From the NCBI RefSeq assembly GCF_030409845.1, contig NZ_JAUFQQ010000005.1:1984001-2048000 (forward strand): a stretch of 64,000 nt of DNA. The letters are read 5' to 3'. Every line of letters begins with the position of its first letter. Within the stretch, counting starts at the first letter, position 1. A program made the translations under genes and the position numbers. Positions 1 to 64,000 of this stretch are shown here, in pieces. Source of the stretch: Flavobacterium branchiarum. GTDB taxonomy: Bacteria; Bacteroidota; Bacteroidia; Flavobacteriales; Flavobacteriaceae. The notes under the pieces are model-generated. The model saw only the letters and a list, made by a program, of their open reading frames with translations. It made no database searches and was not told the DNA's origin.

Positions 1-1
1 T

Positions 2-3000
2 ACTGGAGGTACAAAAAACTACACTTACCATGTAACTGGGCTTAATTATAACGAAGAGCGTCCAGATAAAGATGGTTCAGGGGAATTTTTTGAAATTGTA
101 GATTTTGGTTACTATGAAATTACAATCACAGATAAAAATGGATGTTCAAAAGTTATATCTGATATATTAGTAGCATCTCCTCCGGATGATTTAGATATTG
201 AAGTAAAAGCACCACCTGCGGATTGTTCTACTGGAGGTAGCGCTGTCGTATCTATTGGCCTGCCTGTTACTGGAGGAACTATTACTGGAGATGGCCCTTT
301 TTATTTTGCTATTTATGATGGTAGTAAACCAAATTTCCCTGATCCGGTTGGTGCATTTGCTTGGTTGCCTGAAGATGGGCCTAAAAGTAAGAAAGCAACT
401 TTCAATAATTTAACTCCTGGGGTTAAATATACTTTTATTGTATACGATAGTGATGCTGCTCATGGTGGTACAGGTAGTGGATGTTATTATTATGAAACAG
501 CTGAAGAAAAAATCCCTACTAATTCTGATTTAGAAATAGATAATTTACAAGCTAAAAATATTACTTGTTTAGGCGCTGACAATGGTAATGTAACGTTAAA
601 AGTTTCTAGCCCTTATACAGTACCAACAGATGTTAATTATCAGATTTTCAATGAATTAACATTAGCACCAATGGGAGGGATAGGAACAGGTATAGTACCT
701 GCTGCTACAGTACCAAAAGCGTATTTAGAAATAGATAATTTTGGGAATCTTCCATTTGGTAATTACTTTGTTTTGGTAACAGAAGTTCTAGATAGAACTA
801 CTTCACCTATTAAAACTGCATGTAGTGTAGCTAGTCTTAAATTTAAAATAACAGGTTCAGTTACAGCTTTAGAGCTTAAAGCTGAGTCAACTAAAAATGC
901 TAATTGTAATCCAAATCAAGGTATAGTTGTAGCTTTCGCAGAAGGTGGAACTACTTTCGCAGCTGTAGTTGCTGTACCAGCTATACCGGGAGTACCAGCT
1001 ACACCGGGAGTACCTGCAATTCCGGCGAAACCAGCAATTCCAGCTTCACCAGCGATTCCTTATTTGTATCAAATAGTTGTTGATAATTTACCTTTAGGTG
1101 AAGGTACTGAGGATAATAGACCTTCGGAAGCATCTTTTGATATTGATCCACATCCATCAAACACTTTTAATGTTGAAGCAGGAAATTATTTGGTATATGT
1201 TCGTGATGCTTATGGTTGTATTACCTCTAAACCAGTTACAGTGGAATTAGACGCTTCACCTGTAATTACTGCTGATATAGATCCAAGTTTATGTACAGCA
1301 ACTAATGGTAATTATACGATAAATGTAAATATAACTACGCTTGGTGTAGGGCCATATACGTATAGTTTAAATGGAGGTAATTATGTTTCTACTCAAACAG
1401 CACCATTATTTACAATATCTAATTTGGGTGCTGGGAAATACAAAATTAAAGTTAAAGACCTAAATGGTTGTATCAGTAATGAAGTTGAATTAGAAATTTT
1501 TCAACCGTTAGACCTTAAAGCAAGTTTTACAACGCCACCTGTTTGTGAAAATGCCGATGGTACAATCACAGCAGTTGCTACTTATGGATCAGGTGATTTC
1601 GAGTTTATTCTTGTAAATAAAGCGACACCTACTATTAAAGTAACTCAACCAACAGGTATTTTCGAAAATTTAGCTGCCGGAAGTTATACTGTTACTGTTA
1701 TAGATAAAATTACCACTTGTGATAAATCTGTAGATGTTGATCTTCCTCTTCCTACACTAGTAGTATTAGTAAAAGAAGATATAGTTACAACAGCACCTTA
1801 TTGTACGAATCCTGTAGGGGTTCCAGCTCAAGGAAACGACAGCAACGGAACAATTAAAGTTAATCTACAAGCCGTTAACAATAATCCGGAGTATAAATAT
1901 ATCCTAACTCCAGTTGCAGACCCAGTAGCAGGACTTAAAACGAACATACATGGTTACTTTGATGGACTAGCTGCGGGAGATTATGACGTTACTGTAAAAT
2001 CTGGAAGAGGTTGTGCAGAAACGATCAGAGTTAACATTAAAGCGCCAACACCAGTTTCTGCAACAGTTGTTCAGGATGAGTTTAAATGTGATACAAATGT
2101 ATTAAAAGACATAATCGTTACTATTACTCCAGAAGGAGGAGCAGCTAACGGAGATATCACAAAATATAAATATAGTAAGGATAATAATGTTTGGGTTGAT
2201 AGCAACACATTCAATGTTATAGATACTGAAGCACCTCAAACAATTACTTATTATGTAAAAGATGCTAATAATTGTGTATTTAGTAAGGAGATTACAATTG
2301 CTCCATTCCCTAAATTAACTGCTCCTACGGTTAAGTTAAGTACGACCTTAATAGATTGTGTTAACAAACAGCAAGAAATTGACGTTACTATAAATGGAGG
2401 GTCAAATACTCTAGATCCGTTCGAATACCAAGTATATATAAATGGTGTTCTTGATTCAGCACCAAGACAAACGGTAGCTGGAAACACATTTACATACCTA
2501 GCTAAAACAGCGGGAGCTACATATCAATTCGAAATTTTTGATATAAAAACGACTTGTAGTATTCTATCTGATATTGTATCTGTTCCATTATTTAATAAAA
2601 TAGAAGTAGTAGCCTATGCATCTACTCAAGTAGGATGTAAAGGAGAATTTTCAGGACAAATAGCTATTGATATTAGTGGTTATGAAGGAAGTTATAATTA
2701 CCAAATTCTTGTAGGAGGGGTAGCGAATACCGTTCTTAGCGGATCAGGTCATACGGATGTTAATCCTTTTGTACTTCCTCATTTGTTAGCAGCAGGTACA
2801 GACTACACAGTTGTAGTAACAGAAACTGAATTCCCATCGTGTGAGAAGACTTCTAATGTGGTTATTATTACTGAACCAGTTGAGGAATTGAAGCTTATTG
2901 AAGTTACAAATATTCCCCAAAATTGTAATACTGCAGGAGCGGTACTAACAGTTAAAACGGTTACTGGTGGAACTCTTGATTATACATACGGATTTGCACC

Positions 3001-6000
3001 TAGAGGTACTCGTTATGAAGACGTTGTTTTTTCTGAAGTTCCAACTATAATAATTCCTGTAACAAAACTAACGGCTCCACTTGAGCAATGGGATGTTTAT
3101 GTAAGAGATAAGAATGGTTGTTATGTTTCTAAAATAGAAACTATTAAGGCAGACCCAATTCCATCAAACATTAAAGCTAGAGTAGCTAGTCAGTGTTTTA
3201 ATCTTTTAGATCCTATAACAAAAGAGTATGTAATAAATGTTACTGCTGATGGAGTTGGACCTTTTGAATATAGTTTAGATGGTTTTAATTTCAAACCGAG
3301 TCCATTAACTGTAAAATCGCCAGGAGAGTATACTGTATATGCAAGAGATGCAAACGGATGTAGTGATAACGTAAAAGCAGCATTTACAATCTTGGATCCA
3401 TTAGGATTATCGGCAGAAATTACAACTTACCCAACTTGTAATGATGATAAAGGAGTAATTACTCTAACTGGAACTGGAGGTACAGTTTCACCAACAACTA
3501 GTTACCAATATGCTATTGGTACTGATAGTTTTGATATCAAAAATGTCTTTGGAGGTCTTTCGCCAGGAACACATACATTTTGGATTAAAGACATGATCAC
3601 AAGTTGTACTACAAGTATCACAAAAGAAATACCTGTAGCAACTGATATTATTATTGCAAAAGCTGATTTAACACCAACTCACGTTTCTTGTAATGGAGGA
3701 ACAGATGGTACTATTACAGTTGCTTTAAATGCAGGAAATAATAACCCTGATTATAAGTTTAGTTTAGAGGGAGTTAAAGGTCATACAAGAATTGCTCAAG
3801 CGAGTCCTTTCTTTAAAGACTTACCAGCAGATACCTATACAATAACAGTTATTTCAGGTAGAGGTTGTAAAGGATCTGCAACAACAGTAGTTGAAGAACC
3901 AACAGCTATTAGAATTTCTACTCCAGCTGTAACTCAATTTGCTTGTACTGGAGGTACGAATACGTCTAATACTGCTACAATCGTTGTAACAGCTACAGAT
4001 GGTACACCAGATAATGGTGATTACAAATATGTATTTATTAAAAATGGTGCTACGACTGCAGACAATATAATTGTTCAATCAGGAAAAGAAAATACGTACA
4101 CAGAGCTTGGTTTAACAGGTGGTAGCTATACTATAACTGTTTCTGATAAAAATAACTGTTCAGATAGTACTACAGCAACGATTAATCCATTTATGAGTAT
4201 CGATGATGTTGTTATTACGGTGGTTGATGTAATTACATGTACCAATAACGGTCAGAATATTAAAGTTGTTCCAACTACAACAGGAATTGGAGTAGCACCA
4301 GCTTTTGTGTATTCTATCACTGATGAGAATGGTAACAAAAAAACTGATCCAACAGGAACAGGAGTATTTAATGACTTACCAGTAGGACAATATCTTATTA
4401 CGGTATTTAATCCTGAAACACTTTGTAGTTTACAAAGACCGCATAGCGTAAATGCACCAAATACATTTAGCTTAGTAGCTAGTAATGTTGTTAATATTAC
4501 GTGTTTTGGTAACGCAGACGGAAGTATTGAATTTACTTTGGTAGATTCTAAACTAACTCCAACTGCTCTACCTAATGGGTTTGATTATGTAATTACTGGG
4601 CCAATGGCAACACCAATTACAGCTACAAGTCTAAATCATGGGCCAATTAAAATTGATAATTTGCAAGCAGGTTTATACAAGATAGTGGCTACTTTAAAAG
4701 ATTCACCATTTTGTCCAGTAGAGGCTGATTTTACAATTGCAGGACCAATTTCTGCATTGGAACTAGATGGGTTTCATACAGATATTACTTGTGAAGCAAA
4801 TAATAATGGAATCATCACAGCTTGGGCAACAGGTGGTTGGTATGGGACATATGAATTCCAATTGGAGTTAAAAGGAGCTCCTGGAATAGCAGTTGAACCA
4901 TGGTCATGGACTACGATGCATAATTTTACAGATTTAGGCCCTGGTGATTATGTTGTAAAACTTAGAGATCTTGGTAAATGTGAGGTTTCTAAAGATGTAA
5001 CGTTAGCAATTCCAAAAGAAATTACCGCTACAATTGTACCAGATAAACTAGAATTAACTTGTTTTGGTGATAATGGTGCTACGATTACAGTAACTGCAAC
5101 AGGAGGTTCTGGCAAGTATTTATATACTCTAGAAGCTACATATGCAGATGGAGTAGTAACTAAAAACGGACCACAAGATTCTAATGTGTTTACAGGTTTA
5201 GATGCAGCAAGTTACAAGGTTTTCGTTTCAGATAATTGGACTTGTGAAGGTATTTCTTCTTCAATAGAAATTAAAGACCCAGCCAAAGTAAAAGCTTCTT
5301 ACAACATTAAAACAATCGAAGGTTGTGATAGACCGCCTGTAGTTACGCTAAGTGCAACAGGAGGAACAGGACCTTATAAATATGGTACAGATGGAAATAA
5401 TTTCTCTGGGTCATTTGCGACATCAACAGATATTAAATTACCAGAAACGACTGTTAAAACGGAGTATATATACTACGTACAAGATGCATTAGGTTGTATA
5501 AGTGATGTTGTAAGATTTACTTTTTCACCAGTTCCGGAATTAGTTTTCTCTAAAGTTGATTCGGATGATGTTAACTGTAAAGGATCGAGTACAGGTAGTA
5601 TCACTGTAACTGCAGCAGGTGGTTTAGGGAATTATATTTATACTTTGTTAGATGCAGCTGGAGCAGAAATCAAGCCTGCAGCGATACAAATCAAACCAGG
5701 ACAATTTGATAACCTTCCGGCAGGAAATTATTTTGTGAGAGTGAATAGTGATGATTGTAAAACTATTTCAGTACCAGTTTCAATTAATGAGCCTACTACA
5801 AGTGTTAGCGCAACAGCTGTTCCTACACATGTAACATGTAATAATTCTACTAACGGAAAAATAGTTGTTAATGCAACAGGTGGTACAGGAGCTCTTAGAT
5901 ATGCTATTTCACCAAACTTCAAAGAATTCTTTGAATCTAATGTTTTTGATAATTTACCAGCAGGTGATTACATTATTTTAGTCGAAGACGAAAATGGATG

Positions 6001-7012
6001 TCCAGTTGTTTCTCCAGTTACAATTGAAGAGCCACCTATTTTAGATTTTAATCTAATAGCAGGTACTATACTACCAGAATTCTGTGTAGATGATAAAAAT
6101 GGAGCATTCCAAATTAAAATAATTGGAGGTACAGCGCCATACAGAGTAGCTCTAGATGATGAAAAGGGAACTTATGAGCAAATTTTAGGTGATGAGCATA
6201 CCTTTATAGGTTTAGTGGGAGGTGTACATACTGTTTACATCAAGGATGCAAATGATTGTGGAAGAGATAAAGAAATTGAAACCCCAGAATCAGTTAAACT
6301 GGATCCTATAGCTAGTATCAATACGGACTGTGTGGATAATTTCGGTGCTAATTTTGTTACAATTACTGTTGATCAATCAAATACCAATCCGTTGGATTTG
6401 AAATATTCTTTAGACCGAACTGCTCCTCAAGCTAGCAACATATTTGTAAATGTTCCTCAGGGTAGTCACACTGTTACTGTATTACATGCTAATGGTTGTG
6501 AGAAAACAACAGTACCATTTATTATTGATGAGGTTCAACCATTAACATTAACATTAGCTGATGGTGGATTAAATGAAATTGTTGCTACAGCTACAGGTGG
6601 TGGTGGTAACTACCAATACGCACTAGATGGAGAACCTTACGGATCAGTTAATAAATTCATTATTTACAAATCAGGAACTTACACAGTTACTGTAACAGAT
6701 AAAAATGGATGTACAGCTACAGCAACAAGATATTTTGAATACATCGATGTTTGTATTCCAAATCACTTTACTCCAAATGGAGATGGCATAAACGATACTT
6801 GGGCACCAGGATGTACAGTGAATTACAAAGATTTAACATTCGATATTTTTGATAGATACGGTCGTGTAATTTGCAAGTACAAATTGGGTCAAAAATGGGA
6901 CGGAAGATACAACGGTAACGAATTGCCATCTGGTGATTACTGGTATGTATTGAAGCTTAATGACAAAAAAGATGACAGAGAGTTTGTTGGACATTTCACT
7001 CTTTACAGATAA
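2..7012 (+). CDS. sprB: SprB-like giant cell-surface adhesin, 3' part (type IX secreted, 5' end outside window)
   Basis: The frame is open from base 2, so the gene is cut at the window edge; at least 2336 residues are present. The protein is built of repeated modules with a YxYSLDG-like strand and an AGxYxVxVxDxNGC ending (DLNGC, DANGC, DKNGC, DENGC), which is the pattern of SprB repeats. The last 85 or so residues (about bases 6748-7009) hold FTPNGDGIND, IFDRYGR and WDGRYNG, the gliding motility-associated C-terminal domain used for secretion by the type IX system. In F. johnsoniae SprB is the mobile surface adhesin moved by the gliding motor and lies directly before sprF, as here (17 bp gap). 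Family membership is clear; that this is the true SprB orthologue rather than a paralogue is inference because the N-terminus is missing. Confidence 0.85.
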   Translation, partial: TGGTKNYTYHVTGLNYNEERPDKDGSGEFFEIVDFGYYEITITDKNGCSKVISDILVASPPDDLDIEVKAPPADCSTGGSAVVSIGLPVTGGTITGDGPFYFAIYDGSKPNFPDPVGAFAWLPEDGPKSKKATFNNLTPGVKYTFIVYDSDAAHGGTGSGCYYYETAEEKIPTNSDLEIDNLQAKNITCLGADNGNVTLKVSSPYTVPTDVNYQIFNELTLAPMGGIGTGIVPAATVPKAYLEIDNFGNLPFGNYFVLVTEVLDRTTSPIKTACSVASLKFKITGSVTALELKAESTKNANCNPNQGIVVAFAEGGTTFAAVVAVPAIPGVPATPGVPAIPAKPAIPASPAIPYLYQIVVDNLPLGEGTEDNRPSEASFDIDPHPSNTFNVEAGNYLVYVRDAYGCITSKPVTVELDASPVITADIDPSLCTATNGNYTINVNITTLGVGPYTYSLNGGNYVSTQTAPLFTISNLGAGKYKIKVKDLNGCISNEVELEIFQPLDLKASFTTPPVCENADGTITAVATYGSGDFEFILVNKATPTIKVTQPTGIFENLAAGSYTVTVIDKITTCDKSVDVDLPLPTLVVLVKEDIVTTAPYCTNPVGVPAQGNDSNGTIKVNLQAVNNNPEYKYILTPVADPVAGLKTNIHGYFDGLAAGDYDVTVKSGRGCAETIRVNIKAPTPVSATVVQDEFKCDTNVLKDIIVTITPEGGAANGDITKYKYSKDNNVWVDSNTFNVIDTEAPQTITYYVKDANNCVFSKEITIAPFPKLTAPTVKLSTTLIDCVNKQQEIDVTINGGSNTLDPFEYQVYINGVLDSAPRQTVAGNTFTYLAKTAGATYQFEIFDIKTTCSILSDIVSVPLFNKIEVVAYASTQVGCKGEFSGQIAIDISGYEGSYNYQILVGGVANTVLSGSGHTDVNPFVLPHLLAAGTDYTVVVTETEFPSCEKTSNVVIITEPVEELKLIEVTNIPQNCNTAGAVLTVKTVTGGTLDYTYGFAPRGTRYEDVVFSEVPTIIIPVTKLTAPLEQWDVYVRDKNGCYVSKIETIKADPIPSNIKARVASQCFNLLDPITKEYVINVTADGVGPFEYSLDGFNFKPSPLTVKSPGEYTVYARDANGCSDNVKAAFTILDPLGLSAEITTYPTCNDDKGVITLTGTGGTVSPTTSYQYAIGTDSFDIKNVFGGLSPGTHTFWIKDMITSCTTSITKEIPVATDIIIAKADLTPTHVSCNGGTDGTITVALNAGNNNPDYKFSLEGVKGHTRIAQASPFFKDLPADTYTITVISGRGCKGSATTVVEEPTAIRISTPAVTQFACTGGTNTSNTATIVVTATDGTPDNGDYKYVFIKNGATTADNIIVQSGKENTYTELGLTGGSYTITVSDKNNCSDSTTATINPFMSIDDVVITVVDVITCTNNGQNIKVVPTTTGIGVAPAFVYSITDENGNKKTDPTGTGVFNDLPVGQYLITVFNPETLCSLQRPHSVNAPNTFSLVASNVVNITCFGNADGSIEFTLVDSKLTPTALPNGFDYVITGPMATPITATSLNHGPIKIDNLQAGLYKIVATLKDSPFCPVEADFTIAGPISALELDGFHTDITCEANNNGIITAWATGGWYGTYEFQLELKGAPGIAVEPWSWTTMHNFTDLGPGDYVVKLRDLGKCEVSKDVTLAIPKEITATIVPDKLELTCFGDNGATITVTATGGSGKYLYTLEATYADGVVTKNGPQDSNVFTGLDAASYKVFVSDNWTCEGISSSIEIKDPAKVKASYNIKTIEGCDRPPVVTLSATGGTGPYKYGTDGNNFSGSFATSTDIKLPETTVKTEYIYYVQDALGCISDVVRFTFSPVPELVFSKVDSDDVNCKGSSTGSITVTAAGGLGNYIYTLLDAAGAEIKPAAIQIKPGQFDNLPAGNYFVRVNSDDCKTISVPVSINEPTTSVSATAVPTHVTCNNSTNGKIVVNATGGTGALRYAISPNFKEFFESNVFDNLPAGDYIILVEDENGCPVVSPVTIEEPPILDFNLIAGTILPEFCVDDKNGAFQIKIIGGTAPYRVALDDEKGTYEQILGDEHTFIGLVGGVHTVYIKDANDCGRDKEIETPESVKLDPIASINTDCVDNFGANFVTITVDQSNTNPLDLKYSLDRTAPQASNIFVNVPQGSHTVTVLHANGCEKTTVPFIIDEVQPLTLTLADGGLNEIVATATGGGGNYQYALDGEPYGSVNKFIIYKSGTYTVTVTDKNGCTATATRYFEYIDVCIPNHFTPNGDGINDTWAPGCTVNYKDLTFDIFDRYGRVICKYKLGQKWDGRYNGNELPSGDYWYVLKLNDKKDDREFVGHFTLYR
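971..1060 (+). repeat. Ten tandem (A/G)-x-P tripeptides inside the adhesin
   Basis: Thirty consecutive codons read AVP AIP GVP ATP GVP AIP AKP AIP ASP AIP, a perfect three-residue period lying inside one adhesin module. The DNA also shows a near-direct repeat of CCGGGAGTACC. Such a stretch would form an extended proline-rich arm or linker. It is not seen elsewhere in the visible part of the protein. Confidence 0.85.
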
Positions 7013-7029
7013 CTAATAACAAAATAATT

Positions 7030-8028
7030 ATGTTATCTAAAATTAAAAATACAATGAAAAAAATTATCATATCATTTCTACTTATGGCTGTAACAACAGG
7101 TTACAGCCAGGAGTTAAACTTGCCAGTTTTTACGCAGTATCTAGCCGATAACCCATTTGTAGTATCTTCAACATTTGCAGGTATTGGTGACAATTTAAGA
7201 ATCCGTGCCAATGGTTTAACACAATGGGTAGGTATCAAGGATGCACCAGACAATCAATCGCTTTATGCCGATTTTAGAATTTTAGATCGTTCGGGAGTGG
7301 GAATCTCTCTTTACAACGATAAGAATGGTTACACAAGACAAACAGGAGCCAAAATATCATTTGCGCACCACTTGATTCTTGATTATTATTCGAAGCAATA
7401 CCTATCATTCGGTATTTCGTATAACATCAATAATTTTAAGATTAACATAAACGAGTTTACTCCAACCTACGAGAATCCATTACCGGATCCAAGTATTACC
7501 GATAATCGTTTCGTTTCTAATAACAACTTTGATGTAGGGGTTTTATACCGTAATAAAGGGTTTTATTTAAGTCTTAATGCAAGTAACATCCTAAACAAAG
7601 AAATTGATAGATTTGACGGTATAGAGCCTAATTTGCTTCGTAATTATCAAATCTATTCAGGTTATGTTTTTAGAGGTGCAGAGAATAACCGAATCGAGTT
7701 TGAACCCTCTGTTTACTACCAAATATTTGCAGGAGATAGTCGTTCAAGTACCGATTTCAACTTTAAGTTCAGACAATACAACCGTTACGAAGATTATTAT
7801 TGGTTAGGAGTTTCTTATCGATTCTTGAATGACCAGTTTTTTCAGCCATTAATGGTTGGTCCAATGGCAGGATTCAAGAAGTCTGATTTTTACTTCGGTT
7901 ATTCATACCAAGCTTCGCTTAACCGTATTGGATCCTATAATTCGGGAACACATGTTGTAACCATAGGATTCGATTTCCTTCAAGCAATTAGTAATTGTCC
8001 ATGTACCCAAAATCCGGTTCGTGATTAA
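7030..8028 (+). CDS. sprF: PorP/SprF family type IX secretion membrane protein
   Basis: A 332-residue outer-membrane beta-barrel protein of the PorP/SprF family. It has a signal peptide (KKIIISFLLMAVTTGYSQ), then the conserved start LPVFTQYLADNPFVVSSTFAG, aromatic-rich barrel strands, and an ending of the type FDFLQAISNCPC. SprF is needed in F. johnsoniae for SprB to reach the cell surface, and such genes usually follow their adhesin. This one starts 17 bp after the adhesin stop, so they are probably co-transcribed. The start at 7030 gives nine residues before the signal peptide; the ATG at 7054 would start directly at MKKII and may be the real start. Confidence 0.85.
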   Translation: MLSKIKNTMKKIIISFLLMAVTTGYSQELNLPVFTQYLADNPFVVSSTFAGIGDNLRIRANGLTQWVGIKDAPDNQSLYADFRILDRSGVGISLYNDKNGYTRQTGAKISFAHHLILDYYSKQYLSFGISYNINNFKININEFTPTYENPLPDPSITDNRFVSNNNFDVGVLYRNKGFYLSLNASNILNKEIDRFDGIEPNLLRNYQIYSGYVFRGAENNRIEFEPSVYYQIFAGDSRSSTDFNFKFRQYNRYEDYYWLGVSYRFLNDQFFQPLMVGPMAGFKKSDFYFGYSYQASLNRIGSYNSGTHVVTIGFDFLQAISNCPCTQNPVRD

Positions 8029-8153
8029 TAATTAATTTTAGCTATTTTTTTAGATTTGTGTTTTATTTAAAATAATTATCGAATTACAACGTTTTCGTTT
8101 ATAGAAAGCTGTGTTTTTTATTTTTATCAAATTTATAACTAAGTTAAAAGTTC

Positions 8154-8161
8154 TATATTTG
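8154..8161 (+). promoter_or_regulatory. Candidate -7 box (TATATTTG) before pgk
   Basis: An exact match to the Bacteroidetes -7 consensus TAnnTTTG lies 36 bp before the pgk start codon. No good -33 TTTG is visible at the usual spacing, so this is only a likely promoter. Confidence 0.4.
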
Positions 8162-8196
8162 TTATTCTTTCAAAAAAAAACTAAAAACTTACCTTG

Positions 8197-9384
8197 ATGA
8201 AAACTTTAAAAGATTTTGATTTTAAGAATAAAAAAGCAATAATTCGTGTTGATTTTAACGTGCCATTAGACGAAAATTTTAATGTAACAGATGCAACACG
8301 TATAGAAGCAGCAAAGCCTACAATAGATGCAATTTTAGCACAAGGCGGTAGCGTGATTTTAATGTCACACTTAGGAAGACCAAAAGGAGTTGAAGAAAAA
8401 TACTCTTTAAAACATATTTTAAAAACAGCATCAGAGATCTTAGGTGTTCCAGTACAGTTTGCTACAAATTGTGTTGGAGAAGTAGCCAAAGAAGCTGCTG
8501 CAAATTTAAAAGCAGGCGAAGTTTTATTACTAGAAAATTTACGTTTTCACGCCGAAGAAGAAGCAGGAGATGTTGCTTTTGCAAAAGAATTAGCATCACT
8601 AGGTGATATCTATGTAAACGATGCTTTCGGAACAGCACATAGAGCACACGCTTCGACAACAATAATTGCCCAATTTTTTCCTAACGAAAAATGTTTCGGA
8701 ACATTATTGGCCAAAGAAATAGAAAGCTTAAATAAAGTACTTAAAAATAGTGAAAAACCAGTTACAGCAGTTCTAGGTGGTTCTAAAGTTTCTTCGAAAA
8801 TTACAGTTATCGAAAACATTTTAGACAAAGTAGATCATATGATTATTGGTGGAGGAATGACTTTTACCTTCATTAAAGCACAAGGTGGTAAAGTAGGAAA
8901 TTCTATTTGTGAAGATGACAAATTAGAATTAGCACTTGAAATTTTGAGATTAGCTAAAGAAAAAGGTGTTCAAATTCATATTCCAGTTGATGTTATTGCT
9001 GCAGATGATTTCTCAAATACAGCAAACACACAAGTAGTAGATGTATTTGCAATTCCTGATGGATGGCAAGGTCTTGATGCAGGTCCTAAATCATTAGCAA
9101 ACTTTGAAAAAGTAATCATGGATTCGAAAACAATCTTATGGAATGGTCCATTAGGAGTTTTTGAAATGGAATCTTTTGCCAAAGGAACAATTGCTTTAGG
9201 TGATTATATCGCAGCATCAACAGCAAATGGAGCCTTCTCATTAGTAGGTGGAGGAGATTCTGTAGCTGCTGTAAAACAATTTGGTTTCGAAGAAAAAATG
9301 AGTTACGTATCTACCGGAGGTGGTGCAATGTTAGAAATGCTAGAAGGTAAAGTTTTACCTGGAATAGCAGCTATTTTAGACTAA
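8197..9384 (+). CDS. pgk: Phosphoglycerate kinase
   Basis: Glycolytic enzyme converting 1,3-bisphosphoglycerate and ADP to 3-phosphoglycerate and ATP in the cytoplasm. The 395-residue protein has the N-terminal signature RVDFNVPL, the substrate loop [18 protein letters not shown], the hinge and nucleotide motifs GGSKVSSKI and WNGPLGVFE, and the C-terminal GGGDSVAAV. Length is normal for the family. The ATG at 8197 is preferred to the TTG directly before it. It is flanked by a surface-protein locus and a cell-wall enzyme and shows no functional link to either. Confidence 0.97.
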
Positions 9385-9491
9385 CTATCTCATTTTTAAC
9401 ACTTTTTAAAGAGTATTTTAGATTGTAGTTATTAAGTTTGCAAATAATGGCATTATAATTGTTTGAAATATAGCCAGTAGAAATATACATT

Positions 9492-11333
9492 ATGATTGTA
9501 AAAAATACCACATTATCAGTACTCCTGTTATCCACAATGGGCTTGTTTGCACAAGAAGTTGCACAAACAAATACCGTTGTAAAACCGGAAATCAAAATTT
9601 CGTATTTAGATTCAGTTAAGAAATCTTTCGTAAATGATGAATATGCAAGTCGCGTAGATAGTCTTTGGATGAAAGAATTAGTGAGTTTAGATATTTATGA
9701 AGATTTAACAAAAGATATCCAAACCATAAATTCAGATGCAAAGGTAGATTATGAATTGCCAACAGAGTTGCTCAAACAACGATTGGCGGCAATGAACGAG
9801 AAATCACCCTTTAACATTCAGTATAATCAAGGGTTGGAAAATATTATAAAGTCATTCTTAAAAAATCGTAAAAAATCATTTTCTCGATTAATGGCTTTAT
9901 CAGAATATTATTTTCCGATGTTCGAAGAAGCATTTGCTAAACAGAACGTTCCTTTAGAAATAAAATATTTAGCCGTTGTAGAATCTGCTTTAAACCCTAA
10001 AGCAGTTTCTAAAATGGGCGCCACAGGACTTTGGCAGTTCATGTACCACACAGGTAAACAATACAATCTAAAAATAGATTCGTTTATCGATGAACGCAGT
10101 GATCCTTTAAAAGCCTCAGTTGCAGCTGCCGATTATATGTCAAAGATGTTCAAAATTTTTGGCGATTGGGAACTAGTTCTTGCTTCATACAATTCAGGTC
10201 CAGGAAATGTATCAAAAGCCATTCGTCGTTCTGGTGGAAAGAAAACCTATTGGGATATTCGCAACCACTTACCTAAAGAAACACAAGGATATGTTCCCGC
10301 TTTTTTAGCAACAATGTATCTTTATGAATACCATAAAGAACACGGTATAAATCCAGATAGAGCTGTTGTACAACATTTTGAAACAGATACGATACGAATT
10401 AAAGAGAAGATGACATTCAAGCAAATCTCCAATTTGCTAGATGTTCCCGAAGCACAATTACAGCTTTTAAACCCGTCATATAAACTCAATGTAGTTCCAT
10501 TTTATCAAGATGAAGAACATTTTTTGAGGTTGCCAAAAGAAAAAGCTTCTGTGTTTGCTTCCAATGAAGATAAGATTTACGCTTACCTGAATTATGATTC
10601 AAGTCCGAAATCTAATCAAGTACAAACCTTAATCGCTTCGACCAAAGTAGCTTCGCCTAGATCGACACAAACAGTCGTATCAAAAACACAACTTTATAAA
10701 GTTCGTTCAGGTGATAATTTAGGAGCAATTGCAAGTAAATACAATGTTTCAATTGTTCAGTTAAAGAAATGGAATAATCTAAAAAGTAACTCCATTGCTT
10801 TAGGAAGAAATTTAAAAATTATTTCTGAAACTAAAATTATTAAGAAAGACATTAATGAAGTGAAATTAGCTCCTGCTGTTGATAAAAAACGTACAGAAGA
10901 AGCAATTGCAATTGTTGAAGATAAAAATACGAAAGAACCACAAGCATCACTTTATGTAGTGCAAACAGGAGATAACTTAAGTAGTATTGCAAGAAAACTA
11001 AATGTATCGGTTGCTGATTTAAAAGAATGGAACGGATTAACAGCTGAGAACATGGATATGGTAACTCCAATGAAAAAGTTAGTTATCCAATCGAAAGAAG
11101 AAGAGTCTGATAACAAACCAGAAGTTTTAGTTGCATCCAACAGCATTGATACTTATAAGAAAAAAGGAACCACTGCAAAAAATAATGCAATTGATTATTA
11201 TGTAAAAAAAGGAGATTCGCTATATAGCATCGCAAAAAAATATCCAGGGGTAACCATTTCGGATATTAAAAAGTGGAATGATATAGAAAACGGTGATATT
11301 AAACCAGGAATGAAACTTAAAATAAACGGATAA
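9492..11333 (+). CDS. MltD-like membrane-bound lytic murein transglycosylase with three LysM domains
   Basis: Cleaves peptidoglycan glycan strands in the periplasm. The 613-residue protein has a signal peptide (ending near LFAQ), a lytic transglycosylase (SLT) domain at about residues 125-260 with the catalytic Glu164 in AVVESALNP, GLWQFM and SYNSGPGNV, and three LysM peptidoglycan-binding domains at about 399-445, 487-533 and 568-612 (each with a GDNL or GDSL loop and a KKWN/KEWN motif). The order SLT then LysM is that of MltD. The following DUF4837 lipoprotein gene is 55 bp downstream on the same strand. Confidence 0.9.
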   Translation: MIVKNTTLSVLLLSTMGLFAQEVAQTNTVVKPEIKISYLDSVKKSFVNDEYASRVDSLWMKELVSLDIYEDLTKDIQTINSDAKVDYELPTELLKQRLAAMNEKSPFNIQYNQGLENIIKSFLKNRKKSFSRLMALSEYYFPMFEEAFAKQNVPLEIKYLAVVESALNPKAVSKMGATGLWQFMYHTGKQYNLKIDSFIDERSDPLKASVAAADYMSKMFKIFGDWELVLASYNSGPGNVSKAIRRSGGKKTYWDIRNHLPKETQGYVPAFLATMYLYEYHKEHGINPDRAVVQHFETDTIRIKEKMTFKQISNLLDVPEAQLQLLNPSYKLNVVPFYQDEEHFLRLPKEKASVFASNEDKIYAYLNYDSSPKSNQVQTLIASTKVASPRSTQTVVSKTQLYKVRSGDNLGAIASKYNVSIVQLKKWNNLKSNSIALGRNLKIISETKIIKKDINEVKLAPAVDKKRTEEAIAIVEDKNTKEPQASLYVVQTGDNLSSIARKLNVSVADLKEWNGLTAENMDMVTPMKKLVIQSKEEESDNKPEVLVASNSIDTYKKKGTTAKNNAIDYYVKKGDSLYSIAKKYPGVTISDIKKWNDIENGDIKPGMKLKING

Positions 11334-11388
11334 TCAAAAATTGTATATAAATTTGGGTTTTATTTCAGAACTTAACTAAAAATTAAAA

Positions 11389-12366
11389 ATGAATAAAACC
11401 CATTTTTTATTGCTTATAATTCCGTTTATGTTATTCTCATGTCTTAAAAAGAATGAGAGGATACATCAGCACAAGAATAGCAGTAAAATAAACACAATCT
11501 CGATTATTATAGATGATCAGTTGTGGTACGGAGAAGTAGGAGACAGCATCCGAAATAAATTTGCTTCACCGGTTGTTGGGCTTATCCAAGAAGAGCCTTT
11601 ATTTACCATAAATCAATATCCAGCCAAATTATTAGAAGGTTTTATGACCGATGGGCGAAATATTATTGTGGTTAAAAAATCGAATGTTAATAAATTCGAA
11701 ATTACCAAAAATGTATACACAGCACCTCAGAATGTGTTCCGAATATCAGGAAAATCAGTTTCGGATATTTTAAATGCTTTTGAAATACACACCCCACAGA
11801 TCATTCGAATCATCAGGGAAACCGAAATTGCTCAATGCCAAAAGATCAACAGTAAATCATTGTTGGATCCAGCCATTCTTAATAACAAGTTTCATATCAA
11901 ATTAGATGTTCCAACGGGATATCAATATGTGTTGCATAAGCGTAATTTTATTTGGCTTAAAAAAGAAATGGCAAGTGGAAGCACTAGTTTACTCATTTAT
12001 CAAGTTCCGATAAATAACATAACCAATAGTTCTAATATCGTGGGCAATATTGTGAGAATGCGGGATTCGGTAGGAAGATATATAAAAGGCAGAGAACCCA
12101 ATACTCGAATGATTACAGAAGAAGCCTATGCGCCTTATTTTTCTAAAATTACCCTTGACGGAAAAACAGCTTACGAAACTAAAGGAACTTGGGATTTAAG
12201 AAACGACTTTATGACTGGCCCATTCATTAATTACGCTATTGTTGATAAAGCCTATAATCGTATATTAGTCCTGGAGGGCTTTTGTTATTCTCCTTCGCAT
12301 GAAGAACGAGACTCAATGTTAGAACTGGAAGCTATTATCAAATCGGTTAAAATTAACAACCGATAA
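11389..12366 (+). CDS. DUF4837 family lipoprotein
   Basis: A 325-residue protein with a lipoprotein signal peptide (lipobox LFSC, Cys18), so it is probably attached to the periplasmic or outer membrane. The body, including DDQLWYGEVGDSIR near the start and the RNFIWLKKEM and TKGTWDLRNDFM regions, fits DUF4837, a family known almost only from Bacteroidetes with no assigned function. It follows the lytic transglycosylase gene closely, which suggests a cell-envelope role, but that is inference. Confidence 0.75.
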   Translation: MNKTHFLLLIIPFMLFSCLKKNERIHQHKNSSKINTISIIIDDQLWYGEVGDSIRNKFASPVVGLIQEEPLFTINQYPAKLLEGFMTDGRNIIVVKKSNVNKFEITKNVYTAPQNVFRISGKSVSDILNAFEIHTPQIIRIIRETEIAQCQKINSKSLLDPAILNNKFHIKLDVPTGYQYVLHKRNFIWLKKEMASGSTSLLIYQVPINNITNSSNIVGNIVRMRDSVGRYIKGREPNTRMITEEAYAPYFSKITLDGKTAYETKGTWDLRNDFMTGPFINYAIVDKAYNRILVLEGFCYSPSHEERDSMLELEAIIKSVKINNR

Positions 12367-12404
12367 TATTTTCTTATTATTAAAACCACATTATACTATT
12401 ACTG

Positions 12405-12851
12405 ATGAAACTAAATTGGAAAATAAAGCCTTTTGAGGCATTAACTGTTCATGAACTATACGATACTCTAAAATTAAGAAGTGAAGTCTTTGTCGTGGAG
12501 CAAAACTGCGTTTATTTGGATATTGATGGTAAAGACAAACTAGCATTACACTTAATAGGCGAATATGAAGGTAAAATTGTAGCCCATGCGCGCCTTTTTG
12601 ATGCAGGAATTAGTTTTGATAACGCGTCAATAGGAAGAGTTGTGGTAAGTGGCGATTACCGAGATAAAAAATGGGGACATGATTTAATGACAGAAGCAAT
12701 TGCTGGAGTCAAATCGCACTTTGGAAAAACAGCTATCACCATTGGAGCGCAATTGTATTTAAAAAAATTCTATGAAAGCCACGGTTTTATACAAACTAGC
12801 GAAATGTATCTAGAAGATGATATTCCGCACATAGAGATGGTAAGAAACTAA
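12405..12851 (+). CDS. GNAT family N-acetyltransferase, ElaA-like
   Basis: A 148-residue cytoplasmic protein with the ElaA-type layout: LYDTLKLRSEVFVVEQNCVYLDID near the N-terminus, the core strand ASIGRVVVSGDYRDKKWGHDLM (acetyl-CoA pyrophosphate-binding loop region), and FYESHGFIQTSEMYLEDDIPH near the end. The family transfers acetyl groups to small molecules or proteins; the substrate is unknown. It lies 38 bp after the DUF4837 gene on the same strand. Confidence 0.85.
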   Translation: MKLNWKIKPFEALTVHELYDTLKLRSEVFVVEQNCVYLDIDGKDKLALHLIGEYEGKIVAHARLFDAGISFDNASIGRVVVSGDYRDKKWGHDLMTEAIAGVKSHFGKTAITIGAQLYLKKFYESHGFIQTSEMYLEDDIPHIEMVRN

Positions 12852-12964
12852 GGTTTTTGTCTTTTTTTAAGGCTTCAATACTTCCCTTTCAGAACTTAGT
12901 CTTAGAAAGTTGAGTTTGTAAATATGTATCCAAGTGAGCCTATAAATCTATTTTTAAATCCAGC

Positions 12965-13891
12965 ATGAAGAAAATTACCTTTTTGTCGTTACTGTTTTTT
13001 TTTAATTTCCTTTTTTCACAAACATCAAAGCCAAGTTTTATTTTAGAAAGTAGAAAGGTTACCGATTACCCTTTTAATCCCATAATTTCAGAAAAGATAA
13101 ATGACAAGGTAGTTTTAAAAAAGGAGTATCAATTTCTAGATTCTTTAAATTTCCGTAGTATCAACTACAAGTCTTTTGACAATCTAAAACTTAGAGGTTT
13201 TTTGATAGAACCTAAAAAGAAAGGGAACTATCCCGTTTTAATATACAATCGTGGTGGTAATGGTAATTTTGGTGCGGTAAACTCAGTTTTTTTAACTGAG
13301 TTTTTAAGTAAAATAGCCAACGAAGGATATATAGTTATCGGTTCGCAGCTCAGAGGTACATCTGTAAGTGAAGGCGAAGATGAATTTGGAGGTAAAGATG
13401 TCAATGATGTTTTAAGCCTTTTTGATATTATTGATCAATTACCCAATGCCAATAAAAATAGGATTGGTGTGTTTGGTTGGAGTCGTGGCGTTATGACAAA
13501 TTTTTTAATGCTAAAAAAGACCAATCGTATCAAGACCAATATTGCAATTGCAGGTCAAGCCGATTTAATTGAGACAAAGCGCCCTGAGATGTTTGGCGTT
13601 TATAGAGAAAGAATTCCGGGTTATGCAAAGGATTCCGTTTCGGTTTTAAAAACGCGTTCTAGTTTGTTAGCAATCGATTCTATTCAGAATAAAAAAGTTT
13701 CACATTTTATTATTCATGGCAATAAAGACGTCAAGGTTGATGTTAGTAATGCGTTTACTTTTTATTCTAAGTTAAACTCAAAAGAGTATACGACACGGTT
13801 ATTGGTTTATGAAAATGAAGGTCATGATTTAGAAATAGTTAACGATAACTTATTAAATCAAATAACCGATTGGTTAAAAAGATATTTATAG
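12965..13891 (+). CDS. Secreted alpha/beta hydrolase, prolyl-oligopeptidase (S9-like) fold
   Basis: A 308-residue protein with a signal peptide (cut near LFSQ). The catalytic domain shows YNRGGNG, the nucleophile elbow GWSRG (Ser173), the acid in HGNKDVKV (Asp255) and the base in ENEGHD (His287), so a complete Ser-Asp-His triad. The family includes peptidases and esterases; the substrate cannot be told. It is closely related to the gene at 14996, which has the same motifs in the same order, and another hydrolase lies between them, so this is a small duplicated cluster. Confidence 0.8.
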   Translation: MKKITFLSLLFFFNFLFSQTSKPSFILESRKVTDYPFNPIISEKINDKVVLKKEYQFLDSLNFRSINYKSFDNLKLRGFLIEPKKKGNYPVLIYNRGGNGNFGAVNSVFLTEFLSKIANEGYIVIGSQLRGTSVSEGEDEFGGKDVNDVLSLFDIIDQLPNANKNRIGVFGWSRGVMTNFLMLKKTNRIKTNIAIAGQADLIETKRPEMFGVYRERIPGYAKDSVSVLKTRSSLLAIDSIQNKKVSHFIIHGNKDVKVDVSNAFTFYSKLNSKEYTTRLLVYENEGHDLEIVNDNLLNQITDWLKRYL

Positions 13892-13939
13892 TATATCTTT
13901 GTTTCTGTACGAATATGGAAACAATTTCAAATCATATAA

Positions 13940-14941
13940 ATGAGCCTTATTAAATATGTCATTCCGATATTTTTTTCTTGTTTTCTTATAAACGCGCAAA
14001 ATGAGGAAAATTTTCATTTGCAAAAAGCAGGTTTTGAGAAATTAACCGTAAAGGCAAAGAACGACACGATTGTTTTTTTAATGTCTAAAAGTGAATCTAA
14101 AGAACCAAAACCTACAATTTTATTTCTTCAAGGTTCATTGCCTCTCCCTATTCTTTTTTATGATCAAGATGGATCGAATTCCTTAATTCCGTTTAGTATC
14201 AAAGAGTATTCACAAAAATTCAATTTTGTCATTATTGCAAGAAAAGGAATTCCTTTAATTGGAACTTATGATAGAGATGCAAATGGGTATGTTGATGAAA
14301 AAGGAGAAGTTCCCAAAGAGTACAGTGACAACAATAATCTAGGCTACAGAGTGAGTCAAGTTAATGCGGTTATTAACTATTTATATGCTGATAAAAGGTT
14401 TAAAAAAGACTCAATCTTCGTCATCGGACATTCAGAAGGCTATAGAGTAGCTTGTAAACTGGCAGAGAACAATACCAAAATTGCTAAACTAGTTTGTATG
14501 TCAGCAGATCCTTTTAATAGAGTATCTGAAAGTATTTTGCGAGAGCGAGTTAAAGGTTTTGGAGCCAATAATGATGAAGCTTCTCAATTAGAAATTGATA
14601 AATTAATAGAGGATTACAAAAATATTTCTGTAAATAAAATAGCGTTTAAGGATAATGTAAATTTTAATAACTGGTTGAGTTATAACGAAAATTCAAGTTA
14701 TACAAGCCTAGGGAAATTTAAGAATCCAATATTGGTCGTTTATGGTGGAGCCGATATTGGGTCAGCACACAATGATTTATTACCTTTCTTACTACCTAAA
14801 AGCAACATCAAACTCAAAGCTTATCCTAATTATGGACATAATTATGAAAAGAAAGAAATCGATTCTAACGGAAACGCATTAGAAGATAGTTACCATTGGG
14901 ACGATGTATTTAAAGATGTCGTTAATTGGCTCGTTTTATAG
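13940..14941 (+). CDS. Secreted alpha/beta hydrolase
   Basis: A 333-residue protein with a signal peptide (ending near LINAQ). The nucleophile elbow is GHSEG (Ser165), the acid is probably in YGGADIGS, and the base in YGHNYEKK. It differs from its two neighbours: it lacks YNRGGNG and has a long acidic-rich insertion around TYDRDANGYVDEKGEVP. Substrate unknown. It lies in the same direction as, and between, two paralogous hydrolases (48 and 54 bp gaps), suggesting co-expression. Confidence 0.75.
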   Translation: MSLIKYVIPIFFSCFLINAQNEENFHLQKAGFEKLTVKAKNDTIVFLMSKSESKEPKPTILFLQGSLPLPILFYDQDGSNSLIPFSIKEYSQKFNFVIIARKGIPLIGTYDRDANGYVDEKGEVPKEYSDNNNLGYRVSQVNAVINYLYADKRFKKDSIFVIGHSEGYRVACKLAENNTKIAKLVCMSADPFNRVSESILRERVKGFGANNDEASQLEIDKLIEDYKNISVNKIAFKDNVNFNNWLSYNENSSYTSLGKFKNPILVVYGGADIGSAHNDLLPFLLPKSNIKLKAYPNYGHNYEKKEIDSNGNALEDSYHWDDVFKDVVNWLVL

Positions 14942-14995
14942 GGTCAAATATGAAAGCTTGATTGTTGATTAGTAAAGAATTAAAGAACCAATTTG

Positions 14996-15898
14996 ATGAA
15001 ATGTTGTTTACTTATTTTGACTTTGTTTTTTGTATTTGTTGGAAGTGCTCAATCTACACTACAAAATAGAGATTATATCCTCAATGATAGATTTCCTTTG
15101 GATAAATATGCCAAAATGAAAAAAATCCATTCCCATCTTGAAAAAGTAAACATTTACGATTTAACCTATACTTCTTTTGATAAGACAAGAGTTAAAGGAT
15201 TTGTACTACTACCTAATCAAAATCAAAAAAAATATCCAGTAATAATCTATAACAGAGGTGGAAATGGAAGTTATGCTATGGTCAACGATCAATATATTGT
15301 AACTTTTTTATCCAAAATTGCAAGTAGAGGCTTTATCGTAATTGGCTCCCAACTAAGAGGTTCAGATGGAAGTGAAGGCATAGATGAATTTGGAGGAAAA
15401 GAGATCGATGATGTACTGTCGTTATTTAATATTATCAATAGTATCGAAATGGCTGACACAACAAAAATTGCTCAAATAGGCTGGAGTAGAGGTGGTATCA
15501 CTAATTTCCAATTATTAAAAAGAACAAAAAAAATTAGAACAACTATTACCATTGCAGGGCCAAGTGATATTCTTAAAACAAAGCGAAAAGAAATGTTCGA
15601 AGTTTACAAGAATAGAATTAGAAATTATTCATTAGACTCTATTTATTTTTCTAATAAAATATCTCCAATATTTCAGATTGATTCAGTTCTAAATAAAAAA
15701 GAGAGCTTTTTGTTTATTCATGGGGATTTGGATGAGAAAGTCGCAGTATCTGATAGTAAAGAGCTTTATGAAAAGACTTTAAAAAATGGTTTTAAGTCTG
15801 AGTTTATTCTTTTTGAAAATTCAGAACATAGTTTATTCAATCAATTTGGAAAGTTAATAAGCGACATTGTTCTTTGGCTGAATACCCAGTTAATTTAA
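14996..15898 (+). CDS. Secreted alpha/beta hydrolase, paralogue of the gene at 12965
   Basis: A 300-residue protein with a signal peptide (ending near VGSAQ). It shares with the gene at 12965 the motifs YNRGGNG, LSKIA, IVIGSQLRG, SEG, DEFGGK, GWSRG (Ser164), HGDLDEKV (Asp246) and a final His278, spaced almost identically, so the two arose by duplication. The ATG at 14996 is chosen over the TTG just before it because the signal peptide then begins MKCCLL. The substrate is unknown. Confidence 0.8.
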   Translation: MKCCLLILTLFFVFVGSAQSTLQNRDYILNDRFPLDKYAKMKKIHSHLEKVNIYDLTYTSFDKTRVKGFVLLPNQNQKKYPVIIYNRGGNGSYAMVNDQYIVTFLSKIASRGFIVIGSQLRGSDGSEGIDEFGGKEIDDVLSLFNIINSIEMADTTKIAQIGWSRGGITNFQLLKRTKKIRTTITIAGPSDILKTKRKEMFEVYKNRIRNYSLDSIYFSNKISPIFQIDSVLNKKESFLFIHGDLDEKVAVSDSKELYEKTLKNGFKSEFILFENSEHSLFNQFGKLISDIVLWLNTQLI

Positions 15899-15973
15899 AA
15901 TTGAAATTTCTATAACCTTAAATTGTGTCCCATAATGTTTGAAGAAGCTTTGTAATTACAAAAAATAAGAGGA

Positions 15974-16636
15974 ATGTTTAAAAATTTTAAGAAAGATATT
16001 AGAGATCTCTTTTTCTCTCCAAATTCAATAGAGTATTTAGGGTTTTCTTCTAATTTTAGATTGGTCCTTTACTATTATTTTATCTTCATTTTGTTCTTAA
16101 TTTCCTTGTCGATATTTGTTGGGTGGGTTAAATACTTTTTTAATAGCGAGTCTTACATCGTATTGCCAGCAAATATTTTATTTTTAAAAGTAGCTGTTTT
16201 TGCTCCAATCATGGAAGAAATCATATTCCGATTATTGATAAGAGTAAACAAATTTAATTTAATTATATTTTCTGTTTTCCTAATAGTTTTTGTTTTGTAT
16301 GAAAAATACATCTTGTCAACAGTTGTTTATTATGTATTTAATGGTTTTTTTTTACTACTTCTTTTCTTTAAAAAACTTAATTACAAACTTAATAGGCAGT
16401 TAGATAAAAGCAAGTATTTGTCATTACTAATTTATATATCATGTTTTCTTTTTGGATTATATCATGTGCCCAATTTTAAAGACTGTTCTCTATTTGATAT
16501 TGTAGTAATAGCCTATTTGTTTTCAAAAATTATAGCTGGTTTTATTTTTATCCTTTTAAGATTAAAATTTGGAATAATTGCTTCTATACTATTTCATATG
16601 TTCATAAATTCATTGGCATATATGATGGTTTCATAA
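15974..16636 (+). CDS. CPBP family intramembrane metalloprotease
   Basis: A 220-residue, very hydrophobic protein with about six membrane segments. It carries the signature of CPBP (Abi/CAAX-type) proteases: EEIIFR (Glu81, Glu82, Arg86), then a His in LYHVPNF and the HxxxN motif HMFIN near the C-terminus. The family cleaves substrates within the membrane; in bacteria some members give bacteriocin immunity. It follows three secreted hydrolase genes on the same strand, but no bacteriocin-like ORF is visible. AT content is high and codon use is rich in TTT/TTA. Confidence 0.8.
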   Translation: MFKNFKKDIRDLFFSPNSIEYLGFSSNFRLVLYYYFIFILFLISLSIFVGWVKYFFNSESYIVLPANILFLKVAVFAPIMEEIIFRLLIRVNKFNLIIFSVFLIVFVLYEKYILSTVVYYVFNGFFLLLLFFKKLNYKLNRQLDKSKYLSLLIYISCFLFGLYHVPNFKDCSLFDIVVIAYLFSKIIAGFIFILLRLKFGIIASILFHMFINSLAYMMVS

Positions 16637-16743
16637 AGCTTTTATGATTTATTAATTGATTTGGGACGGCTGTTATTGTTACAGAAGACCTCAGGCTCAT
16701 TGAAAGAGTATTATATCAGTTTAGGGCATCCTTAAAAGATAAC

Positions 16744-18381
16744 TTACATCTTTAATATTGATTTATATTCTGTTTGATTGTTTAAAACACCAACTGCTTT
16801 TTTAATTTCAGCGTTGTTTTTAATGTAGTATTGATACAAACCTTCCTGATATTGGTACCTCTTTATTAACTCTTCTAAAATCAAATTTTTGATCTCTTTT
16901 TGGTTTTTGTCAAGCAAAGTAGTTTCACTTTTCTCAAGAGCATTCAGTAATTGTTGGTATTCGGTAGTAATAGTCTCGTCTATTTTTTCTTTTTTGGCAG
17001 CAGCCAATGTTTTTTTCAGTGCTACTTCAGTTTCGGTATCAAAAGTAATTTGGTTCGTTTTTAAAAATTGCTTGAAGCTACTATAATCAGCATCTGTTAA
17101 GTTCGGAATTTGAGTTCCTAGATTTGGATTTTTATAATAGTAAGTCGTCGCATAATCAAAAATACCATCGTTTTTTAATAAAGCATTAGTGATAGCGCTC
17201 AAGTTAGCCTCTGCTAATTCAATATCAGGCATAACTCCACCACCATCATAAACCGTTCTTCCTTTTCGGGTCTTAAAAGCATTAAAGTTTTTAGCATCCG
17301 TTTTTATAGCAACACCATTTTTGTCTTTATGAGCATAGTCTAATGCTTGAATACATCTTCCAGAAGGAGTGTAATAGCGTGATATAGTTACTTTTAACTG
17401 AGTTCCATAAGTAAGATCAACAGAGCGTTGAACCAGTCCTTTTCCAAAACTACGACTTCCAAGAACAACAGCACGATCTAAATCTTGCAGTGCCCCTGAG
17501 ACAATCTCGGATGCCGAAGCACTTCTTCCATTGACTAAAATTGCTAACGGAATTTGTGTATCTATTGGTTCTTTAGTTGTTTTGTATGTGTTGTTGTGTT
17601 TTTCGATTCTTGATTTCGTAGTAACGATAACCTCATTTTTTGGCACAAAAAGGTTGCAAATATTCACAGCCTCATTAAGAAGACCACCCGGATTTCCTCT
17701 CAAATCCAAAACAATCTGGGTAGCTCCATCACGTTTAAGTTGCTCCAAAGCACTTTGAGTTTCTGCAGAAGCTTTACGGTTAAAATGAGCCAAAACAATA
17801 TATCCGGTTTTAGAGTCAATCATTCCGAAGAAAGGAACCGATTTGATATCAATTTCATCCAGAACAATAGTAGTAGTATTGGTTTTTCCTTGACGAAGAT
17901 ATTTAATAGCGATTTTAGTGTTTTTAGCTCCTTTTAGCAATTGCGAAGCATCATCTTTAAAATCAGCAATTAGCACATCGCCAATCTGAATAATTTCGTC
18001 ACCAGCTTTAAGTCCCGCTTTATCGGCAGGATAATCTTTGTATTGTTCTTTTATAATTAAACGATCAGCTTTACGAGTAATCATAGCACCAATACCAGTA
18101 TATTCTCCGCTATTATTGATTTTAAAATTGATGACATCTTGTTCGTTAAAGTAAACCGTGTAAGGATCTAAACTCGCCAACATGCTTTTAACGGCTTTAT
18201 CCATTAAATCACCAGGATTGGTTTCGTCTACATAATTGGTGTTGACTGCTTTAAATAAGGTAGTGAAGATTTCTATTTGCTTAGCAATTTCGAAGAAGTC
18301 ATCTTTGAAACTAGTTCCAACGAATAAAAATCCTGCTGCAGCGACAGGAATGATGAATTTTTTTTTGAAAAACGTGACCAT
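16744..18381 (-). CDS. S41 family carboxy-terminal processing protease
   Basis: A 545-residue periplasmic serine protease with an N-terminal membrane or signal segment (residues 9-24), a PDZ domain at about 95-165 (GIGAMI, GLKAGDEIIQIG) and a tail-specific protease domain with LDLRGNPGG, SASASE (nucleophile Ser289) and FGKG (Lys314), 25 residues apart as in Prc/CtpA. The C-terminal 130 residues are a family-typical extension. It is downstream of rnpA on the same strand, 98 bp away. Confidence 0.93.
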   Translation of the reverse strand: MVTFFKKKFIIPVAAAGFLFVGTSFKDDFFEIAKQIEIFTTLFKAVNTNYVDETNPGDLMDKAVKSMLASLDPYTVYFNEQDVINFKINNSGEYTGIGAMITRKADRLIIKEQYKDYPADKAGLKAGDEIIQIGDVLIADFKDDASQLLKGAKNTKIAIKYLRQGKTNTTTIVLDEIDIKSVPFFGMIDSKTGYIVLAHFNRKASAETQSALEQLKRDGATQIVLDLRGNPGGLLNEAVNICNLFVPKNEVIVTTKSRIEKHNNTYKTTKEPIDTQIPLAILVNGRSASASEIVSGALQDLDRAVVLGSRSFGKGLVQRSVDLTYGTQLKVTISRYYTPSGRCIQALDYAHKDKNGVAIKTDAKNFNAFKTRKGRTVYDGGGVMPDIELAEANLSAITNALLKNDGIFDYATTYYYKNPNLGTQIPNLTDADYSSFKQFLKTNQITFDTETEVALKKTLAAAKKEKIDETITTEYQQLLNALEKSETTLLDKNQKEIKNLILEELIKRYQYQEGLYQYYIKNNAEIKKAVGVLNNQTEYKSILKM

Positions 18382-18479
18382 GTTTGTGATTTATCTTTAA
18401 TTTCAGAGTACTAAAATAAGAATAATTCAGCAACATTAACACGTGTCTATTGGGAAACACGATTTATGAAGTCAAAATA

Positions 18480-18902
18480 TTATTGAATGGTATCGTTTTG
18501 TAAATCTGTTTCAGCTTCCGTTTCGGGTTTTGGGTTTACTTGAAGTAGAAATTTTTCAAACAATTGAATGGTCTTAGTATTGATTTCTTGATAAGACAAC
18601 CTGTCTTTTGTTTGATAAAAGAGCATAAACGAATATGGCTTGTCTAAATTATCAAGTAGAATATGTTTGTTTAAACGGTACGTTTCGCGCAAAACACGTT
18701 TGAAGTAATTGCGATCAACGGCTTTTTTGAAATATTTTTTGGATACCGAAACGCCCACTTTTATTTGCTGATTTTCCTCCAAAGGGCCTGAGTAATAAAC
18801 CAATCGCAACGGATATTTAGACACTGATTTCCCTTCAGAAAAAAGTAGTCCAATTATTGTTTTGCTTTTAAGGCGTTCGTTTTTTGGGTAAGTAAAGCTC
18901 AT
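18480..18902 (-). CDS. rnpA: Ribonuclease P protein component
   Basis: Protein subunit of RNase P, which matures tRNA 5' ends. The 140-residue protein begins MSFTYPKNERLKSK, with the conserved LKS after the start, GVSVSKKYFKKAVDRNYFKR (the RNR-type RNA-binding motif) and RETYR. An upstream TTG would add 15 unrelated residues, so the ATG at 18902 is used. rpmH, often next to rnpA, is not here; plsC is divergent, with the promoter in the 126 bp gap. Confidence 0.95.
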   Translation of the reverse strand: MSFTYPKNERLKSKTIIGLLFSEGKSVSKYPLRLVYYSGPLEENQQIKVGVSVSKKYFKKAVDRNYFKRVLRETYRLNKHILLDNLDKPYSFMLFYQTKDRLSYQEINTKTIQLFEKFLLQVNPKPETEAETDLQNDTIQ

Positions 18903-18980
18903 CTTTTGTTTTAGGAAAATACTATGAATTATGCAACAAAGGTACAATTTAACAACAAACCTATTATTATTTACGATTTA

Positions 18981-19011
18981 TTTAGAGCTAAAAATATATT
19001 TATTACTTTTG
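18981..19011 (+). promoter_or_regulatory. Candidate Bacteroidetes-type promoter for plsC
   Basis: TACTTTTG at 19004-19011 matches the -7 consensus TAnnTTTG exactly, and TTTA at 18981-18984 sits 19 bp upstream in the position of the -33 TTTG box. Transcription would begin about 10 bp before the plsC ATG, which supports the short start for that gene. Confidence 0.5.
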
Positions 19012-19028
19012 CAGCTAATTTTTTAAGC

Positions 19029-19763
19029 ATGCAAAAACTAATTTCGTATCCCATATCCGTTGTTTATTATTTGTGTTTTGGATTTTGCTTAGCAATTTTC
19101 CATCCAATACAATGGATCTGTTTTAATGTTTTTGGCTACCAAGCACATAAAAAAAGTGTTGATTACCTTAATTTCTTCTTGGTAAAATGCACCAATATTA
19201 TAGGAACAACGTATAAATTTGAGAATAGGGAACTAATTCCTGAGGGAGTTCCTCTTATTTTTGTTTCAAATCACCAAAGTATGTATGATATTGTGGCAAT
19301 GATTTGGTATTTACGTCGTTTTCATTGTAAATTTGTAAGCAAGAAGGAGTTAGGTTCAGGAATACCAAGTGTGTCTTATAATTTACGTCATGGAGGATCT
19401 GTTCTTATTGACAGAAAAGACCCTAAGCAAGCCATTCCAACAATCAAAGGATTGTCTGAATATATAGAAAAATACAAACGTTCAGCTGTTATTTTCCCCG
19501 AAGGGACTCGAAGTAAAACCGGGAAACCAAAGGAATTTGCACAAAGCGGTTTAAAAATATTATGCAAATATGCGCCATCAGCATATGTTGTACCTGTTAG
19601 TATTAATAACTCATGGAAAATGGTGAGATATGGCTTTTTTCCTGTGGGTTTAGGAAATCACCTTACCTTTACCATTCATAAACCGTTGGCAGTTAAAGAT
19701 TATGATTTTGCAACGATAATGGAGAAGTCGGAAAAGGCTGTAGTAGAAGGAATTAAAATTTAA
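19029..19763 (+). CDS. plsC: 1-acyl-sn-glycerol-3-phosphate acyltransferase
   Basis: Acylates lysophosphatidic acid to phosphatidic acid at the membrane in phospholipid synthesis. The 244-residue protein has an N-terminal hydrophobic segment, the acyltransferase motif I NHQSMYD (His82, Asp87), motif III FPEGTRS (around Glu158) and VVPVSI. The ATG at 19029 is chosen over an upstream in-frame ATG at 18924 because a promoter lies between them and family homology begins at QKLISYP. It is 11 bp before the desaturase gene, so the two form a lipid operon. Confidence 0.93.
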   Translation: MQKLISYPISVVYYLCFGFCLAIFHPIQWICFNVFGYQAHKKSVDYLNFFLVKCTNIIGTTYKFENRELIPEGVPLIFVSNHQSMYDIVAMIWYLRRFHCKFVSKKELGSGIPSVSYNLRHGGSVLIDRKDPKQAIPTIKGLSEYIEKYKRSAVIFPEGTRSKTGKPKEFAQSGLKILCKYAPSAYVVPVSINNSWKMVRYGFFPVGLGNHLTFTIHKPLAVKDYDFATIMEKSEKAVVEGIKI

Positions 19764-19774
19764 ATTATTATAAA

Positions 19775-20767
19775 ATGTCAATAAAAAACATTCGATTAGA
19801 AGTAATGCAGTTTTTAGAGAAAAACGTAGACAGCTTCGTTGAACAGTATTTGATACCTGTTGAGAAAATTTGGCAGCCGTCAGATTTTTTACCTAACTCA
19901 GAAAGTGATACTTTTTTTGATGAGGTAAAAGAGCTACGTGAAATTGCTAAAGATTTACCTTATGATTTCTGGGTAACTTTAGTTGGAGATACCATTACTG
20001 AAGAGGCTTTGCCTACTTATGAATCATGGTTAATGGATGTGGAAGGTATTAATCAAGTAGAAAACGGTGGAAACGGATGGTCTAAATGGATCAGACAGTG
20101 GACAGGTGAAGAAAATCGTCACGGTGATTTACTAAATAAATATTTGTACTTGTCTGGTCGTGTAAACATGCGCGAAATAGAAATGACTACACAGCATTTA
20201 ATCAACGATGGTTTTGATATTGGAACTGGAAGTGATCCATATAAAAACTTTGTTTATACAAGTTTTCAAGAATTAGCAACGTATGTTTCTCATAACAGAG
20301 TAGCACAAATGGCTAAGAAGTATGGAGATAATAAACTGTCTAAGATGTGTAAAATGATTGCTGGTGACGAAATGCGCCATCATCATGCTTACAGCGAATT
20401 TGTTAACCGTATTTTTCAAGTAGATCCTAGCGAAATGATGCTTGCTTTTCAATATATGATGAAAGCAAAAATCGTTATGCCTGCGCATTTCTTGAGAGAA
20501 TCTGGACAAAAAATAAGTTCTGCTTTCGAACAATTTTCTGATTCAGCACAACGTATTGGTGTTTACACTGCTAATGATTATGTTGATATCATGCAAAAGT
20601 TAATCGATAAATGGGAAATTGATAAAATCGGTGGGCTAACAGATGAAGCTGAAAAAGCACGTGATTACTTGATGAAATTACCTGGAAGAATGGCTAAAAT
20701 TTCTGAAAGATTAGTTATTCCTCAAGAGTCACATATCTTTAAATGGGTTGAACCAGCTAGACTGTAA
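19775..20767 (+). CDS. Acyl-ACP desaturase (ferritin-like diiron)
   Basis: Introduces a double bond into acyl chains bound to acyl carrier protein. The 330-residue soluble protein has the two diiron motifs EENRHG (Glu112, Glu113, His116) and DEMRHH (Asp198, Glu199, His202) of the type 2 fatty acid desaturases related to plant stearoyl-ACP desaturase. It is in an operon with plsC, consistent with making unsaturated membrane lipid, and is followed by a strong terminator. Confidence 0.9.
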   Translation: MSIKNIRLEVMQFLEKNVDSFVEQYLIPVEKIWQPSDFLPNSESDTFFDEVKELREIAKDLPYDFWVTLVGDTITEEALPTYESWLMDVEGINQVENGGNGWSKWIRQWTGEENRHGDLLNKYLYLSGRVNMREIEMTTQHLINDGFDIGTGSDPYKNFVYTSFQELATYVSHNRVAQMAKKYGDNKLSKMCKMIAGDEMRHHHAYSEFVNRIFQVDPSEMMLAFQYMMKAKIVMPAHFLRESGQKISSAFEQFSDSAQRIGVYTANDYVDIMQKLIDKWEIDKIGGLTDEAEKARDYLMKLPGRMAKISERLVIPQESHIFKWVEPARL

Positions 20768-20830
20768 CATACAGATTCCCATAAAGCTTTAAATTTCATA
20801 TAAAATTGAATTTAACAAATAACTAATATA

Positions 20831-20880
20831 TGTTGATTGTTGAGGTCTTTAAACAGGATCTCTCAATCAACATTTTTTTT
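20831..20880 (+). terminator. Rho-independent terminator after the plsC-desaturase operon
   Basis: TGTTGA and TTGAG pair with CTCAA and TCAACA (a TTG bulge on the left arm), followed by CA and a run of eight T. It lies between the desaturase stop and the HD-domain start at 20894. Confidence 0.8.
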
Positions 20881-20893
20881 TCAAATAAAAACC

Positions 20894-21547
20894 ATGATTC
20901 ACAACGAGATTATTAATAAGACCATCACTTTTGTAAAAGAGAAACTGAATAATGCCGAAGGTGGACATGATTGGTTTCATATTGAGCGTGTATATAAAAA
21001 CGCACTTTTAATCGCTAAAAACACGCCTTGTGATGTTACAGTGGTTAAATTGGGTGCTTTGCTACATGATATTGCCGATAGTAAGTTTCATAACGGAGAT
21101 GAGACCATAGGGCCTAAAACAGCCCGTTTGTTTTTAGAGTCTGAAAATGTTTCTGAAGACGTTATAGCTCATGTTGTAAATATCATCGAAAACATATCTT
21201 ATAAAGGAGGGAATTTTGAAAAGAAGTTTAGCTCTGTGGAATTAGATATCGTACAAGATGCAGATCGTTTAGATGCTATTGGTGCCATTGGAGTGGCGAG
21301 GGCATTTAATTATGGAGGGTTTAAGGATAGAAAACTTCATGATCCTAGTATTGCTCCAATAACAAATATGACTAAAGAAGAATATAAGAATAACAATGCA
21401 CCAACAATAAATCATTTTTATGAAAAATTGTTGTTGTTAAAAGATAAAATGAATACCGATACTGGTAAGCAAATTGCCGCTGAAAGACATTTGTTTATGG
21501 AAAAATTCCTTTCGCAATTTTATGCTGAATGGGAAGGGGTGAAGTAG
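20894..21547 (+). CDS. HD domain phosphohydrolase (YedJ-like)
   Basis: A 217-residue cytoplasmic protein with the metal-binding pattern of HD phosphohydrolases: GGHDWFHIERV (His25, His29), LLHDIADSKF (His58-Asp59) and DADRLDAIGAIG. This arrangement is that of the YedJ-type family; such enzymes hydrolyse phosphate esters of nucleotides or related compounds, but the substrate is unknown. The ATG at 20894 is used because the longer frame would run through the upstream terminator. Confidence 0.85.
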   Translation: MIHNEIINKTITFVKEKLNNAEGGHDWFHIERVYKNALLIAKNTPCDVTVVKLGALLHDIADSKFHNGDETIGPKTARLFLESENVSEDVIAHVVNIIENISYKGGNFEKKFSSVELDIVQDADRLDAIGAIGVARAFNYGGFKDRKLHDPSIAPITNMTKEEYKNNNAPTINHFYEKLLLLKDKMNTDTGKQIAAERHLFMEKFLSQFYAEWEGVK

Positions 21548-21554
21548 TTTTTAG

Positions 21555-21622
21555 TCTCGGTTTCAGTCTCAGTCACAGTTTTCAGTCACAGTTTTCAGTG
21601 GCAGTCTCAGTTTTCAGTCTTA
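21555..21622. repeat. CAGT(C/T)-rich short tandem repeat
   Basis: About eight imperfect copies of a TCAGTC or TCACAGTTT word lie after the HD gene. The same words recur at 25631-25697, with a shorter related element at 32597-32638 and a reverse-orientation stretch near 56890, always between genes. Confidence 0.6.
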
Positions 21623-21623
21623 G

Positions 21624-21648
21624 TGTCATCCTGTGCGGAGTCGAAGGA
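21624..21648 (+). repeat. Dispersed 25-nt motif, copy 1
   Basis: The sequence from GTCATCCTG to GTCGAAGGAC matches the reverse complement of 56826-56850 with two mismatches. It is an intergenic repeat of unknown function. Confidence 0.6.
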
Positions 21649-21683
21649 CAATTTAAGTTTTCAGTGCTTGCAATGTGTTTCTG

Positions 21684-21732
21684 AAAAAAAGAGAGCCAAA
21701 GTTTATCGATTAAACTTTGGCTCTTTTTTTTT
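21684..21732. terminator. Bidirectional terminator between converging genes
   Basis: GAGCCAAAGTTTA pairs with TAAACTTTGGCTC around the loop TCGAT, with an A run before and a T run after the stem. It serves the HD gene on the plus strand and the gene at 21731-22264 on the minus strand. Confidence 0.85.
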
Positions 21733-22264
21733 ATTCTTTTAGACTATAAAGTATTTTTTGAAAATCAGCTTTGTATTTCTCTTTATTTGCTAAAGAAGAC
21801 CAAGATAAGACTTTGTAGAAAGTGTTTTTTGTTTCTACGATTCCAACAAAGTAGTAAATCTCATTGTTTATTTCTTTGTCAAAATAGCTAGCATCAGCTT
21901 CTATGAAATTAATGTCTCCTTTTTTTGTAGATTTAGGTTTAGACACGGTTCTTTTTTCTTCATCTTTTAGAAAATCTTTAATGAACTCTTCATAAAACTC
22001 ATTAACAGATGTGTAATTCATATCAAGAAGTCCTAATTCTTCCTTAGTGTCAAAAATAACGATTCCGTAAATGTCTTTTACTTCGTTTTTATATTGTATT
22101 GCTGCAGAACTGTTTAAGTCAGCAGTTTTATTCATGTAATCAGGAATGCTTATGTTAAAGGTATGTCCAGCTTTATACTCTTTCATCTTGGTTTGAGCAA
22201 AAATTGTAGTACTCATAAAAAGAGAAGCTGTTAAAAATAAAGAGATTACGGTAGTTTTCATCAT
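21731..22264 (-). CDS. Secreted protein of unknown function
   Basis: A 177-residue protein with a clear signal peptide (ending near IFAQ). After it comes a small, mostly beta-strand-like domain with KAGHTFNISIPDYM and IYGIVIFDTKEELGL and a lysine-rich middle (SKPKSTKKGD). The pattern resembles periplasmic domains that open with a short F-x-I-x-I-P-D-Y strand, but I do not recognise a named family. Two start ATGs are adjacent (22264 and 22261). It lies 35 bp downstream of the gene at 22300-22701 on the same strand. Confidence 0.7.
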   Translation of the reverse strand: MMKTTVISLFLTASLFMSTTIFAQTKMKEYKAGHTFNISIPDYMNKTADLNSSAAIQYKNEVKDIYGIVIFDTKEELGLLDMNYTSVNEFYEEFIKDFLKDEEKRTVSKPKSTKKGDINFIEADASYFDKEINNEIYYFVGIVETKNTFYKVLSWSSLANKEKYKADFQKILYSLKE

Positions 22265-22299
22265 GGGGATTTATGGGTTAATTTATTTTAAAGGATAAT

Positions 22300-22701
22300 T
22301 TATACAATGCCTTTTTCGATCATCTCTAGCATTACAGGAGATGCATTCTTAAAAGTAGGTGCTTGTTCAATAATACTCCCCACATTTTTTTTGTTCACTT
22401 TAAAAGTAATATCTGCGTCGGTTGTAAATAATAAAGCGGTTAAGAAAGGATTTTTGATGTAAGGAGCTAACACAATAAAAGCTTCTTCAAGTGTATGAAA
22501 AGTTTCTATTTCTTCCGTTTTGTAACGTGAAGTCAGCGATACACCGTAAGTGTCATTTTCGTTGATAACAAGTCGAAAATATATGTTTTTTAGCTCAGTG
22601 TCGCCTATTGTTTTGGCCAATGTTAGTTTAGCAAAAGTTCCGTTTAGGATACTCTCTTTTACTTTTTGCCAAAATTCGTTTAATATGGGTTCGTAAGACA
22701 T
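22300..22701 (-). CDS. Conserved hypothetical cytoplasmic protein
   Basis: A 133-residue protein with no signal peptide or membrane segment. It begins MSYEPILNEFWQKVKESI and contains KLTLAKTIGDTELKNIYFRLV and a RYKTEEIETF segment. I do not recognise the family. It is followed by the secreted protein gene and preceded by a long repeat region that probably holds its promoter. Confidence 0.65.
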   Translation of the reverse strand: MSYEPILNEFWQKVKESILNGTFAKLTLAKTIGDTELKNIYFRLVINENDTYGVSLTSRYKTEEIETFHTLEEAFIVLAPYIKNPFLTALLFTTDADITFKVNKKNVGSIIEQAPTFKNASPVMLEMIEKGIV

Positions 22702-23355
22702 AATGTTGTTTTAATATTATAATTTGTTTAAGCGTAAATTTCGCTAGGAAAAAAAAGATAAGTTTTGTTTTAACCGCAAAGTTCGCAAAGTTTTTCGCAA
22801 AGTACGCAAGGAAAAAAAGACAAAGCTTTTCGTTATTTTTGATTTAACCGTTAATTTAACCGCAAAGTTCGCAAAGTTTTTCGCAAAGTACGCAAGGAAA
22901 AAACAGATAAGCTTTTCGTTATTTTGATTTAACCGTTAATTTAACCGCAAAGTTCGCAAAGTTTTTCGCAAAGTGCGCTAAGAAAAAAATACAGATAAAG
23001 CTTTGCGAACTTTGCGAAAACCCTAGCGACCCTAGCGGTAAAAAATCTATCTCCTTTTGCGCAATACGCTAAGAAAAATCTAGACAAAGCTTTTTCGTTG
23101 TTTTTGATTTAACCGTTAATTTAACCGCAAAGTTCGCAAAGTTTTTCGCAAAGTACGCTAGGAAAAAAAATATAGATAAAGCTTTGCGAACTTTGCGAAA
23201 ATCCTAGCGACCCTTGCGGTAAAATTTCTATGTCCTTTTATCAATGCACTAAGAAAAAAATATAGACAAATCTTTGCGAACTTTGCGAAAATCTTTGCGA
23301 CCCTTGCGGTAAAAAATCTATCTCCTTTTACGCAATGCCTGCCAGTAAAAAAACT
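22702..23355. repeat. Intergenic array of alternating AACCGCAAAGTTCGCAAAG and inverted CTTTGCGAACTTTGCG elements
   Basis: This 654-base gap has no gene. Forward elements (TTAACCGCAAAGTTCGCAAAG, then TTTTTCGCAAAGTACGCAAGG) begin near 22769, 22855, 22941 and 23121; the first three are about 86 bases apart. Inverted elements (CTTTGCGAACTTTGCGAAAA, then CCTAGCGACCCTTGCGGT) lie near 22999-23040, 23181-23221 and 23272-23311. Forward and inverted arms could form long hairpins. Between them are linkers such as GATTTAACCGTTAATTTAACC. Confidence 0.85.
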
Positions 23356-24138
23356 CTATTTTCCTGTAAAAACTGCTTTTCTTTTTTCTAAAAATGCAGT
23401 AGTTCCTTCGATAAAATCTTTAGTTCCAAAGCATTTACCGAAAGACTTTATTTCGACTTCATAACCATTTTTTCCATCTTTATAATTAGCATTTATAGCT
23501 TTAATTGCTTTAGAAATAGCGATTGGAGCATTCTTAATAATCTTTTCAGCAATAGTATTGCAATAAGAAATAAGTTCAGCCTGAGGAACTACGTGATTAA
23601 CCAATCCGTATTCTTTAGCTTCTTCAGCGTTCAGCATTCCTGCAGTCATGATCATTTCCATTGCGCGGCCTTTACCAATAAGTTGTGGTAAACGTTGCGT
23701 TCCTCCATATCCAGGAATAAGCCCCAATGAAACTTCAGGTAATCCCATTTTAGCATTATCAGAAGCGATTCTAAAATGACAAGCCATTGCTAATTCTAAT
23801 CCGCCCCCAAGAGCAAAACCATTAACAGCAGCGATGACAGGTTTCTTTAGATTTTCGATAAAATCAAATAACTTCTCCTGACCTTCAGCAGCTAAAGCAG
23901 TTCCTTCTTCGATAGTATAATTAGCAAATTCAGAAATATCAGCACCAGCAACAAATGCTTTTTCGCCACTTCCAGTTAAAACAATTACACGAACATCATT
24001 GTTTTTTCCTAATAGTTTAAAAGCTTTTTGTAGATCATTAATAGTCTTTTTGTTTAAAGCATTAAGCTTAGTCGGACGATTAATAGTAACTGTTGCAATT
24101 TTCTCTTCGATTGAGATTAGTATATTTTCGTAGTTCAT
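23356..24138 (-). CDS. Enoyl-CoA hydratase/isomerase family protein
   Basis: A 260-residue crotonase-fold enzyme, probably hydrating trans-2-enoyl-CoA in fatty acid breakdown. It has the oxyanion and CoA loop AFVAGADISEF, NGFALGGGLELAMAC with catalytic Glu115, and LPEVSLGLIPGYGGTQRLP with catalytic Glu135, 20 residues apart as in classical enoyl-CoA hydratase. Both glutamates being present favours a hydratase over other crotonases. It starts 12 bp after the stop of the kinase gene and is likely co-transcribed with it. Confidence 0.9.
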   Translation of the reverse strand: MNYENILISIEEKIATVTINRPTKLNALNKKTINDLQKAFKLLGKNNDVRVIVLTGSGEKAFVAGADISEFANYTIEEGTALAAEGQEKLFDFIENLKKPVIAAVNGFALGGGLELAMACHFRIASDNAKMGLPEVSLGLIPGYGGTQRLPQLIGKGRAMEMIMTAGMLNAEEAKEYGLVNHVVPQAELISYCNTIAEKIIKNAPIAISKAIKAINANYKDGKNGYEVEIKSFGKCFGTKDFIEGTTAFLEKRKAVFTGK

Positions 24139-24150
24139 AATACTATTATT

Positions 24151-25623
24151 TTATGAGTTTGTGATTGGTAATGTTACTGTAAATGTGGTTCCTTTTCCGT
24201 ATTCTGTTTCAAAGGTAATTGTTCCTTTATAATTTTCGATAATGTTTTTTATAATTCCGAGTCCAAGACCCATTCCGCTATTTTTTGTAGTAAACTTTGG
24301 TTCAAAAACACGTTCAATATCTTGCTTTTGAATACCTATACCGTTGTCTTTTACAGTAATTTCAACATTGTCTTCTTTCCTTTTTACTGTAACTAGAATT
24401 GATTTATTGTTTTGAATTTCAGGAATGGCTTGAGTTGCATTTTTGACCAAATTGGTAATAATTCGGATGAGTTGCGTTCGATCCATTTTCGAAATAATTT
24501 CCTCTTCATCACTTTCAAACACAAGATATTCTTCATTAAAGATATCCAACGAAAGTTCCACAACTTCAACCACATTTAATGTTTCGTTTTGTTGTGCAGG
24601 CATCGAAGCAAAATTTGAAAAAGCCGAAGCCACAGCAGACATAGTATCAATTTGCTGAATTAATGTTTCGGAGTAATCATTCAGTTTTTGTTTTGCATCA
24701 GGAGCCAAAGGATCAAATTTTCTTTGATAACTCTGTACCGTCAGGCGCATTGGCGTAAGCGGATTTTTAATTTCGTGTGCTACTTGTTTTGCCATTTCGC
24801 GCCAAGCTTCCTCACGTTCACTTTGAGCTAGTTTTATGGCGCTTTTTTCAAGCTTTTCCACCATTCCGTTGTAAGACTTTATCAAAAAGTTAATCTCTTT
24901 GCTGCTGGCCTCTAAAACAATCTTCTCGTTTTTTTGATTCAGATTGGTTTCGCTTAGTTTATCCGAAATGGTTTTTAATGATTTGGTGATGTATGTTGAT
25001 AGGAAGTAAGCCAATGCAAATGCAACAATAAGCATAAATGAATAAACCTGCCCCAAACGAATTAAGAAAGTGTTCAGTTCATTTTCATAATAACTGTCAT
25101 CTTCAATGTATGGTAAGTTTAAAATCCCAAGTGGCTTGAATTTTTCATCTTTGATTAAACTATAAGAAGATCGGTTTTTTACGCCATCTTGAGTTTTTAT
25201 ATCTACAAAACGTTTCTCGATAGAAGAACGTACCAGTTTTAAGATGTATTCAGGGATTGGAGGAGGAACTTTATCAACAGCAAAAGATTCTTTGGATGAT
25301 TTTAGAAGTTCTCCTTTAAGGCTATAAATGTTGATTTCAATATTATGAATTTGGGCTAATTCATGAATTTTATCTTTAAAAATCAGATCTAAGTTGGCTG
25401 TTTTTAAAGGATAGGTTGTTGTCGATAAAACATAATTGATATGTTCTTTTACAGCATTTTCTTTGCGTTCCAACCGTTCTTGATGGTATTCTTTAGCTTC
25501 ATTCTTAAATTGAATAATAGAAATCGAAGCTAGTAAAACCGAAGCCACAACAATCAATACAATCATCGAAAGGAATATCCTAACACGCAACGAAAGCATC
25601 GACATTTTGAAGTTCTTAAACAT
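24151..25623 (-). CDS. NtrY-like membrane sensor histidine kinase
   Basis: A 490-residue kinase with membrane segments at about residues 13-37 and 191-213 around a 150-residue periplasmic sensor region, a HAMP-like linker, a HisKA domain with VAHEIKNPLTP (phospho-acceptor His283), and a HATPase domain with NLVKNATQAI (N box), DNGIGI and GLGLGI. The H-box wording is typical of NtrY-type kinases. No response regulator gene is adjacent. The ATG at 25623 is chosen; the frame opens 11 codons earlier inside a repeat. Confidence 0.88.
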   Translation of the reverse strand: MFKNFKMSMLSLRVRIFLSMIVLIVVASVLLASISIIQFKNEAKEYHQERLERKENAVKEHINYVLSTTTYPLKTANLDLIFKDKIHELAQIHNIEINIYSLKGELLKSSKESFAVDKVPPPIPEYILKLVRSSIEKRFVDIKTQDGVKNRSSYSLIKDEKFKPLGILNLPYIEDDSYYENELNTFLIRLGQVYSFMLIVAFALAYFLSTYITKSLKTISDKLSETNLNQKNEKIVLEASSKEINFLIKSYNGMVEKLEKSAIKLAQSEREEAWREMAKQVAHEIKNPLTPMRLTVQSYQRKFDPLAPDAKQKLNDYSETLIQQIDTMSAVASAFSNFASMPAQQNETLNVVEVVELSLDIFNEEYLVFESDEEEIISKMDRTQLIRIITNLVKNATQAIPEIQNNKSILVTVKRKEDNVEITVKDNGIGIQKQDIERVFEPKFTTKNSGMGLGLGIIKNIIENYKGTITFETEYGKGTTFTVTLPITNS

Positions 25624-25630
25624 TTTTTTT

Positions 25631-25697
25631 AGTTTACAGTCTCGGTATTCAGTCACAGTTTTCAGTCTTATTGTAAACTGAAAACTGCGACTGCGAA
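25631..25697. repeat. CAGT-rich inverted repeat between the hemJ-like and kinase genes
   Basis: AGTTTACA near 25631 pairs with TGTAAACT near 25672, and internal CAGTC / GACTG words allow more pairing. Same word family as the repeat at 21555. Confidence 0.55.
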
Positions 25698-25698
25698 C

Positions 25699-26247
25699 TT
25701 ATTTCTTCTCTCGTAATCTTTTATAAAATTTAAAACCGAGCATGATTAAAACCGAAAATAAAAATATTCCGATAACACCATAAATCCAGTTAATTGCATT
25801 TTTTAAAACAACCAAAAACACTACAGCAAACAAAATTATTGTTGCTCCTTCATTCCATAAACGCATGAAATTAGTAGTATATTTTACATTGTCATTTTGC
25901 AATTGTTTGAATATCTGATGACATTTTCCGTGATATAAATATAATAAAAATACGAAACCAAGCTTCACATGCATCCAAGGCATTTGTAGCCAAGCCTTTC
26001 CGATATCGGTAAAAAGCAACATCCAAAAAGCAAAAATACTTGCTAACACTGCTGATGGCCAAGTGATAATGTACCACAATCTGTAGGTCATTATTTTGTA
26101 TTGCTTTTGTAAAATTTCTTTCTCAGGAGATGGCTTGTCATTGGCTTCTATTTGATAAACAAATAAACGAACAATGTAAAACAACCCAGCAAACCAAGTG
26201 ATTACAAAGATGAGGTGCAGTGATTTTAGGTAATTGTAATATTCCAT
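25699..26247 (-). CDS. hemJ: HemJ/CopD-like membrane protein, probable protoporphyrinogen IX oxidase
   Basis: A 182-residue membrane protein with about five transmembrane segments. The N-terminal SLHLIFVITWFAGLFYIVRL (His11), MTYRLWYIITWPSA and PWMHVKLGF (His93, Lys95) fit the HemJ family, which oxidises protoporphyrinogen IX to protoporphyrin IX. That product is the substrate of ferrochelatase, whose gene hemH lies 22 bp upstream in the same direction. The hemJ call is family knowledge plus context; the wider family also contains proteins of unknown role. Confidence 0.75.
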   Translation of the reverse strand: MEYYNYLKSLHLIFVITWFAGLFYIVRLFVYQIEANDKPSPEKEILQKQYKIMTYRLWYIITWPSAVLASIFAFWMLLFTDIGKAWLQMPWMHVKLGFVFLLYLYHGKCHQIFKQLQNDNVKYTTNFMRLWNEGATIILFAVVFLVVLKNAINWIYGVIGIFLFSVLIMLGFKFYKRLREKK

Positions 26248-26269
26248 AAAACGTATCTAAAAGCGATTG

Positions 26270-27289
26270 CTAATTTTTCTTTTGCCAGTCTTTAATCCAG
26301 TTCCCAACAGTTTCACACCATTCATCATCATCATTCAAACATGGAATAGATAAAAATTCTTCTCCGCCGTTTGCTTCAAAATCCTCTTTGGCACGCATAG
26401 CGATTTCTTCCAATGTTTCTAAACAATCTGAAACAAAAGCAGGAGTTACCACTGCAAGATTCTTAATTCCTTTTGCTGGCATTCTATCAATTTCAACATC
26501 AGTATAAGGTTCAAGCCATTTATCACCAGCCAATCGAGATTGGAAAGTCAAACTGTATTTGTCAGCAGGAAGTCCTAATAATTTAACGACTTGCCTTGTA
26601 GTTTCGTAACATTGGTGACGGTAACAAAAGTCATGTGCAGGAGATGCTGTGTTACAACAAGAACCATCGATTTTACAATGTGATTTAGTTATATCAGTTT
26701 TACGAATATGTCGCTCAGGAATTCCGTGGTAAGAAAACAATAAGTGATCGTAATCAAAACCAACCAAATTCTTCTTGATAGAATCGGCAAGGTTTTTAAT
26801 ATAATCAGGTTTATTGTAAAATGCAGGAACATCAGTAAAAGTCATCTGTGGGAATTTCTTTTTACGAATTTCTTCCGCTTTAACTAAAATTGTTAAAGTC
26901 GATGCCATTGCATATTGAGGATATAAAGGAAAAAGTAATACTTCGGTAACTCCTTGTTCATGTAATTCCTGAAGTCCTTTTTCAATTGTCATACTACCAT
27001 AACGCATTGCCAGAGCAACTGGAATGTCTACTAATGGTTGTATTTTCTTTTGCATTCTTTCGGATATAACTACAAGAGGAGAACCTTCGTCCCACCAAAT
27101 TTTTTCGTAAGCATGTGCTGATTCTTCTGGTCTTTTTCTTAAGATGATTCCACGAACTAATAATGCTCTCAATAAATACGGAACGTCGATTACGTATTTA
27201 TCCATTAAAAATTCATCTAAATAAGGTTTTACGTCTTTTGGAGTTGGACTTTCGGGGGAACCCAGATTTACTAATAATACACCTTTCAT
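26270..27289 (-). CDS. hemH: Ferrochelatase
   Basis: Inserts Fe2+ into protoporphyrin IX, the last step of heme synthesis. The 339-residue protein begins KGVLLVNLGSPESP, has LLFSYHGIPERHI (catalytic His), the cysteine-rich stretch SHCKIDGSCC / HDFCYRHQC, TFQSRLAGDKWLEPYTD and PAFVSDCLETLEEI. Length is normal. It is first in a minus-strand pair with the hemJ-like gene, and the AraC regulator lies upstream on the same strand. Confidence 0.97.
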   Translation of the reverse strand: MKGVLLVNLGSPESPTPKDVKPYLDEFLMDKYVIDVPYLLRALLVRGIILRKRPEESAHAYEKIWWDEGSPLVVISERMQKKIQPLVDIPVALAMRYGSMTIEKGLQELHEQGVTEVLLFPLYPQYAMASTLTILVKAEEIRKKKFPQMTFTDVPAFYNKPDYIKNLADSIKKNLVGFDYDHLLFSYHGIPERHIRKTDITKSHCKIDGSCCNTASPAHDFCYRHQCYETTRQVVKLLGLPADKYSLTFQSRLAGDKWLEPYTDVEIDRMPAKGIKNLAVVTPAFVSDCLETLEEIAMRAKEDFEANGGEEFLSIPCLNDDDEWCETVGNWIKDWQKKN

Positions 27290-27302
27290 TGTTGTTTTTA
27301 TT

Positions 27303-27330
27303 GCTTTAGGCTTTAAGCTTTAGACTTTAA
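27303..27330. repeat. Two 14-bp direct repeats before hemH
   Basis: GCTTTAGGCTTTAA and GCTTTAGACTTTAA are adjacent and differ in one base, 14 bp upstream of the hemH start. They could be an intergenic repeat or a regulator site; nothing decides. Confidence 0.5.
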
Positions 27331-27437
27331 GCGTTAGTTTGTTGAGATTTTGGGCAAAAGTATAGATTCTTGCTTTTTTATAAATTGTGATTAACTATTT
27401 TTTAATTATTGTTTGATATAGAAAACTGATACTGTTT

Positions 27438-28310
27438 TTATACATTAGTATTAATCGACATCAAATATTTCTTGGGAGTCGTTGCAAATTTCTTTTTAAA
27501 AGCAGCAATAAAGTGACTTCCAGTGCTATATCCTATTTTTAAACCTACTTCGTTTACATTATAAGAACCGCTGTCAAGCAATTTTCGGGCATAATCCATC
27601 TTGTAATCAAATAAAAAGCCATAAACAGTATCGCCATAAATTTGTTTAAAGCCCATTTTGAGTTTTTTCAAATTCAAACCTATTTCATCAGCCAACTCTT
27701 GTAATCCTGGCGGTTCGGCCATATTGGCTATAATAATTTCTTTGGCTTTTCGTATTTTTAAAACATTGTCTTCATCAATTAAGAAAGGACATTGTTCAGC
27801 ATTTGGATCTTCGGTTCTATTAAAGTATAAGCTCAATAGCTCGTAGCCTTTGCCCTTGTAATACAAGTTTTTTATAGAAGGATGTAGGTTATAATGAAAT
27901 AGTTGACTCAGAACAATTGCCATCGACGGACTAATTTTTCCTTCGTTATAATATTTTTTATCCTTGTTATCGGCACTTAAAAAAGTGATATAATCGGCTT
28001 CGGTAGAGAATAAAGCGTGAAATTTTTTGATAGAAACAATCACAGATATCACCCAAGAATTAGGAGCAAGCTCTAAATGAAGAGGCAATTCTTTTTGAGG
28101 ATTGTATAAAAGCAATGATTTCTCCTCTTGTAATTCTAATGCATAATTGCCTTGATTGAACAGGAATTTTGCTTTTCCTTTTATACCAAAGTGAAACTGT
28201 ATCAAGCCACTACCGATTTCTCGCTGGGCATTAAATACCTCCGAACTGTCATTCTGAAAACGAATAAGCGTAAAGTCGTCTTCAATTGTTATAATTTCTT
28301 GAGAACTCAT
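27438..28310 (-). CDS. AraC family transcriptional regulator
   Basis: A 290-residue DNA-binding protein. The C-terminal 100 residues hold two helix-turn-helix motifs: LQELADEIGLNLKKLKMGFK and VNEVGLKIGYSTGSHFIAAFK, then FATTPKKYL. The N-terminal 170 residues are a sensor region with no named domain that I recognise; the overall style resembles the PchR-like branch of AraC proteins that respond to iron compounds. It lies between hemH and hemA, divergent from hemA, which makes heme or iron control plausible. A palindrome lies in its promoter region. Confidence 0.88.
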   Translation of the reverse strand: MSSQEIITIEDDFTLIRFQNDSSEVFNAQREIGSGLIQFHFGIKGKAKFLFNQGNYALELQEEKSLLLYNPQKELPLHLELAPNSWVISVIVSIKKFHALFSTEADYITFLSADNKDKKYYNEGKISPSMAIVLSQLFHYNLHPSIKNLYYKGKGYELLSLYFNRTEDPNAEQCPFLIDEDNVLKIRKAKEIIIANMAEPPGLQELADEIGLNLKKLKMGFKQIYGDTVYGFLFDYKMDYARKLLDSGSYNVNEVGLKIGYSTGSHFIAAFKKKFATTPKKYLMSINTNV

Positions 28311-28353
28311 AGCGATATTTTTTTTTGTTAAAAACGAAAGTTAATCTAAAATC

Positions 28354-28376
28354 TTATTTAGAATAACTCTAAATAA
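28354..28376. promoter_or_regulatory. 23-bp palindrome, candidate metal-regulator operator
   Basis: TTATTTAGA and TCTAAATAA form perfect 9-base arms around the five bases ATAAC. It lies 44-66 bp before the AraC start, over the expected -33 region of a near-consensus -7 box (TAACTTTC on the minus strand, 28336-28343). The form resembles iron-regulator boxes of the TTAGAAT-N-ATTCTAA kind. Confidence 0.6.
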
Positions 28377-28505
28377 AACATTTCGAAAGACTTGATTTTG
28401 CTGCAAAAATAACGTTTTTTGCAGAATTACAACCAATTAGAATTAAAAAAACACATAGCGACACAAATAGTACTTTGAGCGTTACTTTTATAAATACTAT
28501 AATGA

Positions 28506-28513
28506 TAATTTTG
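28506..28513 (+). promoter_or_regulatory. Candidate -7 box (TAATTTTG) for hemA
   Basis: Exact match to TAnnTTTG. Transcription would begin near 28520, which leaves almost no leader for an ATG at 28524 and favours the ATG at 28539 for hemA. No clear -33 TTTG at 19 bp spacing. Confidence 0.45.
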
Positions 28514-28538
28514 TTGCACTTTTATGATAAGGGTATCT

Positions 28539-29786
28539 ATGGAAAATAATAACGTATCGAAACATCACTATTTTTATTCAGTTGGACTGAGCTATAAAAA
28601 AGCTGATGCAGCGATTAGAGGTAAGTTTAGTTTAGACGCTGATGCAAAATTGCGCCTGCTAGAACAAGCCAAAAATGAGGGAATTGAAAGTTTAATAGTT
28701 ACATCTACTTGTAATCGTACCGAAATATACGGCTTTGCCGAGCACCCTTTTCAACTTATAAAATTGATTTGCGAAAACAGTAATGGTTCTATCGAAGAAT
28801 TTCAAAGAGTGGGTTTCGTATATAAAAATCATGAAGCAATTAATCACCTTTTTAGAGTAGGAACTGGTTTAGATAGTCAGATTCTAGGAGATTTCGAGAT
28901 TATTGCTCAAATAAAAAATAGCTTCACACAGTCTAAATCTTTTGGCTTAGCAAATACTTTTATCGAAAGATTAGTAAATGCAGTGATTCAGGCTAGTAAA
29001 AAAATCAAAAATGAAACCGAAATAAGTTCAGGTGCCACCTCGGTATCTTTTGCATCGGTTCAATATATCATAAAAAATGTAGAAGATATCGGTAACAAAA
29101 ACATCTTGTTATTCGGTACAGGTAAAATTGGAAGAAATACCTGTGAGAATTTAGTTAAACATACTAAAAACGAACATATTACTTTAATTAACCGTACTAA
29201 AGATAAGGCCGAGAAACTAGCTGGAAAATTAAATCTTATTGTAAAAGATTATTCAGAGCTACATCTTGAACTACAAAAAGCCGATGTTGTCGTTGTTGCA
29301 ACAGGTGCACAAAACCCTACGGTTGATAAAGCAATTCTAAATCTTAAAAAACCATTATTGATTTTAGATTTATCGATTCCTAAGAATGTGAATGAAAATG
29401 TTGAAGAACTAGAAGGTGTTACATTAATTCACATGGATTACTTGTCACAGTTAACAGATGAAACATTAGAGAATCGTAAAAAACACATTCCTGCTGCTGA
29501 AGCAATCATCGAAGAAATTAAGGAAGAATTTGTAACCTGGACAAAAGGAAGAAAATTTGCTCCAACTATCAATGCTTTGAAAGAGAAACTGAATGCAATA
29601 AAGAATTCAGAATTGGATTTTCAAAGTAGAAAAATAGCTGATTTTAACGAAGAACAAGCTGAAATCATTAGCGCAAGAATCATTCAAAAAATTACTACTC
29701 ATTTTGCAAATCACTTAAAAGATGATGATACAATGGTAGATGAGAGTATTGAATGGATTGAAAAAGTATTCAAAATAAGTTCCTAA
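28539..29786 (+). CDS. hemA: Glutamyl-tRNA reductase
   Basis: Reduces glutamyl-tRNA to glutamate-1-semialdehyde, the first committed step of C5-pathway heme synthesis. The 415-residue protein has VGLSYKKADAAIR, the nucleophile Cys58 in TSTCNRTEIYG, GLDSQILGDFEI, the SSGATSVSFASVQ segment, an NADPH-binding fold (FGTGKIGRN) and a C-terminal dimerisation region. The ATG at 28539 is preferred to that at 28524 because of the promoter position. It heads the plus-strand heme operon. The partner gene hemL is not in the window. Confidence 0.96.
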   Translation: MENNNVSKHHYFYSVGLSYKKADAAIRGKFSLDADAKLRLLEQAKNEGIESLIVTSTCNRTEIYGFAEHPFQLIKLICENSNGSIEEFQRVGFVYKNHEAINHLFRVGTGLDSQILGDFEIIAQIKNSFTQSKSFGLANTFIERLVNAVIQASKKIKNETEISSGATSVSFASVQYIIKNVEDIGNKNILLFGTGKIGRNTCENLVKHTKNEHITLINRTKDKAEKLAGKLNLIVKDYSELHLELQKADVVVVATGAQNPTVDKAILNLKKPLLILDLSIPKNVNENVEELEGVTLIHMDYLSQLTDETLENRKKHIPAAEAIIEEIKEEFVTWTKGRKFAPTINALKEKLNAIKNSELDFQSRKIADFNEEQAEIISARIIQKITTHFANHLKDDDTMVDESIEWIEKVFKISS

Positions 29787-29908
29787 CCATTAGGGATTAA
29801 GATAGATTAAAAAATCTTTAATTAACTTAAAAAACATTTAGTCCAAACTTTTATGAACCTTGATTTCTTAAAGGTTGAAAAGATTAAACTTGGTTTTAAA
29901 AAATAGAA

Positions 29909-30835
29909 ATGGCAGACAAAATTATCAGAATAGGTACCCGAGATAGCGAATTGGCTCTTTGGCAAGCACATACAGTCGAGAAAAAATTAAACGATTTAGG
30001 ATATAAAACTGAAATTATTGCGGTTAAATCGCAAGGGGATATCATACTTGATAAACCACTTTACGAACTTGGAATCACTGGAATTTTTACCAAAACTTTA
30101 GATATTGCCATGATAAATGGTGAGATAGATATCGCGGTGCATTCTATGAAAGACGTTCCTACTGCTTTGCCAAAAGGTATTGTTCAAGCGGCTGTTTTAG
30201 AAAGAGCCAACTCATTGGATATCTTAGTTCATAAAGGAAATCTAGATTTCTTAAATGAGTCAGGTACTATTGCAACAGGAAGTTTACGAAGACAAGCACA
30301 ATGGTTAAATAAATACCCAAATCATAAAGTAGTAGATTTACGTGGAAACGTAAATACACGCATGCAAAAATTAAATACAAGTGATTGGAGCGGTGCTGTT
30401 TTTGCAGCAGCTGGACTAGAAAGAATTTGTTTAAAGCCTGAAAATTATATCAATCTAGATTGGATGATTCCAGCACCTGCTCAAGGGGCAATGGTTGTTG
30501 TGGCAATGGAGAGCGATAATTTTGCATTGGACGCGCTTACACAACTTAATGATATTGAAACAGAAATAGTTACCTATATCGAACGTCAGTTTTTAAGAAC
30601 CTTAGAAGGAGGCTGTACTGCACCGATAGGTTCTTTAGTAAAATACAATGACGAAGAAGATACATTACATTTTCAAGGAGCTTTGTTTTCGCTTGACGGA
30701 AAAGTAAAAATGGAAATTGATAAGATCGTTCCAATTGAAGAATGGAAGAAATTAGGATATAATATGGCAAAAGAAATCCTAGAAAATGGCGGAGCTGAAT
30801 TAATGAAAACGATTAAAGAAAGCTTAAAAAAATAA
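29909..30835 (+). CDS. hemC: Porphobilinogen deaminase (hydroxymethylbilane synthase)
   Basis: Joins four porphobilinogens into hydroxymethylbilane. The 308-residue protein has RIGTRDSELALWQA, HSMKDVPT, TGSLRRQAQ, DLRGNVNTR and LEGGCTAPIG, whose Cys236 carries the dipyrromethane cofactor. It overlaps the next gene by one base (TAATG), so translation of hemC and hemD is coupled. Confidence 0.97.
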   Translation: MADKIIRIGTRDSELALWQAHTVEKKLNDLGYKTEIIAVKSQGDIILDKPLYELGITGIFTKTLDIAMINGEIDIAVHSMKDVPTALPKGIVQAAVLERANSLDILVHKGNLDFLNESGTIATGSLRRQAQWLNKYPNHKVVDLRGNVNTRMQKLNTSDWSGAVFAAAGLERICLKPENYINLDWMIPAPAQGAMVVVAMESDNFALDALTQLNDIETEIVTYIERQFLRTLEGGCTAPIGSLVKYNDEEDTLHFQGALFSLDGKVKMEIDKIVPIEEWKKLGYNMAKEILENGGAELMKTIKESLKK

Positions 30836-31500
30836 TGGCAAAATCAATTCAAATATTATCTACAAAAACACTTTTGAGCAATCAGAAGCAGTATTTGCTT
30901 AATGCTAACTTTAATGTAGTTGAAGCAGATTTTATTGCTACAGAAAAAACACCTTTCGAATTAAATCAAATAAACGATAATCTGATATTTACAAGTCAGA
31001 ATGCTGTTCATAGTGTTTTGGAATATTCAGATATTGAAGCATTAAAAACAAAGAAGGTATTTTGTGTTGGGTTAAAAACCAAAGCATTATTAGCAGAAAA
31101 TGGTTTTGATGTAATTGCATACACTGGTTACGCAGCAGATTTGGCTGAGATAATCACTCTAATTTATGCTAACGAAAGTTATACTTTTTTCAGTGGTAAT
31201 TTACGCCGTGATACATTGCCAGATGCTTTAAAAGAGGCAAAAGTTAAGTACAACGAGATTAAAGTTTATGAAACTACTTTAACACCTCAGAAAATAAATA
31301 ATGCGGTTGATGGAATTTTATTTTTTAGTCCGTCGGGAGTTGAAAGTTATTTGAAAGAGAACAGTATTAAGAATGAAAAATGCTTTTGTATTGGAGAAAC
31401 CACCGCAGAAGCTTTAGATAAAATTACTAAAAACATCATTATTGCCGATCATCAAACTGTTGAAGATGTAATAGAAGATGTTTTAAACGAATATAAATAA
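30835..31500 (+). CDS. hemD: Uroporphyrinogen-III synthase
   Basis: Cyclises hydroxymethylbilane to uroporphyrinogen III. HemD proteins diverge strongly; the 221-residue length, the two-lobed pattern and the motifs LIFTSQNAVHSVLE, FCVGLKTKALL, FFSGNLRRDTLP, YETTLTP and FFSPSGVESYL, ending with FCIGETTAEAL, fit the family, and the position directly after hemC is decisive. Start overlaps the hemC stop. Confidence 0.9.
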   Translation: MAKSIQILSTKTLLSNQKQYLLNANFNVVEADFIATEKTPFELNQINDNLIFTSQNAVHSVLEYSDIEALKTKKVFCVGLKTKALLAENGFDVIAYTGYAADLAEIITLIYANESYTFFSGNLRRDTLPDALKEAKVKYNEIKVYETTLTPQKINNAVDGILFFSPSGVESYLKENSIKNEKCFCIGETTAEALDKITKNIIIADHQTVEDVIEDVLNEYK

Positions 31501-31548
31501 AACTTTGCAACTCAGTCACTTTGTGGCTTTGCACCTAAAATAAAAACA

Positions 31549-32574
31549 ATGTTAAAAAACGACTTATTTTTAAAAGCACTAAAAGGAGAAACAGTTCAAC
31601 GTCCACCAGTTTGGATGATGCGTCAAGCAGGAAGATACTTGCCAGAATTTATCGCTTTGCGTGATAAATATGATTTTTTCACTCGTTGTCAGACTCCAGA
31701 ATTAGCTGCAGAAATAACTGTACAGCCAATTCGTCGTATTGCTCCAGATGCTGCAATTTTATTCTCGGATATCTTAGTAGTGCCTCAAGCAATGGGTATT
31801 GAAGTGTTGATGAAAGAGAATTTTGGTCCGTTTTTACCAAATCCTATTCGTACAATGCAGGATGTTCAGAGAGTGTATATTCCAGACATTCAAGAAAGCC
31901 TTGGTTACGTTATGGATGCTATTAAACTAACAAAGGAAATGCTGAATGATGAGGTGCCTTTGATTGGTTTTGCTGGTTCTCCTTGGACAATCTTCTGTTA
32001 TGCAGTAGAAGGTAAAGGTTCTAAAAGTTTTGATACTGCTAAAGGGTTTTGTTTTTCAAATCCGGCAGCTGCACATACATTGTTACAAAAAATTACAGAC
32101 ACAACGATTTTATACTTAAAAGAAAAGGTAAAAGCTGGTGTTGATGCTGTTCAGATTTTTGATTCTTGGGGAGGAATGCTTTCTCCTGTTGATTATCAAG
32201 AGTTCTCATGGAAATACATGAACCAGATCGTTGAAGCTTTGGCTGATCACGCTCCAGTTATTGTTTTTGGAAAAGGATGTTGGTTTGCTTTAGGCGAAAT
32301 GGGACAAAGTCGTGCTTCGGCATTAGGAGTAGACTGGACTTGTACTGCTAGAAATGCACGTTACTTATCTGGTGGAAATATTACTTTACAAGGTAATTTT
32401 GACCCATCGAGATTACTTTCTCCAATTCCAACCATTAAAAAAATGGTACACGAAATGATTGATGAGTTCGGAAAAGACAAATATATCGTAAATTTAGGTC
32501 ACGGAATTTTACCTCATATTCCTGTAGATCATGCAAAAGCGTTTATTGATGCTGTAAAAGAATACGGAAACTAA
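31549..32574 (+). CDS. hemE: Uroporphyrinogen decarboxylase
   Basis: Removes four carboxyl groups from uroporphyrinogen III to give coproporphyrinogen III. The 341-residue protein carries the signature [50 protein letters not shown] and NLGHGILPH, all expected for HemE. It follows hemD by 48 bp in the heme operon. Confidence 0.98.
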
Positions 32575-32596
32575 AGTTTAGTTTCTATATATTTAG

Positions 32597-32638
32597 TCGC
32601 GGTTTACAGTTCTCATTATTGACAACAGTAAACCGCGA
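32597..32638. repeat. Hairpin after hemE
   Basis: TCGCGGTTTAC pairs perfectly with GTAAACCGCGA around 20 bases. It is not followed by a strong T run, so it is either a weak terminator or one of the dispersed intergenic GTTTACAGT-type repeats. Confidence 0.55.
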
Positions 32639-32674
32639 TTTATTAACCGGTAATGCCATCGAAAACTAAAAAAT

Positions 32675-33049
32675 ATGCTAAACAAAGGATTACGAGACGA
32701 AGAAAGTACCCGAATTGATAATACGCTAAAAGTGTTGATGTCTATTGGTTTTTTGCCTAAATTTTGGAATATCGAAGACACCAGTCTTATTGATAATGAG
32801 CTTAAGAACTTTGGATTGAGTGTCGATAGTTTGGTTAATCTAAATGAAAATGATTTAATTACACTTTTACTTCGATGTCATTTAGATTGGAATCAGTTAG
32901 AATTATTTGGAGATTTTCTAGTTAAATTTTCTATTGTAGAAAACTATGATTTTTCAGGGAAAGCAATTGCTGTTTATCAATATGTTCAGCAAGAAAGCAA
33001 GACTTTTTCATTTGGAATTATTAGCAAAATAGCGGCTGCAAAAAAATAA
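32675..33049 (+). CDS. Hypothetical protein in the heme operon
   Basis: A 124-residue protein without signal peptide or membrane segment, predicted mostly helical, with LRDEESTRIDNTLKVLMSIGF at the start and FLVKFSIVENYDFSGKAIAVY toward the end. I do not recognise the family. It lies between hemE and hemF on the same strand, so it may be co-expressed with heme genes; nothing in the sequence shows an enzymatic role. Confidence 0.6.
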   Translation: MLNKGLRDEESTRIDNTLKVLMSIGFLPKFWNIEDTSLIDNELKNFGLSVDSLVNLNENDLITLLLRCHLDWNQLELFGDFLVKFSIVENYDFSGKAIAVYQYVQQESKTFSFGIISKIAAAKK

Positions 33050-33074
33050 AACAACAGATAGCATTAATTAAAAA

Positions 33075-33206
33075 TTGGAAGAATCCAAAATACCCTTCCT
33101 GAGAATTTTAGGTGACGAATTCAGAAATGGAGAAGACATATTAAAAAATACAGTTTATTCTGGATTGCTTAAATCAGATTATTTAAATGAAAGAACAATT
33201 TTATAA
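33075..33206 (+). other. Possible short ORF overlapping the start of hemF
   Basis: A 43-codon frame opens at TTG 33075 and stops at 33206, 20 bases inside hemF. The product (EESKIPFLRILGDEFRNGED, then a C-terminal part) has protein-like composition, with an upstream gap of 25 bases from the previous gene. It could be a translated leader, a gene remnant or chance. Confidence 0.25.
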
Positions 33207-34092
33207 ATACATACAAAGCCTTCAAGATACTATTGTATCAGGATTAGAAGCAGTAGATGGACAGGCTAAATTTCGCGAAGACATTTGGGAACGTCCAGAA
33301 GGTGGAGGCGGAAGAACGCGAGTAATCGAGAATGGAGCTGTTTTTGAAAAAGGAGGAGTCAATATATCGGCAGTTCATGGTAAATTACCCGAAGCGATGC
33401 AAAAGATGTTCAATGTAGGCGAAGCGGATTTTTTTGCTTGTGGACTAAGTTTAGTTTTGCATCCTAAAAACCCTATGGTTCCTACGGTTCATGCTAATTG
33501 GCGTTATTTTGAAATGTATGATGAAGAAGGAAATGTGATTCAGCAATGGTTTGGTGGAGGACAAGATTTAACACCTTACTATTTGTTTGAAGAAGATGCT
33601 AAACATTTTCATCAGACTTGTAAAACTGCTTGTGATAAGCATAATCCAGCGTTTTATCCAAAATATAAAAAACAATGTGATGCTTATTTTTGGAATGCAC
33701 ATCGTAATGAAGCCCGAGGAATTGGAGGATTGTTCTTTGATTATTGCAAGGCTACAGACGAAATGAGTATGCAGGATTGGTATAATTTTGTTACCGAAGT
33801 AGGAGATAGTTTTCTAGAAGCTTATGTTCCAATTGTTGAAAAAAGAAAAGCATTATCATATACAGACGAACAGAGAACATGGCAAGAGATTCGCCGTGGT
33901 CGTTATGTCGAGTTTAATTTGGTTCATGATAAAGGAACTTTGTTCGGACTAAGAACCAATGGTCGAATCGAAAGTATCTTGATGAGTTTACCACCGCATG
34001 TGCAATGGGTTTATGATCATCACCCAGAAGCAGGAAGTGCGGAGGAGCAATTAGTAAATGTGTTGGAAAACCCAGTTGATTGGATTGGTTAG
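33187..34092 (+). CDS. hemF: Oxygen-dependent coproporphyrinogen III oxidase
   Basis: Decarboxylates coproporphyrinogen III to protoporphyrinogen IX using O2. The 301-residue protein contains the family motifs WERPEGGGGRTRV, FACGLSLVLHPKNP, PTVHANWRYFE, WFGGGQDLTPYY, RGIGGLFFDY and RRGRYVEFNLVHDKGT. The use of the aerobic enzyme fits an oxygen-respiring cell; an anaerobic hemN is not in the window. It ends the first heme operon; a repeat region and transposase follow. Confidence 0.98.
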   Translation: MKEQFYKYIQSLQDTIVSGLEAVDGQAKFREDIWERPEGGGGRTRVIENGAVFEKGGVNISAVHGKLPEAMQKMFNVGEADFFACGLSLVLHPKNPMVPTVHANWRYFEMYDEEGNVIQQWFGGGQDLTPYYLFEEDAKHFHQTCKTACDKHNPAFYPKYKKQCDAYFWNAHRNEARGIGGLFFDYCKATDEMSMQDWYNFVTEVGDSFLEAYVPIVEKRKALSYTDEQRTWQEIRRGRYVEFNLVHDKGTLFGLRTNGRIESILMSLPPHVQWVYDHHPEAGSAEEQLVNVLENPVDWIG

Positions 34093-34111
34093 GCTTTAAA
34101 TTGTGAAATAT

Positions 34112-34406
34112 ATCGCTCCTCTGGAGCTATAGATTAATATGTTCTATTTAATTGTATTTGCTAGTTTGTATTGTTTTAATCGGGTTGTTGTTTAATATAT
34201 ATCGCTCCCCTGGAGCTTCAATTTGCAATCACATTAATTTATAAACATTATGCTCCTCTGGAGCTATAGATTAATATGTTCTATTTAATGGTATTTGCTA
34301 GTTTGTATTGTTCTCACTGGGTTATTGTTTAATATCTATATTCGCTCCTCTGGAGCTTTAACATATTGATTTTATTAATTCTATGGATATTATGCTTCTC
34401 TGAAGC
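34112..34406. repeat. REP-like palindrome array 1 (GCTCC-n3-GGAGC)
   Basis: Five small hairpins of the form GCTCC-TCT-GGAGC lie at about 34115, 34204, 34252, 34344 and 34393. The second has CCT in the loop, and the last reads GCTTC-TCT-GAAGC, where both arms changed so that pairing is kept. Units of about 137 bp repeat, with the shared linker TATAGATTAATATGTTCTAT and TGCTAGTTTGTATTG. They precede an IS200-like transposase gene. This stretch has no gene. Confidence 0.8.
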
Positions 34407-34440
34407 TATAGATTATGGCTATTTCATTCGTGGATATTCA

Positions 34441-34762
34441 CTAGTTTGAAATAGCCCCATCAGGGCGGTATATTTATAGATTGATATATCATGTTTATTT
34501 TATTAATCCCATCGGGATGTAATCTTTATAGAATATTAATTTGTTGTATTTATATGTAGTTGCTAGTTTGAAATAGCCCCATCGGGGCGGTATATTTATA
34601 GATTGATATATCATGTTTATTTTATTAATCCCATCGGGATGTAATCTTTATAGAATATTAATTTATTGTATTTATATGTAGTTGCTAGTTTGAAATAGCC
34701 CCATCAGGGCGGTATATTTATAGATTGATATATCATGTTTATTTTATTAATCCCTTCGGGAT
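34441..34762. repeat. REP-like palindrome array 2, 122-bp units (GCCCC-ATC-GGGGC and ATCCC-ATC-GGGAT)
   Basis: Three copies of a unit starting CTAGTTTGAAATAGCCCC begin at 34441, 34563 and 34685, exactly 122 bp apart. Each holds two hairpins, GCCCC-ATC-GGGGC (imperfect AGGGC in copies 1 and 3) and ATCCC-ATC-GGGAT (loop TTC in copy 3). With array 1 this fills most of the 812-base gap between hemF and the transposase; no gene is seen in it. Confidence 0.85.
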
Positions 34763-34904
34763 GGGATATTTATTGATTGTTGTATGTATAAATGTTTGTT
34801 GGTTTGTGTTTTAGTTTTATAGGTGCGAAATATTTATAGATTATATGTTTTTATTTTGTAAGTTTATTATTTCAAAAATAAACATTTTATAAACAAAAGA
34901 TAAC

Positions 34905-35363
34905 ATGGCAAACACCTATTCTCAATTATACGTTCATATTGTTTTTGCTGTTAAAGGCAGACAAAATTTAATTTCCAAAAAAAGGAAGGATGAAATTTAT
35001 AAATACATTACAGTAATAGTTACAAACAAAGGGCAGAAACTAATTGCTATTAATGGCGTGTCTGATCATATTCATATTTTGGTTGGATTAAAACCTGATA
35101 AATCTTTATCGGATTTGGTAAGAGATATTAAAGCCAATTCGTCTAAATTTATAAATGATAAAAAGTGGATTAATGGAAAGTTTGAATGGCAAACTGGATT
35201 TGGTGCATTTTCATATAGTCATTCTCAACTAACAAATGTTATAAATTACATTCGTAATCAAGAGGAGCATCATAAAGTGAAAACTTTTAAAGATGAATAT
35301 ATTGAATTTCTAAAACTATTTGATGTTGATTTTAAGAGCGAATATTTGTTTAAAGAGATTTAA
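34905..35363 (+). CDS. IS200-like (RAYT-type) transposase, Y1 family
   Basis: A 152-residue single-strand HUH nuclease of the Y1 transposase family. It has YVHIVFAVKGR, the metal-binding HIH (His55, His57) in GVSDHIHILVGL, and the catalytic Tyr115 with Gln119 in NYIRNQEEHH. IS200/IS605 TnpA proteins cut at subterminal hairpins; their domesticated relatives (RAYTs) act on REP palindromes. The gene sits beside two REP-like arrays and a further palindrome follows its stop, so the RAYT role is favoured. All catalytic residues are intact. Confidence 0.85.
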   Translation: MANTYSQLYVHIVFAVKGRQNLISKKRKDEIYKYITVIVTNKGQKLIAINGVSDHIHILVGLKPDKSLSDLVRDIKANSSKFINDKKWINGKFEWQTGFGAFSYSHSQLTNVINYIRNQEEHHKVKTFKDEYIEFLKLFDVDFKSEYLFKEI

Positions 35364-35377
35364 TTACAAAATATACT

Positions 35378-35390
35378 GCTTAGCTGAAGC
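35378..35390. repeat. REP-like palindrome downstream of the transposase
   Basis: GCTTAGCTGAAGC has GCTT/AAGC arms and closely resembles the last hairpin of array 1 (GCTTCTCTGAAGC). Together they bracket the transposase gene. Confidence 0.5.
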
Positions 35391-35428
35391 TTTAACTGAT
35401 ACTAGGATAAACGTTTATAAAAAATGAA

Positions 35429-36373
35429 ATGGATCTAAAACTGATTTATATTGTTTTTTTTGTGGGATTCTCTGGGTGTTACGCTCAGAAAGATTCCTTT
35501 CAAAATTCCTATTTTAAATCATATGATGACAAAGTAACAGCAAGTATTTATTATCTAGATACATCAAATAATTTTCAGATTGTTTATTCAGTTCCGGGCG
35601 AAGGAACAAAAACATTGGATTTAATTCCGAATCGGAAAGAACAATTAGGCGGAGCACTTTCGTTTAAGTTTGTGGATTTATCATTGGGTTTTTCTCCAAA
35701 ATTCTTAAATGCTAATAAAGATAATACCGATTCAAGGCTTTTAAATTTTAATGCCAGAGTATACCACAAGCAGTGGATGCAAAGTGTTACTTATTTTTAT
35801 CAAAACGGATTCTATGTTAGCCAAGATGATATAAATATTGCTTTCCCTGGTTTTCGATCATTAAAAATAGGAGGTACAACATCTTATGTTTTTAATAAAA
35901 AATTCTCATACAGAACAGTTGCTAGTCAAAACGAATGGCAAACTCAAAGTGCTGGAAGTTTTATCCCTAATTTTTCAGCTTATTATACGAATCTCAAATA
36001 CAGGTCAGCTGCTGATAGGATAGACGGGGATACATATCTGTTTTCATTGGCACCCTCTTATTTCTACAATCTGGTTTTGGGAAAACATGTTTTAGTTGCT
36101 GCGGGATTGTCTATTGGGGCGGGTATCAACATTACTGATGGAGATACGAAACTACTTTATGAAGTCGATTCAAGTTTGAAAACAGGATATAATTCAGATT
36201 CTTTTTTCGTGTTTATGAATGTAAACTACACAAATTTTATTCAGAGCCAAACGGCTAGTATTGGTTTAAACGATACTATTTCTACTATAAAAATTACAGC
36301 AGGGTATCGATTTAATGCTCCTAAAAAGGTGGCTGAAATTTATGATACAATAAATCAAAAAACAGGATTATAA
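35429..36373 (+). CDS. DUF4421 family outer-membrane protein
   Basis: A 314-residue protein with a signal peptide (ending near SGCYAQ). It has the DUF4421 features: a start with YDDKVTASIYYL, LIPNRKEQLGGALSFKF and repeated aromatic-ended strands through to KITAGYRFNAPKK, which suggests a beta barrel. The cysteine in GCYAQ may be a lipobox but the sequence fits normal cleavage too. Function is not known. It lies in the accessory insert within the heme region. Confidence 0.75.
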   Translation: MDLKLIYIVFFVGFSGCYAQKDSFQNSYFKSYDDKVTASIYYLDTSNNFQIVYSVPGEGTKTLDLIPNRKEQLGGALSFKFVDLSLGFSPKFLNANKDNTDSRLLNFNARVYHKQWMQSVTYFYQNGFYVSQDDINIAFPGFRSLKIGGTTSYVFNKKFSYRTVASQNEWQTQSAGSFIPNFSAYYTNLKYRSAADRIDGDTYLFSLAPSYFYNLVLGKHVLVAAGLSIGAGINITDGDTKLLYEVDSSLKTGYNSDSFFVFMNVNYTNFIQSQTASIGLNDTISTIKITAGYRFNAPKKVAEIYDTINQKTGL

Positions 36374-36411
36374 AAAAAGGGCAGTCATTTTAAAATGACT
36401 ACCCTTTTTTA
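36374..36411. terminator. Bidirectional terminator
   Basis: GGG and AGTCATTTT pair with AAAATGACT and CCC (one A-C mismatch), flanked by an A run and a T run, between two converging genes. Confidence 0.85.
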
Positions 36412-36425
36412 GATACAAATTGAGG

Positions 36426-38237
36426 CTATTTTCCAAGCTCCTCAATAAAGTCTAACGTTTGTAAAATAATATTTTTGTTTGTTTTCAATGAGTTTAATCT
36501 CAATTCAAATTTCAACTTATTATCAATCAGTTTTTTTGAAGATTGAAGCGTAATATCGCTAAACTGAGTAGCAAATTGCTCAAATTTCTTAGAATTTGTA
36601 TTTTTTGTTTCTTCGCTATAAGCTCTTGAAGCTTCAGGGATATTCACTTTTCCTAAAAAGTAACTTTGCTTTAAATCCTTTTTAACCTCTTTTACAAACG
36701 AACCATTATTGGTATTAAAGTATTCATGGCTATTTCCAATTACTATAACATCTTTATCTTTAATGATAAATAAGTCACCATATTTCCCTTGAGTTCCAGT
36801 AATCTCATAATAATCTCCTTTTTGTACTAGAAATTTTTTACGGATTCCTAATTGTAATAGCTTGTCACCAAACGTTGGATGTGTTGAGGTAAATACCATA
36901 GTGAAAAGAGGAATAGATTTGGTTTCCATTTTTTCAACTTCAGTTTGCTCGTAATTATCATCGTACTCGTATGATTTAGTCAGTACTTCAACTTTCTTAA
37001 CATCGTGTAAAAACAGGCTTAAATCACCATCAAAAAGAGTCGCAGTTGCCTCTTCATCGACAATAGTCGAAATTAAATCGGTAACAATAGTAACATCGTC
37101 TTTTACGAAAGCTATATTGTTTAAAATTTCAGATGTAAAAGCAGGAATGTTTTTTAATGCTTCTTTTGTATTGATATGGTACGTCATATATCCCAAAGGT
37201 TTATTGTTTGGGAAATAGCTGTAAATGTTTTTATTGATTTTTCTATTAGTTATTTTATTCATAATGTCCGCTAAAGGCTTAGAGTATTCAATAACCTCTT
37301 CTACGCGGGCATTATCATTGTCAAAATAAAAATCCAGATTTATACCTTTTACAAAATTCCCTAAGCTTTTCTGTCCAGGGAAAAATTTATTATAACTGCT
37401 AAACTGTGCAAGGCTTGCATAAGCATCGTAAAACGAAGACATTGCCGAATTGTAATTTATCCAAGAAGAAATAGCTGAAGTAGCATTTATCTTGTCAGAA
37501 GATGGAGCAGTAAAACCTTTCTCAAAAAGAGATTTAATAAACTCATTTCTTTGTATCGCTTGTAAGCTGTCAAAAGCTTGACGCTCTTGGTCGTATTTTT
37601 TATAATAATCATCCGTTCTATATGAGATGGCTTCCTCAGTAACTTCTTGAGGTAGTATTTGAGTAGGTTCTTCTTCTATCAGCGGTTCTTCAAGTTGAAC
37701 ATCTTCGATTGGTGCTTCATCAACAGCTATTTCTTCTTGAAATTCAGACGTGTTAAATAAATTCGAAGTATATTTTTTAGTAAACCCTACAATTACTAAA
37801 TAGTTGTCATTCCATGCCAAAGAATTTCTTTTGTCATCAGTAGTTAGAAGGCTGTATAACGGAAAATCTACGATTGTAGCAGTTGGTAATGAATCGGCTA
37901 CTTTTTTGGCATTTAGCTCTTCCATAAACTTTTTAATGTCATTTCTACTCTTAATCGGAATTGTAACTTGATAATATGGAATGCTATCAGTAAAATTCCC
38001 ATTAACGCTCATTTTTTGGTCTAATCTAAAAAGACTAGCATATTGTTTAACGTCAAAATCAGGTTTGCCTTGTGCATATTTGTTGATTAAAGAGTGGTTT
38101 AATACATCTGTAATATTTACTTTTTTAGAAAGTTGGTCGCCATTAAACTGTATGAAATAATCGTATGGCTTTGTATTGGTTTGGCTATTAACTAAAAAAG
38201 AGGTTAATAGAATTAAACAGGTAAAAAAATGCTTCAT
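36426..38237 (-). CDS. Secreted protein of unknown function (DUF4836-like)
   Basis: A 603-residue protein with a signal peptide (ending near LVNSQ) and an acidic, proline-containing linker around residues 170-205 (EEIAVDEAPIEDVQLEEPL). The N-terminal YFIQFNGDQLSKKVNITDVLN and later segments with YMTYHINTKEALKNIPAF suggest a Bacteroidetes periplasmic family like DUF4836, but I am not sure. It is 5 bp downstream of a lipoprotein gene on the same strand, so the two probably work together at the envelope. Confidence 0.65.
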   Translation of the reverse strand: MKHFFTCLILLTSFLVNSQTNTKPYDYFIQFNGDQLSKKVNITDVLNHSLINKYAQGKPDFDVKQYASLFRLDQKMSVNGNFTDSIPYYQVTIPIKSRNDIKKFMEELNAKKVADSLPTATIVDFPLYSLLTTDDKRNSLAWNDNYLVIVGFTKKYTSNLFNTSEFQEEIAVDEAPIEDVQLEEPLIEEEPTQILPQEVTEEAISYRTDDYYKKYDQERQAFDSLQAIQRNEFIKSLFEKGFTAPSSDKINATSAISSWINYNSAMSSFYDAYASLAQFSSYNKFFPGQKSLGNFVKGINLDFYFDNDNARVEEVIEYSKPLADIMNKITNRKINKNIYSYFPNNKPLGYMTYHINTKEALKNIPAFTSEILNNIAFVKDDVTIVTDLISTIVDEEATATLFDGDLSLFLHDVKKVEVLTKSYEYDDNYEQTEVEKMETKSIPLFTMVFTSTHPTFGDKLLQLGIRKKFLVQKGDYYEITGTQGKYGDLFIIKDKDVIVIGNSHEYFNTNNGSFVKEVKKDLKQSYFLGKVNIPEASRAYSEETKNTNSKKFEQFATQFSDITLQSSKKLIDNKLKFELRLNSLKTNKNIILQTLDFIEELGK

Positions 38238-38242
38238 AGTAA

Positions 38243-38875
38243 CTAAGGAATTAATTGGATTGTATTGTTCATTAAAGACGATTTTTTAAGTACGCTGTAC
38301 ATGCTTTGTTTTAAAAAAACGGTCTTTTTATTTTTAGAAATTTTACAGTTCGGATTATCAAACGTTGCAATATCGCGGTCAAAAGTATAAATAGCAATGA
38401 TATTTGCTTGTTCCAAATCTTGCTTTTTCTTTTGGTCTTTTACCAAGTTTTCAGGAACAGGATAAGAAGCAATTCTTTCAAAACCTTTTGCACTACTGCT
38501 AAAGTGTATTTGATCGCTTTGGTTGTTGATAGTATTTACAACAGCATTGAGTGCTTTTAAATTCGCATAATTCAGTTTGATAATGAAGATATAATTCTGG
38601 AAATCTGTTTTGGTGTTCACGTCTGTAATTCCGTCAATTTTTAAAGCTTTGGCTTTAAAATTGGCTAGCTTCTTAGTGATTTCCTGTTCATTTGGGATTT
38701 TTACACCATCAACTTCTTCGAGCCAAATAGCCGATCTTGTCTTAAACCATGATTTCGAAAAATCAACCATCAGAGTGTATTCACCACTTTGATTATCATG
38801 GTGTTTGATTCTTTCTGTTATCTCAAAACAGCCTGTTAAGAGAAAACAACAGCATAAAGCGAGAAATTTCTTCAT
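38243..38875 (-). CDS. Lipoprotein of unknown function
   Basis: A 210-residue protein with a lipoprotein signal peptide (LLTGC, Cys16). It contains GEYTLMVDFSKSWFKTRSA and a ferredoxin-like-looking region KALKIDGITDVNTKTDFQNY. No family recognised. It is the first gene of a two-gene unit with the 603-residue secreted protein. Confidence 0.65.
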   Translation of the reverse strand: MKKFLALCCCFLLTGCFEITERIKHHDNQSGEYTLMVDFSKSWFKTRSAIWLEEVDGVKIPNEQEITKKLANFKAKALKIDGITDVNTKTDFQNYIFIIKLNYANLKALNAVVNTINNQSDQIHFSSSAKGFERIASYPVPENLVKDQKKKQDLEQANIIAIYTFDRDIATFDNPNCKISKNKKTVFLKQSMYSVLKKSSLMNNTIQLIP

Positions 38876-39012
38876 TTGGCAAATTTAAATCTTAATATTT
38901 AAAAAACCATGATATAAGAAGATTCTTAGAGAATATTTGCAAAACAGTAAATTTTAGATAATATTAACGCTTTCTAAACGGTGCTAAAAGCCTTATTACG
39001 TTGATTTTTCTG

Positions 39013-39020
39013 TAACTTTG
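39013..39020 (+). promoter_or_regulatory. Candidate -7 box (TAACTTTG) for hemB
   Basis: Exact TAnnTTTG match 84 bp before the hemB ATG. No clear -33 box. The leader of about 75 bases would be fairly long. Confidence 0.45.
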
Positions 39021-39104
39021 CGTGACAATTTTAATTTCAACTTTAAAACGGATGCGAAGCTTTTTTTGCATTAGCGTTCTTCTTAAAAAATATAAAAATC
39101 ATAT

Positions 39105-40097
39105 ATGTTCCCACTACAAAGAAACCGCCGTTTAAGAACTAATGAATCTATTCGCTCTTTAGTTCGTGAAACTACCCTAAGTCCAAACGATTTTATGCTT
39201 CCAATGTTTATTGCAGAAGGAAAAGATGTAAAAATCGAAATCCCATCAATGCCAGGAATCTACCGTCATTCGTTAGACAATACCATTAAAGAAGTAAAAG
39301 AAGCTTGGGCACTTGGTATAAAAGCAGTAAATCTTTATGTAAAAGTAAGTGAGAACCTTAAAGACAATAAAGGGGTTGAATCTTGGAACAAAGACGGATT
39401 AATGCAACAAAGCATCCGTGCCATAAAAGATGCAGTTCCAGAAATGATTGTAATGCCAGATGTAGCACTTGATCCTTATTCAATTTACGGACATGATGGA
39501 ATAATCGAAAGAGGACAAGTTATAAATGATGCAACGGTAGATGCGCTAACTCGAATGAGTTTAAGTCATGCCGAGGCAGGAGCCGATTTTGTAGCACCAA
39601 GTGATATGATGGACGGTCGTGTTCTGGCTATCAGAAAAGCATTAGAAGAAAACGGACATCACAATGTAGGAATCATGAGCTATAGTGCTAAATACGCTTC
39701 GGCATTTTACGGCCCATTCCGTGATGCTTTAGATTCTGCACCAGTAGATCAACAAGAAGTTCCAAAAGACAAAAAAACATACCAAATGGATTATGCCAAC
39801 CGAATTGAAGGAATTCGCGAAGCATTGTTAGATGTAGAAGAAGGTGCCGATATCGTAATGGTAAAACCAGGAATGGCATATCTAGATATTGTTCGTGAGG
39901 TAAAAAATGCAGTTCATGTTCCAGTGGCAGTTTACCAAGTTTCGGGCGAATACGCTATGGTTAAGGCAGCTGCAGAAAGAGGGTGGCTAGATCATGATAA
40001 AATTATGATCGAGCAACTGTATTGCATTAAGAGAGCAGGAGCGAGTATAATCTCAACTTATTTTGCCAAAGAAGCTGCGGTAATACTAAACAAATAA
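39105..40097 (+). CDS. hemB: Porphobilinogen synthase (delta-aminolevulinate dehydratase), zinc-site cysteines absent
   Basis: Condenses two 5-aminolevulinates to porphobilinogen. The 330-residue protein has the Schiff-base lysines Lys196 (YSAKYASAFYGPFRD) and Lys254 (VMVKPGMAYLD). Where zinc enzymes have three cysteines (DVCLC...HC), this one reads DVALDPYSIYGHDG (Ala121, Asp123, Asp131), the pattern of magnesium-type enzymes. It is separated from the other hem genes by an accessory insert, with its own promoter, and followed 1 bp later by a cytochrome c lipoprotein gene. Confidence 0.97.
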   Translation: MFPLQRNRRLRTNESIRSLVRETTLSPNDFMLPMFIAEGKDVKIEIPSMPGIYRHSLDNTIKEVKEAWALGIKAVNLYVKVSENLKDNKGVESWNKDGLMQQSIRAIKDAVPEMIVMPDVALDPYSIYGHDGIIERGQVINDATVDALTRMSLSHAEAGADFVAPSDMMDGRVLAIRKALEENGHHNVGIMSYSAKYASAFYGPFRDALDSAPVDQQEVPKDKKTYQMDYANRIEGIREALLDVEEGADIVMVKPGMAYLDIVREVKNAVHVPVAVYQVSGEYAMVKAAAERGWLDHDKIMIEQLYCIKRAGASIISTYFAKEAAVILNK

Positions 40098-40098
40098 T

Positions 40099-40497
40099 AT
40101 GAAAAACACATTATTTGCATTTGCACTACTTGCGTTTACTTCGTGTAAAAAAGAAGAAAAAATAAACATAGATAATTCAGGAATGCCAATTGAAGCGAGT
40201 GAATCTGCAGCAGTTCAGACCCCCGTTGAATTAGGAAAAACAATTTTTGAAGGGAAGGGTAATTGCTTTGCTTGTCATCAAGAAGATCAAAAAGTTATTG
40301 GTCCAAGCATCAAAGAAATTGCTAAAATATACAAAGACAAAAATGCTGATATGGTTGCGTTTCTTAAAGGAAATGGAGATCCAATTGTTGATCCAAGTCA
40401 GTTTGAAGTTATGAAAACAAATTTTCCAGTAACACAAGCCATGTCCGACGAAGAACTTAAAGCAATCGAAACATATTTCTTTAGTTTTATAAAATAG
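40099..40497 (+). CDS. c-type cytochrome lipoprotein
   Basis: A 132-residue lipoprotein (lipobox FTSC, Cys16) with one heme c site CFACH (CxxCH) at about residues 55-59 and a Met in VMKTNFPVTQAMSDEEL as likely axial ligand. It resembles the small mono-heme cytochromes of the c551/c552 type. It starts one base after the hemB stop, so heme synthesis and this heme protein are co-transcribed. Electron partner unknown. Confidence 0.88.
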   Translation: MKNTLFAFALLAFTSCKKEEKINIDNSGMPIEASESAAVQTPVELGKTIFEGKGNCFACHQEDQKVIGPSIKEIAKIYKDKNADMVAFLKGNGDPIVDPSQFEVMKTNFPVTQAMSDEELKAIETYFFSFIK

Positions 40498-40522
40498 AAG
40501 CTAATCCTGCTATTCGCTATAT

Positions 40523-40551
40523 CTTTATGTTTTTAAAGAAAAAACATAAAG
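40523..40551. terminator. Hairpin after the cytochrome gene
   Basis: CTTTATGTTTTT pairs with AAAAACATAAAG around AAAGA, 25 bases after the stop. Not followed by T, so it may be an mRNA 3'-end structure rather than the terminator. Confidence 0.45.
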
Positions 40552-40578
40552 GATGCCGCTATTATCAGGGCTAAAAAT

Positions 40579-40608
40579 AAAACCATTCGTATTCGCGAAT
40601 GGTTTTTT
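40579..40608 (+). terminator. Rho-independent terminator of the hemB-cytochrome unit
   Basis: AACCATTCG pairs with CGAATGGTT around TATTCG and runs into six T in total. Confidence 0.8.
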
Positions 40609-40735
40609 ACTTTACAACAGTTTTAGCCCATTTTGTCTTTTTGATAAACAAGAAATCACTTGTAACAAATCACCAATCTAGGATGAATAACTGCTTTGTT
40701 GTAAATCTCTGCTATTATTTTTTTACTTTTATAAA

Positions 40736-41212
40736 ATGGAAATAGCATATATCAATTCCCCACTAGGAATCACCAAAATTGTTGGAGATGAAAACGGAAT
40801 CTCAGAGATTACGGTCAGTAACACAGGTGATAATGAGGTTCCCGAAGCAATCGCAACAGAGTTGCAAGAAGCTGTAACGCAATTAAACGACTACTTTTTG
40901 GGTAAAAGAACCGATTTTGATTTTAAACTAAATCCCAAAGGAACAGACTTTCAACAACGCGTTTGGAAAGGATTGCTTGAAATACCTTATGGCAAAACAA
41001 TGAGCTACTTAGAGTTGTCCAAAAAGCTAGGTGATGTAAAAGCAATTCGAGCAGTTGCATCAGCAAATGGAAAAAATCCGCTTTGGATCGTTGTTCCGTG
41101 CCATCGCGTAATAGGAACCGACGGATCACTAACAGGATACGCCGGAGGATTATGGCGAAAGAAATGGTTACTAGATCATGAAAATCCAATAAAACAGCAA
41201 AGTTTATTTTAG
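40736..41212 (+). CDS. ogt: Methylated-DNA-[protein]-cysteine S-methyltransferase
   Basis: Suicide repair protein that takes the methyl group from O6-methylguanine onto its own cysteine. The 158-residue protein has FQQRVWKGLLEIPYGKTMSY, RAVASANGKNP and the active site PCHRVIG (Cys122). It has only the MGMT domain, with no Ada-type domain. The next genes include an exonuclease and, beyond a repeat array, an AlkZ-like protein, so this may be a small DNA-repair neighbourhood. Confidence 0.95.
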   Translation: MEIAYINSPLGITKIVGDENGISEITVSNTGDNEVPEAIATELQEAVTQLNDYFLGKRTDFDFKLNPKGTDFQQRVWKGLLEIPYGKTMSYLELSKKLGDVKAIRAVASANGKNPLWIVVPCHRVIGTDGSLTGYAGGLWRKKWLLDHENPIKQQSLF

Positions 41213-41222
41213 TTGGTGCTTA

Positions 41223-41314
41223 AAGAATAAAGAGGAAAGAATAAAGGGGAAAGAATAAAGGGGAAAGAATAAAGAGGAAAGAATAAAGAATAAAGAGAAA
41301 AGAGTGAAGAATAA
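41223..41314. repeat. GAAAGAATAAAGGG-type purine-rich tandem repeat
   Basis: About six imperfect copies of a 12-14 base GGAAAGAATAAAG unit follow ogt. No function is seen. Confidence 0.7.
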
Positions 41315-41426
41315 GGATTAAATTTAGTTTCCATAGAGATTTCTAAAGTCTTGTAGGATCTAACAAGTCTAACAATCTAAGGAATCTAAGACGTCTAAAA
41401 GCGGAAGCTGTCTAAAAAACAAAATA

Positions 41427-42140
41427 ATGATTGAAAAATTAAATCTAAACAACATCCTTTTTCTAGATATAGAAACCGTTCCCGAAACAGCCGATTTTGG
41501 AGAACTCGATGATGAGATGAAAGAACTCTGGGAACATAAAACACAATATCAGCGAAAAGAAGATTTCACAGCCGAAGAGTTTTATGACCGAGCAGGAATT
41601 TGGGCAGAGTTTGGTAAAATTGTTTGTATTTCAGTTGGTTATTTTACCATCAAAGGAGATGTCCGAAATTTTAGAGTCACTTCATTTTTTGGAGATGAGG
41701 TGAAAATTCTGAAAGACTTCAATAATCTCTTGAATAATCATTACAACAAACCGTACCATGTTTTGTGCGGGCATAACGCGAAGGAATTCGATATTCCGTT
41801 TATTGCCAGACGAATGATTATCAACCAAATTGCTATTCCAGACAAGCTGAATCTATTTGGAAAAAAACCATGGGAAGTTCCTCATTTAGATACACTTGAA
41901 TTGTGGAAATTTGGTGATTATAAGCATTTTACGTCCTTAAAATTATTGACAAAAATCCTCGGAATCCCTTCGCCAAAAGGTGATATAGACGGAAGTCAGG
42001 TCGGACATGTTTTTTATGTAGAGAAAGATATCGATAGAATCGTAACCTATTGCGAAAAAGATACCATTGCTGTTGCGCAAATATTCCTTCGCTTACGACG
42101 TGAAGATTTATTGATAGAGGACGAGATAATACATGTTTAG
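41427..42140 (+). CDS. Predicted 3'-5' exonuclease (DNA polymerase B-like exonuclease domain)
   Basis: A 237-residue DEDD-type exonuclease. It has motif Exo I FLDIETVPE (Asp14, Glu16), Exo II CGHNAKEFDIPF, and Exo III YCEKDTIAVAQI. The family is the stand-alone PolB-like exonuclease (PF10108) found in many bacteria and possibly used in DNA repair; the substrate is not proven. It follows ogt on the same strand and precedes a tandem repeat array. Confidence 0.88.
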   Translation: MIEKLNLNNILFLDIETVPETADFGELDDEMKELWEHKTQYQRKEDFTAEEFYDRAGIWAEFGKIVCISVGYFTIKGDVRNFRVTSFFGDEVKILKDFNNLLNNHYNKPYHVLCGHNAKEFDIPFIARRMIINQIAIPDKLNLFGKKPWEVPHLDTLELWKFGDYKHFTSLKLLTKILGIPSPKGDIDGSQVGHVFYVEKDIDRIVTYCEKDTIAVAQIFLRLRREDLLIEDEIIHV

Positions 42141-43367
42141 CTTTTGTTAGTTGCAGAGGTTCAAAGTTTCAAAGTTTCAAAGAAGTAAAGGTTCAGAGGA
42201 GCAAAGGCTCAGAGATGCAGAGTTTCAAGGCGTAAAGGAGCAGAGGAACAAAAGCTCAAAGATAAATAGCAAACAAAAAAGCTTAGCGTTTTAGCGTCTT
42301 TGCGAGAATCCAATAAATAGAGGTTCAAAGTTTCAGAGGTTCAAAGTTAAAATACAAACAAAGAAAAACTTTGCGATTTAGCGTCTTTGCGAGAACCCAA
42401 TAAATAGAGGTTCAAAGGAGCAGAGGTTTAAAGTTTCAGAGGGGCAAAGGTTTAAAGTTAAAATACAAACAAAGAAAAACTTTGCGATTTAGCGTCTTTG
42501 CGAGAACCAATTAAAAAGAGGTTCAAAGGAGCAGAGGTTTAAAGTTTCAGAGGAGCAGAGGTTTAAAGTTTCAGAGGGGCAAAGGTTTAAAGTTAAAATA
42601 CAAACAAAGAAAAACTTTGCGATTTAGCGTCTTTGCGAGAACCAATTAAAAAGAGGTTCAAAGGAGCAGAGGTTTAAAGTTTCAGAGGGGCAAAGGTTTA
42701 AAGTTAAAATACAAACAAAGAAAAACTTTGCGATTTAGCGTCTTTGCGAGAACCAATTAAAAAGAGGTTCAAAGGAGCAGAGGTTTAAAGTTTCAGAGAG
42801 GCAAAGGTTTAAAGTTAAAATACAAACAAAGAAAAACTTTGCGATTTAGCGTCTTTGCGAGAACCAATTAAAAAGAGGTTCAAAGGAGCAGAGGTTTAAA
42901 GTTTCAGAGGGGCAAAGGTTTAAAGTTAAAATACAAACAAAGAAAAACTTTGCGATTTAGCGTCTTTGCGAGAACCAATTAAAAAGAGGTTCAAAGGAGC
43001 AGAGGTTTAAAGTTTCAGAGGGGCAAAGGTTTAAAGTTAAAATACAAACAAAGAAAAACTTTGCGATTTAGCGTCTTTGCGAGAACCAATTAAAAAGAGG
43101 TTCAAAGGAGCAGAGGTTTAAAGTTTCAGAGGGGCAAAGGTTTAAAGTTAAAATACAAACAAAGAAAGACTTTGCGATTTAGCGTCTTTGCGAGAACCAA
43201 TTAAAAAGAGGTTCAAAGTTTCAAAGGTTTAAAGTTAAAATACAAACAAAGAAAAACTTTGCGTTTTAGCGAGAAACGACTAAAAAACAAACTATCTTTC
43301 TAAATAGCTTAATTAAAAAGATTTAAGTGAATTTATATGCCCCATTTGTTTTAACAAAATTAAAAAA
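42141..43367. repeat. Tandem array of 111-bp units with a CTTTGCGATTTAGCGTCTTTGCGAG core
   Basis: This 1227-base gap has no gene. The anchor CTTTGCG recurs at 42369, 42480, 42615, 42726, 42837, 42948, 43059, 43170 and 43257, with a diverged copy near 42282. Six of the eight steps are exactly 111 bp. One step is 135 bp because a 24-bp piece (GGAGCAGAGGTTTAAAGTTT and 4 more) is doubled, and the last is 87 bp because 24 bp are missing. Each unit ends in purine-rich AAAGAGGTTCAAAGGAGCAG. The units are nearly identical, so recent expansion or concerted change is likely. Confidence 0.95.
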
Positions 43368-44444
43368 ATGACACATCCAGAAATAGCGTTTTTGAGAATG
43401 GCTTCACAAAAAATACTGAAGACAGATTTTCATGAACCACAAGAAATTGTAAAACATTTAGGAGCTATGCAGGCGCAAGACTATGCAATGGCAAAATGGG
43501 CAATTGGTTCGCGATGTGATGCTTCAGAAAAAAGCATAGAAGAAGCTATTAATTCAGGTAAAATTATCCGAACACATATTTTACGTCCAACTTGGCATTT
43601 CGTTTCAGATGAAGATATATACTGGATGCTAGATGTTTCGGGACCACAGGTAAAAAAGATAGTTCTTTCGGCAGCTAAAAAAAATGGTTTTGACCAGAAA
43701 AAATTGGATAAAGTCAATTCATCAATCGAAAAAATATTAGCAGGGAACAATTCGCTGACTCGCGATGAAATCATGCAAGAATTGGATGTTAAGAAAAATT
43801 CGGGAGAAGGTTTTTTCAATAGTACCATCTTCATGATGAATGCAGAACTAGATGGTTTAGTGTGTAACGGAAAAATGAAAGGGAAGCAGTTAACGTATTC
43901 ATTGCTAGAAGAAAAAGTTCCAAGAAGAAATACCAAACTAACCAAAGAAGAAGGACTCGCAAAACTCGCAAAGCGATATTTTGAAAGCCACGGACCAGCA
44001 ACAGTAATAGATTTTACTTGGTGGTCTGGTTTTCCTGCTACAACAGCAAAACTGGCTATTCAATCAGTAGAATCAGAACTAGATTCCATTGAATTAGATG
44101 GTAAAAAGTATTGGTTTAAAAAAGGACTTCCTTCAGAAATTAGTACTCCCAAAAGCATTCATTTTCTTCCTTCTTTTGATGAGATTTTAATCTCCTATAA
44201 AACTCGAGAAATCACCATTGCCAAAGAGCATCAAGCCAACGCTTTCACAAACAATGGTATCTTTTGGCCAATAATAATCGAAGACGAAAAAGTTATTGGA
44301 ACATGGAAACGAGCGCTAAAAAAGGAGCATACAAAGATAGAAACCAATTTTTTTGAAACGATATCTGATGATAAAAAGAACCTTGTTTTAAAAGCTATTA
44401 CTCCATTTGAGAGTTACTTAGAAACTAAAATTGTTATCGAATAA
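43368..44444 (+). CDS. AlkZ-like winged-helix DNA glycosylase family protein (HTH_42)
   Basis: A 358-residue protein of the winged-helix HTH_42 family (PF06224), which includes Streptomyces AlkZ and E. coli YcaQ, glycosylases that remove bulky alkyl or crosslinked bases. The family motif QxQ is present in GAMQAQDYA (Gln35, Gln37), matching the AlkZ-type QAQ rather than the YcaQ-type QxD. Other family motifs are RTHILRPTWHFV and ATVIDFTWWSG. Catalytic activity is inferred. It lies after the repeat array, near ogt and an exonuclease gene. Confidence 0.85.
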   Translation: MTHPEIAFLRMASQKILKTDFHEPQEIVKHLGAMQAQDYAMAKWAIGSRCDASEKSIEEAINSGKIIRTHILRPTWHFVSDEDIYWMLDVSGPQVKKIVLSAAKKNGFDQKKLDKVNSSIEKILAGNNSLTRDEIMQELDVKKNSGEGFFNSTIFMMNAELDGLVCNGKMKGKQLTYSLLEEKVPRRNTKLTKEEGLAKLAKRYFESHGPATVIDFTWWSGFPATTAKLAIQSVESELDSIELDGKKYWFKKGLPSEISTPKSIHFLPSFDEILISYKTREITIAKEHQANAFTNNGIFWPIIIEDEKVIGTWKRALKKEHTKIETNFFETISDDKKNLVLKAITPFESYLETKIVIE

Positions 44445-44553
44445 GATGCTTTTTTAGTGAAATAGCAGATTTCAAACAAATACTTCTCTTTTGGTAAGTA
44501 AAATGATTGTGCATATTATGGCTAAATAATTACATTTACAAAAAATTATAATT

Positions 44554-45993
44554 ATGGTATTAAGTAGATTCTGGTTAGCTATTTTTATTTCGTCAATTGC
44601 TTTTATCGTAATCAGTTTGTTTACTGGTAATACATATACTATTGATTATGTATTGAATGGTAAGAAAGACGAGCCTATTTTAATCTCAGAAAAATATATC
44701 GATCAAATCCCTGCTTTTGTTAGAGATAGTATCAAGAATGCTCCAGATCAAACCATAATTATCAATTATGACGCATCAAATGCTGATACGACCTATGTAT
44801 ATAAAAACAAAACCGTAAAGATCTTTAGTGGTGTTCAAAAATCAGACGGATTATTACCTACATGTAAAAGTACTTTAGTCGATTTAATATTACCGCTTAT
44901 TGCTTATTTGGCTTTTTTCTGCGGATTGATGGAGCTTTTAATCATTTCCGGTGCCTCGGGAAAACTAGCTAAAGGCTTGAGTCCAGTATTTGTAAAAGTG
45001 TTTCCAAGTATTCCAAAAAATCATCCTTCTATTTCTTATATGACTTTAAATTTTGCTGCAAATTTCTTGGGATTAGATTCTGCTGCTACACCATTTGGAC
45101 TTAAAGCCATGGAAAGTCTCCAGGAAATTAATCCAGACAAAGATAAAGCCAGTGATGCGCAGATTATGTTTATGTGTTTGCATGCGTCAGGACTTACATT
45201 AATTGCAACGTCTATCATTGGGTATCGTGCTGCAGCTGGTGCAACAAATCCAGCCGATGTAATGTTGCCTTGTATTATTACCTCTTTTATCGGGACAATT
45301 GCAGCTTTTTTAATAGTTGGAGTAAAACAAAAAATTAATTTCAAAAGTGCTTCTTTAGTTTTAGGCTTGATGGTTATGATTGCTGGAATTGTTGGGCTTT
45401 TATTTTATGTAAATAGTTTAGATCTAATCGGTAAAAACTTCTTTACATCAAATCTTTCGGGATTAATATTATTTGCAATCATTGGGTTTACATTGGTTTT
45501 CTCACTTAGACATGAGAAAAAATTTATCGCGGCAGACACAACTGTTTTTGACGCATTTGTGGTAGGAGCAAATAATGGAGTTAAAACAGGAGTTACTATA
45601 TTTCCTTATGTTTTAGGAATGTTAGTTGCTATATCCTTATTCAGAAACAGTGGTTTATTTGAAATTATTAGTCATTGGATTGCTTTTATTTTCTCCAATA
45701 TGGGTGTGAGTAAAGAAATCACAGATGCATTACCAGTGGCAATGCTTCGTCCTTTCAGTTCAGCAGGGTCACGTGGATTCCTTATAGATTCAATGAATAC
45801 TTTTGGAGCAGATTCTATGACTGGAAGATTGAGTAGTATTTTTCAATGTAGTGCCGAAAGTACTTTTTATGTAATTGCAGTTTACTTTGGTTCTGTGAAC
45901 ATAAAAAATACCCGCTACGCTTTAGGAACGATGCTTTTAGTAGATGTAATTTGTGTGATTACAGCTATATTTGTGGCAAGTTGGTTTTTTTAG
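44554..45993 (+). CDS. SpmA/SpmB fusion, nucleoside-recognition (Gate) membrane protein
   Basis: A 479-residue membrane protein with about ten transmembrane segments and two Gate (nucleoside recognition) domains: the first with PLIAYLAFFCGLMELL and NFAANFLGLDSAATPFGLKAM, the second with GVKTGVTIFPYVLGML and LRPFSSAGSRG. This is the SpmA-SpmB pair of Bacillus as a single chain, a common form in Bacteroidetes, which do not form spores. An insertion of about 70 residues rich in Asp and Lys lies near the N-terminus (residues 30-95). Substrate unknown. Confidence 0.9.
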   Translation: MVLSRFWLAIFISSIAFIVISLFTGNTYTIDYVLNGKKDEPILISEKYIDQIPAFVRDSIKNAPDQTIIINYDASNADTTYVYKNKTVKIFSGVQKSDGLLPTCKSTLVDLILPLIAYLAFFCGLMELLIISGASGKLAKGLSPVFVKVFPSIPKNHPSISYMTLNFAANFLGLDSAATPFGLKAMESLQEINPDKDKASDAQIMFMCLHASGLTLIATSIIGYRAAAGATNPADVMLPCIITSFIGTIAAFLIVGVKQKINFKSASLVLGLMVMIAGIVGLLFYVNSLDLIGKNFFTSNLSGLILFAIIGFTLVFSLRHEKKFIAADTTVFDAFVVGANNGVKTGVTIFPYVLGMLVAISLFRNSGLFEIISHWIAFIFSNMGVSKEITDALPVAMLRPFSSAGSRGFLIDSMNTFGADSMTGRLSSIFQCSAESTFYVIAVYFGSVNIKNTRYALGTMLLVDVICVITAIFVASWFF

Positions 45994-46034
45994 AATACAA
46001 ATTTAAATTATAAACTATAAAAATATAAAACAGT

Positions 46035-46112
46035 ATGAGAATGAGTAAATACACAAAATACATTGCAATTGCACTAATGTTACTTTTTTTAATTACGAGC
46101 TTATTGGCTTAA
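46035..46112 (+). CDS. Possible 25-residue membrane peptide
   Basis: A short ORF of 25 codons starting ATG 46035 (or 46041). The product begins MRMSKYTKYIAIALM and is strongly hydrophobic to the end (LFLITSLLA), with positive charge at the N-terminus, as in single-span small membrane peptides. It lies 41 bp after the SpmAB gene and 16 bp before the next start. Chance cannot be ruled out. Confidence 0.4.
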   Translation: MRMSKYTKYIAIALMLLFLITSLLA

Positions 46113-46128
46113 ATTTTAGGTGATTGTA

Positions 46129-46872
46129 ATGAATAGAATTTATGTTACAATGTTTCTGTTGGTTCTAATTAGTTGTAAAAAAGAACCATCTCAAGGTCCA
46201 AAATGGATAGAAGCTGATAAAAAAACAACAGCTGTAAAGTCAGTACCTAAAGGAATTACGCCCAAAGTAGATACTATAGAAATTTCAGGGATTTCAGAAT
46301 TGGATAGCAATATGCATATTTTAGCCTCTTTTTTAGATAAAAAAATAGACAAAGACAGCATAATAACAGTTCACTATAATCTTGATTTTTATAGTAGTAA
46401 AAGAAAAATAGGTTCAGAGAAAGTTGCAATTGTTAATTTTACAGAAGGATCGAATTGGGGAGCTTCTTTTGGTTTGTCTCAAGATTATGAGACTCAGGTT
46501 TCTCCTTTTATCAAAATTAGTTTTGGTTATGAAGCCTGTGGTTATAATCAACAGCATTTCTTGTTTTATTTAAAAGATACCCGATTTCAGCTTGTACACG
46601 AATGGGACTCTATGAGTGACGGCGGCTGGGGTGGCTGGGTAGAATTTGGAGGAATGACTCCTTCAAAAAATCCTGTTTCTTTTCATTGTAAAACAGTTTA
46701 TTACATGGGTAAAGAAGATGATGAACAAATGGGAACAGTTCAGCATTTAGATTCAACCAAGTTTATTTTAAAAAACAACCGTTGGGAAAAGCAATTGCTA
46801 ACCCCAAAAGAAAAAGTTTATTGGGAAAAAGATATTGCTTTTAACGATTTCTATCCTCAACAAACGGAATAA
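46129..46872 (+). CDS. Lipoprotein of unknown function
   Basis: A 247-residue lipoprotein with lipobox LISC (Cys16) then KKEP. The mature part is tryptophan- and glycine-rich around GEGSNWGASFG-like and DGGWGGWVEFGG segments (about residues 105-190) and has two Cys (GYEACGY, HCKTVYY). No family recognised. The ATG at 46129 is used; an in-frame GTG at 46120 is less likely since the signal peptide starts MNRIYVTMFLL. Confidence 0.65.
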   Translation: MNRIYVTMFLLVLISCKKEPSQGPKWIEADKKTTAVKSVPKGITPKVDTIEISGISELDSNMHILASFLDKKIDKDSIITVHYNLDFYSSKRKIGSEKVAIVNFTEGSNWGASFGLSQDYETQVSPFIKISFGYEACGYNQQHFLFYLKDTRFQLVHEWDSMSDGGWGGWVEFGGMTPSKNPVSFHCKTVYYMGKEDDEQMGTVQHLDSTKFILKNNRWEKQLLTPKEKVYWEKDIAFNDFYPQQTE

Positions 46873-46882
46873 ATAATTGTTT

Positions 46883-46920
46883 AAAAAAAGGTTAACATCA
46901 TGAATGTTAGCCTTTTTTTT
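46883..46920 (+). terminator. Rho-independent terminator after the lipoprotein gene
   Basis: GG and TAACAT pair with ATGTTA and CC, with an A run before and eight T after. Likely active in both directions, since the next gene converges. Confidence 0.8.
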
Positions 46921-46963
46921 ATTCTTTGACCTCTGAGTTTTATATGAAATTCTTTTGAGGAAT

Positions 46964-47620
46964 CTAATTGATAATCATCTCAGGAATGTCACCTTCAATT
47001 ATTAAGTCAGCTTCGGTTGAAGCGATGATGTGTTCAACAGAAACTCCGGGAGCGCGTTCTAATAGTTTAAAACCTTTTGGTGTTATTTCTAAAACAGCTA
47101 ATTCGGTAACGACTTTCTTCACACAACCTACTCCTGTTAGCGGTAAGCTACATTTTTTTAATATTTTAGACTCGCCCGCTTTGTTTACATGCATCATGGC
47201 AACAATAATGTTTTCGGCAGAAGCAACTAAATCCATAGCGCCACCCATTCCTTTTACCATTTTGCCAGGAATCTTCCAGTTGGCAATATCACCATTTTCA
47301 GAAACTTCCATAGCGCCAAGGATTGTTAAATCTACTTTTTGACTGCGAATCATTCCAAAGCTAAAAGCCGAATCAAAAAAACTAGCCCCAGGTAATGTCG
47401 TTATGGTTTGTTTTCCTGCATTAATAACATCAGCATCTTCTTCACCTTCAAAAGGGAAAGGTCCCATTCCTAAAACACCGTTTTCGCTTTGAAATTCGAC
47501 ATCAATTCCTTCGGGAATATAGTTTGCCACCAATGTAGGTATTCCGATGCCTAAATTCACGAAAAAACGGTCTTTAAGCTCTTGTGCAATTCGTTTTGCA
47601 ATATCTTCTTTTGTCAACAT
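46964..47620 (-). CDS. scoB: 3-oxoacid CoA-transferase subunit B
   Basis: The beta subunit of succinyl-CoA:3-ketoacid (or acetoacetyl) CoA transferase. The 218-residue protein has NLGIGIPTLVANYI, the catalytic-glutamate motif FQSENGVLGMGP, GAMDLV and GVGCVKKVVTELAV. It works with the A subunit in activating acetoacetate for breakdown. It lies 84 bp after the scoA stop on the minus strand. Confidence 0.95.
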   Translation of the reverse strand: MLTKEDIAKRIAQELKDRFFVNLGIGIPTLVANYIPEGIDVEFQSENGVLGMGPFPFEGEEDADVINAGKQTITTLPGASFFDSAFSFGMIRSQKVDLTILGAMEVSENGDIANWKIPGKMVKGMGGAMDLVASAENIIVAMMHVNKAGESKILKKCSLPLTGVGCVKKVVTELAVLEITPKGFKLLERAPGVSVEHIIASTEADLIIEGDIPEMIIN

Positions 47621-47704
47621 ATCTTTTTAGTGTGTTAATTAGTCCATTTGATAATTCGATACTGCTAATAGCAACACGTGTAATTATCAAATCATCTCAA
47701 TTAT

Positions 47705-48406
47705 CTATTTCTTCTGACGAACAGTGCGTTGTTCGATTCTCTTTTCGAATTTCTCTCCTTGAAAGATGCGTTGCACCATAATTCCAGGAATATGAATTTG
47801 ATTTGGATCCAATGTTCCAGCAGGTACTAGTTCTTCCACTTCGGCAATGGTGATTGTTGCTCCACCAGCCATACAAGCATTAAAGTTTCTAGCCGTTCCT
47901 TTAAAAATAAGATTTCCAGCTTCATCGCCTTTCCATGCTTTTACAATTGCAAAATCAGCTTTGAAGGCTTCTTCCATAATGTGCATTTTTCCATTAAATT
48001 CGCGAACTTCTTTTCCTTCGGCAACTTCTGTTCCGTAGCCTGCAGGCGTAAAAAAAGCAGGGATTCCAGCCTGTGCCGAACGACAACGTTCTGCCAATGT
48101 TCCTTGTGGGATGAGTTCTACATCTAATTCTCCAGAAAGCATCTGACGTTCGAATTCGGCATTTTCACCAACGTAAGAAGAAATCATTTTCTTGATTTGC
48201 TTTTTTTGCAGTAATAATCCCAAACCAAAATCATCAACACCTGCATTATTAGAGATGCAAGTAAGTCCTGAGGTTTCTTTCTTTACCAATTCGGCAATAG
48301 TGTTTTCTGGAATGCCACATAAACCAAATCCGCCAAACATAATTGTCATGTCGTTTTTGATTCCTTGAATTGCTTCCTGAACTGTGTTGACTTTTTTACT
48401 AATCAT
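47705..48406 (-). CDS. scoA: 3-oxoacid CoA-transferase subunit A
   Basis: The alpha subunit of the same enzyme. The 233-residue protein begins with [32 protein letters not shown], then [15 protein letters not shown] and [14 protein letters not shown], all typical. It is first in the minus-strand pair with scoB. Which acyl-CoA is used as donor cannot be told from sequence. Confidence 0.95.
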
Positions 48407-48503
48407 ATTATTTGTCTTATATTGACACGTGTTTTTGATGAAAACACCGTTTTTAGATTATAAAAATAGTGATTTCTTAAAAATAAAGCCAAACTAATTG
48501 TAA

Positions 48504-48556
48504 AAAAATATCCTTTTGTCATTTCTGAATTTCAGAAGCAACAAAAGGATATTTTT
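48504..48556 (-). terminator. Terminator after the PBP1A gene
   Basis: AAAAATATCCTTTTGT pairs with ACAAAAGGATATTTTT, with an inner TTCTGAA/TTCAGAA stem. It lies 23 bp after the PBP stop on the minus strand. Confidence 0.8.
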
Positions 48557-48578
48557 ATTTTAGAGAAATGAATTTAAA

Positions 48579-50882
48579 CTACAGTTCGAATTCGTCTGTG
48601 TTTTGTTCAATGTCTGTTGTGTCTTTGACTTTAGGAGCCGAGTAGCAATCCACTTTTATAGAAAGATTTGCAGGTCTTTCGAATTCAGATTTTGATACTT
48701 GTAAAGCAGGATCGGCATAACAAAGTTTCATGAAATATCCCCAAACAGGTAAGGCTGCTGTTGCACCTTGTCCGTAAGTAATACTTTTAAAACGTGCCGA
48801 ACGGTCTTCACAACCTACCCAAACACCCGTTACTAAGTTTGGAACCATACCCATAAACCAACCATCTGACTGATTTTGTGTTGTTCCTGTTTTTCCTGCA
48901 ATAGGATTACGGAACATGTATGGATATCCTGTCCAACGTTTGTCTCCGCTACCACCACCTTCAGTACGTAAACGAGAACCAGATCCGCTTTCGGTAACTC
49001 CTTGTAGCAATTTAATTACTGCAAAGGCAATATCTTTATTTAGTACATCATGTGACTCTGGGATTGGCTCGTAGATTACTTCGCCACTTTTATTTTCAAT
49101 TCTATTTAAGAACTGTGGTTTTACATAAACTCCTTGATTAGCAAAAGTACTGTAGGCAGCAACCATGTCTTCAACCGTTATTTCAACCGCTCCTAATGCA
49201 ATCGAAGGTTGTGCTGGAATTTGAGATTTTACACCTAATTTATGTGCAAGTTCAACTACTGCTTCTGGACCAACACGGTCGATTAACTTTGCCGAAACCG
49301 TATTGATAGAGTTTGCTAAACCTTGTTTCAAAGTTACCATCCCGCGGTATCTGTTGTCAGAGTTTCTTGGCTCCCAATCTGCGGTAACGTTGTGGCGTCC
49401 TTTATGAATCATGAATGGACCATCAAGAATAGAGTCGCAAGGAGACATATTTAATTGCTCAATTGCCGCAGCGTAAACAAAAGGCTTAAATGTAGAACCT
49501 ACTTGTCTCGCTCCTTGACCTACGTGATCGTATTGGAAATATTTGTAATTGATTCCACCAACCCAAGCCTTGATGCTACCAGTTTGTGGCTCCATTGCCA
49601 TTAAACCAGCTTGTAAAAAGTGTTTGTAATAACGGATAGAATCTAGAGGAGTCATAATAGTATCTCGTTCACCTTTCCAAGTAAATACAGTCATTTTTGT
49701 TTTTTCGCCAAATGATTTTATGATTTCTTCATCGCTTTTATCGGCAGCTTTCATTACTGACCAACGGTACGAAGATTTCATTGCTTGGTTTATAATTCGT
49801 TGTGTTTCAGCTTCTGAAATATTAACGAAAGGAGCATTTTTGTTTGTTTTTGATTGTAAGAAAAATTCTTCTTGTAGGTTTTTCATGTGCGCACTAACTG
49901 CTTCTTCAGCATGTAATTGCATTCTTGAATCAATAGTGGTATATATTTTTAGACCATCTTTATAAATGTTGTAGTCCGAACCGTCTGGTTTTTTATTCTC
50001 AGCAGCCCATTTTTTCATATAGTCACGTAGGTATTCTCTAAAGTAAGTTGCAGTTCCTTCGCGGTGGCTTTCTAGTTTGAACTTTAGTGAGATAGGAAGT
50101 GCTTGTAGCTTGTTTTTTTGATCCTCAGTTATCATACCTGCTTTTTCCATTTGAGCAAGTACTACATTACGACGATTTTTAACTCCTTGAGGGTTTCTCA
50201 CCGGATTGTATAAGCCTGAATTTTTGAACATTCCGACTAGTATAGCCGATTCATCCATTGTTAAGTCTTTTGGTTCTTTAGAGAAATACGTTTGTGCAGC
50301 AGAGCTAACACCAACCGAGTAATTACCAAAATCATATACATTGCAATACATTGCAATGATTTCGTTTTTAGTGTATTGTCTTTCTAAACGAATAGCAATA
50401 ATCCATTCTTTTACTTTCTGTACAATTCTAAAAGGTAAAAATTTAGATCCCTCTCCGTGAAATAGTTGTTTTGCTAATTGTTGCGTAAGGGTACTTGCAC
50501 CTCCACTTGTTCCTAAACTAGCAATAGCTCTTAAAGTTCCACGTCCGTCAATACCTGAATGTTCGTAAAAACGCTCATCTTCTGTTGCTATAAGTGCTTC
50601 TACTAAGCTTTTAGGCAAGTCAGAGTATTTTAATTGTGATCTGTTTGTTTGGAAATATTTACCAATTACAACGCCATCCGAAGAGATGATTTCGGTAGCT
50701 AAATTTGAATCTGGATTTTCTAAGTCTTCAAAAGAAGGCATAGAACCAAAAATTCCCCATGAAGCAAATAAGAAAAAGGTAATAACACCTAATAAACCGT
50801 AACCAAAAATTTTCCAAAAGGTCTTTTTGTAGTAATTAATGTCTTTATCAGTTTTTGTTGGATTGTTTTTTTTTGCAGCCAT
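48579..50882 (-). CDS. mrcA: Penicillin-binding protein 1A (bifunctional transglycosylase/transpeptidase)
   Basis: Polymerises and cross-links peptidoglycan. The 767-residue protein has a short cytoplasmic tail, a membrane anchor (about residues 26-45), a GT51 transglycosylase with catalytic Glu101 in ATEDERFYEHSG and GGASTLTQQLAKQLF, and a transpeptidase with SxxK (Ser463 in GSTFKPF), SxN (SIN, Ser525) and KTG (Lys664 in KTGTTQ). All motifs are intact. It starts 11 bp after the gldH stop and is likely co-transcribed with gldH and the PSP1 gene. Confidence 0.95.
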   Translation of the reverse strand: MAAKKNNPTKTDKDINYYKKTFWKIFGYGLLGVITFFLFASWGIFGSMPSFEDLENPDSNLATEIISSDGVVIGKYFQTNRSQLKYSDLPKSLVEALIATEDERFYEHSGIDGRGTLRAIASLGTSGGASTLTQQLAKQLFHGEGSKFLPFRIVQKVKEWIIAIRLERQYTKNEIIAMYCNVYDFGNYSVGVSSAAQTYFSKEPKDLTMDESAILVGMFKNSGLYNPVRNPQGVKNRRNVVLAQMEKAGMITEDQKNKLQALPISLKFKLESHREGTATYFREYLRDYMKKWAAENKKPDGSDYNIYKDGLKIYTTIDSRMQLHAEEAVSAHMKNLQEEFFLQSKTNKNAPFVNISEAETQRIINQAMKSSYRWSVMKAADKSDEEIIKSFGEKTKMTVFTWKGERDTIMTPLDSIRYYKHFLQAGLMAMEPQTGSIKAWVGGINYKYFQYDHVGQGARQVGSTFKPFVYAAAIEQLNMSPCDSILDGPFMIHKGRHNVTADWEPRNSDNRYRGMVTLKQGLANSINTVSAKLIDRVGPEAVVELAHKLGVKSQIPAQPSIALGAVEITVEDMVAAYSTFANQGVYVKPQFLNRIENKSGEVIYEPIPESHDVLNKDIAFAVIKLLQGVTESGSGSRLRTEGGGSGDKRWTGYPYMFRNPIAGKTGTTQNQSDGWFMGMVPNLVTGVWVGCEDRSARFKSITYGQGATAALPVWGYFMKLCYADPALQVSKSEFERPANLSIKVDCYSAPKVKDTTDIEQNTDEFEL

Positions 50883-50893
50883 ATAAATCTATT

Positions 50894-51373
50894 CTAATCT
50901 TTTTTTTCAATTCTAAAACCTACATCAGTAATCCCTTCAAGTTGTTGTACTCCAGGTACTTTTCCTGATTGTCTAACAGCTTGTTTGATATGAACTTTGT
51001 ATTTTCCTTTAAACTTAACATCTTCTTTATAAAAGAGTTTGCTTTCTTTTATATCGGTGAATCCGTTGCCCATTAAAGTTCCGTCTGGATGTGCCATTTG
51101 GTACTCAAGAGTATCAACTTTGGTGAATCCGCTTTGGGTTTCAAGAGCAACAATTAAAAAAATATTATTGTAAGGATAATTATTGTTGTCTCTCAAGTTC
51201 ACAAATAGATTGTATCGTTTTGTTGAATCTAATTCTGGTAAATCAAATGTTACAATACTGTCTTTATGCCAAGCAGAACCCACAGATTTGTATTCATCAA
51301 ATACTCTTTTTTTATCGCAAGAAAAAAGGAGTATAGCCACTAAAAGAAGAATCCCGCTATTTTTTATTCTCAT
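50894..51373 (-). CDS. gldH: Gliding motility lipoprotein GldH
   Basis: Lipoprotein needed for gliding in F. johnsoniae, of uncertain mechanism. The 159-residue protein has a lipobox (LFSC, Cys19), then KKRVFDEYKSVGSAWHKDS, LFVNLRDNNNYPYNNIFLI and RQSGKVPGVQQLEGITDVGF, typical of GldH. The start overlaps the end of the PSP1 gene by 17 bp. Together with the SprB-like adhesin it shows that the organism has the gliding machinery. Confidence 0.93.
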   Translation of the reverse strand: MRIKNSGILLLVAILLFSCDKKRVFDEYKSVGSAWHKDSIVTFDLPELDSTKRYNLFVNLRDNNNYPYNNIFLIVALETQSGFTKVDTLEYQMAHPDGTLMGNGFTDIKESKLFYKEDVKFKGKYKVHIKQAVRQSGKVPGVQQLEGITDVGFRIEKKD

Positions 51374-52712
51374 TTTTTGTAATAATTATTGGTTTTCTTG
51401 GTTCTGCTGGTTTTTTGTCATTTCCAGCATTGTTCTTAGGCTTATTATTATTATTATTATTATTATTTCCGTTTGGTTTGTTGCCGTTTGGTTTGTTGCC
51501 ATTTGGTTTAATGCTTCTCGGTGCTTGATTGTTGGCAGGAGTAATAACAGTGGCAGCGGTAGCAGCCGCGGCATTTTCACCAATAGTTTTGCGTTTTTTA
51601 GCTGGTTTTTTCTTCCTTTTCGGTTGGTCAAAACGAGTTAAACTTTCTTGGCCCATAGCATTATTGAAATCTTTTTCAGGCTCTTGAGTAACTTCTATTG
51701 CGAAATCTTCAAGTGAAGAAACTCTCTTTTTGAGTTTATTTTCGGCAACAATTTCTTTTACCTGATCAATTTTTAAAACATGCCAATTCGCAAAGTTATT
51801 GGTATAAGCAAACCACATTAATCCTTTAAAAATATCTTGTTTTTGGCAAACAGCATCTCCTTTTTCAGTTACTAATTTAGTATCATAATCAGGGAAATCT
51901 TTAAGAGCATCCATGTAAGTGTCTAGCTCATAATTTAAACAACACTTTAATTTTCCGCATTGTCCAGCTAATTTTTGTGGATTTAAAGACAGTTGTTGGT
52001 AACGTGCTGCTGAGGTATTTACACTTCTAAAATCTGTTAACCAAGTTGAACAGCATAATTCTCTTCCGCATGAACCAATTCCTCCTAAACGAGCTGCTTC
52101 CTGACGGAAACCAACTTGTTTCATTTCGACTCTGGTACTGAATTCTTTAGCAAAATCTTTAATTAAAAGTCTAAAATCGACTCTGTCATTTGCAGTATAA
52201 TAAAAAGTTGCTTTCGATCCGTCTCCTTGAAATTCAATATCGGAGATTTTCATTTCTAGTTTTTGAGCAATAGCTAATTCACGTGCTCGAACTTTCATTG
52301 GTTCTTCTCTTTCACGTGCAGCCGACCAGATATCGATATCTTTTTGAGAGGCTTTACGGTAAATTTTAGGAACTTCGTTACTAGCAGGATTAACTCCTTT
52401 TTTCTTCATTTGAATTTTTACCAATTCGCCTGTAAGAGTTACAATTCCTATATCATGTCCTGGAGATGCTACAGTTGCAACGATATCTCCAATACTTAAA
52501 GTTAATTTATCTACGTTTCTAAAGAATTCTTTTCTGCCGTTTTTAAAACGTACTTCAACACAATCAAAAGGAGCTTCTCCGTTTGGTAAACTCATATTAG
52601 AAAGCCAATCAAAAACGGTTAATTTGTTGCAGCTATCGGTGCCGCAAGTCCCATTATTTTTACAACCCTTAGGTGCGCCACCATCAGAAGTTGAACAACT
52701 TGTACATGCCAT
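51357..52712 (-). CDS. PSP1 domain protein (RicT-like)
   Basis: A 451-residue cytoplasmic protein of the PSP1 family, related to RicT (YaaT) of Bacillus. The N-terminus is cysteine-rich (CTSCSTSDGG, GCKNNGTCGTDSCN), and the core has GDIVATV, REEPMKVRARELAIAQKLEM, the conserved block GIGSCGRELCCSTWL and QKLAGQCGKLKCCLNYE. The C-terminal 90 residues are low-complexity: basic, then NGNKP repeats and eight Asn in a row, not part of the PSP1 domain. It overlaps gldH by 17 bp; the order PSP1-gldH-PBP1A suggests an operon. Confidence 0.9.
   Translation of the reverse strand: MACTSCSTSDGGAPKGCKNNGTCGTDSCNKLTVFDWLSNMSLPNGEAPFDCVEVRFKNGRKEFFRNVDKLTLSIGDIVATVASPGHDIGIVTLTGELVKIQMKKKGVNPASNEVPKIYRKASQKDIDIWSAAREREEPMKVRARELAIAQKLEMKISDIEFQGDGSKATFYYTANDRVDFRLLIKDFAKEFSTRVEMKQVGFRQEAARLGGIGSCGRELCCSTWLTDFRSVNTSAARYQQLSLNPQKLAGQCGKLKCCLNYELDTYMDALKDFPDYDTKLVTEKGDAVCQKQDIFKGLMWFAYTNNFANWHVLKIDQVKEIVAENKLKKRVSSLEDFAIEVTQEPEKDFNNAMGQESLTRFDQPKRKKKPAKKRKTIGENAAAATAATVITPANNQAPRSIKPNGNKPNGNKPNGNNNNNNNNKPKNNAGNDKKPAEPRKPIIITKNENKK
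51442..51467 (-). repeat. (AAT)n microsatellite coding poly-Asn in the PSP1 protein
   Basis: Eight consecutive Asn codons, with adjoining NGNKP repeats of 15 bp each. Change in copy number would alter length but not frame. Confidence 0.85.
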
Positions 52713-52904
52713 AATTTTATATGTAGTGTTGCAACCAATGCAACTTAAGTTCTTAAAAAGATTAATGCGTAAAGATAGTATTTTTTAATTTTAAGTAACA
52801 ACGGTTGAAAACGCTAATAAATTATTAAATTTTAATCTAAATTTTGTCTTTTGCTATACGATTGGTTTTATAATGTAAGTTTTGTAGTTAATAATGCAGT
52901 AAAA

Positions 52905-52939
52905 TAAACGAGCCACATCAATAAGATGTGGCTCGTTTA
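52905..52939 (-). terminator. Terminator-like hairpin after the ferredoxin operon
   Basis: TAAACGAGCCACATC pairs perfectly with GATGTGGCTCGTTTA around AATAA, 69 bp beyond the ferredoxin stop on the minus strand, with T-rich sequence after the stem (TTTATTTTACT). The rest of the 295-base gap up to the PSP1 gene shows only AT-rich sequence. Confidence 0.7.
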
Positions 52940-53007
52940 ATTGTATTGTAATAAGTTAAATTTTTAAAAAAAAAATATATTCAAATAAAAATAATTAAGA
53001 ATTTATC

Positions 53008-53238
53008 CTATGTTTCTTTAACTGTGATGATTTTTACTGGACAAGCTTTTGCTGCCAATTGACAACTTTCGACAATGGTATGATTTGTAGATTTTAAAGT
53101 ATAAAATCCTTTTGCATTTATCGAATGAATCAGAACAGATTTTCCGTCTTTTTTTGACATTTGAAAATGTACTGGGTCCATTTCTACGCAGTAGTTACAA
53201 CCGATGCATTTGTCTCTTTGTAGTGTTATGATTACCAT
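53008..53238 (-). CDS. Small ferredoxin-like protein
   Basis: A 76-residue protein with the cluster motif CIGCNYC and a second cysteine site CQLAAKACPV, which together give four cysteines for one 4Fe-4S (or 3Fe-4S) cluster. It ends the operon after the TrhP gene, overlapping it by one base (TAATG), so their translation is coupled. A ferredoxin next to a U32 iron-sulfur enzyme may deliver electrons to it or to TrhO; this is inference. Confidence 0.88.
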   Translation of the reverse strand: MVIITLQRDKCIGCNYCVEMDPVHFQMSKKDGKSVLIHSINAKGFYTLKSTNHTIVESCQLAAKACPVKIITVKET

Positions 53239-54479
53239 TACGCCTCAACTATTTTATATAATTTATCAGACATTCTGATTCTGAATGGCATTTTGAAGGT
53301 GCAATCATCGCCTTTTGTTGCCTTATCGGCTATGATGTCGTTTACATACATTTCGTCGATTACCATTTCTTGCGCTCCAGTACTTGGTCCTGTTACAAGG
53401 ATTCTATCTCCAATTTTAATGTCGTAAGCTTCTATTTTGAATTGTCCTACTTCGGCTTTTTGGAAGTAATGGGTTCCTTTGCCGACATAAACTTTTTTCT
53501 GAGTTGCCGCTGATCCAGGGATGTCACTCCATTCACCTAATTCTTGTCCTAGGTAATATCCTGACCAAAATCCACGATTATAAACGGTGTTTAAAGCTTC
53601 CATCCAAACAGTGATTTTTTCTTTAGAAAAACTACCATCGTAATAAGAATCAATAGCTTCGCGATATGTTTTTATTACTGTTGCTACATATTCTGGAGCA
53701 CGACCGCGTCCCTCAATTTTTAAAACTTTAATTCCTGAATCAATTACTTGATCTAGAAAATCAATTGTACATAAATCTTTAGGTGACATAAGGTATTCGT
53801 TATCGACTTCAATTTCAAAACCTGTTTCTTGATCTATGACAGTATATTTTTTACGGCAATTTTGTTTGCAAGCGCCTCGGTTCGCCGATGAGTTGTTTGA
53901 ATGTAAACTCAAGTAGCATTTTCCAGAAACAGCCATGCATAAAGCACCATGTCCGAAGATTTCGATTTCAATTAAATTTCCGTTTGGACCTTTTATTTGT
54001 TCTTTCTCAATTTGATCCGTAATACTTTTTACCTGACGAAGACTCAATTCTCGGCTTAAAACCATTGTGTCTGCAAATAAGCTGTAAAATTTTATTGTCT
54101 CGATATTGGTCACATTCAGCTGTGTCGAAATGTGCACTTCCATACCAATCGTTCTTGCCATTGCAATTACGGCTTGGTCAGATGCGATTACGGCTGTAAT
54201 GTTAGCTTCTTTGGCTTTGTTCAATAATGTTTTTACAACCGATAAATCGTGGTCATAAATTATTGTGTTTAGCGTAAGGTAGCTTCGAACATTTTTGGTA
54301 GCACAACGAGCAGCTATTTCTTGCAGATCATCCATGGTAAAATTAACCGTTGAACGTGCTCGCATGTTGAGTTGTTCTACTCCAAAATAAATTGAATCGG
54401 CGCCATTATCAAGCGCAGCCTGAAGCGACTCAAAGCTCCCTGCGGGAGCCATAAGTTCAATTGTATTGTTTATTGTCAT
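53238..54479 (-). CDS. trhP: Peptidase U32 family tRNA hydroxylation protein, TrhP-type
   Basis: A 413-residue single-domain U32 protein like E. coli YegQ (TrhP), which makes 5-hydroxyuridine at wobble position 34 of tRNAs in an oxygen-independent, prephenate-linked way. It begins ELMAPAGSFESLQAALDNGAD, has IFGHGALCMAVSGKCYLS and RGACKQNCRKKY (Cys181, Cys188, Cys204, Cys208, likely iron-sulfur ligands), GRGRAPEYVATV, and a C-terminal barrel at 328-413. That barrel is shared with the adjacent TrhO protein. The longer rRNA-modifying RlhA is unlikely because of the length. Confidence 0.85.
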   Translation of the reverse strand: MTINNTIELMAPAGSFESLQAALDNGADSIYFGVEQLNMRARSTVNFTMDDLQEIAARCATKNVRSYLTLNTIIYDHDLSVVKTLLNKAKEANITAVIASDQAVIAMARTIGMEVHISTQLNVTNIETIKFYSLFADTMVLSRELSLRQVKSITDQIEKEQIKGPNGNLIEIEIFGHGALCMAVSGKCYLSLHSNNSSANRGACKQNCRKKYTVIDQETGFEIEVDNEYLMSPKDLCTIDFLDQVIDSGIKVLKIEGRGRAPEYVATVIKTYREAIDSYYDGSFSKEKITVWMEALNTVYNRGFWSGYYLGQELGEWSDIPGSAATQKKVYVGKGTHYFQKAEVGQFKIEAYDIKIGDRILVTGPSTGAQEMVIDEMYVNDIIADKATKGDDCTFKMPFRIRMSDKLYKIVEA

Positions 54480-54485
54480 GATGGA

Positions 54486-55844
54486 TTAGTCTAAAATTTT
54501 ATAGATTTTATCCGACAATCTAATTCTAAAGGGAACTTCAAATGTTACTCTATCTCCTTTTACGGCAGTAGTATTTGCAGTGTCGTTAACCATCATTTTT
54601 TCTAAAACCAATTCTTGGTTGCCTGTTGTTGGTCCTGAAATTAAGATTTTATCACCACTATTAAGTTCGTGGTTTTCAATAGTAAAAAGTCCAACTTGTG
54701 CTTTTACATAATAATGCTCTGCTTTTCCAAGTAATACTTTTTTTACTTTTATTTTTTGACGAATATCTGCTGCTTTCTCAGTAATTGCTAAAGCTGTATC
54801 GGGTAATTCACCAGAATGTTTGAATCTTAAATTTTCTGATTTTCCTTTTCTAAACACTTTGTTTCCAACTTGCTTTCCAGTTCTCATTCTTACCTGATCT
54901 ACCAATGGCATGTGTATTACTTCAAGGCATTCTGTAGAGCAACAGTTTTCCATTGCCGATTTACATTCATCACATTGAATAAACAACAAATGGCATCCGT
55001 CATTCTCACAATTGGTATGATTATCACAAGGTTTTCCGCATTGGTGGCATTGTGAAATAATATCATCTGTGATTCTTTCGCCTAGACGATTATCAAATAC
55101 AAAGTTTTTACCAATGAATTTACTTTCTAGACCTTCTTCTTCAAGTTGTTTTTTGTAATTGATGATACCGCCTTCCAGCTGATATACATTCTTAAATCCT
55201 TGATGTTTGAAGTAAGCACTTGCTTTCTCACAACGAATTCCACCTGTACAATACATTACTAGGTTTTTATCTTCTTTATGATTTTGAAGTTGCTCGTTAA
55301 TTATCGGTAAACTTTCTCTAAAAGTTTCAACATCGGGAGTTATGGCTCCTTTAAAATGACCAACTTCACTTTCATAGTGATTTCTAAAATCAACTACAAT
55401 TGTATTTGGATCTTCAAGTATATCATTGAATTCTTTGGCTTTCAGGTGAACGCCTATGTCTGTAACATCAAAGGTTTCGTCATTAAGACCGTCAGCAACA
55501 ATCTTATCGCGTACTTTGATGGTTAGTTTTAAAAAGGAGTGATCGTCATGCTCAACAGCAATATTCAAGCGTAAGTCTTTCATGAAGTCATAGACTTCTA
55601 AAGTTTCTCTGAAAGTTTCTAAATTTTCTTCCGGAATACTCATTTGAGCATTTATTCCTTCGTTGGCAACGTAAATTCGACCTAAAGCATCGAGTGCGTT
55701 CCAGGCTAGAAATAAATCATCGCGAAATTTTTTGGGATCTTGAATTTTTGCATACGCATAGAAAGACAACGTAAGACGTTGTTTACCTGCATCATCAATC
55801 ATGATGGCTCTTTCTTCTGCGCTCAAAGTGTTATACAGTTGCAT
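54486..55844 (-). CDS. trhO: TrhO rhodanese tRNA hydroxylase with a fused U32 C-terminal domain
   Basis: A 452-residue protein related to E. coli YceA (TrhO), the oxygen-dependent maker of 5-hydroxyuridine in tRNA. N-terminal part to about 95, rhodanese domain about 120-240 with active site YCTGGIRC (Cys199, Cys205), then a cysteine-rich zinc-type segment at 266-306 (CHQCGKPC, NCENDGC, QCDECKS, CCSTEC). Residues 368-452 align without gaps to 328-412 of the U32 protein next door, 46 of 85 identical by hand count. E. coli TrhO ends before this region. Six bp lie between its stop and the trhP start. The ATG at 55844 is chosen. Confidence 0.88.
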   Translation of the reverse strand: MQLYNTLSAEERAIMIDDAGKQRLTLSFYAYAKIQDPKKFRDDLFLAWNALDALGRIYVANEGINAQMSIPEENLETFRETLEVYDFMKDLRLNIAVEHDDHSFLKLTIKVRDKIVADGLNDETFDVTDIGVHLKAKEFNDILEDPNTIVVDFRNHYESEVGHFKGAITPDVETFRESLPIINEQLQNHKEDKNLVMYCTGGIRCEKASAYFKHQGFKNVYQLEGGIINYKKQLEEEGLESKFIGKNFVFDNRLGERITDDIISQCHQCGKPCDNHTNCENDGCHLLFIQCDECKSAMENCCSTECLEVIHMPLVDQVRMRTGKQVGNKVFRKGKSENLRFKHSGELPDTALAITEKAADIRQKIKVKKVLLGKAEHYYVKAQVGLFTIENHELNSGDKILISGPTTGNQELVLEKMMVNDTANTTAVKGDRVTFEVPFRIRLSDKIYKILD

Positions 55845-56825
55845 GCTATAAACAGTTTTAAGTTGAGGAATATTTTTGAGGTGCAAAGGTAGGAAAAAGG
55901 TTTTAAGAAACAAAGAGGCACTAAGGTTCAGAGTTGCAAAGGTTTTTTAGAGGTACTGAGTTACTAAGGTTCTGAGAGACTGAGACTGGATGTAAAGGTT
56001 CAGAGGTTTCGTAAGATTTGAGAAGAAAGATTTGAGAAGAAAGAAAAGCTTTGCGTTTTAGCGTCTTTGCGAGAACCCAATAACTAGATGTACAAAGGTT
56101 CAAAGGAGCAGAGTTTTAAAGTTTCGGAGGGGCAAAGGTTTCGTAAGATTGGAGAAGAAAGAAGAGAGAGTAAAGACTATTTTAGAAAGAGGTTCAGAGG
56201 TTCAAAGTTGCAAAGGTTTTTAAAGATTGAAGATTTGAGAAGAAAGAAAAGCTTTGCGTTTTAGCGTCTTTGCGAGAACCCAATAACTAGAGGTTCAAAG
56301 GAGCAGAGTTTTAAAGTTTCGGAGGGGCAAAGGTTTCGTAAGATTGGAGAAGAAAGAAGAGAGAGCAAAGACTATTTTAGAAAGAGGTTCAGAGGTTCAA
56401 AGTTGCAAAGGTTTTTAAAGATTGAAGATTATAGAAGAAAGAAAGCTTTGCGTTTTAGCGTCTTTGCGAGAACCCAATAACTAGATGTACAAAGGTTCAA
56501 AGGAGCAGAGTTTTAAAGTTTCGGAGGGGCAAAGGTTTCGTAAGATTGGAGAAGAAAGAAGAGAGAGTAAAGACTATTTTAGAAAGAGGTTCAGAGGTTC
56601 AAAGTTGCAAAGGTTTTTAAAGATTGAAGATTATAGAAGAAAGAAAGCTTTGCGTTTTAGCGTCTTTGCGAGAACCCAATAACTAGATGTACAAAGGTTC
56701 AAAGGAGCAGAGTTTTAAAGTTTCGGAGGGGCAAAGGTTTCGTAAGATTGGAGAAGAAAGAAGAGAGAGTAAAGACTATTTAGGGAAGAGGTTCTTAGGT
56801 CCTAAGGTGCTGAGAAACTGAGACT

Positions 56826-56850
56826 GTCCTTCGACTACGCTCAGGATGAC
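56826..56850 (-). repeat. Dispersed 25-nt motif, copy 2
   Basis: The reverse complement runs from GTCATCCTGAGCG to AGTCGAAGGAC and matches 21624-21648 with two mismatches. A CTTCGACTACG word also occurs near 59596. Confidence 0.6.
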
Positions 56851-56913
56851 ACTGCTGATTACTTCGACTATAAACTGTAGGCTAACAATGAGACTGAGAC
56901 TGTGACTCAAAAC

Positions 56914-56946
56914 AAAAAAAGCACTAAATTAACTTTAGTGCTTTTT
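56914..56946 (-). terminator. Terminator of the bacilliredoxin gene
   Basis: AAAAAGCACTAAA pairs with TTTAGTGCTTTTT around TTAAC, beyond the gene stop on the minus strand. Confidence 0.8.
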
Positions 56947-56998
56947 AAATCTTTGTGCCTTTGCAACTCTGAACCTTATAAGCTCAGAACCTTAAATA

Positions 56999-57409
56999 TT
57001 AGCAAAACTCGTTGAAAGCGTCTTTTAAGTTTTCTGCGATTAATTCAGCTGGGCGACCTTCGATGTGGTGACGCTCAAGCATATGAACTAATTCTCCGTT
57101 TTTGAATAATGCCATACTTGGAGAAGATGGAGGAAAAGGGAACATATGTTGTCTTGCTGCATCAACAGCTTCTTTATCAACTCCTGCAAAAACAGTGATT
57201 AAATGGTCTGGTTTTTTAGCACCTTCTAAGCTCATTTTTGCTCCTGGGCGTGCGTTTCTTGCTGCACATCCACATACTGAATTTACAACTACTAGTGTTG
57301 TTCCTTCTGATTTGATTGCGTTATCAACTTCTGATGCACTATGTAAATCTTGAAAACCTGCAGTTGTTAATTCAGCTTGCATTGGTTTTACCATTTCTTC
57401 TGGATACAT
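56999..57409 (-). CDS. brxB: BrxA/BrxB family bacilliredoxin
   Basis: A 136-residue thioredoxin-fold protein of the YphP/YqiW (DUF1094) family. The active-site motif is CGC (Cys46, Cys48) in [16 protein letters not shown]. In Firmicutes such proteins remove bacillithiol from oxidised proteins; many Bacteroidetes also have the pathway, but no bacillithiol gene is seen here. It is a single gene with a terminator below and a -7 box above. Confidence 0.92.
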
Positions 57410-57443
57410 ATTTTTATTTTTTTAGTTTAACTTTTTCGATTTG

Positions 57444-57451
57444 CAAAGTTA
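57444..57451 (-). promoter_or_regulatory. Candidate -7 box (TAACTTTG) for brxB
   Basis: Exact TAnnTTTG match on the minus strand, 34 bp before the brxB start. A -33 box is not clear. Confidence 0.4.
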
Positions 57452-57508
57452 CAAAGTTTAAAAACAAGAACTTTAATTCAGGTATAAAGTTTTGTTATAG
57501 TTTAATCG

Positions 57509-58306
57509 TTATTTCGTGAACCTTATTTGATAAGGATAGGTTTCGTAAATAGTATTATCCTCATTTAGCTTAAAACCTTTTGTTGCATCACTTCTAGCTT
57601 CTGTCCCTAAAGCTGAAATTTCATCCTTAGGTTTACCTATTTTAAACCAACAAATTGCTTTGTAGTATTTTGCATCCGAGAATTGAGGGTATATTTTCAA
57701 TGCTTTATCTAAAATTGAAATTGCCTCATCGTATTTTTTTAGTTCATATTTGGCAATCGCCTGATAGAAGTATGTTGTAGGATGTTCCAATTGTTGCCTG
57801 TTTTTGTAAATGTCAGTTACATAATCGTCAAGAACCTTTTCTGCCTTGTCATATTCGTTCAATTGTAAGTAGCAAAGTCCGATATAAAAACTGTAGGTAT
57901 GATCCATTATATAGCCATTCCCATAAAGTTTAATGCATTCTTCTAAATCAGTAATGGCATCTTTATATGATTTTGAGAAAATACATTTTATAAAACCTCT
58001 ATAGGGAAGCCATTCTTGTTTGTTGTATAAAACAGCTTTGTCTAAAAATGACATTCCAACCTCGTACTTTTTGCATTTAAAATAAGGCATTGCTTTTTGT
58101 TGCCATAAATAAGCTATTGTACTGTCTTTTTTTAAACCTTCATCAATGCAATTTTGCCACTCTTGCATTTGAAAAGTATAATTGTATTTATAAGCACAAC
58201 TATCTAGAGCTTGTTTGATAATAGCATCTTGCGTCTTGTTTTTTGGGACTTGAGCAAATGTGAAAAAGGAAATTAAAAAGCTGAAACCTAAAATGATTTT
58301 TTTCAA
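57509..58306 (-). CDS. Secreted TPR-repeat protein, TTG start
   Basis: A 265-residue protein with a signal peptide (KKIILGFSFLISFFTFAQ) followed by TPR-type helical repeats of the pattern YLWQQKAMPYFKCKKYEVGMSFLDKA and YDKAEKVLDDYV, ending with a KYYKAICWFKIGKP repeat. The role is probably protein binding in the periplasm. The start codon is TTG; a stop lies just upstream and the next ATG is beyond the signal peptide, so TTG is supported. It is 16 bp after the lycopene cyclase stop, so the two may be co-transcribed. Confidence 0.8.
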   Translation of the reverse strand: MKKIILGFSFLISFFTFAQVPKNKTQDAIIKQALDSCAYKYNYTFQMQEWQNCIDEGLKKDSTIAYLWQQKAMPYFKCKKYEVGMSFLDKAVLYNKQEWLPYRGFIKCIFSKSYKDAITDLEECIKLYGNGYIMDHTYSFYIGLCYLQLNEYDKAEKVLDDYVTDIYKNRQQLEHPTTYFYQAIAKYELKKYDEAISILDKALKIYPQFSDAKYYKAICWFKIGKPKDEISALGTEARSDATKGFKLNEDNTIYETYPYQIRFTK

Positions 58307-58322
58307 TGGTTACTGTTTAGAG

Positions 58323-59498
58323 TTATGTTTTCTTTGGAAGAAAAATCACTCTAAATAACGCTTTTATAAATGGTGTTTTAGGACATTTTAAAATAACTTT
58401 AACATCTTCAATAAAGGTTGTTTCTTCGTCTAAGAACTTAAAAATCAATGCAGGGTTTCCTTTTTGAAACATATCTGAGAAAATGCTACTTCCTAGCTCG
58501 TTATTTCTGTCGAGTATATCTAGTAAGAGTAAATCATAAAACCAGAACTTGTTTTTTTTATAGAACGAGGACATTTTAATTGGTGTCGAAGGTTTGTTGT
58601 TTTGAGTTTGTAGAAACGTTACTAATTGGGTTGATTTTTTATCTGATTTTTTAAAAGTGTATCCTGTACTTGCTTTTGTCCAACCACCAGCGGTACCAAT
58701 ATTAAGTACGCGTTTTGTATTCCTTTTCCAAAAGGGAAAGCAGGTCATCGGAATGCTACCTTGTTCTTTTTCTACTATTTCATAATCTTGAATCCCTAAT
58801 TTCTGAATATAGTTTTTAATCTCCGATTCGTATTCTTGTTTTTCTAAGAGCGTATGCGAAAACAAGGTGTATTCTATTAAAGCTTCTTTTTTGGATATTG
58901 GTAAAGCGTACATGAATCGGGTATTGCCTTTTTGGGCAACCGAAAAATCCATGAAAGTAACCTGCTCTGGGTTAAGAACATTCTCTTTACTTTTAATAAA
59001 CCATCCAATAAAATGCTGTTGTAAAACAGGATAACGCTGTTGGTTCTCTACTAATCCTTTGTTGTAAATGCTGTTTAAGAGTTGGTTACAAGTGAAAGTA
59101 TTGGTTGAAGTCGCTACAAAAACATGAGTGTCGAGTTCGTTAATGTCGGTTACTTTATCATTGAGAAAAGTAATGTTTTGTTGTTTCTTAATGAGTTTTA
59201 AAACAAAATTGTAAAAGTCTAAACTTCGAATTTGGTTGTACTTATAGGGGTTTAGATCTAAGTCTCTCTTGAAGTTTTCATTGGCAAATAAAGCAGTATC
59301 CCATTTTTTTGAAATAACACTTTCCCATATTGATGGACCTTCTTGCCAAAAACACCAAGTTCTGTCATTGGTTTTCTTGGTATCTTCATCAATTAACAAA
59401 ACAGATTTTCCAATAAAGTTCTCAGATACAATCATCTTGTAAACTGTCATCATAGCAGATAAACCAGTTCCTGTAAAAATGTAATCGTAGTGTTTCAT
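58323..59498 (-). CDS. crtY: Lycopene beta-cyclase
   Basis: Converts lycopene to beta-carotene in the membrane, on the way to the yellow pigments of flavobacteria. The 391-residue protein has the FAD-binding start YIFTGTGLSAM, the family motif DRTWCFW, YALPISKKEALIEYTLFS, the segment MTCFPFWKRNTKRVLNIGTAGGWTKASTGYTF, and a C-terminal region with FLDEETTFIEDVKVILKCP. Other carotenoid genes (crtB, crtI, crtZ) are not in the window, so this is a separated member of the pathway. Confidence 0.92.
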   Translation of the reverse strand: MKHYDYIFTGTGLSAMMTVYKMIVSENFIGKSVLLIDEDTKKTNDRTWCFWQEGPSIWESVISKKWDTALFANENFKRDLDLNPYKYNQIRSLDFYNFVLKLIKKQQNITFLNDKVTDINELDTHVFVATSTNTFTCNQLLNSIYNKGLVENQQRYPVLQQHFIGWFIKSKENVLNPEQVTFMDFSVAQKGNTRFMYALPISKKEALIEYTLFSHTLLEKQEYESEIKNYIQKLGIQDYEIVEKEQGSIPMTCFPFWKRNTKRVLNIGTAGGWTKASTGYTFKKSDKKSTQLVTFLQTQNNKPSTPIKMSSFYKKNKFWFYDLLLLDILDRNNELGSSIFSDMFQKGNPALIFKFLDEETTFIEDVKVILKCPKTPFIKALFRVIFLPKKT

Positions 59499-59520
59499 GT
59501 TTCGGAGATACTATTTTCAT

Positions 59521-59528
59521 CAAAAATA
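59521..59528 (-). promoter_or_regulatory. Candidate -7 box (TATTTTTG) for crtY inside a dyad
   Basis: Exact TAnnTTTG match. It overlaps the inverted repeat ACTATTTT-N5-AAAATAGT (59510-59530), 12 bp before the crtY start, which could be an operator. Confidence 0.4.
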
Positions 59529-59657
59529 GTAATTTTAATTCGTTGGGTTCACGGAATCAAATTATTTAAGAATATATAGTTTTTGTTTAAAACGACTTCG
59601 ACTACGTGTTAGTCTGACAATGTTGTGATTGTATTAAAAGTAATATAGAGTAAACAC

Positions 59658-60122
59658 TCAATCAATTAGTTTGTTCAAAATGATTTCAAAATCCTTTGCA
59701 TTGTGATAATTTGTATCTTGAAATAGGATTTCATTTTTTGAATTTAAAATACAAATAATGGGGTAGGTTAGTTGATTATTAACTGTTCCTAATTGTATCG
59801 CTAATTCATTAACGCCAGTTTTATTTCCGGTTGTTGTGTAGTTGAATGTTTTATTATTAAACCGAATTGTTCTTTTTTCTTCAGCATGAAAATCAACAAA
59901 ATAGAATTGGTTATTGAGTTGTTCTATTATTTTTTTGTTTTTAAAGGTTGAATTCTTCATTGCTTGACAATACTTGCACCAATCGGTGTGGATAAAAATA
60001 ATGACTTTCCTTTTCTGAATTTGCTGTAAGCTGTCAATAGCTTCAAACGGAATGCTTTTTAGTTGGCAAAACCCTGTTGAAGTAAGGCCTAGGAAGAGTA
60101 ATATTATGAGTAGACTTTTCAT
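59658..60122 (-). CDS. Secreted thioredoxin-like protein
   Basis: A 154-residue protein with a signal peptide (TGFCQ near residue 20) and a thioredoxin domain with active site DWCKYC (Cys49, Cys52). It probably acts on disulfides outside the inner membrane. It is 65 bp after the TonB-receptor gene in the same direction. Its CxxC matches the CxxC in the receptor plug. Alternative: a general periplasmic thioredoxin with no special link to the receptor. Confidence 0.82.
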   Translation of the reverse strand: MKSLLIILLFLGLTSTGFCQLKSIPFEAIDSLQQIQKRKVIIFIHTDWCKYCQAMKNSTFKNKKIIEQLNNQFYFVDFHAEEKRTIRFNNKTFNYTTTGNKTGVNELAIQLGTVNNQLTYPIICILNSKNEILFQDTNYHNAKDFEIILNKLID

Positions 60123-60137
60123 TTGTTACTTTTTTTT

Positions 60138-60172
60138 GCCACAGATTAAAGGGTTGTTTATAAATCTGTGGC
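60138..60172. repeat. Hairpin between the receptor and thioredoxin genes
   Basis: GCCACAGATT pairs with AATCTGTGGC around 15 bases. On the minus strand, the transcribed one, the stem is followed by A, not T, so it is not a good terminator and read-through to the thioredoxin gene is possible. Confidence 0.5.
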
Positions 60173-60187
60173 TTAACTAAATTTTAT

Positions 60188-62464
60188 TTATCTCAGATTA
60201 TAACGTAATCCAAAGAAACTGCGAATTCCTTGGTTTGGCGCATAAACATAGGTTGTGTCAAATGTCATTCCGTATGGATTACTTGGAGTTACAAGTACTT
60301 TATCGTTTGAATCGTAGTCAACATTTTTGTCAAAAGGATCGTTAGTTCTCGAAATAAGGAATGGGTTATTTCGTTTAGGAGTAAAGTTAAGTAGGTTTTT
60401 GATTCCAGCGTATAAATCAAAATTCTTCCAACCTGTGTAAGTAAACTGAATGTTTTGTAAACTATACCAAGGGGAGTTTGGGTCTCTAGGGTCGTTATCA
60501 CCTAATAGAGGTAATTTCATCGGACTGTATAAATTTCCGGTATAATCAATTGCTAAATTAATTGGATTAATTTTATACGAAGCGCTCCAAGTTGCTGTAA
60601 ATTTCTCTGTTAGATACGGTCTTTCACGAGTTCCGTTTTCAATATTCGAAACATCCATAATTGTTGCGCCTGCAATTAGTTTTAATCCGTTATTGAAGTT
60701 TACGTCTATGTTTGTGCTGATTCCCTGACTTACAGCGTGACCATCAATGTTGTCATAAATGATTTTGTTCGGGTCGGTATCATAATCTGCTATTATCTTA
60801 TTGCTAAATCGGGTATGAAAAGCGGTAGTTTCGATACCAATAAATGTCCCGTTGTTAAAGTATATTTTCTTGATGTAGTTTAAATTAGCATTGATTGATT
60901 TTTCTGGATTCAGATTATTAGCAATAACAACTTCTCTAGATCCAGTTAAAGCGGCGTGGTCTTCTGTGAATAAATTTACCACTCTATAACCTGTTCCGGC
61001 ATTAAAACGAAGGATGTTGTTATCATTAAATTTTAATTTATAGGCAAATCTTGGAGTTACAATATTTCCGTGGATAGAGTTATAATCGTATCGTAGCCCT
61101 AGAAGTATTTTGTGTTTTTCTGTTAATGTTATTTCATCTTGCAAAAATATACCTGGTAACCATGTTTTATCTGGATTGTTTTTTCCTTGTATTTGTGTCG
61201 ATGTTGTATTGTCATCGTAATAAGTATAACGAGAGGCTATTCCTGCTAGCAAGTCATTGTTTTTGATTTTTTTGTCCCAAGTAAGTTGAGCAAACCCAAT
61301 TTTTTGATTAGCTATATAGGAAGTAGTTCCATAACGACTGTCTTGATAATGTACATTCCCAGAGAAAGAAAATATCAGTTTTTCATCTGTTGGTAATTGG
61401 TAACTTCCTATAAGTTCGGCACGTTTGGTGTAAACACTTTCTCCGTAGATTTTATCGCCACCTCTGTATTTTTTTTCCCAGCGTATATCGCCACCCCAAC
61501 GATCTTCATACATACCGCGTCCTGCGAGAGTAAATATTCTATTTTCTTTTCTTTTAAACGACCATTTTTGAAATACTGATACCCGATCCTGAAGCGTCAC
61601 ATCTGTAAAGCCATCATTGTCATTGTCAATTCTTTGGTTGTAATTAAAATAATTAACGCCTAGTAAAGCTGTTGCATTTTTGCCAGCATTTAATTTCACT
61701 CCCAAATCTACATTTGTCTCTAGCCAGCTGGTTGTAAATACATCAGCAGAGAAAACAGGTGCATTGGTAGCACTTTTTGTTATAATATTTATTAATCCTC
61801 CTACAGCCTCACTTCCATAAAGAGAAGATGCAGGACCTTTTACAATTTCTATTCTTTCTACAAGTGAGTTCGGAATTCCTGATAATCCATAAACTGTAGA
61901 TAAACTGCTTACAATTGGCATTCCATCAATCATGACAGCCGTATAAGGGCCTTCGAGACCATTTATATGAATGTCACCAGTGTTACAAACGCCACAATTT
62001 AGTTGAGGTCGTACTCCATTCACATTTTGTAAAGCCTCATAAATATTAGCCGTTGGATTTTTTTTAAAGAATACTGGCGTGTAAACTTCTACAGGAACCG
62101 CACTTTCTAAGCGTTTTACAGCTTTTAATGTTCCAGATATTACGACTTCGTTAAGTTCGTTTTCATTATTTGTTAATTGAAAATCTAAAGTCAAAGGCTC
62201 ATTTTCTTTAAAAACAATGTTTTTTGTTATTGTCTTTTGACCAAGTGATGAAACTTGAATTTTATAATTGCCTAACGGAATAGCTTCTAATTTATAAAAG
62301 CCTAAACTATCCGTTTGGGTTTTATAATTAGTTTTCAGTATTTGAACATTTGCTTGTTGCTTTTCTTGATTTTCAATAAATACTCTTCCTGAAATTGATG
62401 AGGTATTTTGTGAAAAACCAACCTGAAGTATTGAAAACAGTAGCATTGTAAATAAATATTTCAT
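60188..62464 (-). CDS. TonB-dependent outer-membrane receptor with a CxxC in the plug
   Basis: A 758-residue receptor: signal peptide, a carboxypeptidase-like domain at about 22-100 (SSISGRVFIENQEKQQANV), a TonB-box-like NEVVISG at 105-111, a plug at about 115-230 with IDGMPIVSSLST and GPASSLYGSEAVGGLINIITKS, then a barrel ending GLRYNLR. The plug contains NCGVCNTGDIHINGLEG, a CxxC (Cys157, Cys160), unusual in nutrient receptors and suggesting a metal or thiol ligand. A dyad overlaps its promoter. The genes around it (thioredoxin, reductase, MerC) suggest a metal-handling locus. Substrate unknown. Confidence 0.88.
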   Translation of the reverse strand: MKYLFTMLLFSILQVGFSQNTSSISGRVFIENQEKQQANVQILKTNYKTQTDSLGFYKLEAIPLGNYKIQVSSLGQKTITKNIVFKENEPLTLDFQLTNNENELNEVVISGTLKAVKRLESAVPVEVYTPVFFKKNPTANIYEALQNVNGVRPQLNCGVCNTGDIHINGLEGPYTAVMIDGMPIVSSLSTVYGLSGIPNSLVERIEIVKGPASSLYGSEAVGGLINIITKSATNAPVFSADVFTTSWLETNVDLGVKLNAGKNATALLGVNYFNYNQRIDNDNDGFTDVTLQDRVSVFQKWSFKRKENRIFTLAGRGMYEDRWGGDIRWEKKYRGGDKIYGESVYTKRAELIGSYQLPTDEKLIFSFSGNVHYQDSRYGTTSYIANQKIGFAQLTWDKKIKNNDLLAGIASRYTYYDDNTTSTQIQGKNNPDKTWLPGIFLQDEITLTEKHKILLGLRYDYNSIHGNIVTPRFAYKLKFNDNNILRFNAGTGYRVVNLFTEDHAALTGSREVVIANNLNPEKSINANLNYIKKIYFNNGTFIGIETTAFHTRFSNKIIADYDTDPNKIIYDNIDGHAVSQGISTNIDVNFNNGLKLIAGATIMDVSNIENGTRERPYLTEKFTATWSASYKINPINLAIDYTGNLYSPMKLPLLGDNDPRDPNSPWYSLQNIQFTYTGWKNFDLYAGIKNLLNFTPKRNNPFLISRTNDPFDKNVDYDSNDKVLVTPSNPYGMTFDTTYVYAPNQGIRSFFGLRYNLR

Positions 62465-62479
62465 TTTGTATAAATTATA

Positions 62480-62516
62480 TTTTAGACAAATCTAAAAATT
62501 ATATTCGACAAACAAA
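62480..62516 (-). promoter_or_regulatory. Promoter and overlapping dyad of the TonB receptor gene
   Basis: On the minus strand a TTTG box (62513-62516) lies 18 bp before TAGATTTG (62487-62494), close to the Bacteroidetes promoter consensus. The perfect dyad TTTTAGA-N4-TCTAAAA (62480-62497) covers the -7 box, as a repressor site would. The half-site is the same TTTAGA/TCTAAA as in the dyad at 28354, but with one base less spacing. Confidence 0.6.
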
Positions 62517-62548
62517 ATTCTTTCTCAAAAAATAGTATTTTTTACATT

Positions 62549-62582
62549 AAAAAAGCGGTTCATGGTTTATTATGAACCGCTT
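62549..62582 (-). terminator. Terminator after the reductase gene
   Basis: AAGCGGTTCAT pairs with ATGAACCGCTT; on the minus strand the stem is followed by a T run. It separates the MerC-reductase unit from the receptor unit. Confidence 0.8.
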
Positions 62583-62653
62583 ACGTTTTTAACCGTAAAC
62601 CAAACAATTACACTAACATAAAATGATACGATTATATATTATGTTTCCGACTG

Positions 62654-63562
62654 CTAGAAATCTTCTTCTATGAGTTCCTTATTTATGAAAGCACCTGCTA
62701 CTGATCCTGATGAAACCGCTAGTGCTACTGAACGACCAAATGTGGAATTGTCACCTGCAGCATATATTCCTTTGATTGTTGTTTTCTGATAAGAATCTAC
62801 TTTTATTAAGCCTTGTTCTGTCATTTCGCAGCCCAATTCTTGTGGTAAATGCGAATGTTGCTCAAAAGGAGGTCTAGCATAAAGTGCTTTAATCGCTGTT
62901 TTTGTTCCGTCCTTAAAAACAATATTTATAATTTTACCATCATTGTGTTGGAAATAATCTATTTCATTTTCTAAAGTTGCGATGTTGTTCTTTTTTAGTG
63001 TAGCAGTTTGATCTTCGGTCAATGATGATTTTCCATTTGTAAATAGCGTAAGGTCTTTTGTCCAATTTGAAATCATTTTTGTAAAATCATATCCGATATC
63101 ACCGTTTGCGATAATGCCAGTTCTTTCGTTTTTTACTTCGTAGCCGTGACAATAAGGACAATGTAATATCGAAATTCCCCAACATGCTGCGAATCCATTT
63201 ATTTCTGGAAATATATCTTTCAATCCTGTTGCAAAAATTAATTTTCTTGCTATAAAGACTTCTTTTCTTTCTGTTAGTATTTCAAAATCACTTTCTTTTT
63301 TAGATGCTTTAACTGCTTTATCTTCAATAAAACTTATAGTCGGGTACTTTAATACTTGGTTTTTTGCGGTAGCATTTATATCGGACGGTTTTTTACCATC
63401 TTGAGTTATGAAATTGTGTGAGTATGGAGTTTGTTGATTGCATGGATTGCCGCTATCTATAATTAACACTTTTCGCATCGAACGTCCTAATGCCATGGCT
63501 GCTGAAAAGCCGGCATAACTGCCACCAATTATTATAACATCGTATTCGTTACTTTTTTTCAT
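62654..63562 (-). CDS. Thioredoxin-reductase-like FAD/NAD(P) oxidoreductase
   Basis: A 302-residue flavoprotein of the thioredoxin-reductase fold, with the FAD site IIGGSYAGFSAAMALGRS, the redox pair CPYCHGYE (Cys135, Cys138), and YAAGDNSTFGRSVALAVSSG at the end. The NAD(P) site GIIANGDIGYDF is less typical (glycine pattern altered), so it may be a ferredoxin- or other-type relative. It has no signal peptide and acts in the cytoplasm. Its start is 18 bp after the MerC-like gene stop. Confidence 0.85.
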   Translation of the reverse strand: MKKSNEYDVIIIGGSYAGFSAAMALGRSMRKVLIIDSGNPCNQQTPYSHNFITQDGKKPSDINATAKNQVLKYPTISFIEDKAVKASKKESDFEILTERKEVFIARKLIFATGLKDIFPEINGFAACWGISILHCPYCHGYEVKNERTGIIANGDIGYDFTKMISNWTKDLTLFTNGKSSLTEDQTATLKKNNIATLENEIDYFQHNDGKIINIVFKDGTKTAIKALYARPPFEQHSHLPQELGCEMTEQGLIKVDSYQKTTIKGIYAAGDNSTFGRSVALAVSSGSVAGAFINKELIEEDF

Positions 63563-63580
63563 GATTTTTGTTTTTAAGCG

Positions 63581-63967
63581 TTACAAAGTGTTTTTAGTTT
63601 GGAGTAGCTTTTTGTTAGTATCTATTTTTTTGTGAATTAGGTAATTTAGAATATGACCAATTATCATCCCAATTCCACCAATAAAGATTAGGACGGTGTG
63701 TACATCTAGTATTATTTCTATAATTATGCTTATAAAAATTAGGGTTATTGATAAAAGCAGAATACTACTTACAAGTAGAGTCGCTTTTTTTACTATTTTT
63801 ATAACTGCAAAAAATCCGATGGATGCAAAAAGTAAATCGATTATAGGATTATGGGTTATACCAAGTGGAACTATTGTTAATATAGGCAACACCAAACAAT
63901 GCACGAGGCATATTGTTGCGCTTGAAATTCCTAAAATGTCCCAATTAAAAGTTGTTTTTGTCTTCAT
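63581..63967 (-). CDS. MerC-like small membrane protein
   Basis: A 128-residue protein with four transmembrane segments. Near the N-terminus it has ATICLVHCLVLPIL, with Cys20 and Cys24 and His23, in the place of the metal-binding cysteines of MerC, a mercury-transport protein. In Bacteroidetes such proteins lie in loci unrelated to mercury and may carry other metals. No merA or merR is visible. It may begin the MerC-reductase transcript; upstream sequence is cut at the window edge. Confidence 0.8.
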   Translation of the reverse strand: MKTKTTFNWDILGISSATICLVHCLVLPILTIVPLGITHNPIIDLLFASIGFFAVIKIVKKATLLVSSILLLSITLIFISIIIEIILDVHTVLIFIGGIGMIIGHILNYLIHKKIDTNKKLLQTKNTL

Positions 63968-64000
63968 AATGTGTATATTAGCTTAATGCAATAATGTTGC

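Follow-up and report, generated by a model that had tools for sequence, protein, structure and literature searches.

Within the window, as we call the whole 64-kb stretch of DNA analysed here, three genes, trhO, trhP and a ferredoxin gene, occupy positions 53008..55844, all on the minus strand, as are all features described below. The trhO gene (54486..55844) encodes a 452 aa protein that is predicted to belong to the O2-dependent tRNA U34 hydroxylase family and carries a C-terminal extension. The core of this protein (residues 1-340; 54825..55844) can be aligned to E. coli TrhO through residue 337, and tailless relatives stop at about this point; it includes the rhodanese active-site loop CTGGIRC (residues 199-205; 55230..55250), recognized by conservation across 64 TrhO sequences. 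The core is followed by a variable linker (residues 341-367; 54744..54824), which differs in length and sequence among relatives and had block pLDDT values of 54-68 in the model, and by a tail (residues 368-452; 54489..54743) that appears to be a copy of the C-terminal, U32_C-type beta-barrel of TrhP.

The trhP-like gene (53238..54479; 413 aa) encodes a U32 domain and then a C-terminal barrel; residues 328-412 (53244..53498) make up the same domain as the TrhO tail. A spacer of 6 bp (54480..54485) separates trhO from trhP and is in the reading frame common to both genes (55844-54479 = 1365 = 455 x 3), with a stop and two more codons intervening. The gene for the 4Fe-4S ferredoxin (53008..53238; 76 aa) starts in the stop codon of trhP, with one base in common (TAATG). 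Coordinates and sequence thus agree with the initial annotation, which had described the 6 bp distance and the TAATG overlap; it had also placed trhO and trhP at separate loci in E. coli, and they do lie apart there, at about 1.117 and 2.166 Mb. A pattern scan found a terminator-like hairpin of 15 pairs 3' of the ferredoxin gene (52905..52939). Three such hairpins in the window versus 2.2 expected is statistically weak, though the stem at the ferredoxin gene is long.

Identity of the encoded proteins

The window TrhO scored 266.7 bits against the NCBIfam TrhO family NF001133, above the curated equivalog cut-off of 170; it has the Pfam domains UPF0176_N, Rhodanese and Rhodanese_C and is 53% identical to E. 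coli TrhO. The CXGGXR loop required of TrhO is present as CTGGIR (residues 199-204): C199, T200, G201, G202, R204 and C205 were invariant in the 64 sequences, and I203 was conserved in at least 90% of them. The equivalent residues of E. coli TrhO, C200, T201, G203 and R205, are required in vivo, according to the available part of PMC6599085. As had been proposed, E. coli TrhO has no extension; it is 350 aa long, and the alignment reaches its residue 337. The TrhO core was poorly modelled in part (blocks at residues 101-120, pLDDT 36-44); for this reason its rmsd to the TrhO structure 9j5o is high (10.4), and domain placement was not read from the model.

In the second protein we found Pfam Peptidase_U32 (5.9e-69) and four cysteines, C181, C188, C204 and C208, invariant in 39 sequences; a U32 domain followed by a U32_C-type domain is the architecture expected of TrhP. 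Its score against the NCBIfam TrhP family NF011996 was 201.3 bits, below the cut-off of 534 (E. coli TrhP scores 875.4), and its identity is 28% to E. coli TrhP, 32% to E. coli RlhA and 29% to UbiU. A separate RlhA homologue is encoded in the same genome. The C-terminal domain aligned in part and weakly with that of E. coli TrhP (hhalign, 46 columns, probability 19%), and a whole-TrhP profile matched no PDB chain. We infer the name TrhP from the operon and from the fact that no genome in two sampled families was without both genes; the protein is best called TrhP-like, below the family cut-off.

The ferredoxin matched Pfam Fer4_13 (7.8e-12) and Fer4_15 (5.1e-11). The YfhL ferredoxin family NF033683 (cut-off 86 bits) was absent among the best 25 of 46 NCBIfam matches, the best of which, to another family, scored 23.3 bits; E. 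coli YfhL gave no BLASTP match at 1e-3. In the window's genome no protein passed the CmoB cut-off, and the one O-methyltransferase (PF01596) encoded there is a possible candidate for TrmR.

Homology and fold of the tail

TrhO residues 368-452 and TrhP residues 328-412 align without gaps. The 46 identities over 85 positions that had been counted by hand were reproduced (BLASTP 6e-29), with a Smith-Waterman score of 255, far above that of 2,000 shuffles (mean 30.6, sd 4.7, maximum 51). At the DNA level 162 of 255 positions, and 39 of 85 third codon positions, are identical, indicating that the copy is old rather than recent.

The profile search that had been suggested as a check on the TrhO C-terminus came out negative: with Peptidase_U32_C (PF16325) no match was found in the window proteins at E <= 1, let alone at the Pfam gathering score. 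Searched one by one, 11 of the 64 TrhO sequences (ten of the 64 being tailless) and 7 of the 39 TrhP sequences matched PF16325, all weakly (best 5e-4 and 0.037, respectively). It is by structure comparison that the modelled tail is a U32_C-type domain. The fold of the TrhO tail was predicted confidently, as judged by pLDDT, and the predicted tails matched the solved fold of a U32 C-terminal domain, superimposing on 4he5 at 1.2 Å (TrhO) and 1.1 Å (TrhP), each over 80/82 of its residues. The models show the predicted barrel to be of the U32_C / translation-factor domain-2 type. Fold matches of the tail include IF2, eIF5B and eEF1A, and the first 12 of the 15 matches of a tail profile against PDB were EF-Tu chains, at marginal E-values of 0.0089-0.03. 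Direct comparisons were weak: hhalign gave 1% for the tail against EF-Tu domain 2 (control 0.2%), and the pairwise scores against the E. coli TrhP C-terminal domain and EF-Tu domain 2 were reached by 176 and 88 of 1,000 shuffles.

Distribution of tailed TrhO

We observed tailed TrhO in 149 of 150 Flavobacterium genomes; the exception, G223, has a fusion described below. In a second family (148 genomes, including Chryseobacterium, Epilithonimonas, Kaistella and Elizabethkingia) TrhO was found in 81 genomes (E <= 1e-40) and was tailed in 80 of these. A phylum-wide draw of 118 genomes gave full-length matches to tailed TrhO, among the matches listed, only in Flavobacterium (6/6) and in a single genus from a different family (2/2), the remaining TrhO matches listed ending by residue 356. 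Within the window's own family TrhO was present in 183 of 199 genomes; three were tailed among the matches listed (to about 3e-156), two from Flavobacterium and one from another genus. The best 120 of 1,451 protein-database matches to the tail were all of TrhO type. The initial annotation had named, as a finding that would count against it, an extension widespread in TrhO and unlinked to trhP. The second part of this holds within the clade, where the tail is independent of trhP; the first does not, since no tailed TrhO was seen outside the clade among the matches listed.

Retention and selection where trhP is absent

The gene trhP was present in 74 of the 150 Flavobacterium genomes (E <= 1e-60) and the ferredoxin gene in the identical 74 (E <= 1e-12), so the ferredoxin travels with trhP. 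In 73 of the 74, trhP follows trhO on one contig and in the same orientation, at most 1.4 kb downstream, and in 42 it is within 60 bases of trhO. Presence and absence data attest INDEPENDENCE from trhP: the other 76 genomes have neither trhP nor the ferredoxin gene, and the tail is kept in all 76. The second family repeats the pattern, with the tail kept in 56 of 56 genomes having TrhO and no trhP.

The two genes are complementary in presence. The window's family divides into 132 genomes with trhO only, 51 with both genes and 16 with trhP only, and the second family into 56, 25 and 67; genomes without both numbered 0 of 199 and 0 of 148, while 10.6 and 25.4 would be expected if the genes were independent, kinship ignored. 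Such complementarity supports the notion that trhO and trhP do one job here.

To compare selection we used dN/dS in 33 close relatives, of which ten lack trhP (one genome was scored trhP-less according to the 398-genome search described below). Pairs with core pS > 0.55 or a ratio that was not finite were dropped; as genomes recur among the pairs, these are not independent of each other. The median dN/dS of the tail was 0.118 where both members had trhP (202 pairs), 0.112 in mixed pairs (158) and 0.110 where both lacked it (32), with core medians of 0.040, 0.038 and 0.033, respectively; the tail thus evolves at about three times the dN/dS of the core. No link between trhP loss and change in the tail was seen in these 33 relatives, and selection on the tail looks equally strong in trhP-less genomes. 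Since 76 of 76 genomes without trhP and ferredoxin keep the tail under purifying selection, docking of TrhP or the ferredoxin by the tail is unlikely, and the same genomes speak against the earlier suggestion that the two tails serve a common partner.

Evolutionary history

The tail arose once. In the tree of TrhO cores every tailed TrhO sampled fell, together with the fusions and the tailless G750 protein, into one clade (100/100), apart from 14 tailless relatives from the window's family; seven TrhO sequences from other families of the class and one further genome were dropped from this tree, and a quicker tree to which more distant sequences were added likewise needed one change in tail status. 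In the tail tree all TrhO tails lie on one side of a branch and all TrhP tails on the other (100/99), a split that persisted when ten more distant TrhP tails were added. This alignment is short, with weak forks around the joint and a bootstrap that was not settled; seven long tails (six of TrhO, one of TrhP), a split TrhP and the TrhO part of the fusion were left out. The placement of TrhO tails within the flavobacterial TrhP tails was drawn and weakly supported, and a single clade of TrhO tails and Flavobacterium TrhP tails was not rejected (AU p 0.517). The earlier claim of domain duplication from one protein into the other is thus supported as to copying from TrhP to TrhO; the position of the donor is weakly supported. 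Gene conversion between the tails had been considered for some TrhP-like TrhO tails; it is not supported, as the trees separate TrhO from TrhP tails.

TrhO of the second family is nested in Flavobacterium (98/93, 97/85). The seven TrhP found there beside tailed TrhO grouped with two of eight sampled TrhP from TrhO-less genomes (99/94), and these second-family TrhP clustered with TrhP of other genera, not with those of Flavobacterium (99/95). The simplest reading of the trees is a transfer of tailed trhO alone out of Flavobacterium, to a place beside a resident trhP. The operon itself does not depend on the tail, as nine trhO-trhP-ferredoxin loci from other genera, chosen by hand rather than drawn at random, are tailless.

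Full-length TrhO-TrhP fusions

When the 776 aa protein of G223 was searched against 398 Flavobacterium genomes (383 matched), we observed four unbroken full-length matches, in G223 itself and in three other genomes. Each of these loci encodes one protein of 770-776 residues comprising the TrhO core, a short linker and the whole of TrhP, and the start of the ferredoxin gene overlaps the end of the fusion gene. The four fusions form one group (92/84) within the tailed clade; given this nesting, TrhO probably lost its own tail upon the joining of whole TrhP. The fifth match, in G750, is not fused: a tailless TrhO of 345 aa is followed by a stop and by TrhP in the same frame. In the Flavobacterium cases seen, the own tail is missing only where TrhP is joined or directly follows; tail status in the other genomes added by the 398-genome search falls outside this statement. 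No fusion was present among the best 120 of 3,393 protein-database matches.

Proposed role of the tail

With a homologous domain and a single origin observed, we suggest that a Flavobacterium ancestor copied the 3' end of trhP onto the end of trhO; this would have happened within the trhO-trhP-ferredoxin operon, e.g. through a trhP duplication and subsequent in-frame deletion. The product, as the model and fold match depict it, is a TrhO catalytic core with a variable linker and a beta-barrel of 85 residues. Its retention under purifying selection suggests that the barrel acts as a part of TrhO rather than as a dock for TrhP or the ferredoxin. It may aid the handling of tRNA by TrhO, by higher affinity or by a wider range of U34 tRNAs hydroxylated, and may serve TrhP in the same way. 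One subclade has trhO and trhP merged into a two-headed protein with a single barrel left.

A role of the tail within TrhO, plausibly in tRNA handling, is the reading we prefer, with a probability of roughly 0.55. The shared tRNA-binding surface, one of the functions initially suggested, is favoured by the translation-factor domain-2 type of the predicted barrel. According to the available part of PMC6599085, E. coli TrhO binds tRNA-Ala1 and not tRNA-Leu3, whose mark is made mainly by TrhP; a tRNA-contacting domain of TrhP could therefore widen the range of TrhO. Several observations count against tRNA handling. TrhO is the sole member of the pair in 132 of the 199 window-family genomes and is mostly tailless there among the matches listed, so TrhO can serve alone without the tail; tRNA binding by TrhO does not need it either, since the TrhO chain complexed with tRNA-Ala in 9j5o leaves no room for one, as far as the available record goes. 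In addition, the net charge of the TrhO tail is only about +2, the tail's dN/dS is roughly threefold the core value, and G750 lost the tail while remaining unfused. We put forward tentatively a bolder version: the U32_C barrel would be a cassette for tRNA recognition that can be moved between proteins; its move from the O2-independent to the O2-dependent enzyme would have given TrhO the range of tRNAs that TrhP has, and the four fusions would be dual-mode hydroxylases using O2 or prephenate with two active sites and one shared cassette.

Rather more doubtful, though to be taken seriously, is that the tail binds a target other than tRNA (the ribosome, another modification enzyme or itself in an oligomer) or only stabilizes TrhO. 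Translation-factor barrels, including those of the matched IF2, eIF5B and eEF1A, are found in proteins with several partners, and function does not follow from fold alone; still, no result here indicates such a partner, and both barrel-carrying proteins are tied to tRNA U34. The gene called trhP might also be another U32 hydroxylase gene merely residing beside trhO and not serving U34, as could be argued from an identity to E. coli TrhP no higher than that to RlhA or UbiU, from the NCBIfam score and from the report, in the available part of PMC6599085, of yegQ-type trhP mainly from gamma- and beta-proteobacteria. We consider this improbable in view of the complementary presence of trhO and trhP (kinship ignored), the neighbourhood of the genes, the tail in common with TrhO and the separate RlhA homologue in the genome. 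The tail as a docking module assembling TrhO and TrhP, or both with the ferredoxin, into one complex has a slim chance: the constant proximity of the two genes (73/74) and their union into one protein in four genomes would suit it, but the tail persists at similar dN/dS in 76 of 76 Flavobacterium genomes that have neither trhP nor the ferredoxin, and it is missing from nine related operons. That the tail is a nearly neutral leftover of an accidental gene fusion, for which one could cite the higher dN/dS of the tail than of the core and the related genera that keep TrhO without it, is scarcely credible given a dN/dS of about 0.11, a confidently predicted fold and near-universal retention in a clade that includes a second family.

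In this clade, transfer has given a common domain to two unrelated enzymes that are believed to place one and the same tRNA mark by different chemical routes. The graft singles out the non-U32 part of TrhP, and such a natural domain swap makes the job of the domain testable, with controls supplied by nature: full fusions, tailless TrhO, and tailed TrhO from genomes that have or lack trhP. If tRNA choice is set by the barrel, this is relevant to how an organism can give up one of the two wobble-hydroxylation pathways. TrhO, TrhP, U32_C and the dual pathway were known already, while the graft, its retention after trhP loss and the two-headed fusions appear to be new; no description of the tail or the fusion was seen in searches of open-licence PMC papers, at the level of listings and the beginnings of abstracts, including the available parts of PMC6599085 and PMC9723704.

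Comparison with known systems

The tie of the tail to domain 2 of EF-Tu, eEF1A and other translation GTPases is one of fold and marginal sequence scores, and the window proteins have no GTPase domain. The structures 4he5 and 4he6 show, by the available part of their records, the C-terminal domain of a U32 protein from Geobacillus thermoleovorans, 20% identical to the TrhO tail and 16% to the TrhP tail; there the barrel sits on a U32 protein, whereas in the window it is also carried by a rhodanese-family hydroxylase. E. coli TrhO (YceA; UPF0176) resembles the window TrhO in its core domains and active-site loop and passes the same family threshold, but at 350 aa it stops near the start of the window's linker and is without the barrel. 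The same applies to the 352-residue B. subtilis TrhO chain of 9j5o, which has no space for a whole tail past the matched core.

E. coli TrhP (YegQ) has the two-part architecture of the window protein, Peptidase_U32 followed by Peptidase_U32_C, at 28% identity; its gene is distant from trhO, unlike that of the window. In B. subtilis, TrhP1 and TrhP2 (YrrN and YrrO) are both U32 proteins, unlike the window's pair of TrhO and a U32 protein, and we liken the two systems by description, not by sequence. YrrO carries the C-terminal motif that characterizes E. coli TrhP, and the YrrN and YrrO genes, as described in the available part of PMC6599085, adjoin each other and serve one wobble mark, as trhO and trhP appear to do in the window.

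Variation of trhP in Flavobacterium

The trhP gene was found broken across two frames in one Flavobacterium genome (G239, locus L141, 1658-2898). At the same locus, trhO still carries the C-terminal tail, and a ferredoxin frame is present. The broken gene could possibly represent a trhP undergoing loss, or else a sequencing error. In another Flavobacterium genome (G147, trhP at locus L148) trhP and trhO reside on different contigs; its trhP has only 73% identity to the trhP of the window and forms a long branch in the tree. Possibly, this trhP was acquired separately.

Directly upstream of trhO we observed a repeat region, with four direct repeats of ∼205 bases each at 56045-56848 (82-99% identity to the reference copy) and shorter repeats from ∼55906 on. 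In F. psychrophilum, start sites reported with promoter motif SM6 include that of a YceA rhodanese-related gene (PMC9723704).

Related modification enzymes

The search of the window's genome for CmoB gave no match above the cut-off; the sole strong match to the O-methyltransferase family PF01596 in this genome lay at locus L286, 1390-2103. Here mo5U, and not cmo5U, may be the wobble mark made from ho5U.

The same genome encodes another U32 protein, 622 aa long (locus L001, 1279-3147, G000:C5). Given the presence of DUF3656 and an alignment of 618 columns with E. coli RlhA at 42% identity, this protein is likely to be a 23S rRNA hydroxylase.
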